Shown here one piece after another: positions 1-64,000 of a DNA stretch of 64,000 nt (its first letter is position 1; each line of letters starts with the position of its first letter). The notes under the pieces were generated by a model. The model did no database searches and was not told the DNA's origin. It saw nothing but the letters and a program-made list of their open reading frames with translations. Origin of the DNA: Tubulanus polymorphus (taxonomy: Eukaryota; Nemertea; Palaeonemertea; Tubulaniformes; Tubulanidae); contig NC_134025.1 of the NCBI RefSeq assembly GCF_964204645.1, positions 4,903,001 through 4,967,000 on the forward strand, written 5' to 3'. The position numbers and the translations under genes were made by a program.

Positions 1-3000
1 GCCTCAAATGAATAACAACTAAGTAGTAAAAAGCTTCTTCTCATTCGATCCTTGTACGGGGAATTTCATATTCCATTTTTCTATTCAAGAGGTCCATCAA
101 AGCCAAACTGCGTTCGATTGATTCTGATGCAAACTAAACAGCCATTTCGAATAGCACCGATACGTACGATTTAAAAGGCATATCGTTTCATCAATCTATG
201 CATGTCTTGTATATTGTATCTGGGTATCGCGGTAAAGCCATTTAAGCCGCATATATTTGACGCGCAACAGGTAATTCATTTTATGTGTGAATTATTGTGG
301 ACCGATGCATCAATTAAATAAGATAAATACCCTATCGGGAATAAACTAGACTAGCAGTCTAAATACCGAGTTAATCCGCATTTATCTTCATTCACACGCA
401 AAGTGCATTTTGCCGTCCTACTGACCGTCTGAAAAGTAAGTTATACGGACTCTTCTTCCCAGTGGCTTCTTCGAATTAATCGAAACAAAGACGGCCGGAT
501 ACAAAATCAGAAATCAATTTCTGGCATTACCCCAATTCCAAATATTCCAAAATCCTGAGATAACATTTGACTCGAGTTAACTCATTTAAAATGAAATGAA
601 TTTCACTCAGAGTTAACTCTCAATCACAACTGTGGAACTGGATCCTGCATTTTTGACCCCCTTAATGCGACGATCAATAGAAAAAAGGAGTTCAGGAGTT
701 GTATTTCAATTTTGATACATGGTAGTTTTGTTAATGGAGACAGATAATGGCTTCCATTTAAGAGTTATAGAGGAACCAAAAATTCAGACACTCAGATAAC
801 AGCTGAAGAAGCCGATGAGAGGAATGCCGATGATTTGTTTGTGATTCTACAACAAAAGCCGAGATTCTCTTGTTGATACCGTTTTTGAAGATACGACGTT
901 CTTCGATAGCTTCACTGGAGAAAAAAACACGTGAATCTTCAGCATACGAATGCCACAAAAAGGAAATATCGCGATGGCGTCGGGTTCTTCAATCGCATGA
1001 GACTGAGAAGGCGCGAGCGAAATTATGTAACATAAATATGTAATCAGGATCGGAGCACTGGCGGTAGTTAGGTTTCTGATACGTATAATCAAGGGACCGG
1101 GGTGGGCAGTGAAAATTATAAGGCTTTCGTAATTTGCCGTGTATTCAAGAATATTGTATTTCTCTAATGAACGCCGCCGGTAACTATACGTTTGGTATAT
1201 TTTAACCCAAGTAATTGGATATGTACAGCGGTCACGATTAAACCTTTCCGCCCTATCTTAATTGTGATGCGGATTTGATGATATACGGCGTATTCGAGCA
1301 TGTGATGATGCGATGATGCACGTACGCAGCAGTACATAAAGCTGTCTGAAACTTTCAATCACCCAACCTGTTTTTCATCGTCATTAAATAAGACATCTAT
1401 AATTGCAGGTCTTTGATCGTCATTTCCATGTCCGCTGCTTCCTTCCGAATGTATTCATCTAACAACCAATAAGATATACACATTTATGACAAAGATGCAG
1501 TCACTCTGGAGCGTGTATAAGGAGATTAGCGAATCGTATTTTTCTTCGTATTTCGTAGAAAGAAAAGCCCAAAAGGGGAATTTCTCGGTATGACATGTTG
1601 ACAAAAAAACTAGTACATATCTCATTGCTCCCAAGAGAATGAATGACAGTCGACGTTGCCACTTTCTATTGGAAGAAAACGCTTAATAAAATCAGGTGTT
1701 GCGCAAGGATCTTCGATGTTACATGAAAAGTCGAATATAAACTTGCACAAAGACGCGGAAATATGCCGTGGGGAAAAACAGACACACGAGAACCTCAGGA
1801 GAGATGGTGAAAAAAGATCAAGGATAGGATGAAAGTTGCTAAGTGAAATTGAAACATGCTCCAGGAAACGATGGCTCCGAGCTGCAAAAACCGCGCGATA
1901 CGATTAGATTTTCAAAGAGAAAGGACTTTGTTGATCGTCTGATCAGAGCCTATTTGAAAAAAAAAAACGATTCTACCTGTGAATAGACAAATACTTGTGT
2001 CATTTGCATGAATTGCACATGATGGAACTCAATAACACAATTGTAAAACAAAAGCGAGCTTATAAGATATGGAGGTGCCCTTGTAGTTGTCACGAAAGGT
2101 CAAACCAATTTGACTCGCTTATAATGCATACGAACGACTAGCTAGCTAAAAGGATGAAAAACCACAGAGGCAAATATTAAAAGGAACTGAAGTCCCGTTA
2201 GTGACCCTAGGTTTGTGGTTGCAAGTGCATGCGTCGTGAATTATTGAACAGATCCAACTTATGTCAACTGCAATGGTTATCACGCAAACCTGGCGATTCG
2301 CATTAATTTGCCAGTTGTTCAGTACAGGGCAAATTCACTGCTTGATTTGAATAACATGTTGACACGGAGTGATCTCCACTTGGACGAGCATCGGTTTCGC
2401 CATTAGAAAATCTGCCGCGTGGACGCCAAGTAAACACTCGAGCGCATCGCACGGGCATCGAAATGAAAACCAATTAGCAAACCGAAGATCGCACTGGAAG
2501 CGCTTAGAAATAAGTTAACATTTTTTTCAGGGCATCTGAAATTTCAGTTTCAGATCGTTTTCTTTCGAATTGCGAAAACTGTACGTCATTGATTTCCATC
2601 GGGATGAACCGCGATAAATAATATATGACCATGGGACCTTGGAGTAATCATTCAATGATTACTCCAAGATGGGACTTAGTTAGCTCGCATTTTGACGATA
2701 ATATGTGACGACTTGAAAGAAAGGCAAAACACAATCTTTTGGAGTAAATATGTCTAATCTACATTTCAGCAAGGCCCACTACCGTGTCCGTCTCCGCCCA
2801 AGTCAATACGCTGCAATATTACCGAGAAAATGATAATTAGGTATTTTGGCTACAGCTATATGTGCTAATGATGGAGTAACACATAATATGAAACGTAATG
2901 ATATATTTCTGCATTTTCTTTGAAATGATCGGTACCAGCTCAATGCATCAGAATTGAAATAAGAAATGCACAGTAAGTGATGAATTCAACCGATCGTAAT

Positions 3001-5548
3001 GACCCAGATCTCGAGGGCTTTAGATGTGACTCGCCTCATTCATTTGAATCAATTCAGGTGAGCAGAACGCGATAGAAATCCATTTGAAAAATATCCCATT
3101 TAAACACCAATACAAAGAAGCAATGAAAGAAACGATCGAAGACTTTCTAATGATATATTGTTAACGAGGGAATTGCTTTAGAGCAATTTAATCTGTGATG
3201 CAGGCGTTGGCATGTGAATGCACGATTTCACTGGAATCACAAATAAAGGTTTCTAATAGGAAAACTGGAGGTTTAGTGTAAGGTTTATATAAATCAACGC
3301 TTCATTATGGAAAAAATGTCATATCTTGTAGATATTCAGCCATCCATTTTCAGTAATTTGCAACATGTTCGAATCCATGGGGATATTTTTCAGCAACAGA
3401 CCTTATTCAATGATTTATGACCCATCTTTTCTTTTCCTTTCGGGCCATTGTATGATTTTTAAATTTTACTGTTTTCGTGACGGCGTCCAGGAAATACAGT
3501 AGCAATTTCGCGAGAATCATTGCCTCATAATAGCACGAACCTAGTTATAAACCATATTGCAAAAATCTAATTCATCCCGCAGTTTTCAAACACCGTAGGA
3601 ATTCAACGATGTCGATTGAATGTCTTGAAGAAAAAAATTGCAGTTCTTTTGTAAGGATGCTTTTTCATTAACGTACGTAACGGCCGTAGCGTAGGAGACA
3701 TCACATACAGCGGAAATGAAAGTCTTACGATTTGTACATCCCTACATGATTTAATTCGACGCTTGCAGATCGTGTGGTCTCTTTTCTCTGTGTCCTAGCA
3801 CTGGAAGCTATACAAACCTTTATGTCAGCGGCGTGTAGCGACAGGATATCCGGTTTGTTGCGCGATCCACCGAGAATAGCACTCAATTCCGTTATGTATA
3901 TATTTGAAATCCTGACGTTTTAACGATCAGATCAAGCGTCGTTGTCAAAGGTTTTTCCGAGTATTCAAATACCGTGGGCGCCCGTAAAATAATGTTTCAG
4001 TACCGAAAAAAGGCCTCAATCTCAGTATAAATGGCTTTAACGGGTGTCATTAAAGGGATTTATAGTTTTTGAACACTTTAATTTGTTTATCTTGAACTTC
4101 TCAGAACGATCGCAAATAAGATTAGGTCAGGTTTTACGGGTCCAATATGGCAACTAATTGACGCCTCCATTAAGAGACACCGGAAGTGAAACGAGCGATT
4201 AGATTCAGAAATTGCATCATCGGAATTACAGCCAACTTGCGACAAAGTACCAACCCAGAGGGAGCTACGTGTCGAAAGCGTTGGCTACGCATTGTTTAAG
4301 TTTCTAGTCATTTTTCCATGATTTGAATATCATGAAAGTTCATTTTACTACAAAAAGAAACATTCACGCGTGAACAAGTGTACTGGAAAATTACTGGAAT
4401 TTATAAACTCTTCGTTGACAAATGATGCGTGAGCATTTCACGTGATTGATTGTAATTAGATTCTTTTTAAGGGATTGGACAATTTCGGTAACGGGTAGAC
4501 GATGAATGTGGAACCACAAAGTAACATCCACCATGCTCTACGTGACTTCACGATATTAGACGCGAAGCTCGTGTTTTCTTTTCGTGCATGAATGAGAATT
4601 ATGAAACGTTTAATCCCACGATATGAAAACGATGTCGATACAGAAATGATGAGGTTCGAACTAAGATCTGTAGTAGAGCAAACATTTTTCGATAGCTCAT
4701 TCGTAAATATTTTCAAATGAACATTGATTCTACGTTTTATTCAAACCGTTGCATCAATGATACTTTTTAAACAAGTTTACAGTTTCAAATACTTTACCAT
4801 AATATAATAGTATTTCAATTTATCTAAAAGCTTTTAGAAATTGCTTTCAGCTTTTCACATAGATTCATGGTCATTGCCATTCATTACATGGGCTAATCGA
4901 CCGCATCCCGGATATAATTCGAAATCGTCAAATCACTCAGTTATATTAATTTATGACTTTCAGGCCAATAATGATCTGTACGCACAGCTTGTTGTTCAAT
5001 ACTACGCGTATTAATATGACCGTTTGGTATGTTAAAAATTTATCACGGAGTCGAATCGGTCTACTACCGATATCACATTCGCATTAATTGATTTATGCGC
5101 TAATCCGCGATGACTAACATATACAAGCTATTAATCTGGGGTTTACTGTGAAATACTCTAGACACCGACGGGCAAAATATTCGACGCATTCGTTCATGAA
5201 ATCGGTTCGGGATGTTGTCGCTGCCAGATCGCCACCATTCGTGATGATGAATACCTTCGGAAACAATTATCACATTAGTATAATTTCATAATGATTATCA
5301 GAATAATATTCATTACGAATCTGATTCCATTTAAGTAAATGATTCCACGTCCATTCGGATGAAGCGATTCGGTTTATATCGTTGTCATTTGGTGGCTTTC
5401 AGAGAATTATAATTGAATATATGGTATAACCGAACCAGAATATTTGGCCACATTTGTTTATGTTCATTTAGGATGGTGCGTAATTATGTGTTATATATGG
5501 ATGTTGTAATTTCTGAAACTTGTTTTTGTACATTGGGATGAATGGGAT
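1..5548. other. Non-coding stretch, no gene seen
   Basis: I found no exon chain, tRNA or recognisable domain on either strand. Open frames here are under 90 codons, lack family motifs and are not flanked by matching splice sites. The one clear local structure is a perfect 31-base palindrome at 2638-2668, listed separately. Undetected short exons or UTRs of genes outside the window cannot be excluded. Confidence 0.6.
2638..2668. repeat. Perfect 15-bp-arm palindrome
   Basis: The 15 bases from 2638 (starting CTTGGAGTAATC) are the exact reverse complement of the 15 bases ending at 2668, separated by a single C. Such a near-loopless palindrome is cruciform-prone. No gene lies next to it, and pairing stops at 2637/2669. 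Confidence 0.8.
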
Positions 5549-6123
5549 AATAAACCATTTTACAGTTGCTAGCCGCCATTTTGTTAGGGTACTTTTGTCC
5601 CGTATTGTTGGGTCATTTTTTTCTCTTTTTTAAAAACTATCCGTGATGTGTATTGTATCATATTTCATCTGTCCATGGATGGATTTTGACAACTTCAGCA
5701 ACATTCAAACCGCGTGAATCTCTAGTTTTCAGTTATGTTAAAATCATTTCTCAAATTTACAACAATGCGACATGAGAGCGATATAAAAATCGGTGGTCAG
5801 TTTTTGCCGTGCGCATAGAAATCCAGGGTACTGAATTTGAAGTTCGTTATTTTCAGAAATAATTTTCTAAAAAATCCAAACATTTCAAGCACTGTGCGCA
5901 TAAATGCCCCCTTTTAGGTGAACTTTGAAATTTTAAGATATCTTGCCCAGTTTTTTTTCCTATGGCTCTTTAACTGCAGCGCGTGTATTGTCATTCCGAG
6001 ATTCGGCGCTGTTTTCTTTGCGTGTATTTCAGTATATGGGTGTTATTTCTTCATTTTCACTACACTTGTCTCTACGGAAAATGGTTTTAATTGTTGGTAC
6101 GAGTATCAGGTTTAAATATTACG
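5549..6123 (+). repeat. Left arm of 1.7 kb inverted repeat
   Basis: About 570 bases that recur in reverse complement at 6718-7289. A 65-codon open frame at 5918-6115 is identical in translation to the one on the opposite strand at 6723-6920, so the arms are nearly identical there; elsewhere I see only scattered single-base differences, for example around 5700 and 5800. The outer end is near AATAAACCATTTTACAG and the inner end is near AGGTTTAAATATTACG. High arm identity implies a recent origin or arm-to-arm gene conversion. The most likely identity is a foldback DNA transposon or a non-autonomous element with long terminal inverted repeats. I could not identify a target-site duplication. Confidence 0.85.
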
Positions 6124-6717
6124 GCATTAATACTGTATTCCGTTCTCCGGCGCTAGTTCGTAATGGCTGTAATGGTAACCGCTTTTACGGCAGGCAGAGG
6201 CTTACGTACATGCACCCAAGAAAACCCAAAATATCACTCTTTTGTTGTAAATGCAATCCACACACTTCTTGCGTTTTTGGTGATGGTAGATGTCACTTTT
6301 TACTTTTTATCACCTGCGTCTGACATTCGAAAAAAAGAAAACGTTTTCCTATATTTTCTTCCCAATCTAATCAATCTTGAGTGTACTTAATAGAAAGTAT
6401 TCATAGAAAGTAGCTGAATATTTGCCCCACCCCATTTGTCCAGCTTTTTGACCACTTCTCCATCCATCTAATTTCAGTAGATTTTTATGTAAATTTATTG
6501 ATAGACTACTGATTTAAATGGTCATCATACTCGATTTTGAGTGCTATATTTCTTTTCTTCTTCCATCTCAATATAGGCCCATATATTCTCTTCCCGCGCG
6601 CAACTTCGAATGCGTGATCAAAATGCCGCTCAGTCTCGCTGCTAAAACTGGTCAGAAAAATCCCTTAAACCCCAACATCTCTAATGTCTCCGATCTATTA
6701 TATTGCATAAACGACGT
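6124..6717. other. Unique spacer between inverted-repeat arms
   Basis: About 590 bases that are not self-complementary. They contain an open frame ending at 6751 whose last part, from the ATG at 6624, reads MPLSLAAKTGQK and runs on into the right arm. I recognise no transposase or host domain in it. It may be captured sequence or chance. Confidence 0.4.
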
Positions 6718-7289
6718 GATATTTAAACCTGATACTCGTACCAACAATTAAAACCATTTTCCGTAGAGACAAGTGTAGTGAAAATGAAGAAATAACACCC
6801 ATATACTGAAATACACGCAAAGAAAACAGCGCCGAATCTCGGAATGACAATACACGCGCTGCAGTTAAAGAGCCATAGGAAAAAAAACTGGGCAAGATAT
6901 CTTAAAATTTCAAAGTTCACCTAAAAGGGGGCATTTATGCGCACAGTGCTTGAAATGTTTGGATTTTTTAGAAAATTATTTCTGAAAATAACGAACTTCA
7001 AATTCAGTACCCTGGATTTCTATGCGCACGGCAAAAACTGAGCACCGATTTTTATATCGCTCTCATGTCGCATTGTTGTAAATTTGAGGAATGATTTTAA
7101 CATAACTGAAAACTAGAGATTCACGCGGTTTGAATGTTGCTGAAGTTGTCAAAATCAATCCATCGACAGATGAAATATGATACAATACACATCACGGATA
7201 GTTTTTAAAAAAGAGAAAAAAATGACCCAACAATACGGGACAAAAGTACCCTTACAAAATGGCGGCTAGCAACTGTAAAATGGTTTATT
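6718..7289 (-). repeat. Right arm of 1.7 kb inverted repeat
   Basis: Reverse complement of 5549-6123 with very few differences. Together the arms could form a hairpin of roughly 570 bp, or a long double-stranded RNA if transcribed through. The outer end reads AAAATGGTTTATT and the flanking bases show no obvious duplication of the left flank. Confidence 0.85.
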
Positions 7290-8616
7290 GTTTGGAAGGC
7301 TGTTACGCAGAAATTCCAGTTTCAAAATTTTACCAAAAAAAATTCACAATGAACGATCTTCCTGGTCAGGAAATTTCTGCTTGATATATGTGTTCAGCGA
7401 GACATAACGTTCGGGGCGAAGAAGGACGATTCTCAAGAGATTATGAAATTTAATCCGATCTTGTCACGAATATAACTCTTTATTGTCGCATACTTTCCGC
7501 CAGGAATTATACACGCTTGGCAATTCGATAATTTCTCGTAAACACGCAGTCGTCAAATCCTCTCCCTGTCAAAGCAACTTTCTGCGCATAAAAAAAGGCT
7601 TTTCATCGAAAAAAGCTACTTTCGGTTGAGTTTTATCAACATTTGATATCAGGAATTTAATTTTGTTCGATCGAAGAAGAGGACATCATTAAGATTCAAT
7701 TAAATTGAAACCGTGATTTAGATTCAGTATTTTGTTACATCTCAGATTTTGAAAACATTTTATACAGTCATAGCAAAGGTGCTATTTCGCAGGAAACAGG
7801 ATTATAAATTTTTTGTATCATCTAACCATCTGTCACGTATCATTATTACTAATATTATGAATATCATACAAGTAATTTTAATAGTATGATGGATATCAAA
7901 TATGTAAATTGGCGAAAATTTTTCAAAGTATTATCTGAAGAATGAACAGGCTACAGCAAATAGAAAGTACTGTTTACCTATGTGAAGTATATTTCCAAAG
8001 GTTATTCGTTAATCAGATGTTGAATGGATCATTTTTGTTGGCGGTAAGGAAATTCCTTGAGAAATGATAATTTTCCTGACGCCTCTATTGTTAAAAAATA
8101 CACTAATATTGATATGATTAGCAGTAAAAAGATTAATTTTCTATTTCCGATGTCGAAATATACTAAAATGTCTCGAACTCCCACACTGTCAGCCTGTGCT
8201 CCTCCTCCGCAATCAGCGATATACTTAAGACGACAGGATTGCCTGTGAAATCTGATATGAAAATTGATTTCATTCTTTTTTTGTTTTAGGACAAGATTAG
8301 CTTTCACTAGGAGTATGTTCTTGACACTTCCGAGAAAGTAAGGAGTTACTCTTGGGGTGATAACTATAAAAAGTGCACGAATAGCCAATTTCCGTCATTC
8401 GATTATTAATTGGATTGAAAAGACTATATTTTCGGGAAGGAAAAAATTGATTATCTTACGGTTAATGATATACGTCAGAAGCTCATGAATATGCAGCGCA
8501 TTGCATGCTTATATTTGACCAAGAAAGTGTAAAATTGATTATTTAATTTATTATTTTCTTATCTCATGCTAAGTGCAAAGATTGCTATGTAGATAATGCG
8601 CTATATCAAGGGAATG

Positions 8617-8650
8617 AATTATTATCATTATCATTATTATTATTATCAAT
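8617..8650. repeat. ATT/ATC simple repeat
   Basis: Interrupted run of ATT and ATC triplets, a microsatellite immediately upstream of the foldback at 8666. Confidence 0.7.
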
Positions 8651-8665
8651 ACGCTAAAATCCATA

Positions 8666-8824
8666 TACAGAAAAGAAAAATGAGTCTAAAGGTTCCGTTG
8701 AGCTAAAGTTTATCTTCACTTTTTCGACTATATCCTAATAGTCATCTTCCCGAAGATCATTATCAAACGTTGAAAATCAACTACAGCTCAATGAATCCTT
8801 TTGGACTCATTTTTCTTTTCTGTA
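8666..8824. repeat. Foldback (MITE-like) element
   Basis: TACAGAAAAGAAAAATGAGT at the left end is repeated in inverse orientation at the right end (ACTCATTTTTCTTTTCTGTA). Complementarity continues inward with mismatches through GAGCT/AGCTC to a centre near 8730-8750. Size and structure fit a small non-autonomous foldback element. Target-site duplication is not clear. Confidence 0.6.
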
Positions 8825-9734
8825 TTGTGAGATTTAACTGTATTGATATATTTAAAGTATCGAATCAGCTCGATTCATTCATGTGAGATAATCACTATCG
8901 ATAATGACGGCTTCGACACTAACAAAATATGTGATATATTCTATTATCGATGATAACTACTGCCTTCGTGGAATATTTGAAGTCGGTTGATATGAAATTG
9001 ACGGGTTACGAAGTGACAGTGCGCTCCGTATCATTCGATTTCGATGTCAATTCTTATCACCTGAAAAACGACATCCGTTTCGCAAATGAATGAGGACAAC
9101 TAGTCTTTTCGTTAGTTACAACGAACTACTTGATTTGATGGCTGACGCGGAAACGAACACCGAAAAGGCAGAATGAAAAACCTTGAGTCGACACAAGTTG
9201 GAAATTATTTCAATTCACGTTGAAATGCTGTTTCGACCGTGGATAACAATTTGCTGCAAGCGTACGGACAAGTTTTCGCGTGAGAAGCACGCGCAGATGT
9301 ACCGGATTGGGATTCTCCGATTACCGATTTCCTTGATCGACTAGGTAATTATTTCCTGGCTTAAAGACACATTGTACGTACAAGCGATCATTAGGCGTAA
9401 TGAAAAGGCCGCTGTTGCGCTAATGACGCCTGATTTTTCTCCGAACGCGTCGCGTTCGATAGGGGAACGATTGTCAATGACAGTGTCGATATGTAACGGG
9501 GAAATGCCTTTTCTCCAAAGAACTGTCTCCTGTTTCACAACCTTCCACAGGCATTGATGTCAACAGGTGAATAACGTCGATACCTATTACAAAAATAATG
9601 AATATATAAAAAGTGTGACCTGAAATGTATAGCCTCCCGGTAAAATCACACGGGCTCAACGTTGAAGTTTGGGAGCGAATAAAAGTAGCTTAGATCCTCC
9701 AATATCCCAGCAACTTTCTTTTTATACGTACCGG

Positions 9735-9815
9735 TATAGTACGACGAGCCCCCGTGGGTAAAACATCATCTGGTTCGAATCCATATGATCGTGGCAGGTG
9801 CCGTATATAAGGTCG
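9735..9815 (+). repeat. Possible tRNA-derived repeat (SINE-like) fragment
   Basis: Positions 9772-9782 read GGTTCGAATCC, a perfect match to the RNA polymerase III internal B box of tRNA genes, preceded at about 20 bases by GTGGGTAAAAC. The spacing between a possible A box and the B box is shorter than in a normal tRNA, and no acceptor or anticodon stem is seen, so this is not a functional tRNA gene. It is called only as a repeat candidate. Confidence 0.3.
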
Positions 9816-12800
9816 TCACGTCTTAGGTTAATCTTGGATCACTTATATGTGAGACTTGGCGGTTATCTCACCCACACCTCTTAATACTTACACATCCAGT
9901 ATATGCATGACACGACAAGCGAGTAATGAAAAACCATCATAGTCAGCGAACTGATGCAGAAAATTAACGATCATTCGCATACTATGTCTACAGTATCGAC
10001 TATAAGTTGTGGAAATGCAATACACGAATATGTGGGATTTGGTAATAATTGATGCGTGCCGCCACTGATCCCTTCCGGCGTCATGCTGCTAGGATTAAGT
10101 TACCTTTTTCTACGCGTTCGTATTAATACGACAAGATTTGCTACCATGAAATCGGCGCGCGAATACAAATTTGATTTCTTCGGTTCACAGTGGACGCGAT
10201 ACTCGCGGATGCGATATCTTTAATACGATTTAAGAAATCAAAGCTCGCTTCGTTCACATGAGGCGGTCGGAAATATCCGTAAACGTTTCCGAGAAAAGAA
10301 AAAAGTTGTCAACCAATATTCCCCCGGGATATTTTTAGCTCGATGATATTTGCGCGCATATTGAAATACATAGCAATAAGTTCTCAGAAATAGTTTTCTT
10401 GCCAAGTACAATACGATGCTAGTTAAAGTCCAGATTTTCCGTTGGAATACCCGGCATTGTTTCGGGTTAGATGAAGGGTAGAAAAGGTCCACACACGCGG
10501 ATTTTACGATGAGTAATGCCCGGTGACAACCCACCATCAGTACCATCAGAGGAGGACGCCTTTACCCCGGCAACACGTGGTTAAATTTGGACCCTAATTT
10601 AATAACCTAGATAATAGTCAGCAAAGTCACCGATATTTGACAGATGAAGTATGATGGATTGCGTTTTTGAAGTAGATAATGGTAATGCAGCGAGCAATAT
10701 CACGGTTTCTCTACGTTTTCGCAATAAAACGCAAATACAGAAGCTCGCAGCGATGCATACCTCACGTCGACGTCATATCTCAACATCAACACACTCGGTT
10801 AATATTTGCGTGAACAGTTTGCAAACAAACTCATATATTTTCTTTCAAGGATGCGAAGAATGGAAATTCTCTAAAATTCTGATCACCACGCGCTCACATG
10901 AAAGAATCGTGATGTCTAACACCTACATGCATAGACAATCCATCGCAGTGACGATGGTCGGTTGGTGCTATTGTTCTCTGAACGGTGTGGAGTCAAATCG
11001 ACTGTCAGCTTTCGACATTAGATCGTTGGCAATTATCAATAATCAAAGCGAGATGAAGAGGTGAAAATGTCATCATTATGATGATTATGTCCCCAGTTAG
11101 AATAGTTGCGATCAATAAGGGAATTGTCGTGGTTCAGTGTGAAACTCAATACTGGCCATCTCGAATCTTGCACACCACATCTACATATCAGAAAATCAGT
11201 TATTCATCGTAATTCATCGACAGCAAAAATAAACTGCGTTATTCTAATTCGAAGATGACTGATAACGATGGTTATTTCTAGGATGTGGAAAAACTTTTGT
11301 TGATAAAGAAATATTTTGAACAAGGTATAACCGACTTTTCTCATCGAAATTATTATTGCGTTATTTTTACTGATCTAATTTTGCAGGTTTTCGCCAAGTT
11401 TCCACACCCAAGTTGTGCTATCGGCACACGTTGGGCTATTTACAGCGTTAAATTCTGTTGAAAAATTGTGATTGGATATTTGACTAGAGGGAAGATTTTT
11501 TGCTTGTGAAACAACAAATGATTAACTTTCGATAGCCCGTAAATACTGAAGAGCGAGAAACGGAGAACCCAGGCTTCAAGGGAAATGTAAATTTTCATTG
11601 TATGTGATATTCAAAATATACCTCGCCGACCATTTATCAATACTTATTATAAGCAACAGAAGAAATAAACCGTAGCGCGGTGATAGTAAGCATTGTTCTT
11701 TGTGAGATGGATGACCTGGTTTTTGTAACCGTCGATGAATTTCCAACGACCCAGAATCAAAAAATATCTTATATTATAAATTAATGCTCTCGAGAAGAGC
11801 TCCAAAGCATATCTTCGTCTTAACTGGCTGAAGTATAAGTATTACTTTAAAACATGTTTATCGAATCAGTTCGTTGTATATGATCAGCTCTGGCCCACGT
11901 ACACTTTATACTATCAAAGGCATTAGATTCGTTAATCGCAGAAAAGATTTGGGAAGTGCATTTCCCCACAGGCGCGTCCCACACGAGCTGTTGAATAATA
12001 CACGCAATTTCGAAGGAAGGTATGACTTTGACGATACTGAAGATCAAACCCGTTTCCCATCAGTTTTCATTGCGATTTTTTTTTTGTCATTGACACCTGA
12101 CGAAGTTACACGAATTGATTGTCGAGTGATGTGACTTTATAAAGCTAGAAAAAAAACGCGCTGAAAAGATGGAAAAACGATGTCGACGCACTATTCAGAA
12201 AATCATTGGAAAAATTCAAAATAGATACAGGCTTTCATCTTCCTGGTCTTCGGGGATTAAAACAGATATGCAAGCTGGGTTTATTGTATGATTCAATATA
12301 GAAGTTAAAATCAAATTGGCCAACTTTGAATTTGGATTTGTTATCAAAGTTTTGATATTAGCATTAGTTGCATCGAATTGCTTATCGTCATTTCAGAATC
12401 CATGCTGATTTCTGTTCCGTCTCAATTATTAGTCAAATCATCTTATGAAAAAGACATATTACATTATACATGTCATCATTTTAAATGATACACGGCCACA
12501 GATGAAGGGTTTTCTTTCAAGAAACATTTTTCTATTCTTTCATCCGTTTTCGTATTCATTTATTAAGTTCTTTGAAATTCAAAGAATTAAATATTTTTGA
12601 AGTATTAAGATTTGTATTCAGGGTGGTTTTATAAATTCTAACCCTAATTCAACTGATTTCATTTGAATTCTCAAAGTAGAAGTACAAAAACTGCATGGGC
12701 CTTTTTACCGACCCCTGTTTTTCTGCATTAGTTGAAGAATACTAGCAACTCTCGTGTAAAATTGTAAATAATGAAAGTTTAGCAGGAGGACTTACCCGCG

Positions 12801-15800
12801 GTTGAGCTTGGCATATCAGCTGAAAAGTTAAAACCAGTTTTAATAATCTCACTATCATCCTCTTGCGTAGTCCGTGTTACGTGCGCTCGCGGAAAGGAAA
12901 ACAAAAATAGATTTGTTTCTGGTGTAGTCCTTTTTTATCGTCGGTTATTTTTTCTACATAAAAATAGGTTCGTAATTGTTAGATGAAATTAACTGTTGAT
13001 TGTGTTTTTCTGTCAAATCGAGCTCGTAGTAGTTGATACGGGTATAATACCGATGCGTGTGCGAAGTTCAACCAGCCACGGCGTTGACAAGACAAGCTGA
13101 ATCTGCAATTACCAGCGAGCGTATGACGACACAACCTGTCTCCATACTGATTGGTCTCCGGTTCACACATAGTTCTGCACTTCAGCACCGTCACTAGAAT
13201 TTCTCATCTTGGTTGTCCACTGGGTGTCCAAGGGCTATGGGACACCAAACTACTATGTTGAATGTAATTTAGTTTGCAGTATTCATATTTCAAACATTTT
13301 TTTTAGATAGTTAATACTTATCACTAGATTTCTGAAACAACACTTCTATAAACCTTTTACTAAGATTGATTTCACAAACAATACCTTTATAATCTCTATC
13401 GCAAGAATCCAACGGCCACTGTTACCATAAAATGGTTAGAACGTTGTGGAAAATTATTTCTATAAATTCATTTTCATGAATATGTGCAAGTAATTACAGT
13501 GATTAATTACAATTATCAGCAAATTTAAACGCGACAACGACGCCTCGAATTCTTGAAATCCAATTTCAATGTTACACGCTGTTTTTCGGTACGTAAACTA
13601 ACATCGAAACTCGTGGGTGTGTTTATGAAATATCTACGTTAATGATGAAATCTCTTGTAACGTGATACAATTGAGTTTTCTTAGAATTGCCTCCTACAGA
13701 AAACCTTGATCTACGTAAAGTGTATCCACAGTGTGGCCACCCTGGGCGAGCAAGACTCAATTTCGGAACGACAGTCATTTAGAGGCCGCGTCGACTTATT
13801 TCATATTTGCTGATATCCGTTATTAAGGATACATTTGGACAAATGCCCTGAGATCGCTAGGACATCGCTGGGAGATCGCGATATGGGTCCAGCAATTTGA
13901 CCGCTGATGTCATAACAGCATTCGATAAGTTAACGCTACGAACGTTGAAAACAAATATCTCCACGATGCCCAACGGGCAGACTGTACCAGAGATCAATAG
14001 AAGTTATATCATCAAATAGATAGCATTGATGTAACTTATTATAGCAATGAATAATGAACATCTCTCAGTCGTATCCCAGTTAGACACCACTGACGAATGA
14101 CTGGCGAACGACGAAGCTGCAACATAACACACACACATTATACATCACGTTTAAACTATATATATATTTGAAGTAAACTGATAAATGATCCCAGTTGGTA
14201 TTCATCTCAAATCTTTGTTTCTCTAATGAATTTTGTCCTTACATAAGATACATCCTAAAGGTTTATTGTTACGTGCAAGCCAGTGCGTGGTACCAATACA
14301 CTCGCTTATAGTTTTGCGACTTTTGGATCTTTATGATTGCACCAGACAAATCCAAATCCCATTCTGTACGCTGCAATTGTCACGCTTTTGTTGTTCCTTT
14401 TTTTGTATCTATGTTCGATCGTCGATGTGTTCAAGTTCATTCGGCAACAATTTGGTAAAAGCAACCGCCGAACGAAAATCAAATTGTCGAAATAAAGTGT
14501 ATAACGGTGGACGTCATCTAGAGGAAATTGCCCCATCTCGTGAAGCGGACGCCTGAGTCTGATGTCCGTCAAGGATTACTTAATCATCCATCCATAAATG
14601 TCGACCGAGACGCGCCGGTACTGAACCATATACGTCAAGGCATTACGTGTATTGTTTAATTTTACCTCGAACTGCGCCGTAAATCAACACTTGATGCAAT
14701 AAGGGTTCCCCGTAAGTGTCAGTAGAAGAAAGTGGTCCTCCTCTAATCTGTTTACACCCGTAGCAAATATACCGATGTCTCACTGATCGGTCCACCTAAT
14801 TGCCAAACTACTTTACGCACGATCTTAATATCGCATAATGAAGCCGGAGACATATTTTCTTTTTTCATTACGGGTGTGCATCCAGAAATTGAATTGACTG
14901 GTTGATTCATGGACCCTAAAACAAAGTAGTTTCAGAGTCCACGGATGGTTCAAATTACATTGCCTTGAATGAAATAACTGCTAAACAGTGAACTGTTATC
15001 TAAGATAAAACATTTCAAATGCAGACTCGATTAAAACCATATTCTATGCACTTTCGAATAACCGTACTTGTAGGGTAAGATGGATCGAAAGACTTTGCCT
15101 CATGCGTATACATTATTTGGTAACGTAGTTAGCGATGGCAGTTCTAGCCATTGTCAAGCCTAATATCTGTGTAAACGAATTTCAGCAGCGGGAGGTCTAA
15201 TGTTTTTGCCATCCGGCATTTTGTCACAGCGTAGTTATCTACGAGAAACATTTCCGTTTATATCTCTGCGACTTGCATATCGAATTAACACAGTGTTTGT
15301 TCTATAAAAGCCTAAGGGAATGAAACACATATCACATAAGCGATTTCTTCGAGCTAAAGGAAAGACGACTGGCAAGACCTCGGGTATTTCAATGATGTAT
15401 TTTAATGACATGGCACACGAAATTTGTAAATGGACTAAGTCACTGGGGTTATCGTGGTAAAGTTACTTCTTCATCTTCAGATCCCGTGATTAACCATACG
15501 ATACTCGTGACAAAAAGTTACATTGTTCAACAGGTACGGTGTAGCTTTTCAGAAAATGCTTGTGGGTTACTGGCGCGTTCTGCGATCTTTCGGAGATCAA
15601 ATGATGAAATTCATAAACCTGAATTTTGTTTCTAGTATAACGATTTTCCACATTATTACTTAGGTAAATTTGCTCAGTTCCCACGCCAATGGCACTACAC
15701 GAGTTTTGACTGATCGGAGTGTCTTCATTGACAAGGTTCTCCATCGCTTTGTGTCCTTCGTTTTAGTCCATTTTTGGTAAACAAATGAAATGGAGAACTA

Positions 15801-17858
15801 CCCAAAGGAATCAGAAAAGCGGAGTAAAAGTTGTAATCATTTGAAATGTCATGGAAACTGAATGAACAGCGATATAAACGAGTTTTTAGTATCATTTGAT
15901 CACGATCGTGTATCGTAATGTTTGAGATCTGATGTTATCTGATGTTATAATGTCTTCGCGATGTGAAATTTATTTTCATTGTTCAAAAGAAATCTAGAAA
16001 TCTTCATCGTCATAACATATTAAATGTAGCTGAAACTTATAACAAAAAAAGACTTGTAGATACTTATTTGTTTTGTTTAAATGGAAAATTACTGGGTGTT
16101 TGACACGAAAAATGTTCTGAAAAAGATTGAATGTGTATTTTGCTCAAAAAGGTGATTCTAAAAAACAAACTGACTCTTTGATTTGAGTCCTCATCCGAAT
16201 CAACGTTAGTTTGACTGCTATTTGAGATGTCGAATAGCTTTTTGTTTAAGGTTACTGAACCTCTTATTCGAACTCAGAACAACGCTGGTAGCAGATGCCG
16301 TAGGATTCCCACGTGAGTTAAACTGTCAGTTGCTCGTCGTTGATTTGTGTCGCCGTCTCGATGAGGAACTGGCGACTGACGACGCGTAAATCCCAACCGA
16401 ACGATCCTGTTTATCGAACTCATCTAACGTAAATCTATCGCTGTTTTGAATTAATTTCACACTTAAAAGAACAAAGCTGAGTTATAGGTCGCAGGTGATG
16501 GATGAGGTGTCGACTGCTCAATGGAGTTATATATGAAAGCTCAATCATTGGTCATTTATTTTGATCCTACAAAACGCAAGTGCGTTACTAAAATATTTTG
16601 GCCAATAAAGCGTCAATTTATGGGAAATACACGGAAATATATTGTAAGCTATATTGAGATATTTGCAACGTCAGCGAAGAACGAAGGAACACAACTCAAA
16701 ACCACAAACATTCTTACACATAATTAGTAGCTGGTTTTTTGTAATGGTATAAGGGCTTCAAGTTTGTAGCGTTAATAAATCTAGCTTTGATAGGAGACAT
16801 TTCGATCCATTAACGAGCTTCCCCATGATTGGCTATGTAGGATGGTCGATGCGAAAAACGTAGATAGATATAATGTTCGATTTTTTGGTGTTCGTTTTGT
16901 GAGGTTTTCTAAGGTGACATCAATATCTATGAATAGATATGACGGATCCTTCACGAAACGATTCAAACACGGATGGTGATTGTTCGCTATTCTTCTGCGC
17001 AGCAGAAATGGCCATGTTTATTGTCATGTCATGTTTATATGAAAAATACATTACATGTCATATGATGGTTGTTTTCATGTCACAATCGTTTATTTCGCAT
17101 CCAATGTGAATGTGGCGTGAGTAATTTGCGATATATTGTGACGTTTTGCGTGCGAAGCTTTGCGTTTCAAAACTGTTCTTACCTCGTTGATGATATTCTT
17201 CATCTGATCTGTTCTGGTGGGGACCTACACGACTTTTCTTTCACAAAGCTATTACAACAATTATACGATACAAAAGTAAGGTTCTCCATAATTTCGCCAT
17301 ACATTGCATAACTTAGGCGATGGCCTGAACGGTCTATCAGAAGCGTAATCAATCAGAATCGCAAATTAACACAAACACGTCTAAGACTGTGCGTATTGGG
17401 TATCTTTGAGGAACGAAGTTTAAACACAACATTTAAATTTCAATATACTTACTGTTATGTGGGGGAACTGTTAGTACTAACCAAAATGTTGTAGTATATA
17501 TTACTAGAAAACATAGCAGTAGTTCAAAGACAGAATACATTCTCATCGCTGACTCGAAGTAAATGGTCGATTTTCATCTGATTTCACTCTTTTACTCTTC
17601 ATGTATAATTGGTAATCGGTAATGATGACGTTGATCTCTCCCGGTGTTTTGTATTGGAACGATGTTTCGAACAGAACTGTCCCATTTGACTGATCAGATT
17701 CAATCATCGGGTCTTCAGACTATATTCATACAAAGCCGGAAATGATATTCATACGACAAAAGACACGATGAGATTCATCCAGAAATTGTGGAGATGAAAA
17801 CCTTTTTTTGATTATGAATAGCGATTGCGAAATGTATTTTTGCAAAATATCTGAAATA

Positions 17859-20800
17859 TCATTGCTCTTTTATAACCTTGTCGATCCATTCTAGATGTTT
17901 TTCAACACGAGCGAAAACACCTGGGTGTCGAGTGGAACCACAGGTTTTACCCCAAGAAATGATACCGACTAATTTCCAAACACCTTCGCGGTAGCACATC
18001 AGAGGACCGCCACTATCTCCCTGCAGAAATCGAAAAATATAATTACTACGTGTTGTTCGCACCTAGGAAAGAAATATGATCATTAATATTGCGAGTATAT
18101 GTAGAAACACAGGTGTCATGTATAGTTTTACGAAAGGTGCGCAAATGTTAATTTGAATTTGTCAGCTATCCAACTGACCCTTTCCGGTCTGGAGAAATTA
18201 TCAAATAGTAAATGTTATGGTCCTTCTGTAAATTCCATAGATTATTGCCAATAAAAAAGGCTTGAATAGTATCACTGTCCAGAAAGTGGCTGCATTTAAA
18301 CCGTGGAGTGATCATTCGACAAATGATTTGACAAATGATAATTTCAAGATAAACCTAGCGCACTATTTATCATTCCTTCGTGACTTGACACTCCAGACGA
18401 ATAATGACGCAACTACTTCAAATGATCGTGAAGCCGTTAAGCCCCAAACCATTGGATTTCGTGCTATATGAGAGATTCGCACAAGAACTGACGGCTTAAT
18501 TAGAACTCTCAGTTTCTTATTCTATGATTTACTCACATAACAGGCCCCGCTGGGAGTATTCGGGTGATATGCACATATTTCGTTTTCTGTCACCATAGAA
18601 TCAGCACGCATGGACTCCGAGACGTACTCAGAAGTGTCGTCGGCCAACACTAGATAGACTTGGATCATTGAGTGACAGGTCTTGTAGTCCATTAACAGTA
18701 CGGGGGCATGTTGAGCATTCGCCGGATCATCTACCGATGAAAAATAACAAAATAAGAGATTTTTCATATTCAGTTTTTTAGTTAACAATCGTCCTGTTTT
18801 TGGTGCCAGTCCTATCGCCAAATGTCTTACAGTCCTTTCACCCATATTCAGACGTTCAGATGAACACAATATATGGAGAAAGGGTGAATGAAACATAAAT
18901 TAGTGTCTTTTATCTTATATCGACCACGATTTACACTCACTCCAACGAGCCGTCTCATTTAACTGACCCCACCCAGAAACATAACACTCGGTGCCGTCTG
19001 CAAATATTTCGTTGTTGTCCGGCAGACATATAGATGTTATGTAGTCGGTCGTTGCTACCGGCGCTTGCAACTTGAGTAAAGCTATATCGTACGACCCTAA
19101 AATTCATATAGTGACAAATATATAATTGACGTTAATATTCTGTACAGAAACTGAATGGTTTAGTTGATTTTTAATTCTAATCAGTTACCTTCAGGATCAA
19201 ATTTCGGGTGAATAACAATTTCTGTCACTCGTGCCTCATATTCTGTGCCATGCTGTACGTGAAAATTGTGTCCTCCGAGCCAAGCTTTTATCGGTGAAAT
19301 TTCATAATCAGTTATGTTTACCCCATCGATATACCTAAAATTCAAACTAAACTCTACAAGAATGACCAAACTGTGTTTAGATAAGGACATGTTTATTTCT
19401 ACAGAACAAAAACGACTACAAGAGCGCGCTATTGGCATATTCTCGCCTAGGAAAGATAACAACGGTGCACAAAAGAGGTTTACATTTTAGTTCTATGGTA
19501 TTCAAGGATACCCTTTGTCAACGAAGCCAGTTACTGGAAAAGACGAGAAGATTCAAATATTATCGATAATTGGCGTTTTTAACTATGGAAGATTAGGTCA
19601 TGGAGGGGCCCTGCGAAGTTGTATTGGCACCGCTTGGCCATCTTCCCTCTGCAGGGACTCGAACCTGATGGCATCGCTACACTCAGCCACGGCACGAACC
19701 CCTGCCATAGACGACCATGTGCGCAGTTACATGCGCACTATCTGAACGAAAACTGGCGGCACCAATCAGATTGCTCGTTGTATAATCGTTGAGGCAAATT
19801 TCGAGGAGGAACTATAAATGGGAAAACCCGGGCTAAAATAAAATGGGATTTCTGATTGGCTAAAAATCACATCATCTGAACTGCGCATGTATCTGCGCAC
19901 ATGGTCGATTGTGGCCATCCTCCCTCTGCAGGGACTCGAACCTGATGGCATCGCTACACTCAGCCACGGCACGAAGACCGGGTGCGCAGTTACATGCGCA
20001 GCTTTCCGAACGAAAACTGGCGGCACCAATCAGATTGCTCGTTGTATAATCGTTGAGGCAAATTTCAAGGAAGAACTATAAATGGTAAAACCCGGGATAA
20101 AATAAAACGGGATTTCTGATTGGCTAAAAATCACATCATCTGAACTGCGCATGTATCTGCGCATACGGTCGATTATGGCAGGGTTTCGTGCCGTGGCAAT
20201 CTCGATGCCATCAGGTTCGAATCCCTGCCGGGGGAGGATGATTGTGGCAGGGTTTCGTGCCGAGGCAATCTCGATGCCATCAGGTTCGAATCCCTGCCGG
20301 GGGAGGATGCGCTTGGCAGGCCTTGCTAATCTAATATTCAGAATTCAACTGGGCAACGACCAACAATCGACCCCTTGATATCTAAACTCCTCAAATACGT
20401 ACTTTGCACAATGAGCTGCGGTGATTACCCATTGAGGATGAATGAGAGCTGCTCCACATACGTGACTTGATTTATTTCCGACATACCGCAAAGAAACGAG
20501 CCATGGCCATTGACCGTGTGAAGAAGGGACGCCTCCGACAATTCGACGAAAGCGTCGTCGCAATTTTCTTCTACCACATAGATTTTTTCCTGCTAATATA
20601 TATGTACATAGCTGGCTTCATTTCAAGTTTTGAATGAAAAGCACAGAGAACGATTCTGTATTATTCTTTAAGCCGACCATCATTACATTACAGATGCCAT
20701 GTTTATCAATGCATCGTTTCTTCCGTTATGCAACTTACATTTGAAACCCCCGCCTTTTCAAATGATTGTATGAAAAAGAAAAAAATGCACACAATAAACA

Positions 20801-23262
20801 GAAACGCGATGATAAAGACTATATAAAATCATTCCGAGAATACTTGCACTGACTTACCACAGGCTAACATATCAAACTGCAATGTGTTATTTTGGTGAGA
20901 TTCTTTCGTGCGGATTCGTAAACAGGATAGCCGGACGAGTTTTGGAAAGTATATGTCTTTTGACGTTCCGTTTTTCTGATAATCAAATGTCTATAGCAAA
21001 AAAAATGAATAAAACATTACGTGGAAGCCCTGTCCTATCTGAACGATGTTTGTAGTTAATAGAAACAAGATACAAACAGTTCTCTACGTCTCCTCAGTAT
21101 TATATTTTCCCAAGTTGACATGTATGTTATCAGGGAGCTTTGGACCGAAGGTTTATGACTGTAATAATGTTTCTAAATATAGTGTCCATCGTTGCTAACT
21201 TAACACTCGGCTAGAAGCAAAGGCTAAGAACCATGTGTCTAGATAATTTGATATCTGTAGTACCGAGACATACATTTTGGTGACAAGAATTATACGGTCC
21301 ATATCAGATTCCTGTTTAATGCGGCTGATCGTATATGGCAAGCGCCAGCGGTTGATCCGAGACTTAAAAAATAGCGTATTGAACACAGCACTGATATACA
21401 GCAACAGGACGAATAATCGCATTTTCGGCCAACCAAACCGATGAACTAATTAATGCGATTAATTACTGTTGCACACAAATATGGATCTGCGACAGTGAAA
21501 GATAATGGAATTTGATAAATAGTCCAGATCCGGTCTAGTTAACGTTGAATGAAGCGGGTTGGTCAAGGACTAATAAATGTAATAAATGTGAGCGTTACTA
21601 ACCAAATTCGTCTGGTTGTTATCCGCAGTAAAATGCCTGAAATCCATACAATTTCTACTGAACGAAACGGTAAATGAATCAAATCGAGTCAGCTGTAGTT
21701 CCCGAGAATGAATTCTCAATCCGGCGACGATTTTTTCGTTCGGTAGTTTTATCTGTAGCCACGAGTCATTTTTCGCCGGACGCCACTTTAGGTGATTACC
21801 CAGCCGAGATATTTCCGTTTCCGGTTGCGTAGTGAAGAAGGAATCGGGGTATCTAGTTTTGTCGCCTAGACCGATTGCCGTGGAACATTTTTGACGCTCT
21901 AGTTTTTGATTTAAAAAAAAAATGAATGATCGACCGGTTGCATTTATATAGTCAAATATTCACTAGGCAAAAATTCACTAAATCAATGTAAACAAAATAA
22001 TCAAGATAACATCAATTCAAAAGATGATTCTGGATCTGATATACATATGACAAATATGCCGCTAATAGTAATAAAGTTCAATTAACAAATTAACATTTTC
22101 CCCATTATATTGATTTTTCTAAGCGATCTTACTACATCCCATCAGTTGCAGACGTGTGATGGCCATCACTGATACTGAATGGCGAACCTTGAGAGTTATA
22201 CACCTCGCCTCAAATATCTCATTAAACCACGTGATCGTTTTATAGTTTCTATTCACGGAAAAGACCTGCAAAATCTCAAACCAAAATCATGTTTCAGTCT
22301 TTATTGGCAGTGATATATTTTACTGAATATCCCAAAAAGCAACATTCGTTTAATCGGTTCTTCAATTTTAGATTAAATTACGACGTACATTAAGTGTGCA
22401 GATATTGATGATCGCGCATTAACGTTTTAACTGTGCTCGAAAATGTTAGAGATTTGTTTTCATTTCATCTAATAAGATCTGACAACTCGTGATTATAAGC
22501 TATGATTCGCTTTCAACTTTTTTGATCTGCATAGAAACGCAGACACACCACACACCTGAAGTTCCCCAGCGGTATCTACAAGCGGGCGAAATCGTTCGCA
22601 ATCCTCGCTGTACCAAAGCGAAAATCCGTTTATCCAATGTCTGACCTCTGTAACCCCTCGCGTTTCGACGCCAGTTATTAGGTAGTTTGACAACAGATCA
22701 ATCTGAGAAAATATCACGACAAAACGCCGATATATCATTTCGACTTATACACAAATTCTCCAAAAGGAAAGAAAAACGTTTCATCGCGATGAATTTCAAA
22801 TTTGAGTTCGTACGTGTATGAAGTTACGTCGATTGCCGATCCAGATATCATCACCAAGTGATGGATATGGTACATAATAACCCTCGCGTAGGTTGAAACT
22901 TGTGTTGATATGTAATGAACCCTCGCAGTTTGAATGCGTATTTCCTGCAAAATTTACTTAAAATCTGATTCATGTTTGGTAAAATTGTCTATTGTTTGAA
23001 AATCTCTAAAGGTCTGAATGCTTGGTGTTTTCGAGGAGATTGTCTATGCATTAATTACCTTCGTAATCTCTATTGCTTGAGGTCTGAAAAGGAATCATCA
23101 TTTATGATATTTGCGGTTTAATAGCTGATATTCCATTACAATCATTGCAATAAAAGACCGGAATAAATGATATTTTCCATCATACCTTGATGGGTCGGGA
23201 CACACAAACAGACGACCATAATACACAGAACCATAAAGAGCAAACGATGATTTCAAGATAAC
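17859..23262 (-). CDS. Two-discoidin (F5/8 type C) chymotrypsin-fold serine protease
   Basis: Twelve exons join in phase (minus strand): 23262-23186, 23083-23059, 22944-22814, 22702-22556, 22265-22133, 21898-21603, 20990-20858, 20589-20403, 19334-19189, 19096-18941, 18730-18537, 18020-17859 (stop). They encode 594 residues from the first listed exon. Residues 1-21 are hydrophobic (signal peptide or anchor). Residues 39-170 form one F5/8 type C domain (core [16 protein letters not shown]), and 175-313 a second ([16 protein letters not shown], ending in MLAC). A linker with CGRR and RFRR precedes IVGG at 330. The protease triad is complete: His373 (TAAHC), Asp428 (DIALLKL), Ser544 (GDSGGPL). 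S1-pocket residue 189 (chymotrypsin numbering) appears to be Gly538, so it is not a classical trypsin. Family knowledge: F5/8C domains bind membranes or glycans and the protease is extracellular. I infer a targeted, zymogen-activated protease. The start codon is unresolved. Confidence 0.85.
19648..19707 (-). repeat. tRNA-like hairpin repeat, copy 1 (inside protease intron)
   Basis: Read on the minus strand it contains an A-box-like TGGCTGAGTGT and a perfect B box GGTTCGAGTCC only about 24 bases apart, against about 44 in a tRNA. The ends pair as GGCAGGG with CCCTGC. It therefore looks like a tRNA gene lacking the anticodon region, or the head of a SINE. Confidence 0.55.
19712..19907. mobile_element. 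MITE with TGCGCA-rich terminal inverted repeats, copy 1
   Basis: The left end CGACCATGTGCGCAGTTACA is matched in inverse orientation at the right end (TGTATCTGCGCACATGGTCG). The internal sequence is non-coding and carries CCAATCAG near the left and CTGATTGG near the right, extending the symmetry. It lies in the intron between the two protease exons that carry His373 and the following loop. A second copy follows. Confidence 0.6.
19925..19976 (-). repeat. tRNA-like hairpin repeat, copy 2
   Basis: Near-duplicate of the repeat at 19648 with the same A-box-like and B-box sequences on the minus strand, truncated at its 5' side where it meets the second MITE copy. Confidence 0.5.
19977..20171. mobile_element. 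MITE with TGCGCA-rich terminal inverted repeats, copy 2
   Basis: Closely similar to 19712-19907 over its length, including the internal GGCGGCACCAATCAGATTGC and the right end TGCGCATGTATCTGCGCA. The offset between copies is about 264 bases, so the repeat-plus-MITE unit is a tandem duplication. Confidence 0.6.
20171..20308 (+). repeat. Two tandem tRNA-like hairpin units, opposite orientation
   Basis: Two 69-base units (20171-20239 and 20240-20308) differing at very few bases. Each has GGCAGGG near the start and its complement CCCTGCC near the end, an inner TGGCA/TGCCA stem, and a perfect B box GGTTCGAATCC just before the closing stem. The orientation is opposite to the two units upstream. Confidence 0.65.
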
Positions 23263-24273
23263 CTGAAATACGTAAATGAATCTGGTCCAAAAATCGTTTC
23301 CTGTTTAGCATTGTTAACACATTCAGCATAATATTTTGCTTCTGTTGCCCAAATACATAGGATCCATAGATTATCAGCACGCGGGAGAAATAACTTGAAT
23401 CGATGAATTCCATTCTGTGCGAGAAGGACGAGTCTTGGACATCGAAAAAAGAAACAACAACAAACGTTGATATAAAAATCTACTGCTTTTATCTACTTAA
23501 TCTGTGAAAAAAATATAAATGCAAAAAAATCTACACATGTCTACAAGTAGATCAATTACCAATGATTGAAGTTCACTGATACAAATTCAATCAAAATCTA
23601 GGATTTCGGTATTTAGACTTTAGACTTCCGTTTATAACGAAGTTGCGTACGGTTCAAAGCAATAAATCAAATGCCTTAAGGTCGTCTTTATCGCAGAAGA
23701 CCAGTTCAAAAGGCAAAAAATATCATAAATGACACGCAATAAGTAAAGCACTGGTTATTTCGAGAAGCTTTGCACGACATCGTAAATCGTAAACATTTCT
23801 CTTAACGGCAATTATATAGAACTTTATAATAAATGACATATACAATATTTCGTTATTAGGAAACTATCCTGAAAGTACTTGATAACACTTTCCAGCATTC
23901 TGGTATTTGATGTTCACGAATATACATAATCCGAATTCGTCCCGAGCGAAGAAATCGCAGACTGAAGTACAGCAAGTCCGAATGTCCCAATGTCCCACAC
24001 CTCAACCAGACGATATGTGTCTACGCGATGCGTGTTCCTTATTAAGACTATCTTCTGCAACAAAAATATATTAAACAAACATATTATATTCATCCCCATG
24101 CTGTCAATCTGTGAAGACTTTTTGGAAAGGTAATATTAGTATCGGGAGTGAAAATCCCAGGCTTAATTGTCTTTTTTTCAGATTATCGGCTGTTTATTTG
24201 AAAATTAAAGTATAAAAATGATTACTGGTAAATATCCTTATGATACAAACCAGACAAAAAATTCATACATCAC

Positions 24274-24640
24274 CTTTGTAACTGGTCAGTATCAAATCGT
24301 CTACGTTTGATTGTAGGTGTGAATGAATTTGTGAAATCCTTCTCGATTGTTTCGGAGAAACAGTCGGCCGGACGATCGAGCAGTACAGTCCGTAGGTTAT
24401 GAACAAGAAAAAACTATACACGACGCAAAAAAACAACGTAAGCAATCCTTGGGCTTCCTCGCCACCGATTTGACAGTTTTTTGCAAGAGTTGCTCTATCG
24501 CGAGTAGAATTGTTTTTTGTACATGCTGTAGTATTTACGAAAGTTGTACTGTTCATATTTGTAGCCCGATGCTGGTGATTGTGTTGAGACATTTTATCTT
24601 GCGTTTTCATTCGAATCTGAACCGGAATGAATGAATTCAC
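24274..24640 (-). CDS. Possible 5' exon of the discoidin-protease, or separate membrane protein
   Basis: A 122-codon frame on the minus strand starts at an ATG at 24640 (further ATGs follow at residues 11, 17 and 29). It ends at a possible donor (AAAG followed by GTGATG) with one base left over, the phase needed by the exon at 23262. It has several N-glycosylation sequons, then a strong membrane segment (residues about 72-95, LLTLFFCVVYSFFLFITYGL) and a basic tail. If joined, the protease would be a 717-residue membrane-anchored protein with a second hydrophobic stretch. The donor is weak and other exons may intervene; the ORF could also be an unrelated single-pass protein or chance. Confidence 0.3.
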
Positions 24641-25969
24641 CTTTCAGGATTTGGCATTTTATACGTAAACAGATTACGCTTGAGGGCGATGTCCATGTGC
24701 CCGTTATCTCACTCGTGTTTACCGTTGACTAACTCTGCAAAGTTGTTTATTCTCGAGCAGAAAGTCAGACAGGGTCAAAGTACAAAAATGATCAATGAGC
24801 TGTCCTTAAGATGGAGCATTTCGAACAATTCAATGCAATCTTCCCTGTCCAGACTGACCAGACAGTTTGATTAGGTATATTATTCAATACACTTGAACCC
24901 ATTCATGGTACTTGCTTTGGGTCATATCAAAGTAGAACATTATTTCATTTTTCAAATCAACTAGCTCGTTTCAAGGAACTTGGGAAAAAAATTTTTAAGC
25001 GTTGTTAAGATTTGAAACAATACACTCTTCAAAAAGTAAAAATAAATTATGAATCATTTACGTAGTATTAGATCTTTTAGCAATGATTAAGCACAATTTT
25101 AAACAGTATTCAAACTTTTTTAAATACTTCAAACAACTGATTTGTTACATAATTTCCAAACACTTGATTGAAAAAAAATTTTGATATTCCCCTGTCTGGG
25201 TGTCACAATATATCATATGCATTATATGCCAAAAGTCATATTTCATTTTTCTATTCACAGATAAAGTCACACAAATGAACCTCGCTTACTTACTGCGCAT
25301 TTTACTGCTCTGTTAAAGTCAGTTCCATTTAATACATAACTGAATAAGAAGATAAAGTGTGCATCTCATTTGGATTTAGTGTTGAAATATTCTTAACTGT
25401 ACAATTTCCGGTTAAGATACGACCTTGCCACGGTAACCTTGGCCTTCGTTTCTTTTCTCGATGAACTTTTCTGAAAAAGTACTGTCGAAAGTAGTATTCC
25501 ATTTACTACATGATATTAATATTTCCCCAATTTCTTATGGACAAAATACTTCATTCACGGATTACATATTTCAAAACCTCAAACATTTATCTCTTTATAG
25601 TCATGTCATTTGAATAGGACATCATACGAAACGTGGTTACAAAATATATTTTGACCCTGATGAATATGAGATGGAAGATAGGATGATAATATGACCTCGT
25701 CCATGCAGATCTAAAACCTGCAGTATCATTTTCTAAAACTCCGTATGATCTATTTTCAGGCTTTCATTGTTTTTCAATCGAATTGAAGAATAATACCAGT
25801 TTATATGCGAAGAATTTTAGCTAACATTGAATTAAAGAGCCTCTTGACCTCAGGCTGCAAACGTGTATTCTGTTTTGATGAGATTAAATATCTATGCATT
25901 TCCTTACTGGAAGAACAACCCTTCGAATTGTTATACTGAACTGAAGATCGCGACCCGAGATACGAAATT
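24641..25969. other. Intergenic, nothing recognised
   Basis: This is AT-rich sequence between the divergent minus-strand protease region and the plus-strand PAN gene. No repeats, RNA genes or exons are recognised. Promoters for the flanking genes presumably lie here but I see no definable motif. Confidence 0.5.
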
Positions 25970-26869
25970 ATGGCGCTTTCTAGATGTTGGATACTTGTGT
26001 TTGGGTGCCTGTCCATCTTGCTCCCAATTATACAGGGTAAGCGTCAAGAGTATATCTTATTAGGAAATAAATACAATCATATTCTATGTACAACGATTTT
26101 GCGCACAATGTTTGATGAAATTCAAAAGTTTTGCCCAGGTTGAAAATTTCCTGCTATTGCAAGTTTATATCCCAGGGCCCAGTTGCACAGTCGTGACTTA
26201 AGTCCAAAAGTGGTCTTAAATCTTAAGACTGGTCTTAAGTTGTTAGATCGAGTATAGAACTTAGTTGGTCTTAGACCAGTCTTAAATCTAAGCCGTGACT
26301 ATGCAACTGGCCCCAGGACTAGAATACCGTCATGAATTAAGTACGTGCTATCGATGGCCCGGCTATTGGCATTGTGAAAAATAATATATCGTCTGGTAGC
26401 CTCTTGGCACTATTCCAATTCATGTAGATTCTTCAAGATGATATAAACCTTTATTGCTCCATTTTAGAAATTTCGAGCAAAGAAAAACTATTATCAAATA
26501 GAACAAGCCCTTCGGTTTGTAATACCAACCCCCTACTAGAAGGCGGTATTAAGACGCTGAATTGAAGGGCGCCAAAAAATTCGAAAGTTAGTGTTGATGA
26601 TCATTGCCTGATTTTTTGCATCTTTGATTCCAGGTAGAAATTTTCAAAATATCTTTCTGCAAAAGGATGAATCGACTGCTAAAGAATCCGAATCCATTCG
26701 TTTGACGGCAACTGGGAGGCTGGATTGTGCCATGAAATGTTTGGCTCGACTGCCGTGTAAAGCGTTATCCTGGGTGCGGCCTACTTGTAAACTGTTCGAC
26801 AAAGTTCCCTCGTCGAATGGCTCAGAAATGCAGTGGGAGTTTTATAAAGTTGTAACTCGCGTCAAGTAA
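25970..26869 (+). CDS. Secreted single PAN/apple-domain protein
   Basis: A complete two-exon gene. Exon 1 (25970-26036) starts ATGGCGCTTTC and encodes 22 residues, MALSRCWILVFGCLSILLPI plus two more, a typical signal peptide. It ends in phase 1 before GTAAGC. Exon 2 (26634-26869, stop TAA) follows TTGATTCCAG and resumes in phase. The product is 100 residues. After the signal peptide comes one compact cysteine module with the PAN/apple spacing: LDCAMKCLARLPCKALSW, then CKLF. PAN/apple domains mediate protein or carbohydrate binding outside the cell; here it is the whole mature protein, with no attached protease or lectin. Its ligand is unknown. The neighbouring discoidin-protease is also extracellular but is divergently oriented, so a functional link is only conjecture. 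Confidence 0.8.
26171..26317. repeat. Foldback (MITE-like) element in PAN gene intron
   Basis: The left end CCCAGTTGCACAGTCGTGAC matches in inverse orientation the right end GTGACTATGCAACTGG, and the inner halves (GGTCTTAAA, TTAAGACTGGTCTTAAG against GGTCTTAGACCAGTCTTAAA) are also mutually complementary. The whole 147 bases form an imperfect palindrome within the single intron. This is typical of a non-autonomous foldback element. Confidence 0.7.
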
Positions 26870-29800
26870 AGACGAATCGTGCCAAACGGTGAAAAGTTAA
26901 ATCTATTGCTAGCGTCAAAGAATTAATGTCTAATTATTTTGTTACGCTTCATTCATTCCCGTAGACCTTAAGTGACCTTTTTTAAATGACTAGTGGTTAA
27001 CCTCATACGTACTCGGCGTACTGTCTGTCCGATATGAATATCGTATGTAAATATAGCAAATTAACATGAATTCCTTAATGTGTTTGTTGTATTGAATCTT
27101 TGGGGGATATAGCCTATGTACGAAATGAATGTTGGATGATTTTAAAGGCAGTAAATTTTTCGTTTTTCGTAATTTGATTGAATCTTCCGATTTACTCGAA
27201 CACTTTACGAGATTAATTTCAACTTAACGGCGTGATCACAGTTCGATTGAGTTTATTCGCCGTTTAGGGCCATGATGACGTCACGCTTTAGATAAGATTA
27301 GACCTACTTTTCCCCAAATTAAATTTCTAGACGATAATTGATGACACCCCCGAGCCTCGACCGTGTATGTTAAACTCGATGATTAATCTTGACAAGCTGA
27401 TGCTATGACTATTAATTCTATAAGTTACTACAGATGATATCCAACCTCACACGTATTAGTAACGTAGCTACGCTTGGTATTCGAGACATTTACTGTATAC
27501 ATATCTCCTGGTGACCATTCGGTGGCCGCAATTAATAATAAATTGTCACAGCCGGGCTTAGACTTGGGTAGAAATCGCCTTCGTGCGGGATTTGAACCCG
27601 AACCGAAAAGACAGAATACCACAGAGTGTTTATTTATGATATACGTCATCATTTAGACATGGAACGAAATTGCTGGATTTGTAGTTATCTCGTATTGCGG
27701 GACTGTTAGATTACGGAAAGGGTAACGTACACCCCGGAAGTGTACACGACGCATTCATTTTCTTGCCACCAAATTAGCGTAAATGTTGGTATATCAATGC
27801 AAAAATTGCCCTTTGAAAAAATGCCTAAATAGTTAAGTCGGACTTTGAGCACAATTCTATGCATACGTAGCGATATAAGCTGCTACTCGGCAGCAATGCA
27901 CGTCGGTTAAGACCGATGTAGCATTGGCAGAGAACGAACGACCAAATTGTATCATACAATGATAAGCTGACTCATTTTTTTTTGAAAGAAACGTGCTAAA
28001 CCTTGAACACGACATAAACATTTGTCAATGAACTTTTATCGCTAACAGAAAAACTGCCAGTCTGCAAGTTTTACTTGTGTATGTATATGTTCAAAGCAAT
28101 GTATCTATAGTTGATTTTCTTTGACGGCGTTTCTTTACAACAATCAGGCTAGTAAATTCACATTTATGATTAGTATACGGAAATTTTAGCCAAAATCGTT
28201 TTAAGCGTAGTCTTCTTTACGTAACCCAAACTCGGATACCATTATACAACTGCGTTTGACGAAGCGATCAGATGCACCCTTTACAAGGATACATTTTTAC
28301 TGAATGAGTGATGATCAGTTCGCAGAGACACCAGTGTATAGTAAGGCTAATATTGGACGATTTTAGACACAGCATGATTTCCTCATAAATTCAGCCAGAT
28401 TAAAATGAGATCAATTCATCCCCGCTATGAACTATCGAAAGATATGATGATAATCGATTACAAAGAATTCACAACCACGTCATCATCCATGACAGACTTT
28501 CAATTATCAAGAAAAATATTCCGAGTCTTGATTATGCACGTGTAAAGCAAATAAAAAGTTGGCAAATGGCAGTCTACGGTAAATTAGAATTTTCAATCAA
28601 GATATTTTTATTGCTTGCTGTTGAAATATCATTTTATTAATGTATTGATCGATAGCCTTTGATCTGTCGTGATCAGCTTAATGAAACTGATATTCCAAGC
28701 TGGGTGACGCACTGTCTGGAACTCGTTCTCCTCTTCTTGTTGACAGTTGTTGCAGTATACATGAGTTCTATGTTCAACGAGTTGCAGTCTTTTCAAACGG
28801 CGATACTAATCAAATTCTTGATGACGCTATAAAATCGACGTTCCGTATCGTCGTGGATGTGTATAATCGCCGGCTCGGCTCGGCTGTGAAATCCGTCGTA
28901 AATAATGAAATTAATAACCCGCTTGTAGAGTACTGATCCGAAACGATTTCTCCATTAGTCGAGGCTCGGTGCTAAATTATTCTAATCAAATAATTGTTTA
29001 TGGCCACTAGGTAGTAATATATTTCGATTCGCAGTATACATTATTTGATTTCATCACGCGGGATGTAATGTTGAAGTGATTTCCAAGCCAGTAATGTTTC
29101 AAATTTACTAAGAAACTAAAAGAAAAAAAATACCCGTTCATTATTATGGTGGTTACGGAAAGCCACGAGATTTGCAGAAGATGAATGGTTTCGATTTTCT
29201 ATTATTGGCGAACGAATCAACATGACGGTTTTATCTAAATGTGTATCTATCGAAATTGTGTTCACCAGCGCGTGATTTCAGCCGGACCAAACCTAAGCTA
29301 CCAATTATGTTCGGACCTGAAGAAAAGAAACTTCGAAAATAAGTAATACGCAATTATGATATCGTCATTGAGCAAACGAGGGTAATTGCGTGTCCAATCT
29401 GTAGCATATGCGAAAGCTCGAGACCAGAAAAATGTAACAGACCAAGGTGTACAGCATACTTTTAGGGAGGTTTTGGAATATGGGTATGGAAAATACTGTC
29501 GTCTCTAGCTTTCTAGTTATCGTATGACTTCCGTATGTCACTCAGATTATTCAATGAAAATATGACTGGAGGCCTGGGGCTGATGGCGTAAACAGCAAGC
29601 GAGAATAGCCATCTGCTCGAGTAGGAAACGGCCTGGAAATGACACAACATTCACTAGCTGTGCCTTTCATTTCCCGACGGTTATCGGTACAACTGAGCTT
29701 CTAAAAAATATAACCATCAGTCATCAGACTATCGCAAAGGGTTTTGCCGTCGATTATGAATAGAAAACACCCGAGGTCATGACTTCCACACTTAGTGCGC

Positions 29801-32800
29801 ACCCCGATAGTAATTTCTACATTCTGACGTCACTATCATCTAATCCGAACTTAATTCGAACCATGAAATCATCATAAAATGTATGTTTTGGGTCGCGTTC
29901 TACCAAATGAATTTGATTTAAAAGTCATGTCTGGAAAATTACCCTATCCTAATCTCGAAATGTGGTCAAAACAATCTGACCAGCATAAAATCACCGAATA
30001 AATCAGACGAGACCGTAATGATCTGCCGTCATGACAACTAACCGTTAAATTTCCCAGCGGGCGACAAAATACTGCCAAATAAACATCAATACACATTGCA
30101 GCCGATCACACCCGTCTCGTGGAAATTGATAATTGAAAATGACGACAAAATAAAGGGGTTTCTTTACCCCTTGTCGAAATCCTGAATTTCATTAGTTTGA
30201 CTATGAGCGAAGACGAAATCTGTAAACCAACACTACACTTCGATCGCAAGTGCGCTCACTCGTCTTTCTTCGCCACTATCGGTCGCAGCAAAATAGATAC
30301 ACACGTTCACAACCTTAAAACGGCAGAAACCTTTCGATGGATAGTAAATCTACTAACTCTCGAGGAGCAACTGGCTTGTTCTATTAATTATAGGTAAGAG
30401 ACATTAAAGGACAAGAACGCCTCTAAAAACAGTACCGGTACTTCACGACTTTATAGTCCATGGTCAGACGTATCGAAAAAGTTTATGGTGGTTTTAGCTT
30501 GCAATCTAGATGAATACTTTGAGCCTGGAATCAAATATGTAGTTAAAATTGAATTTTTGGAAGACACCATTTCGTAAATAAGCGAAAAAAAACCAGAACA
30601 AATCGACTCGTGAGTGTGCTGATATATTGAAGTTTGTTGAAATATAATATCTTTATCATTCCTCAGCAAATATATATTCATGAATTATACATTTTGTTAT
30701 ATACATCGACCTTCAGATTGCGAGGTGTACGTCAAGCTGAGTGTATATTGAGAAGCCACACTCGAATAACAAGTATGAAATGAAGATGTTAAGTCCCAAA
30801 AGTATGTTGGGTGAATCAGTCTAGAACTGATGGTCGGATATTTGCTGCATCATCGATTTATTCTTCAGTTCGAGTGAACGATTTTTTATCACGTCTGTGA
30901 CACGTTAATAATCACATTACCGCGTGGATAACATACCGGAGCGTGATTTCCGACGAAAATGAAAATCGAATTAAATCGAAAGCCTTCCAGCCGAATCGTG
31001 CTTATTGCTAATCCACGATAGAGGTGTTTTTTTTATTTTATGGTGATGCGTCAGCGGGAAAAAAGGGAATTTATGATCATCAAAAGGGTGCCATTAGGAT
31101 GCGTGTCAGTATTTTTCTCAGGAGTTCAACTCGTTCTGGGGCCACGCACTTCTATTTCAACACTTGACAAATTCAATGTATCTCCTGCAAATTGATTCGT
31201 CTCTGTCGTGAACATTAATATTTTTTGTGAATCTTTAAAAGTAGTGAATGACTTTAAGAATTCCAGTTCTTTGCACTACTATCTCAGAGAAAAAAATGAA
31301 AAGTAGCTTTTCTGAATTTCTTGGCGAGGCTTTAAATCAGGCACATAATACTTACTCAAATGTATTCATATTTCGTGCAAAAAATGATTTCTATGCTTGA
31401 TACACGAACAGAAATCCATCTCGAAACATGGCCTTCTCTTTCAGAATCTATTTCATTTCGCTCCAGCGAAAACGAATCATCATTACATCAATCAGATCAT
31501 GTTTTAAAAGTACCCAGGAGATCTTTGCTCTGAACAAGCTTTGCATATATGTACTAAGGTATGACCCCGTATTCTCGGCAATCAGCTTCGTATACTAGTG
31601 AGCCCCCTGCCCGCGAAAAATCTGTAGTCAGAACGACACGCTCACAAATTGCCTATTACAACTGTTGCGTAACTGGAATGATAAAAAGATAAAATCAAAT
31701 TGGGCCTACTCCGGAATAAAAATTGATGGTGACCATTCATACACCCCGAAACGTGATTGGGTTCCTAATCAAATCAGTAATTCCGCGACTGGCGACATGG
31801 ATTTTCTTTCCTCCGAGATGAATATTGCGGATAATAATCTTTCAGCGGATGGAAAAAGTTTACTATTTTCTGTGTTAACACAATTGTGTTAATGATAGGT
31901 AACATATTGGGTCGATGGCAATAACGCTGGCGCCAGTTACCTTTCAATGCAGCTTTTTAATAGCGTTACATCATTGCTTCGTAATCAAAATTAAATATAC
32001 GTGCGTTAGAGATGGCTAAGAAAAAATGTCGAAACATATTTGGCCTAAGGGTGCTGTAATAGCGTGAGGTGTTGAATATGATATAAGATCAACCAAGATA
32101 GAAACTAAAACGAAACGCCTTCTCACGCGTAATGTAATATAATCTCGCGATGTAAGAGCGCTGTAACTGGCGGAAATCTAAGCGTTAAACACCAAAAAGA
32201 ATACATGAAGTGAAACCTATGCGTGGGAAGCATACATTTTATAAGAATGATTTGAATATTGTTCGCACGTAATTTGGTTTCCCTTAATCCTCTATTGCTG
32301 TGATAAGATGATCGGGTGAGATCAAATCACTGGACAGTTTGTTGATATATTATTTATCGTCAAGTCATTCTCACCAGTGACTCGTCTTTCCTCAATACGG
32401 AAGTGTAGATGGTATAACTCTACTTTACGAGGCAGTTATGAGATGATTGGGGAGTGTTTGACACCATCATCACGTCATCGACACCGTAAACGAACACCTT
32501 TGACAATAGCCCGAGTGAAAAAATATGACGAAGCCTCGAAAGGCATCTTCCTAACCCCATACCAAACCGCAGTATCTATTCATTTTCATGCGTGTTCCGC
32601 ATGAAATCATTGGTTTTAAATCCTCCGCACATTACATTTGCTGCGCTTTTCACATTCAAACGGAATGCGAAATGTAGGAATTTACGGAAGTGTCCCGAGG
32701 AGATGTATTTAAGTGCTATTGCATGTACAGTGTATTTATTCTTGTCATTATAGGAAATTGTGATCATCATACAAAAACAACGTGGTGAGTTTGACAAATA

Positions 32801-35800
32801 TACTGCTGTTATTGCTGTTGTGTTTTTGTGTTTGTGTATATCATTTGATTTTGAATCTTAAACCGCGGATCTAACTGGCCTTAACTCTTGAACATAAAAA
32901 AGGTGGGGATTCCGAAACTCGACACAATGTTGTGACAATGTTGCGGATGTGATAGGCATGATAATAGGGAAATTCCTCGATAAAATATCTCCAAGGAAGA
33001 GATAAATTAATCATGATTCCGTTGATAACCAAGCTTTATTTTGTTGCTTTATGACCGCAGAAATTCGTGCTCAAGTCCGACAGGGCTGTGGTACATTCTA
33101 CATAGTGGGTATAAAGTGGTCGTTCGGGTAAATAGCTGCACCGGTACCTTACTATGCCTGCACGTGGTTAGATCAAGGCATGGTGGTACGCATCACACTA
33201 ATTCGTAATGTCTTCCTGACGTTTATATATATAAAGTAACACATTATGATAGCTTTTAAGTGAACACATTAAGCTTTCGAATCATCTGTTTAAATCAATG
33301 TCAATAAATCTCGCGTTCGGTTTGGGTGTTGTGATAGCAGCTGCTTCCAGAATCCCATCGTTACATTGTTCAAATCCGTTAAATCTTTGTGTAATCATCT
33401 AGTCAAGATGACTCCAAGGTTACAGCTACCAGAGTCAGTGTACGCGCAAGTCTTCAGTTTGAACCCGCGGCAAAATGGATTATTCGAAAGTGAACGATCT
33501 GTCTTCTCTAGTTCCCGAGGCGCAATGTTTATACTTCCATCGACTTGCAGTTGCCACAGACAATATCATTCTCTCACATATCGTGACAGTTTCGCCCATT
33601 TTCATAATGCAAACCTAGCATCTTCATTTCATGGATACGCTAGTTAATATCAGGCATCCATCGGTTATATGTTGGTAATTATGACATGTGTCGAGATGCA
33701 TGTGGACTAGTGTTTTAATGAGTGGCACGCAATTTCGTCGATGATGCGTCCCATCAACGGCGTCGCCGGAACCGAGCAGTATGTGATATAAGTGATGCCA
33801 TTATTCCCCACTCGTCTCAAAGAGGTTAATTGCCGTCCGTGCTTTAACATAATATCAGATTCATTTATTGTGGTAATTCTTCACTTGTTCTTCCTCTGCA
33901 CCTTTTTAAATCGATGCATTCGGAAATCCCTTGATTGAGTAGCCGTTCTATCGCCTCTCACGAGAGAATATGTCACCATTGTTCTAAAGACCGCTTTCTT
34001 CTCCCCAGTTTAGAATCACCTCACTCGCTTCTTTTTACTTGGACAAAAAATTCCTCTGGGCCAAAATTAAACATCGATCGTCGATTTTGATTTTCAGGAT
34101 GATATTCTTTCTGACTGTGTTGAATTAGATTCACGGAGTCTGTAGCATAGGCGATTCTCCTATGCTAGACATTCATTTCAAGACATCTGTAGATCGGATG
34201 TACATCAAAAAACCTACAACTCCTACTACTGAGTACCGCAAATCCGACAAGATAACCGGGTAAATTGACTTACTGGCAGTGTAAGATGGGTAAATGCGAT
34301 TACATATTGTGACTACCATATGATACGTATTGCTTAAGGGAAGCCGTTTCTGAACCATTTCTGGATGTTTGGTTTGAAATGCAGATTGAATATTGGGAAG
34401 GCACTACTTTTTTACATGCATTCGTACATAAATCAGCGTTCGGTCATGCCATCAGCGCAATTCAGTTGTTCATTTAAAGTTCGATGAATGATGTCCTGCC
34501 AAATGAAATGAATTCGGTGATTGGTCAATGAAAATGGAAAAAGAATTAAAAAAAACGTTTTGGTGTAGCCTTCTATAGTAAAGAATATCTATTTTTCATA
34601 ATCCCTGCATACGATGTAATAAGTCGATATATTTCTAAGTGCACTGGTTTTGAAGGATCGGGTGCTAGGCAGCTGTATGTATCTAGAATAAAGGCACGAT
34701 GCTGATAATCACAATCAACAACTAAATTAATCAGGATGTGAAAGCCGGAAAATAACGTTTTGAATGCAGTATTCAATTTGTTTTTGGTCCGTATCGTTCT
34801 GCTTTGACCAATCATACAGATTGGATTGTAACATATGTCAGTGACGATGAAAAGCTCACGGAGTGACAATCTAGTATAGTAGTCTTTGGAAACAGATTGT
34901 GATAGTTAGTAACAGACCTTCAGTAAACTGACACGTCTGTTCACTCACTGCAACCACAAATCAGAATTCCAAAACTATCTAGAAATACCATGTTGATTGG
35001 TACTAAGGTAAGAACACATTGCTACTAGTGTGCTACTTTCGTGAATTCACCACGTACTTCATTTTTTTGAGACCACTCTCGAGATTTGATATTCGGTTCC
35101 CAGCGAAATACTACATCATCAATTACATAGACATCGGGCTACTTGTCGGCCAAAACATTTTCGTAATAGCGGCGGTTGATTTGTGGAACTTTTTGAATGA
35201 TTGATCAGTGGACTGAAAATACTCAACCAGTCCTATATCAACACAAATTTAATATACATTTTTAATGGATACAATGTGATCAATCGGTTTATATTTGGCA
35301 TCTATCGATACGCACGAGCTATATCGGCTTGAATTAGTAATTTGTGGCGCACAGTGCATCCACGGGATCACCTGAACCACCCATCCATTATTAGGTAATA
35401 AGAATCCTCCCAGTTGATACAAACAACTAATCGGCAGATATAGCGAAGCGTACATCACCGATTTATCAAAATTATTGCTGTCAAAGATCTAAAACCACTT
35501 ATCTGCAGTACAAACGGGATCGTTCAGTGATAAACAGATCGTTCATTAAGAGAATTCCGCTTTTTCATGTTTACTCGTTATTTATAAATTTCTAGTACCT
35601 TAATCAAATTTGCGGTGCGAATTCGCCTTTCAAAATGGGTGTTTGATTAATCTGTAGAATTTTTACGGATTCTCGTTCATCTTGGTTGATGATGAAGTAC
35701 TAAAAGACACGCGGCGTTCTTGCTACCGCTGAAAACTCGGATTGAGCCAGTTATGAACTAACTACAAATTAGTATATTACAAGAAACCATTGAAAACGAT

Positions 35801-37498
35801 AGTGACTAATGACAAAATCTCTTCAACAATCGGACGATTTTCCATCTCAACTTCTTAGTTTTATTTGTCAATTTTCACGAAGCGAATTAAGTGGATGACT
35901 TAAAACTTCACTCCGATCTCAATCTCACATTTTACCCGCACATCAAATTCATATCTACTCAGATTACGATGGATAGAAAAAAAATCCAAATTTTTGCAAG
36001 GGAGCCAATTCTAGAAATAAATGATAATTGAGGAGTGAGGCAACGTATTAACTGAGGAATCAGGTCTATAGGGTAAATCGTACTGATAGGATACGTGGAT
36101 TTAATGGATATATCACAAGTAGCTTTTAATCTTAGTAGATTTAGTTTTTTGTTCTACCTTATGTATCTAAATATATAGAACATAAAGATAAAGCGTGTTT
36201 TAATTATAAAGAGCATTACTCCCACGGTAGCTCCTGTTCGATTGCCTATTGGCAAACAATTTTTACTTCAGAATTCCATTTGAATTCGTTTCGATGCGAT
36301 GAGTAGATTCCTTTTAGCAGCTTGTGAAAAGCCGATTACAGTTCGTGAGAAATCATACAAATTAATTTTGTGGTCGCGTTATGAAATATTAATGCTGTTC
36401 CAGAGACTGGTAAAGTCAATTACACGACGTACCGTACGGAATCTTACTAAACAGTCAACTCGTGTTGGCGGACCTTTAGCGTCAGTTTCTCGGAAGGTAA
36501 CTTCATCCATCCAGTCGAAAGCCGAGCTTGAATTGACGTTTCATGAACCTATGCGAGCGCAAGAGTATTATTTCCAAATAAAGGTAGACTAGATGAATGC
36601 AAACAAAAAAACTGAACAACAAGTGAATTTTGAATATGAGTTGGCATTATTTTCTTCCATCGAATATTTAAAAACAGTTATATTCTGCGTTTTCCGTATT
36701 CCGTATTCCGTAATAATAACCTTTGAATTGGAACAGGAATGAGTTTCATTTATACTTAATAATTAATGAAAAGATGAACAGATAACGATATATCTGCGAA
36801 AGGAAACTTTTCGGACTTCATCTTTCTCGTCTTATGGGGGATCCTCCATTTGTGAAGAATACATGTGTACTGCTTGTAAAAGATAGTAGCGTCAAATTCT
36901 ATAAAAAAGAATATTGAAAAATTTTAATGTATAACATTCTATTGCATGAAATGGACGCTTAATACCGAAACACGTATTAAAACCTTCAGAAAATATTCTG
37001 AAAAACATTTTTCGCTGTGAATCGTGTATTTTTAGTTTTAACATGTTGTATATCTGCCACGCACTCTCTCTCTCGCTTCTTTGTCATTTCATGGTATACG
37101 TTTAATCTCTTTTAGACTGGAAAAGGAATTGTCAAGAAAAAGGATGGTATCCTAACTATGGCGTCCGGCTAATAAACACAACACTGTGGGCTGCAATCTT
37201 GTGGTGACGAATTAGCCGCCGAGCACTGAGCTGGGTGCGCGGATCTAATCGCAACACACGCATTCTTCCGCGAGAGAGCATAACAACACCAGAAAAGAGT
37301 CTGAAAAATAATCGGAAGCCGCTTGACATTCTAGACTCTCGGAATCTGTTTTGATTCGCAGCGCGTTTAATGCATTATTCGCGTATTCTTGTGTAGTCGC
37401 CGACAAACTTTATTTACAGTATACAAGAAAATAGGATAGAATATACGTGAGGTGGGAACGCCTCGAAATGCCCGTTCGGAGCTTGTTCGAATAACGTT
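26870..37498. other. Gene desert, no convincing gene
   Basis: Roughly 10.6 kb without a supported exon chain. It contains a tRNA-derived repeat fragment at 27540-27620 and a short 9-bp hairpin at 34145-34169. Open frames (for example 30197-30397, 34573-34869 minus, 36299-36592) show no family motif. The 36299-36592 plus frame ends near a possible donor and could be an exon, but I cannot connect it to anything. Confidence 0.5.
27540..27620 (-). repeat. tRNA-derived SINE fragment
   Basis: On the minus strand, CGGGTTCAAATCCCG forms a T-arm-like stem with the B box GGTTCAAATCC, followed by ACGAAGGCGATTTCTACCC, a body of the kind seen after the tRNA head of SINEs. No A box or anticodon arm is evident upstream, so this is a fragment or decayed copy. 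Confidence 0.45.
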
Positions 37499-40400
37499 AT
37501 GGAGTACATGAATAAATTTTCCGCCTGGATTTTTATGCTGATCGCAAGAGGTAAGAATTATATGTAAATTTCAAGTTGTTGTCTACTTAATTATTTCTTC
37601 ATTTGTTCGCGCAGTTCTTCGACAAGAGAAAAAGCTCATTTGAATTCAAGGCACGGTACGAGACACAAGTTTAGGTTTGACAGGAAAAAAAGACACGTTT
37701 CAAATGATAGATTCAAAGCAAGAAGTAAAAATCCCATTTACACATACATTTTTTGAATCAATACTACAACGACCTGCGTCTCATACAGGAAACAAAAGTT
37801 AGATTGTGTCGCTGGTCAAATGAAACTTTCAAAACTTCTGAAGCTAAATACGCAACTCCTTTAAACACGAAACTTCGATTTAGTTACTATTGACTGCGCA
37901 ATGATTCCAATCCAAAACTTATGAAACGCAATTTTTTCGGTGAAGCTCAAAACCTTACCCAAACAAACTGTGTAGATTGTTGAATAAAACATTCTAATCC
38001 GTGTCAACTGTAGATAAATAAAGTCCCACAACAAAATTCAGTTATTCGATAGAATTTCATTGAAATTAAACCAGAATGTTGACTATCATCAGGTGAAATG
38101 ATTTCATTACTGCCATGATCATTCCACCTGATGACGGAAACGCTGTGGTTTCACTTCAATAAGTTCTAAAGGATTGAAAAATTTACCGTGGGACTTTTTT
38201 CATTTATAACTGTGCGATCAGCAACGATTGAACATGAAATAATTGCTCAGACCCCGTGAAATAAACGAGATCTAGCGAAGGTGTTTGCGGATTACTTTTT
38301 TCATCGCTGCTTAATCCGGCGAATTTCCATGATATGATATGATATATTGCCAATTCGTTTCAAAAACCCTTATATCAGAACGGAGATTTAGATAACTGCA
38401 AATTTCTCGAGACAGTACGGCTTTAGAAACGAATCCATTTTCGACGGCCTCGCAGCGTTTCGAAAACTGTTGAAACAACACACGGAAATTGGATAAATGA
38501 GTTTCTTCTAAGGGGAGAAAAGCATAAAAATTAGATTAAAATTGTCATGCATAATACAACGCCGACAATCTAACAACCATCGCCCTCAATAAATTCTTGA
38601 TAATTAGATTCAGCTTTTAGATTCAATTTTTAACAACTTTGAGGTTGATATCTATGTGGAATATCAATAGCAAGATTTTGATTGATTGAAAATAAAGAGG
38701 AAAAGTTATAATGCAATGTACGGGCCTCTAAGGCCCTTGCGTTACTGTTTTCTCTTCTTGATGTTAATAATAATAATGATAATAATGATGATAATAATAA
38801 TTATTATTATTATAATTATAATAATAATAATAATAATTTGATAATAATAATGTAATATAAGACGCGAGACGACTGTTGAAGTTGAAATGAAATTATTACC
38901 TGAAGGGCCCAGTCGCCCACATCATATCCATGATCATTCATACCCCTTGTTCAAGTATAGTTGAAGATATCGCATTTAAATTTCAAACTCAGATGATAAG
39001 GTTCTTTTATTTCTTCTCCAATAAAATGATTTCATTCATTGATATCGATTTCATGCAAAACAAATGACTCAAATATACCAATAAAAATACAAATCTGAGA
39101 GGCAAATCTGAATTCATATTTTTGAACGATATTGAAGAGGTATGAATGGATGACTTTGAAGTATCAATAAACTGCGGCATAAAATATTTTATTAGAACCA
39201 GTGATACGTACTTCATCCTCCGCGGAAAAACCAAAGATACAATCATAGTTGGATCCTTTTAATGAGGAATCCGAAGATATGCATATTCTATGGCACGTTT
39301 TTCACATTTACCAGTGATCTACACTCAGTTTCAGCAAACAATGAGTTCCTGCCTATGATGATATATTTCTGACAGCTGAAACGCTTTTTCTCATTAATTT
39401 CTAAATAGATACGTATACCAAGCACTAGGGTATTAGGGTAGTGATAATAACATGTTATAATCGTTTCGCTTTAAGTTCACTATATCATTTTTCTTATGAA
39501 AAAAATTAATTAATAACGTAGTGGTAATGATTGTGTAAGATTTTTTGTTTCGTTATTTTCTAATGCTCTCGCTTCAGTGCTTCCGTCCGATCTATTCAAT
39601 CCGATATGAATAGGTTTCTGAAGATTGCTTTCAATCGTTCTCTTCTCTGAAACACGTAGCCCTATTTTCCATCCGATTTCTCAATCCTCGGCTTCGTGTC
39701 ACGTAATAATGACGAACACTGTCGCTTTTGTCAGATGATTATGACAAACCGCAATGGCTCCCTCAGACGCAGAGGTTTATGTAACGTCCCCAACTGTTCA
39801 TTGTTTCCCATTTCTTTCGTGGAAATTAGCTCAACTAGAATCCTCTTTCGATGGCAAATACTAAGAGAGGCTCGGCAAATAAGGCAATAGGTTGCGTAAA
39901 CCGCCTAAAGGATAATTTATTCTATCAACAAAATAACTATTCCTCAGACCACACTGAGAACATCCGTATCCTAACAAACGAAACCTACTTTATATTCGCC
40001 TTAGAACAGGCCTAATTGCAATTCGTACAGTTTGATTTATCTCGAATGGTCTTTTCTAGTTCAAAACATTTGAATAGAATGAAGTTTGAATTCATAGTTT
40101 TACAGTTAAAGTTTTGGAACATCAGGATGCTATCCATTTTTATTGATATCGGACTAAAAGAACAACCTAAGAATAACTTTCGAATGATTGCAAATACGGT
40201 TAACCTCTCGTGGGACTCACATCTTGTTCGATAGGGTGAAAATTGTGTGAAAATACATTTGTTCGGTAGCGGTCAATCAATACGGCGGAAAATTAACAAA
40301 AACCGAAGTGATAGCGATACTGGACAGATACAAAAATTGATACGTCATCTCTCTACGGACTTACGTGTTCTACTATACTGCATTCTGGAGTATCCAATTA

Positions 40401-43400
40401 ATCGTTATAAGATCGTGATAGCAGAATTCACTCAATCGAAACTCTCTGCATCGGCATCAATCATTTCTTTATAACCGCAACGGGATCATTGGCCGCCTTA
40501 AATACGAGTTCATTTGACTCCAATAACTCAGTGGTGATATCGGAGCTGTTCAGATTTCTAAGATACCTCATAGAACAAATGGTTTTTACTATCGTGTATA
40601 CACATCATGGCATTTCATCAACCTTATAGTTCATTAGGTTTTCTTTCCTGCCTCCCTGGTGGAAACATCCAAGATTTCAATCCAAATAAGTTGATTCATC
40701 TTCCCTCCCTGAGACCTTTGAGATTGTCATATTTTTATCAAGCCCACGACTGTTTAACAGAATCTTATACAGACTTATTTGATGCATTGTGCGCCATTAT
40801 TTTTTTCTGACTGGCGACGAAGGCTTTCACTTCGGCTCACCTTACAATTCATGATAACGAGACACAATATGTGTTCGCGGTACTGGAATGAGTATTTATA
40901 ATACGACAAAATATGCGTGGGTTTAGATTCTTCGTGTCGACGAGAAGGAACTATTATTGCAGAATTACCTATCACGACATCATTAATCCTACAAGGAATA
41001 GACTACTGATTAGAGGAATAGCGGTTTCCTTTTAAATAATTGACAAAGGTGACCTATAAACCCCTGTTCCAATGAACTCCGTGACCTGAATATAGATAAA
41101 CACCTTGATTAATATCTTCATGGTTGAATAAGAAAATTTCATTTATCTCTTTGTATCAAAAACAAGAACAAGCCAGTCCGTTAAGGCTTACAAGACACAT
41201 TGACGGTAATAAGATACACAACAAAAACAGCAAGTTTTAATTCTAATCTTAAGTGATGTAACAAATAGATAAATGGATTAAGTTGGGAATTGCAAAGTCT
41301 CATCGCGACTGATATAAATCCGCAAATACTAGTTGGTTGTGACATGACTACATTGGCGCTCTGGGAGTGGTGGATGGGTGGAAGTGCCATTAGTCGAAAA
41401 TGGCACGCAATCTTGATCAAATGCTACAAATAAGATTGTTAACATTGAGTCCTGAGAGCGTTTGGAATTCAAAATATGCTTTCGGAGAAAATGTAAACAA
41501 TCAAAGTATCAATCATTTTCAAAGAGTACGATAACTTATGCGGATATTGTTTATCTTGCTCTTGCTTATGGAGTCATTTAAAATAGGGATCGATGAAATA
41601 CACGGATCGAATGATCTCCATCGATTATCGCCGTAATAAAAAAGAGAAACACGTTGATAGATATCTGAGGTAACTGATCGCACGGTAAATTGGATCACGG
41701 CTGTTCCCCCAATCAGTATTTTTGTTTTGCCCCTCGTCAGGATAAGAGCGTAGTGTGCAATGAAGCGTGAACAATTCGCTCTCGTCTGCCCGGCTAGAGA
41801 GATTTTTCACCGGATGAAGCATTCGTGCATGTACTTACATACCAACCTATGTATGGGTGCGTTTGAATGACTGTAGGAAATGTTTAAAGATTCTTATAAG
41901 TTATACTAACTTGTTCGTTCTACCTTGTTATAATGATAATTCTAACGATCTTGTAGATTCTATGTTTTATATAGAGCCTAGTTTTCACGAAGAACAACAA
42001 ATCTGCCGTATGGATTTTAATTCATTGCAGATAAACATGAAAGATTTTGTTAAGTTGTCTATTCTTGAAGAAGAAGCTATTCTGACAAGGCTGGATCAAA
42101 TCCATGAACTGGCCAGGAACAGAATCCCACCGAGTCATTAGTCTTGTCTCCTATATAATTAATTTGTCATTGGTGAAGTAGAGATTCAGCGCTTACATGC
42201 GGACATATCATCTGACTAATGGCTGTAATCAGTTACTTGAAAACCGTAATTAGTTTTCGAAAAATAACTTCACTTCCTTGAAGAGTCCCTTTTACGCAGT
42301 CAAACATGATATAAATTGGAAAAAAACTTGGATGTCGTCGTTAAACGTTTCGCAATTAAAGTGCACGTAAAATATTCCCCGTAAGCCGACTTGATTGATC
42401 CTCTTTCGTCGCTAAAATCCGTCCCTTGATTCATTTTGCGATGAGTAGTATCGCGCGAACGAATCTCTGAAGTCTCATTTTTAAAACGGTTATCACGAGT
42501 CTCTATAAACGACATCGAAAAATCGCCTTCGCGATTCAATGAATCGAATAGAAAACATTGATAGCGTTTGGGTCAACGGACCGATATGACCGCAGAGGGC
42601 TAAACTAAAAATCGGTCAATCTATTGGATTATTCATAACTTTGATGAGCTATCAAATTAGATTGAGTTTTTCTTTCGGTCATGTCTTCATCCAACAACAT
42701 GCAAATCAATCCATTTGTCAGCTCTTATCGTCTGCGCTCCTTTCTTTCGTCCAAACTCCTTTTCTCCTGTCCTGTCGACTGCCTGTTTTCGTTTATCTTT
42801 CTAATCGTCTGTCACTTCAGTCATATTTGCTCTTTCAGCTGCCACGGTGACTCCTATCGGTGAGACTTTTATGAGGTTTAACAGAACTTATCCATGCGAA
42901 AAAATGATTCAAAGTGCAAAACGCAATATTCTGAGCGTATAATGAAGGTGCAAAATCTAAAGAATCTGCTGTCGTGGAACACATGAACAATGTGTTGATG
43001 TCGATCGATTAAGATCAATCAGTGCTCTCCACCTTTCATCAAATTCTTCTAACTGATCTATATAATACTTATTACTTAAACACATTATTTAGCCAGTATA
43101 TCGATAATTACACCATTCAACCGATGATTTCTGAGACAAAATCTAATAATTCGCGGTGTCTGAGGCCGATATGGGATGACAGGCTGCGTAGATTTTCTTT
43201 CCAGCTTCCCTTTGACCAATTAACGTCATACGCAGTAACGATTTAAATTTCTCACGTAGCAATAATTTGAAAGGAAATCAATATTTCTAATTTCCATTAA
43301 CGCCAAGGAAGACTCATAGAAAATAGAACCGAACTTCTTAAAAGAGTATGTTGAGAGTTTTTGATAGATATAGATTTTCCGTTGCTAGATTCTGCATGTA

Positions 43401-46400
43401 ATAATAATGACTCGCCTGCGTCAACGCAATGGCGCGTCAGAAGCCGATGGCAATTTTCACTAACTGCATAGTTTCTGTCAAATTCAACACAGGAAACAAT
43501 ATTTCATCGGTTCAGTAATATTACATTCCATAACAAAAAAGTGCGATAGTTGCGTAGTAGTTGTGGTATGCAATTTAGAAAAGTCTCTTGTATACGACAC
43601 ATTCTGCGTAGGTTATGTCATTATTTTCGCTACATAGAACCACGTCTTTAAATCCTGTCCTTAGGCATTTGGCCAGGATGCCCCAATCGAAATGATTTCA
43701 TAAAATGTACAAATCTAGGCTCGTGAAGTGGAGGCTGATTTTATCATTGACTGTAGTGCATATTCAAACGTAGGAAAAATTATGTATTTCAGACATTCTT
43801 AGGAATTATCACCGATACAAAATCAGGTCCCAACTAAATCATCTATTGAAAGCGATCGTAGGCTATATCAATAGCGCGTCCTGATTAGTTCGTTTATCCA
43901 TCGTGGATAGGAAATGCACGTCAATGCACAAAAAGTTATATCTGTGTTTAACGAAGAAATTGTACAGTCAAGTGTGATCTGGCTGGGAAAAAATCATATA
44001 TTTCGATCATTTATCTCGGTTCTTATTAATCTTCGTTCCCACGACCGACTTTTAGGCGCCGTTCAGTAAGTTGATTTGCACGACGTGTTACTCAAGGAAT
44101 CAAAATCCGCAGCGTCAAAAAGAATCAAAAGATTGAAAAGCTTAAATATGATAATGATTGCAGTGAAACTTGGTTTCATACAAAGGTATATCTCGAAGGC
44201 TTCGTATAGATTTTTTTCTATGATATGGATGTTTCGGTTCAGGATGACGCAAAGAAGTATTATCAAAGTACTTGTAGCAGTATGTTCCCAAGAGCTACCG
44301 GCTGATCGACATCCTTCAATGTGTAGCGGATTAGTAATCGAAAACAGCATTTGTTTCTCAAGCACTCGGTGTACATGATGTTCATTATTTCCAGAAACTC
44401 TTTAATACGCAGTGCACAGACCGCACCAACCTGTGACAAAGGTTCACCGTTAGACTCTTATAGATTTGAAGACCGGGAAACGCAGGGAAGTCCTAAGCAT
44501 AGGGAAACACAAATACACAGAATCAAACCGTAGTCATTCAATTTGTAATTGATTTTTTTGGTTTATGACAATCTTAAATTGTCGTAAACGGGTCGTTAGT
44601 TTTGTGTGCGTTTTGTTTTGTTATTGGACAGGTTGGGTGTAAACTAGGTCCTATTGTATGGTATTACTTGGCTATAGTTGTGTTAAATATATGAGTTAAT
44701 GTTCTGGTTCAGCTAAAGCATTTAATAACAAAACTGTTACTGTAATTGATACTGACGAAGGTTTTGTTTTGTTAGGAACCTGAACAATTAGTTTGATCTC
44801 GGAAACATATTGTAACCCGAAACCATGTTTCTCGTGTCTCGAGTACGCACACGACACGGGAAAACGCTTGGAAACATATTTATATCTCCTGTTTCTGTTT
44901 CCCTGCATCACGTTTGGCTTAATCTTTTTGATTTAGACCAAACAAACAGTTCTGGGCGATTTCGCTGTAGGTGATATTGCAAATGAATTATACGTCGTGT
45001 TTACTGGTTCTGATTAATGTTTCAGTATTTTCCTGGTCAGTTAACTGATTGATGATGGTGTTAATGTCACAACAACACTTGTCCACTGTTAATTCACTGC
45101 GCGATAATGTCGGCCGTTTCCGATCGCTGTTCGAGATTCTCAGAACGCGCTGACACAAACATATCTCAGTTTTGATGAAGACAGTGCATTCATTATACTC
45201 TCGCGTTCTGAGAAAAAAGGGAGTCTCCGGATCAATTTACACCCACGCTCTCATACGAGAAATGCGAATACAATTTCCGAAACTCCTTGAAACAAAAGTT
45301 CTGATATATGATGTGAGTTGCTTGAATGATTTTTCTGCCTAAAGACGACTTTCTAAATTCAATAAATATTCATGGCCCGGCTTTGCGTTGCTTTTGTAGC
45401 CAGTTAGTTTCTCAGATCATCGAATGCTCGTGTATTCGTTGCCCGTACGATTAGAACCCAATTTGCCGAAAAAAACCCTACTGAATTATTCGGTAACACC
45501 GAAATTCATCGTCGGTAAAAGCCGAATTACGTCGTAAAACATAGTATAATACGATAGTGTCGAAGCACTTTGAATCTTAAATCGACTGGCCGAAATTGAA
45601 AGACCCGATACAAGCTTGATACCGCTGATCTTGTGCAAGGAATGTGTTAACCGAAATGTCAATCCTCTTCCATCGGCTGTTAGAAGTTTCTTCGTGACAA
45701 ACACGATAATACGCGTACAGGGAACGACAAACCTGGTGATATATTATTATATTCGATCTCAGTTAAGTCAATACAACTCTGTGTGTACATTAGTTTTGTT
45801 GTTCTCGTAACAAACCGCGATTTTAAGACATAATTCGATGAATCGTGCTATCGATCGCACTTCTCTCATTGCTCTTCAACGCGTCAAGTTGACTTGTAGC
45901 ACAGTAATTATTGAATTGGATATTTGCTGAATATATAACTAATTAAATCGTTATTAATTTTTCGTATTGATATGTGTCGTTTTGTAGTAACAAGCCGTAA
46001 GCTATGCGTTAGATCAGCTGCTCGATTTAAGGAAAAATCTAATATAATTTAATCGAAACATTTGCAGCTGTCATAACATGAGTTTTTCGCGCCATTCCGA
46101 ATTTTGACGTTCTGTCTTTGGAATTTTCCCGTGTATAACATCCATCCGATATTCCACGAAAGATTAGCATCCATTAGTTTTAATTCACGAGTTGGGAATA
46201 TCAACCACAAAAGATATCTACCGGTATACAATCATATCTTCGCTGGACGATAGTATAAGTGCTGAAAAAAACTTTTAATTTTCAGTAGTTGATTAAATAA
46301 TAGCTATCGATATTGGCTGTTATAGGTCCACTATTTTCCATAGGTTTATTTTGGTACGAGTTTGACTAGATATTCACATTCCATCCATTAATAAACAAAT

Positions 46401-49400
46401 TTTCTTCGCACTGAAATGGATTTTTATTAATTCTCATACGATATCTCTCCTTTTTCTTGAAATGATTTTCCAAGAATTTCAATCTTGAGCCCACAGCTAA
46501 AATCTGATCTGATTTAAAAATGTGCAACTGGATGCTACAGAAAATTCCCGAGAATGCGGAGGACGCTGGCGTAGCTAATATCAATTTCTTGACTCTAACG
46601 CCCTAAATCGTGGATGAATAAGAATTCATTTATTAATTCTCCACAAGAAAATTAACAATATCGATATTAACCTGACGATAGAAGCCTTGAATCTATTATT
46701 TCCGTATAATTACTTCAAACATGACATGGGAGTGTGCATCGAGGCATCGTGAAAACTGGTCACATTTTAACACCGGAATTAATCCTACGTAGTTAGTAAA
46801 GGTGTTATACGAGACACGATCACATTTTTATGCTTGCTTTAGGTGTAAAATGTTTGCGGGATGATTTAATCTCAAGGCTTTTCCGCAATGAACGAGAACT
46901 GACCTAGATATGTAGATTTGTGCACAAGATTTGACTAGGAATGGCTTCTTGATATTTTTCACGTTGCGTGGTTGTTGTACCTTTAAGTCGGATAATGCAC
47001 AAAATACTGAGATGTCTAGGAAATCTATATTTTTTCAGAAAAGCTACTTTTTCTACACGTCAATATCGAGCGAATTAATCAATCTAGAAAGGTATATACA
47101 TGTTAAAAAATGCCCTAGAAACCTTTTCATCCGATAGTACAACTAGTTCAAGAAATACAAAAGAGCAATCTCGCTAGTTAATTCCTCCTCGAGCTCCCGG
47201 GTATTCAACCGCCTGAAATTATTTTCCGCCGAAAGAAAACGTCATTGGGATAAAAAAGTGAAACACGCAGTGTAACTATAATGAGTCAACCGACGAGAAT
47301 TCCGCATCATTTTTGCGGAACGAAAACTCATACCAATTATCACCGGGGTCGGTAAGTAGATTGAAGTAGAATCGCGCACGATTTAAGATCTCAACAAATC
47401 GCACACGACGTCGATTAGAAAACCGAACTTTATCGAAGGTAAAGGAAAAGTGGAATTTTTCGATGAGTTGAAATCCAACTGATCAGGCTATATATGTATA
47501 CATATATATATAGAGAGATAGATATATAAAGGCCCAATGTCCTGAGACGGAGTCTGTTAAGAGATAATTGGATACTGGCATATGCGACGTTTGATGAGCT
47601 GATCAGAAGGACGTTGGCCGTGATGAAAATGTCACTCTAATGTGTTGTCAGTATACAGCTGCAGGTAACCACCGCCATCCTTTTAACTTGTGCAACTGTT
47701 CTGACAGAAGAGCGTCTTCTAAGAAATCAAGCCACGACGAACTGCATTCATAACCAAATATACCGAAGATAAATAATATGATATTTGATAAGCGGTCTAC
47801 GTACGCACTAAATTCGAAGAAGTAACTTTTTGAATCAAACAGAAATAGCTGTCTTGGGAATGGCTTGAATTCATATAAAATGGTAATACTGATACAACGT
47901 ATTGATTTATTGGCCATGTGATTGATTTTACGATCGACCGATGATCAATCAGTTACTTTTGATATATATTATTGACAACTATCTTGATCAGTTTAGTTTA
48001 GCTAATATTACCTATTAATTTTTCTTTACGAGCGAAGTTAAGCTACAATCAATTTAGTTTTACAATCATTAGTCGATATTTCTGCGCCCATAAAGATCTT
48101 GCACCTTGCGACCATATTTCGTCCCATTTCACGCGCCGTCTTGATATTTCAGTCAAAATCAGAAACAGTTTCTGATCATTCTTAACTTGCGGCGTGTTAT
48201 TGCAATATTTTGTCATTCGACGCTCATTTCCTTCCTGTGTACACAGAATCAGTATTGTCACTGGGGGATTATTCGATCCGACAGAAAACGTTGAGCAAGA
48301 TCGAGTAGTGTTTCTAACAACGGCATGTTATCTGATACAACGCAACTTCTTGATGTTATTTTTAGACGCGTGTCCTCTTTTTAGAACATTACGTGTGAAT
48401 TCCTACAGCGTCAAATATTGCGGAAATTCTCTTCTGGAATATTCCAGTTGAGCATAAATCATATTTATTGTTTGGTGTTTTTGATACGAAATAAACATTA
48501 TCGATATATCAACGAAATTGTTACCGGGGGCAAAATTTGCAATATATTCACTTACACACGTTTTTAGATATGAAATTGTGTTTATCATTAAATTCGGAAT
48601 GCTTTTAAATAATTTGCAACTTTTCTTGAGTAGTTATTTTTCACGACCGTGGTTACTTGTCGAGGAAAAATGTATAGTTTCCATGGTGACAGTCGTTTGT
48701 ATTTGCAATTTTCTCTTTCTGAATGGTACTTCAGTGAAACCCGGTTCAGATGCCCCCCTCTATATGTTATTAAATCTTGTCACCACGAGTCTAAACGCTC
48801 GATGTTATGGTTATCATACTCGACAAAAATCCGAACGAATAGCAAATACGCACTCGATACACTTGGACAGATTTGCTCGTATACAATGTAAGGAACTCTA
48901 TTTCGGCGAAAAACATCCATCCAGGATTTATGCTGATGAAATTTACCTTCGGTGGCACCCGAATAGGTCGCTCACGATACGGTGCACTTGACGGTGTCTC
49001 ATGCTTAGACTGCTTTCAACGGCAGTTTTTTTTTCGTATGTTATGTCGGTTTTCATTAAAGGGTTAATGTAAATGAATGAAACATTCGGCAGTAATCGTC
49101 AATTTGCATCCTTGACTGAAGTAAATGATGCGCTATTTGTATTGTTTATTGTACAATCGCGTGACGTGAAAACGAAACAGACTATTTTCCTATTTTGATT
49201 CGATCGTGTTTCGACGCATTAAAAGTCCCTTTTCAATTTCAGAAACGACATTAATAATTCACCCATTGGATAGAAATGAAAAACAAAAGATTTTTTATTT
49301 TCTATGATTCGATATTGATGATTTATGGTCCACGCCTACCGGGATAATGATAATTCCCATTTCGAAAAAAAAAATATTCCCTAAAAGATTCGATATTTTC

Positions 49401-52400
49401 ATGTCGCGTGAATGCCATACAATTTAGAAAATTAATTCCCAAAAGCAAAATCTCAAAAAGAATAATACTTCGCTAAAAGTTCATTACGTCTAGAATTTTT
49501 GCTAATACCTAAACAAACCAAAGGTTATGAGGTCCTAGAATTTAACTGAAAATTAGTATAGAACTTAGATAGATACATTTTCATATAAAATAGACCATGG
49601 CCTGAGGTTCACACGCTGTTAAAACCAGACCATTGAAAACAGGGAAATTGTCAATATTTTTCGTGAGTTTGCCACTCAAATATATTCAAAGCGGAAAATA
49701 TCGACATTAGTTATAACCTTTACCAAGGAAACAACTCGCTAACAGTTTTCAAGCTGCTTCGAGTGGCTTTCAACAGAAGTCTTGCACAGCTCCCTCGAAG
49801 GCAATAGTCAAGTTCTTCAAACACTTCTTCCGAGAACCAGATTAAAAATGTATAGATCTGAAGATTTCCCTTATCTTCGAGATTTTGAAGTAAACCTGCA
49901 TGTTGACGGAAAACATCGCGCGAAAACAATAAATGTGGCCAGAGAAATTATTAGCGCGCTAAATCACTGAGCCGATCAATCAATGTTAAGGTGGGTTGAT
50001 GTCCGTATAAGAATTCTCCGCGCTAAATTGAATGAATGAAATGTTTATGCCTGAAAATTTCCGAAACCACCGACTTCCTCACTTTGTCGGATGGCCGTAT
50101 TTCATAATCCTATGAAAATGAATAGATTGCTGCAGATTATTTCAATCAATGTCAAATTTCCCGTCATGAAAATAAATGCTAACATGTCATCGACGACGTG
50201 TGTAGAAAAATGAACAAACCGGAAAAGATTTAAGATTCGCTATCGGTAGAAATTGCGATAGCAACTGCAATGTTATGAGTGCCTAGTCAATAAAATCGCA
50301 GTGATAGAAAACGAGATGACCTAACGACTAAAAAAAACATGAACAAGTCGACCTACGTCAGCACTTATCAATACAGTTTTGATGGCAAAGAAGGTCAATT
50401 CAAGCTCGTTCCACGCTTACAAAAATCTTTAGAAAATGCACCTTATTTATCATTTGTAATCGTTATATATTGATACTGTCGAGGGAGGCTCGAAAGGTCA
50501 GGACATGGCGGTAAGTTTACATCAAATTCTTACCACGTTTTCATGATGAGAAATGACGGTGATTGATTGGTCATTACTGAATCAAGTTTTGAGTTGACAG
50601 ATCGGAAATGTTTTTCCTGCTAATGTTACACGTCAGTCACAAGAGGCCATCGTCAATTCCGCCAGGAATGAAATTTAAATAGCCCCGCACTATGACTGGA
50701 AACTACGAACGGGCAATAACAAAATAGCAAGATCATTTAACGTAATGAAATTAAAAATGATCTGAAAAAAACCTTGACTAGACGCATGTGTCAACGGGAT
50801 GCGCCGAATAAAGATCGAATCAATATGAAATGTTTGCGTTATTCTGTCTATATTTTGAGCACAGTGGGTATTATGCACAAATTAATAGAACTTTTTCATC
50901 CAAATGCCAGGGTATCATTCAACATCGCGTGCTTAACCAAATTGTTTAACCACATTACGTAACTTATTTTTCCATTTGGCTGTAACGTTTTTAGAATAAT
51001 TTGACTTGTCGTTCATGGTACTGCGGTGTGCAGTTAAAAATACCTAACCACCAAATACAAACGTCCTTTTATTATTATTTCCAGCAATAACCGCGTGTGA
51101 TGAGGATTATCTACAGACAAATTTGTTCAAAAATTACAACCCGTTGGTCCGCCCAGGAAATGGTACCTCGACGCTAGTGGCCGATGTCGAGTTCCGCATA
51201 TTTCTGATACTGACACTGGTAATCATTAAAACACTCATGTCATTTTTCTCATGTCATTCTATCTGCTTCGTTTAAGCACCACTGTTATTATCATCGTGTT
51301 TTAAGCTAATTTGCCATACCCAGACGGGGAAATAAAAAGCCCTTGCGTGTAAATTATGTACGTTACACGCCTGATTGATATATACTTTCTTCTGATATAA
51401 CGGTCCCCATTATGAAACCAAGAACAGACGGTAGCTGCGTGAAACGTTTCAGTACAACCCAATCTCTCGCTTTTGTAATTATTCCGTTACTTTTTCATAT
51501 TTTGGCAGGATGAAGTGAAGCAAATGATGACTGCTGCATACGTTTTCCCAATGGTAAGTGATCTATTTCGTAAAATATGCACCGAATGAACACTTCTCAT
51601 CTTAAATTTCCAATTTCTATCATAATGCCTGTACATTATTTACATTAATTCTTAGCTTATCACATGCAACTCAACCTCCCCTAGATGAAATACGCGCTCA
51701 ATAATGCAAACCTTTATCGACACAAAGTTATTGACAACACGACAAAATGTGTAGGCAAACTTATTTCTGAAAAAAATTGACGTGGGTGTTATGTCGTTCT
51801 TCGTCGTGAGATCGATGTACAACATAGGCATTATGACGTGCTCCCAGTTATATATTTATGGATCAACCATGACGCATCTCTATTACATCTTTGGGTCATT
51901 TGTTTTATTTCTAGAACTGGAAAGACAGCCGCTTGAGTTGGAACCCCGCAGAATGTCAAAACATCATGTCGATAACTGTTCCCTCGAGTAAACTCTGGCT
52001 ACCTGACGTCATTTTATTGGATAGGTGCGTATACGCCATGACATTATGTTTGATCCCTGTCTAATCACTGTGCCAGAGTTGTTTCTGCGTTCTCGTCTGG
52101 AGTTTGTCTTCTTTCAAAATATACTTAAACTGAAAAGTCATGTTTGAATCCCTAACTATCAACAGGATTTCTTGATTAGAAATTTGCGTATCCACTGAGC
52201 AGTAAACGCTCGTTCCCATCCGTCTTAGTTTGACAGCGTGAAACGGAATAGATCGTACAATCAATGATGGTACAATTACCAATCAGTTGTGATCATCAAA
52301 GAATCCTTTAATTTCGGAATGAATGAGAAATACGAATTGAGTAGATTTACCTTGTGTGAGATCACGCAAGCGTCGAGTTCCACTTTCCTTCTCACAAATC

Positions 52401-54984
52401 ACATACGAAAACAAATTACTATTTACAATGAATCCAGCGTCGTGGAATTTAGAAAAGAATATTTTTCTTGATTTACAGGACTGACGGAAAATTGGAGCTA
52501 TTTCGTGAAATTCAACTCCCAATCAGAATAACTCACGATGGCCTGATTCGTTGGGACCCGGGCGGTACTTTCCTTACCATGTGCAAAATGAAGATGACCA
52601 TGTTTCCGTTTGACAAACAAAACTGTTATCTGCGTCTGGCGACGTGGGCATCCGTTAATCGCGAGTTCTCATTTCGGATAGTTGGGAATATCAGTGACGC
52701 GCAGATGTACTACACGGAAAGTAACACGTGGTCGCTGGACCCAAATGGAATATCTATTCACGTGGAACTACCCGAGGCAGGAGAGGAAGGCGAAAATATA
52801 CCCTTTCTAGTCGTTACGATAACAGTCGGTCGAAAAAGTCTATACTATATTGTTAATATCATTTGTCCTTGTTTGCTGTTTTCGTTGATGCTGCTAACGG
52901 TATTCGCCCTGCCACCAGAGTCTGGTGAACGGGTCGGACTGGGAGCCAATGTGGTCGTTGGGCTGATCGTGTTTTTACTACTAGTCGCCGAGAATATTCC
53001 TCGCTCAGGTGACGAGGTTCCCATACTAGGTAAGTATCGAGAAATCCCAGTAAAAAATATATATGAAAGAAATGGTTAATCTTTGAGTCCTTTTCATTAT
53101 CGACTCTTTATAAATTAAGGAAATTGAAAGTGAAACCAGCTCCGGAAATTCATTAAATTCAACGCTATTTTCCATTGAGAATACGCGTATAGATAATCTA
53201 AAAGAAGTTCTTCGAAGTCTTTAAAGCGATTTCATTACGACTCGATGTAAATTTTTGATTCGATAAACTCGAGCCGTCTGTCGGTACGCTGCACACCTGA
53301 AATGCGACGACAGCAGCACATCTCGTTTATATGAAACCGCTATTGCAGCACACGCCAGTGAACTAACGAGATCAACGCATCTAGATGATACGCCAAATGA
53401 GCTTGATTGTAACTAATTTGTTGAACAGATCCTGCGTTATTGTTATCCGTTCGTCGACGTAAGTTGTCAAGGGGAAATTCTCCGCTAAAGGGTGGCCAAT
53501 TAGGTTTGCCATAGTACGGTTATTTCGAAGAAATCCATTAGTTCTTTAACTCGACGACACATGCGTGGTTTATAATTTGATTGTATCGCAAGAGCAGATA
53601 TTTCTTCGGATAATCAATGCATTTTCGAGCTGCACAAATTCGATTTTTTTTCATATCGAAAAATTCGATTAAGGTGTCTAGTTCGGTGATTCTATGCCCG
53701 ACTGTGATAACGATGTTACTGAAATAACGCCTCATTAATTGCTCTGTCAAAGGGTTTGTTTAGATGGCCACGAGATACATAATTCACGATAACATAAAGT
53801 GGTTCCGGTGCCTGCGCGTCGGTCATTTTATCATCGATTAGCCATCACACGGTTGAAAGAGGGAACAGTTATTCGGTAATTAATCGCCCACGCCGTCGGT
53901 CATACCATGTCTGACAACTTCTTGTCGATGACCAAAAACAGTTTATACAGATTTAAGCCGTGTTTATATCATCATAAGCTGTGGGACTGTTTTACCGTTC
54001 CGCGTGAACGAAATGAAAAAAAGATAATCTATTCTTGAGAAATAGCAAAACCAGAAAGATATAATAATTGTTTCTGAAACTGCGCTGTCGATGAATCCCA
54101 TAATCGTTTATTCCGGGTATGCGATTGTCTCGTCACACAAATTTCAATTATTGTGCGACACATGGCGAAAACGAGGGCAGTGTCACGTGGTTACGCCATG
54201 TAGCGTCTTCTTGCAATTTCGGCCAGGTCCCCGCGGATGACCGTTTCATTAGATCACGTCTATATGGTAATATTCATCAGTACGGGAATTGCGACTAATA
54301 ATGTATATCGTCGCAAATGAGACTGAATGAATCGCCTACGAGACACGTCCGTTACTGGACAATTGCTAACGTACATGACATGGTTGAAACGAATGAAATG
54401 AAACGTATCCCTTATCATTGTCCAGCAGACATGTGCGGGATAAAAGAAAAGATAACTATGTTCTTTTTCTTCTTACAGCTATATATCTAATGTTACTATT
54501 AGCCTTATCGTGCGGGTCAGTTGTGATATCTGTACTACTTGGTAAATTAGCGATGATGTCGAGGCCGAATAATAACGTTTATGCGGGAGAAAGGCAAAAA
54601 TCTGCCGCCTGGCTTTTTACTAATAGCGAAAAACGACGGAAAACCCATCGAAGTAGTGTTTCAACCGATAACTGCTTCCCGTGTCCGGCGAAGTCCTTGA
54701 CGGTGAAACGTTTTCTTCATAAAAATCGCTGCCGCCAAGAGACGGTCAATAACCATCACGGCGAAGCGGACGACGGACCGGACGCTACGACTGCTTTGCA
54801 CAAACAAATTGATGCTCAGGAATCATTCGAAGAAACGATACCCATCCGTCGACCGGACGAAGCGGCTGCGAAAGCGGTCAAATTTTACAGAGCAGCGAAA
54901 ATAATCGATAGACTATGTTTAATTGTATATACACTTGTTCTAACATCGGTAACTTGTTATCTATTGTCCCTTTCTCGCTCATAG
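37499..54984 (+). CDS. Cys-loop ligand-gated ion channel subunit (nicotinic-receptor-like)
   Basis: Six exons: 37499-37550, 51085-51218, 51509-51553, 51915-52024, 52479-53029, 54479-54984. Phases agree and the total is 1398 bases, 465 residues. Exons 3 (45 bp) and 4 (110 bp) have the sizes classical for nicotinic receptor genes. Residues 1-18 form a signal peptide; exon 1 lies 13.5 kb upstream and is the least certain part. WLPD lies in loop A; the Cys-loop is Cys149-Cys163 with FPFD inside; TM1 is about 236-258; TM2 follows GERVGLG with Glu at -1', expected for cation selectivity; TM3 is 298-318; a cytoplasmic loop of about 120 residues and TM4 at about 440-461 follow. The vicinal CysCys of alpha subunits (loop C) is absent, and loop B keeps Trp170 but not the usual TYDG. 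I infer a non-alpha or divergent subunit of a pentameric channel in the plasma membrane; its ligand cannot be told. Confidence 0.85.
38020..38196. repeat. Foldback (MITE-like) element
   Basis: Terminal AAAGTCCCAC at the left pairs with GTGGGACTTT at the right. Inside, ATTGAAATTAAACCA pairs imperfectly with TGGTTTCACTTCAAT, and CATCAGGTGAAATGAT with ATCATTCCACCTGATG. The structure is a symmetric palindrome of about 177 bases. Confidence 0.65.
38765..38852. repeat. AAT/ATT microsatellite
   Basis: Interrupted run of AAT, GAT and ATT triplets that changes from AAT to ATT in the middle, making it partly self-complementary. Confidence 0.9.
45138..45213. repeat. Hairpin with 12-bp perfect arms
   Basis: TCTCAGAACGCG at 45138-45149 is exactly reverse-complemented by CGCGTTCTGAGA at 45202-45213, with a 52-base loop. 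The loop shows little further pairing. It may be a decayed foldback element. Confidence 0.5.
47497..47528. repeat. TA/GA simple repeat
   Basis: Run of TATA and GATA/GAGA dinucleotides, a low-complexity tract in the intron. Confidence 0.7.
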
Positions 54985-57384
54985 CTATAGGAATGGATCC
55001 TCGTTATATAATCTATCTATCTCTATATAATGTATTTATATATTTGGTTTCGTTTTTATAAACATCAATATCAACCAATGCCTAAGTCATCGGAAATATT
55101 GCACTTCTGCATAATCAGTGGAGTGAATTAAAAAGTTCAAATCATTGTTCTTGATCTCTGACTGTTATTTTCACATGGTCAAACAACAGTTAAAAAGTTG
55201 GTTATATCATGAAATACATATATACGACATAATAACGTGAACTTTGTAATCTGTAAATATGAGTCGGTAAATGATAAAATGAGAGAAGAACATGAAAAGT
55301 ATTCTATCGATGTTAAAATCAATCACTCATTTAAACTGAGTGAATACTAATAATACGTACACAAATGTTGTCGATCAGTTAATCAACCTCGTTAGATGTT
55401 TCCTAACTAGGATCAGTTTCAGAAATCTTGTAACAATGAAGTTGTTGATTAATTGTTGTGGTGAGGGCGTTTTCTTAAATAGATGCCTTTGGATTTTGTA
55501 ATTTCTTCTAGCGTGTCATCGAGCGAGGACATCTCGGGGTATGAAAGAAATGAATTGGTCTTTTTTACATGAACATATTGTTGTTTCACTGGAGAGCTGA
55601 TCATCTCTCTTTCAGGTGATGTTATTTTTCGAGTTGAAATGGATGTAATTGTTTTTTCTCGATGTAAATTGTGAATTTCCGCAGTTAAAGCCATAGTTAA
55701 TCAATACGCAGCGGTGTTGCTCAATTTGCAACACGGTTCGGTTATTTCAAACACTAACGATGAGAATACGCTACATCACGCAAGACACGTTGAAATATTG
55801 TGATGGCAGTTTTTCAGTTTCACGACGAAAAAGCATATTGGATTTTAAAACAAGAGGCAATTCGATTGGAATGTTTTTTAGAGCGGCTTAGTAAAGAGTA
55901 AATGATCGAATCGCCTAACAAACAAATACAATATCGCAATTCCCAAGTCAACAGCACTAATTGGTTGTTTGGAGTTTTTGTAACTGGTAGATCTTTTTAA
56001 TTTTCAAACCACTTCATTCAACATTTCTAAACTATAGAGAAAAGTCACCTGCACCAGTAATCACCATCCACGGCGTTGCGCCTGATAGTAACTGTGCGCC
56101 ATGGTTTCGACTGATTGTGGATAATTTCCAACAATAATACAAGATAAAGAAAAACAGCATAGAAGACTTAATCGAATTACAATCCGACGATACTAAGACC
56201 AACCTGATATTGTCCAAATAAACTTATATTTGTTCAGAGTCCACGATCCAAGCGATATAGACTGTATTGAATACGAATACTTGCTGTGAAGAGCCTATCC
56301 CACAATTACGAACTGTAAAAAACTAGATACAATTCCGATGCTCACGGGAATATCAATTTTTTTGCCGCTACATTTGCCTCCGAGTGGAGTTTCATAGGAA
56401 ATCTACTATAATCTCGAATAGTTCTTGATCATCTAACCGTAAATTAAACATTATAGAGACGGTATGAGACGGTGACAGCAGCTTTTTCTGTTGAATGCAC
56501 GAATGTCAGATAAGTCCTCGGATGGTATTTCGTCAATACATCCCCATTCATATACATCTTTCAGATTTCTATCATTGAAATCAAGCCCTCGGAATATTAT
56601 ACATTGAAGTTATTTTGTAAATGTATGTACGCATCAAATATATTATATATAATTATATGACTCTTTTATAAAATGTGTTCTTTATTTTATAGGTATTTCT
56701 CTCCGATGATAAGAATGTGTGTACGCCTGGATAATTTAAGGGTTGTCAAGCAACGGCTTAAATCCAATATCCGTGTAAAAAATTGGCCGTCAATTTTCCT
56801 TTCACTCGATTTGCGATCTCTACTTTTTCTTAAGGCTGGTTTTCACGAGCGGTTTCCTGTGGCAGCAGGAAAAGCAAGCTGGAAAGCGCTCGTGAAAACC
56901 AGGCTTTACAATCTGTATATAATGCATGTATGCAGCCAAATCCCAAGAGGCAAGCCATTCAAAAACATCTTGAACAAAAATAATCCCATGTTGAAAAGCT
57001 GTTCAGAATAAGTATTTCTACAAATGCGAGTTCAACACGACACCGACCAATCAGATTCTTTGCACTTGGGAATATAACACTCATCGTGGCATATCCGTAT
57101 TTGGAACATGACACATACAGCAATCAAAGAAAACATTGACATTGTGAAATTTCATGCCAAATGTCAGAGTATCACGCGAAAAGAAGCAAATAGCGAATAA
57201 TAATCATTTATTAAGATATCTATTCAGATATAAATATTGATATTTACAAGTAGATTACAATGTATTTACATTCAGATCCATACGTGCATATATACAACGT
57301 AATTAGCACGTACCAAATAAACATATTAAATTTCATTTGAAGTCAAAACAAATCGTTCCAAACGCTTAATTGACAGTACGAAAC
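54985..57384. other. 3' region of channel gene and intergenic DNA
   Basis: This begins with the presumed 3' UTR of the channel gene; a variant polyadenylation hexamer ATTAAA occurs at 55127. No further exon is recognised. A 67-base foldback sits at 56836-56902. The 3' UTR of the minus-strand STI1-like gene presumably occupies the right end. Confidence 0.5.
56836..56902. repeat. Short foldback element
   Basis: CTGGTTTTCACGAGCG at the left end is exactly complementary to CGCTCGTGAAAACCAG at the right end, giving a 16-bp perfect stem. A partly paired interior (TTTCC/GGAAA) extends it. It is likely a tiny MITE. Confidence 0.7.
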
Positions 57385-58971
57385 TTATTGATATTTCAAA
57401 AGTCCTTCTCGCACTAAAACTTGAATTTTCGATTGGATCGACGGTTTCTTTTGATGTAATATCCTGAAAATTGAAAAATAATTTTGCATGTATTTCACCC
57501 AAGTAGCCTTAATACTTCATACTTCATACATTCTCACAACGCAAGTGCATGGGCTTACCGCTGAGCCTCAGTAGGATCTTCCCGTAAGAGTTTGAATAGC
57601 TGCTGAATTTCAGGATCAGCGAGAACTTCTTTCACCTCAGGTTTCGATAGAATTTCATTCATCTTGTCTTCGTCTTTCTGCGTTGGCTGATTCGGATTTG
57701 TAGAGCTCCTAACTTGAATATCTGCAGTCCCATCTCGTTGCATGGAAGAGGATACAGTACTCTGAGCCTGGCTTTCTGATAAGCCGGTGAAGTGATTGCC
57801 TGAAATAAATTTTAGAATACAGTAACAACTTCTACGCGCTAACTCTTCATAAATATCTTACTTATTCGAAAAACCAATTAATGTTTGAAATTGGTCAAAA
57901 TTTACCTTGAAGTTATTGAAACACGATGAGTATAAAAGACGAAACATACCCAACAGACCACAAAATTCTTTAAAGAATTTTTGAACCTCTTCATCATTTC
58001 TATATTTCCACATCGCTTCTTGTGGATTTGTCTGGAATTCATTCATAGCCTCAGAAATCTTAGGATCAGTAATTTGCGAACAAAGAAGTGGATTTTTTTC
58101 GACACTCTCCAGCAGATTATCCGTAATCCATTCTGAAAATAATCATTCAAAGCTACTTCAAATCTCTAGTACTGTATCAAAAAACTTCAAATCCAAAGAA
58201 TTACCTACCTTTGTTGCTTAGAAGTCCTTGACTGGCTTGCATGGCTGCTTGGACTTCTGGCATTTCATATTTTGACTCTTTAGTTTCTTGTTTTGCTTTG
58301 ATAAACGGAATGTTATCTTTTTCAACGGATTTCTTTGGTTTGGGTTTAGTCGAAGAGGATGAACTTAGTAAAAATCCTTTCTTCATGCCAGCAAATCCTG
58401 CGCTTCTGTCTTTCTTTACCGTACACGGTTTGCTATTCATCTCCACATCATTAGAAGATTTATCCTGAATATGGATAAAGATATGAGGTTAAAAAAAAAC
58501 TATGTTTTTTACGGTGGTGAAAAATCTTTAAAAAACATTAGTTAAAAACCAACTGGAATAGAAGAGGCTGTCATTGTTTCCTTCTTCTTCTGAGCATCCA
58601 TCTGTGCTTTCGAAGTATCGTGGACAGCTAAAACCTGTTTCAAGGTTTCTGTCATATCTTCCAAAGGAGGTACTAAAACCAAAAATAAGTTAAAAGTATT
58701 AAATGATGATAGTGAATAGCTTTACGCGTGTTTTGCAATTTATGAACGAATAAATACAAATTTGTATTGAATTTAATAGTGTGTAAATATATCATTCTAT
58801 TGTTTTTCTATTCTTTAAAAAAGTCACAAATTAATTAAAACTTTAACCAATACCACGATCTACATGTTATCATGATCTGACATGCATACTGAGGCATCTA
58901 AGATTATATGAAAGCCATAGGAAATAGATATTTAAGTTACCATCGTCAATTTCTTCAACCATGGTCGCCAT
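57385..58971 (-). CDS. STI1-like (DP-repeat) domain protein, co-chaperone-like
   Basis: Six exons join in phase on the minus strand: 58971-58941, 58672-58554, 58464-58209, 58132-57950, 57799-57559, 57463-57385 (stop TAA). They give 302 residues. The start ATGGCGACCATGG is followed by an acidic, lysine-rich N-terminal half with GMKKGFLL at about 76-83 and a serine run. Two helical Asp-Pro-rich segments resemble STI1/Hop DP domains: residues about 151-197 (DPKISEAMNEF, NDEEVQKFFKEFCGLLG) and about 239-277 (PEVKEVLADPEIQQLF, DPTEAQR). There is no TPR, signal peptide or membrane segment, so it is probably cytosolic or nuclear. DP domains in Hop and Hip bind Hsp70/Hsp90 clients, so a chaperone-adaptor role is inferred. 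I do not recognise the orthologue. The donor of exon 2 (CCA followed by GTTGGT) is weak but is the only one giving an open frame. Confidence 0.8.
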
Positions 58972-59126
58972 ATTTAAACAAATCCTCGAGACCGGTTCCA
59001 TACGAAAGGCCGTTCCGAAACCCCCTGCCAGCAAGTAGGGAAAACCAGCTAGGGCCTTTCATCTAAAGGTCGTTGCGCGTGTTGTTGGTATTTTCAAAAA
59101 TAAATTTTAGGGTTGGCTACAAAACC
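58972..59126. promoter_or_regulatory. Bidirectional promoter region
   Basis: Only 155 bases separate the start codons of the minus-strand STI1-like gene and plus-strand RBM48. The stretch is visibly richer in C, G and CpG (CTCGAGACCGG, GGTCGTTGCGCG) than the surrounding introns and has no TATA box I can point to. This suits a shared housekeeping promoter. The RBM48 5' UTR might include a small intron, since TTTTAGGG occurs near 59110. Confidence 0.5.
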
Positions 59127-60933
59127 ATGTCAAATGTCGATGATGATCCATTCTTACTACATGAAAGAGATGCAATATGCACAACAAGGAAAAGATACAG
59201 AGACGGGCGAAGAAGCACTGCTGTCAAGGTTTGTCCTGTATAGCGTGTGACTTGTTTTTAAGTCAAAGAAAATAGAAAATAACTAAACTGTTCTTGTCAT
59301 TTACCCGACCGACATATTTGTAATAGAAGAGAACAGAAGTAACAATTTCAATACAATTACCGGTACATAAAGTTGAAGTTTAGTATGATAAGATGATTTT
59401 GAAAGATATAAAATTTCATTTTCTTCGCTTATAATGCTTAAACCTAGTCAGTAACCTGTCTGGTTTAGTTAGTATCACGATCGGATATTTTCACAAACCT
59501 CACATTGGTATAAGCTCATTCGATTATAAAAAGCTAACCACCAATTAGGTAACTAACTAGCTTAAACCCAAATATGTATTCTCTTCTACTTTCAGGTTTA
59601 TACAGTAAATCAAGAATCAAAATATTTACTTGTGCAGGGGGTTCCTTCTCTTGGTATTCATGAGGAACTGATCAAGTTGTTTGCCTTGTACGGACCTATC
59701 ATTGAATACAGAATATTAGACGACTTTCCAAAGGATGATAAATTTACTGACGTTTACTGGATACAATTTAAAGAGATCAATGCAGCAAGGTGAGATATTC
59801 AATAGGTATCAATGATTATTAAACTTCCTTTTACTGGTAGGTAAATCATAGGTATTTGCCTATGATTTTCTGTGATTATATGAATTAAGCAAGTAATATT
59901 GATTCTACATTTCTGTATTCTTTTTTAAAGAATTGCAAAACGAAAAATGGATGACTTCAGTTTTTATGGCAGTGTTCTGCATGTTTGCTATTGTCCCGAG
60001 TATGAATCACCTCAAGATACCCGCCAAAAGTTACAAGAGCGTCGTAAAGCCATCGCAGCTCGTGTACGAAAATTAAGTAAGTAGACAAAATATTTTCTGG
60101 TAATGATCTCTGTCATCGCATAAGTATAATGTTGTCTTAATGCATGAGTATATACTTTACATTGAATTACAGAAAATGAACAAGGTGAATCATCCAAATT
60201 ATTGGAGGGAAGACCGCAGGCTGCCAGTATCAGAAAACCATCAACTCAAACAAGTGCCTCATTCATGTTAGAAACTGAATCCGAACAATTTTCTGTGGTT
60301 CCAACAGTTGTGTATGATGAAAAGCAATCTACAAGCGTTGATTATGATCTGATTCCTCCGAGATTGCCTCCACCACCCATGGAATACCAACAGCAGAATA
60401 TCAGGCAGTCTAAACAAACGAATGTACGGAAGAAATTTTCTCCATGGTCATTGATCGATGACTATAAATCAATACAGGATGAACCCGCAACTGTGCAAAA
60501 GCCTTCTCAACCGCAGATCAAACCGTCTGATGTTGTGGTGAAAACAAATAACTCACAAAAATTCACTGCTAAACCTAAATTTGTTCCGAGGCAAACAATT
60601 AAAAAAATCCGTGATTCGAACATTCCTGTACGATCAACTAAACCTGATCATTCACTAGATGAAGAAATTCGGAAGAATGCTTTTATTTTGGGTAAAAGGA
60701 CCGGGCCACAGAATAAAAGCCATGGCTCCGATTCAGTGCTACCGAGTGATACAGTTCAAATAGACCCAATGGAGGAAACTCGATTGAAAATACGTGAAAG
60801 ATTAAAACAGGTAGCGATTTTAGCCTTCTGAGAAATCTTTCTCAGCTTTCGAATAAGATGTTTGTGAATTTTGTTTTTTCAATTTCAGTTTACGGATTCA
60901 AAAATTCTACAAAAACGTTTAAAGACTTCATAA
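59127..60933 (+). CDS. RBM48: RNA-binding protein 48 (RRM protein, minor spliceosome)
   Basis: Five exons: 59127-59228, 59596-59789, 59931-60076, 60173-60810, 60889-60933. They are in phase and give 374 residues, close to the length of vertebrate RBM48. The N-terminus carries the family signature HERDAICTTRKRYRDGRR, then VYTVNQESKYLLVQGVPSLG begins the single RRM (about residues 35-120), with the RNP-like strand SFYGSVLHVCYCPEYES. After it comes the conserved DTRQKLQERRK, then a long low-complexity, proline- and basic-rich tail ending in a helical ETRLKIRERLKQ motif. RBM48 with ARMC7 works in splicing of U12-type (minor) introns in animals and plants; the product should be nuclear. It shares its promoter region with the minus-strand STI1-like gene. 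Confidence 0.93.
59843..59868. repeat. 10-bp-arm hairpin in RBM48 intron 2
   Basis: AAATCATAGG and CCTATGATTT are perfect inverted copies around a 6-base loop. A function is not evident. Confidence 0.6.
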
Positions 60934-60979
60934 GGAACAGCTTTTCATAATTTTCTCTTTCTCTACATTATAGACTTGA

Positions 60980-60985
60980 AATAAA
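60980..60985 (+). terminator. RBM48 polyadenylation signal
   Basis: AATAAA lies 47 bases after the RBM48 stop codon in AT-rich sequence, a canonical position for the poly(A) hexamer. Confidence 0.7.
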
Positions 60986-62406
60986 ATTATTTTTATATTT
61001 ATTTGTCGAATTTGTTTTCATATTTCAAGAGTGAAATGTATGTAGAGTCAAACCTACTCTTCATCATCGACCACAAGTCCCTAGATTACTATACTAAACC
61101 TTAACCAACAATCATAAGTGCATGTATAATTTTAAATAACAGATGATTTTATTTTCACACATGGTTTGAACATTTTATACACTTGATTTTGATATTTAGT
61201 TCAAAGAGATTTCAATTCGTACATTTTATAACATAACTGTAACATCACTGAAAAATATTTTTGTAGGTCCTCATCCATTCGTTAGATTGGAAAATTACTT
61301 TTCACCTCTTACACATTTTCAATCATTATTATGTACACCCTACCCTTCCAACCTTAAATCTATGTAATAAATGGATGACCTATTTAGAAAGGACAACCTA
61401 ATCTAAGTGCCTTCCTTTAAACATCAAAGTAATGACACTAAGGTAAATAGTTGACAACAACACATTTTATTAGCTTCCCCATAATAAGCATGAGAACAAC
61501 ACAAATCATCAACAATCTTACTCGGTTATGAATATCCATAGAAAAAGATAGAATTTACAGATTTACACACTAAACATGATTTTTCTTTCTTATTTCTCAC
61601 CAGAAATATGTGACTCATAGAAAAATATAACACACATACCATATGTACATATATTTCTCATGAGAAATGTGTAAGAAATGTATGCATGTACGTCACCACT
61701 ATTTGTTTTTCATTCATGACCAAACGCCCCATGAAATAGCAGCCATATTCATAAAAGCTTTCTTACTAAGTCAGTAAATAACTCAGTAGTTAATGTAGTT
61801 AAAGTATACATAGGTACTAAGGAACTTAGCAAGAAACCAGACTTAGTGAGGTTTCATGAGTACGGCTGTTGGTTCCTGTTAAGGGAAGCAAACTGATAAA
61901 CCAAGTGTATCTATTCCATGCAGCATTGTAACTTCGTCTGTCCCACAAAGGTAAGTAAATGCAAGATCTCAAAGCTATCATGCCTCAAGTCTTTATTGTC
62001 CATTAAACAATGCATATTCATAGATCCACAGACTCTAAAACGAAGAGTCCATGATAGAACATAAGGGTAGGGTAAGTGGTGTATTTGTAAAACACATACC
62101 GGTAATATGAATTAAATAAATGCAGACAGACATCAGAAATAATGTATTACATAATTATAATAATGCACGTTGACCCTGCTTATACAATGATTACACCAAT
62201 GTTGTCCGCTAACTATTATTTCGAACAAACTGATGAGAATTATCGTATGTAAATAGAGACAGTATAAGATCACAAACCTATATACATGCCGGTTAAGAGA
62301 AATTACGATGCACTTACTGTTTTGTTTTGACAATTGGACGACATTTGACTAGCCACATTGAAATCAGGCATGGCCCAATAAGTAGTAATATCAATGATTA
62401 AAATGT
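60986..62406. other. Convergent 3' regions of RBM48 and SENP gene
   Basis: No exon is recognised. It is likely 3' UTR of the minus-strand SUMO protease plus intergenic DNA. It contains a foldback at 61740-61868 and the short palindrome TTTCTCATGAGAAA near 61655. Confidence 0.5.
61740..61868. repeat. Imperfect foldback element
   Basis: The left CAGCCATATTCATAAAAG is mirrored by CATGAGTACGGCTG at the right, and TTACTAAGTC by GACTTAGTGA further in. It is imperfect but symmetric over 129 bases, MITE-like. Confidence 0.5.
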
Positions 62407-63830
62407 TCACTTATTTTGTCCTTTCGCATTTTTTTTACCATATTTCTCCTGTAATTCTAACAGTAAATTACGTAGGTATTCGCGCTTTTTCTGTGCCTTC
62501 TCTAAAGCAAACCATTGTTCCAATCCTTTCAGTGGGAAGAAGAAATTCGTGATTGGATTCTGAAATGGTAATTGCAAAGAATGATGAATAAACAAGCATC
62601 AAATATCATGGAATCTTTTCTGGAAATCATGGTTTCCTGTATTGGTGTTAACTAGGAGCTGTTCGACGATTCGACTCCAAAATATCGGAGCATGAATAAC
62701 TTATCTTATTATACAAACCTCAAAGAATGATTCCACATATTGAAGTACATATATACCACAATCACTGTAGTTAGTTTGCTGTGGTACATTTGCACAATAA
62801 CCAAACATAGTTTTATTATCAAATACTCGTGCTCCTTCCGCTGTAGCTTTTTTGGTGTCCCATTCAACTTGAATATACCTATAGGAAAAAAAATCAAATT
62901 AATACAGGTACTACAAAATTTGATTTTATTTGAGCTCCATCTCTAACAAAATTTACTAACCCTCGAAGAATTTTCATGACATTGCATCGTAGCGAACATT
63001 TCAGGGAATCCATTATCAAAATGCAAGACCTATAGATATGAATACAACATACCATAATGACATTTTGGGAGTAAGCAACATAGCAAATACATAAATGAAG
63101 AAATCCGACATATATTTACCGTTTACTGGCTCTACGGAATGTTCTTACAGCTTCATTAGAAACTAATGATGTATCTGCATCAGTCATCTGATCATCACTG
63201 AGTGATTCCTCAAGTTTATCCACCTCTTCTTCATCAGCGGGATCATTTTCCTCCTCTTCTTCTTCATCATCCTTTACAGAAACAAAATAATTGAATATTC
63301 AGCACTCAGTTGATCGGTATTTCTCCCTCCAAACCGTAAATTCTGTACCAACCTGATCAGTTTCCATCGGTTGTTCGGGTTTCACTTCAAGGGCAGCAGT
63401 TTCAGCGGCAGCAATGACGACAGGAGGTAGAGGCTCCTGAAAAACGGAAGTAAATCATCCGACTGTCATTTCATTATTTCATACCAACAAAACCCATTAT
63501 TTTTTCAAACTTCCTTCAAACATACCTTTACTTCTGAAGAGCTAATCTCAGGATTAACCGAGAGTAGACACTCAACTTCTTTTGGGTGAACTTCACTCAC
63601 GACGACTGGCTCCATCAATGACGGGAAACAAATTATGGCTAGATACCAATGAGCACTAGAAAAATATAGTGATTTTTGTCCATCTTAACTAGATTATTAG
63701 AACTTATGTTGAGGCACTTTTATCTCAAGGCTTTAGAATTAACTTACTTTTCATTTATGGGAATAATGAGGTAATCTTTGCTAAATATGTCCACCTTGCG
63801 AGTCCACTGCTTCACACGACCATGTCTTCT
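62407..63830 (-). CDS. SENP6/SENP7-type SUMO protease, C-terminal catalytic part (partial)
   Basis: Seven exons on the minus strand: about 63830-63748, 63655-63526, 63436-63353, 63271-63120, 63029-62961, 62878-62719, 62559-62407 (stop TGA). All joins are in phase. The catalytic centre of the C48 (Ulp1) family is visible: His in [12 protein letters not shown], Asp in ILIMDSL, Gln in [10 protein letters not shown] and nucleophile Cys in [18 protein letters not shown], the last closely matching SENP6/SENP7. Upstream [20 protein letters not shown] also fits this subfamily. As in SENP6/7, an insert interrupts the catalytic domain between His and Asp; here it is about 100 residues and very acidic ([10 protein letters not shown]). 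Family knowledge: these enzymes cleave poly-SUMO2/3 chains, mainly in the nucleus. The N-terminal part is not seen and should lie beyond 64000; the 5' limit of the first exon is approximate. Confidence 0.88.
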
Positions 63831-64000
63831 TACCATTAACCTTAAGCACCATAGATTTAAGAGAATTCAGCAAAAAAACAGACAAACAAAGAAAACAAAC
63901 CCAGCGACAAGAGTTCTTGGCTCAGGCTTGAATCTGTCATCACTGACATAGCAAGAGGCACTCAGTCAGTTCCCATTGCATTTTGGATATATTGTATCTA
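63831..64000. other. Probable intron of the SUMO protease gene
   Basis: The 170 bases before the window edge show a pyrimidine-rich tract on the minus strand but no further catalytic-domain motif. They are most simply read as intron leading to upstream exons outside the window. Confidence 0.4.

Follow-up and report, generated by a model that had tools for sequence, protein, structure and literature searches.

Two-chain proteases of the S1A type, such as plasma kallikrein, tryptase, plasminogen, and enteropeptidase, share a catalytic domain, activation at R|IVGG, and the C1-C122 cysteine pair, and carry their non-catalytic modules N-terminally, these being apple, kringle, SRCR, CUB, or LDLa domains. 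Invertebrate mosaic proteases (CLIP, MASP-like, trypsin-ShK, trypsin-MAM, and trypsin-SRCR) likewise place lineage-specific adhesion modules on an S1A domain (PMC6767649). According to a survey of animal trypsins, their accompanying domains are continually gained and lost and the architecture is little conserved (PMC6767649), so that an unfamiliar domain combination is not in itself surprising. Discoidin (F5/8C) domains, for their part, are found as tandem pairs with terminal cysteines and a common set of core strands in coagulation factors V and VIII, in the b1/b2 region of neuropilin, and in lactadherin, none of which couples the pair to a protease.

The gene considered here lies in a 64,000-nucleotide stretch of Tubulanus polymorphus DNA (the window; C1:4903001-4967000 of a 268 Mb genome) and resembles both kinds of protein, having a tandem F5/8C pair fused to an S1A domain in place of the apple, kringle, SRCR, CUB, or LDLa modules of the two-chain enzymes. 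In contrast to the partners used by the invertebrate mosaic proteases, a pairing with F5/8C was not found in the literature, nor was any description of the F5/8C-F5/8C-S1A architecture, the protein databases of other animals being outside the scope of this search; a search of NCBIfam gave no match. The gene is an uncommon but understandable joining of two well-known parts. On balance, it probably encodes a secreted S1A zymogen—signal peptide, abridged first F5/8C domain, full second F5/8C domain, basic activation segment, and catalytic domain—which would be activated, held at a surface, and chymotrypsin-like, likely acting in limited extracellular proteolysis.

Gene structure in the window

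Read from the genomic sequence, the gene occupies 23262-17859 on the minus strand, exon 1 beginning at 23262 and the stop codon ending at 17859, which is the span given in the original prediction. That prediction counted twelve exons, whereas 11 coding exons are counted here, giving a protein of 577 residues; its claim that every junction is in phase holds, as all introns are GT-AG with phases matching throughout. A splice-aware aligner, set to place the window protein on the region, recovered identical exons. Exon 1 (23186..23262) contains the 5' end, an ATG at 23234, and the signal peptide, and because a stop in the same frame lies just upstream of this ATG within the exon, it is taken to be the signal-peptide exon of a secreted protein. 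The first F5/8C domain starts in exon 2 (22814..22944, first cysteine C23), has its core in exon 3 (22556..22702; LITGVETRG...WYSEDC, C95), and ends in exon 4 (22133..22265; FEARC, C131, and the closing MGC, C153). The bulk of the second is encoded by exon 5 (21603..21898; KC ... SWLQIKLP ... SFSRNC) and its end by exon 6 (20858..20990; RLSC ... MLACG|), after which comes a phase 1 intron common to the paralogs checked.

Exon 7 (20403..20589) carries the activation segment and the start of the protease, including the catalytic His codon at 20411-20413, and the protease continues through exon 8 (19189..19334), exon 9 (18941..19096), with the catalytic Asp of DIALL at codon 19086-19088, and exon 10 (18537..18730), with the S1 residue Gly189 and a long 170-loop of 33 residues between C168 and C182. 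Exon 11 (17859..18020) supplies the catalytic Ser of GDSGG (codon 18012-18014), the C-terminus, and a TGA stop. Exon reading and Pfam together bear out the predicted order of two F5/8C domains, a basic segment, and an entire S1A domain with His, Asp, and Ser. What had been termed a basic linker is indeed a basic segment in that place, but is actually the 12-residue zymogen activation segment CG...RR|IVGG (20543..20578), with cleavage predicted before IVGG. Judged by sequence, the combination of F5/8C and S1A domains in this gene is far beyond chance.

Several other features were seen in the window and genome. At 19635-20310, intron 7 of the gene contains a dispersed repeat in both orientations, the core of which (GGTTCGAATCCCTGCC) resembles a tRNA B-box; approximately 800 matches occur across the genome when up to 2 mismatches are allowed, and the repeat is SINE-like, although ARAGORN found no tRNA. 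Near the protease gene, a weak PAN-domain-like ORF lies at 26612-26869 on the plus strand (E 0.0067, below cut-off), and a neurotransmitter-gated ion channel of the Cys-loop type has exons at 52453-53076 and 54397-54981, also on the plus strand. A miR-1993-like hairpin at C2:25144567-25144588 folds properly and differs from miR-1993 by one mismatch; this microRNA is suggestive of a protostome and probably of a lophotrochozoan. A search for COX1 gave no match.

Paralogous loci and the extent of the gene

A protease query and Pfam scan of the genome returned many S1A exons and many F5/8C exons, and at six loci the S1A exons are closely preceded by F5/8C exons of the same strand. Besides the window gene, these are five paralogs on three chromosome-size contigs, namely L009 (C1:4.65 Mb), L014 (C1:24.43 Mb), L015 (C3:6.68 Mb), L011 (C5:8.68 Mb), and L012/L013 (C5:17.48 Mb). 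A query made of the F5/8C part of the window protein only, and another that combined the second F5/8C domain of L014 with the first part of the L014 protease, recovered the six loci also found by protease queries, in the same order and strand, and no seventh locus with F5/8C and protease was returned by the genome searches with F5/8C queries. The count of six, obtained by exon-by-exon search of an assembly containing runs of N, is a lower bound. Gene models of the paralogs are splice-aware alignments and hence approximate rather than curated; setting strict thresholds on the splice score made the models worse, and these thresholds were abandoned. The intron at the junction of the second F5/8C domain and the protease has the same site and phase 1 in the window gene and in the four paralogs whose models resolve the join, L014, L015, L011, and L012, following '(G)GCG' or its equivalent and preceding CG..[KR]R|(I/V); in L009 the end GCG|GTAAGC is visible. 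The intron before GDSG, phase 0 in the window gene, has its boundary also visible in L014, L015, L011, and L012.

This arrangement bears on how far the gene extends at either side of the junction. In a genome with many F5/8C exons and many S1A genes, two neighbours, a lectin-like protein with F5/8C domains and a plain S1A protease, might have been joined by eye, but such a reading is very improbable and two separate genes are rejected, since the arrangement recurs at six loci and querying with F5/8C or with protease sequence alone finds one and the same set. It also has to contend with a protease that has no signal peptide of its own, with the protease C1 cysteine standing at the start of the exon that continues the second F5/8C domain, and with six protease domains that form one clade. 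Five paralogous loci keep the order and four of them share the junction intron, which makes it unlikely that the discoidin exons and the protease exons belong to different mRNAs. The 5' end raises a different question, as an ORF at 24266..24643 on the minus strand encodes 114 residues with one predicted membrane-spanning segment and three N-terminal N-glycosylation motifs. This ORF is more probably a separate gene, an alternative first exon being possible. That the protein is a type II transmembrane protease, with the ORF as true or alternative first exon and its membrane anchor replacing the signal peptide, is improbable: a possible donor, AAAG|GTGATG in phase 1, would join the membrane-spanning ORF to exon 2 in frame, but exon 1 at 23262 already offers a start codon and a signal peptide that fit in phase, and the N-terminal glycosylation motifs would face the cytoplasm if the protein were of type II. 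Moreover, the ORF weakly resembles KCNE (Pfam PF02060, E 0.021, below cut-off; PDB 2k21, E 0.8), and no copy of it stands beside the five paralogs, as the genome search found no second copy. The preferred reading of the locus is a single gene beginning at exon 1 with its signal peptide.

Activation, specificity, and ancestry of the protease

The window protein matches Pfam Trypsin (PF00089) over the whole profile (1-220/220, E 1.2e-58), and its nearest solved structures are those of tryptase and of plasma kallikrein (E 2e-44). Its catalytic triad consists of H356, D411, and S527, the last within a GDSGG motif. The mature chain has 18 cysteines, all assignable to pairs, their positions being computed and their pairing drawn from knowledge of the family; the C1-C122 pair is retained, with C301 and C431 as predicted partners. 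At the activation site, RFRR|IVGG, a basic residue (R/K) precedes I/V-V-G-G and cleavage is predicted. Plasma kallikrein, tryptase, plasminogen, and enteropeptidase mostly have a single basic activation residue, whereas a dibasic P2-P1 is present in the window gene, and indeed in 6/6 family members and in L010, a sister gene, as against 0/18 of the other S1As sampled; since the six members and L010 share ancestry, the dibasic site may represent a single event. The furin rule R-X-[KR]-R fits two of the six sites (RFRR in the window gene and RVKR in L014), the remaining members being dibasic only. Aliphatic P1' residues such as Ile and Val are poor for furin, and activation by a convertase is uncertain on both these grounds.

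Residue 189 of the S1 pocket, which is Asp in the two-chain enzymes named above and confers trypsin specificity, is Gly in the window gene, L014, L015, and L012, Ser in L011, and Asp in L009 and L010. Because residue 189 is Gly or Ser in five of the six members, chymotrypsin-like specificity is predicted for these five, specificity being read here from pocket residues only. The 170-loop between C168 and C182 comprises 18 to 45 residues in the family and 12 to 21 in other S1As, a range that leaves out three misread models (L031, L033, and L035). In place of the usual Gly193 of the oxyanion hole, the S1As L010, L017, and L021 have Phe, Arg, or Met, changes that recall Arg193 of mesotrypsin and its inhibitor resistance.

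In trees of 29 S1A domains, all from this genome, the six F5/8C proteases form one clade (FastTree 0.974, UFBoot 95), to which L010 is sister (UFBoot 98). Within the clade L009 branches first in the FastTree tree, the separating node having a support of 0.884. L010 lies at C1:4897949-4899913, 3 kb to the left of the window. It had been considered as a further family member along with L016 and L017, and all three were rejected as no F5/8C was found upstream of them. The family may tentatively be described as lineage-specific, surface-tethered, convertase-activated S1As that arose once, when a tandem F5/8C pair was fused to a tryptic S1A gene, followed by a change from Asp189 to Gly/Ser189 and a longer 170-loop; the pre-fusion sister would still lie approximately 20 kb away on the same contig. 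This history is a possibility rather than the expected outcome.

Surface attachment and proposed role

Pfam F5_F8_type_C recognises two stretches of the window protein (E 1.4e-13). Taken alone against PF00754, for which the gathering score is 28.2 bits, domain 1 scores 28.7 bits over profile positions 32-114 of 127, whereas domain 2, with 26.9 bits, falls slightly below the cut-off, while the L014 homologue of domain 2 reaches 44.7 bits. Family profiles built from the six members and compared with PDB domains match coagulation factor VIII/V for domain 1 (E 1.6e-25) and neuropilin-1 and factor V for domain 2 (E 4.7e-19). In contrast to the domains of factors V/VIII, neuropilin, and lactadherin, domain 1 is abridged, being short at its N end with approximately 36 residues from the first Cys to the conserved core strand, and probably does not have the first ligand loop; because the part of the fold that bears this loop in factor V/VIII is absent, domain 1 may bind nothing. 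The two domains also have an extra cysteine pair (C95/C131 in domain 1 and C237/C275 in domain 2 of the window protein) where the domains of factors V/VIII, neuropilin, and lactadherin have Gly and Tyr/Phe. This pair is present in domain 2 of 6/6 members and in domain 1 of 4/6, both cysteines being absent from domain 1 of L011 and L012. The net charge of domain 2 is positive in 5/5 members tested.

Since the F5/8C domains match the type of factor V/VIII, neuropilin, and lactadherin, a surface-targeted protease can reasonably be inferred. The zymogen would be cleaved at RFRR|IVGG, whether by a proprotein convertase during secretion or extracellularly by a trypsin-like protease, and the F5/8C chain would stay disulfide-bonded to the catalytic chain through C301-C431. 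Through its F5/8C pair, and mainly through the basic domain 2, the enzyme could then be held on an anionic membrane, glycan, or matrix, so that proteolysis would be confined to the surface. There, the uncharged S1 pocket (G189, G216, and G226) would be expected to cut after large apolar residues and not after Arg or Lys, with the long 170-loop narrowing the choice of substrate. The role would most likely be limited extracellular proteolysis in innate immunity or in matrix turnover, the data favouring neither.

Two other roles have to be set against this. Long 170-loops and non-catalytic modules are commoner in regulatory than in digestive S1As, and the presence of both in this gene argues against a protease of the gut lumen or of venom or mucus, in which the F5/8C domains would adhere to food or prey surfaces and the function would be neither immune nor matrix-related. 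Such an enzyme would suit the chymotrypsin-like pocket, and F5/8C proteins are present in secretions such as leech saliva (PMC7191736), but nothing in the sequence favours it, and it is considered an unlikely alternative. Far less probable is a catalytically silent or scaffold S1A homologue, an idea suggested by the altered GDSGGP surroundings of the active Ser in L011 (GDSGS), L012 (GDSGT), and L009 (GDSGGG), as the window gene keeps H57, D102, S195, G193, D194, and IVGG intact.

If the reading of the gene as a secreted, surface-held zymogen is true, F5/8C becomes one more module by which S1A proteases outside the cell are directed to surfaces. The genome also keeps a readable series, from a sister without F5/8C through an early-branching F5/8C member with Asp189 to five members with Gly/Ser189, and the gain of a module, the change of specificity, and the change of the activation site would therefore be directly testable in one protease family.
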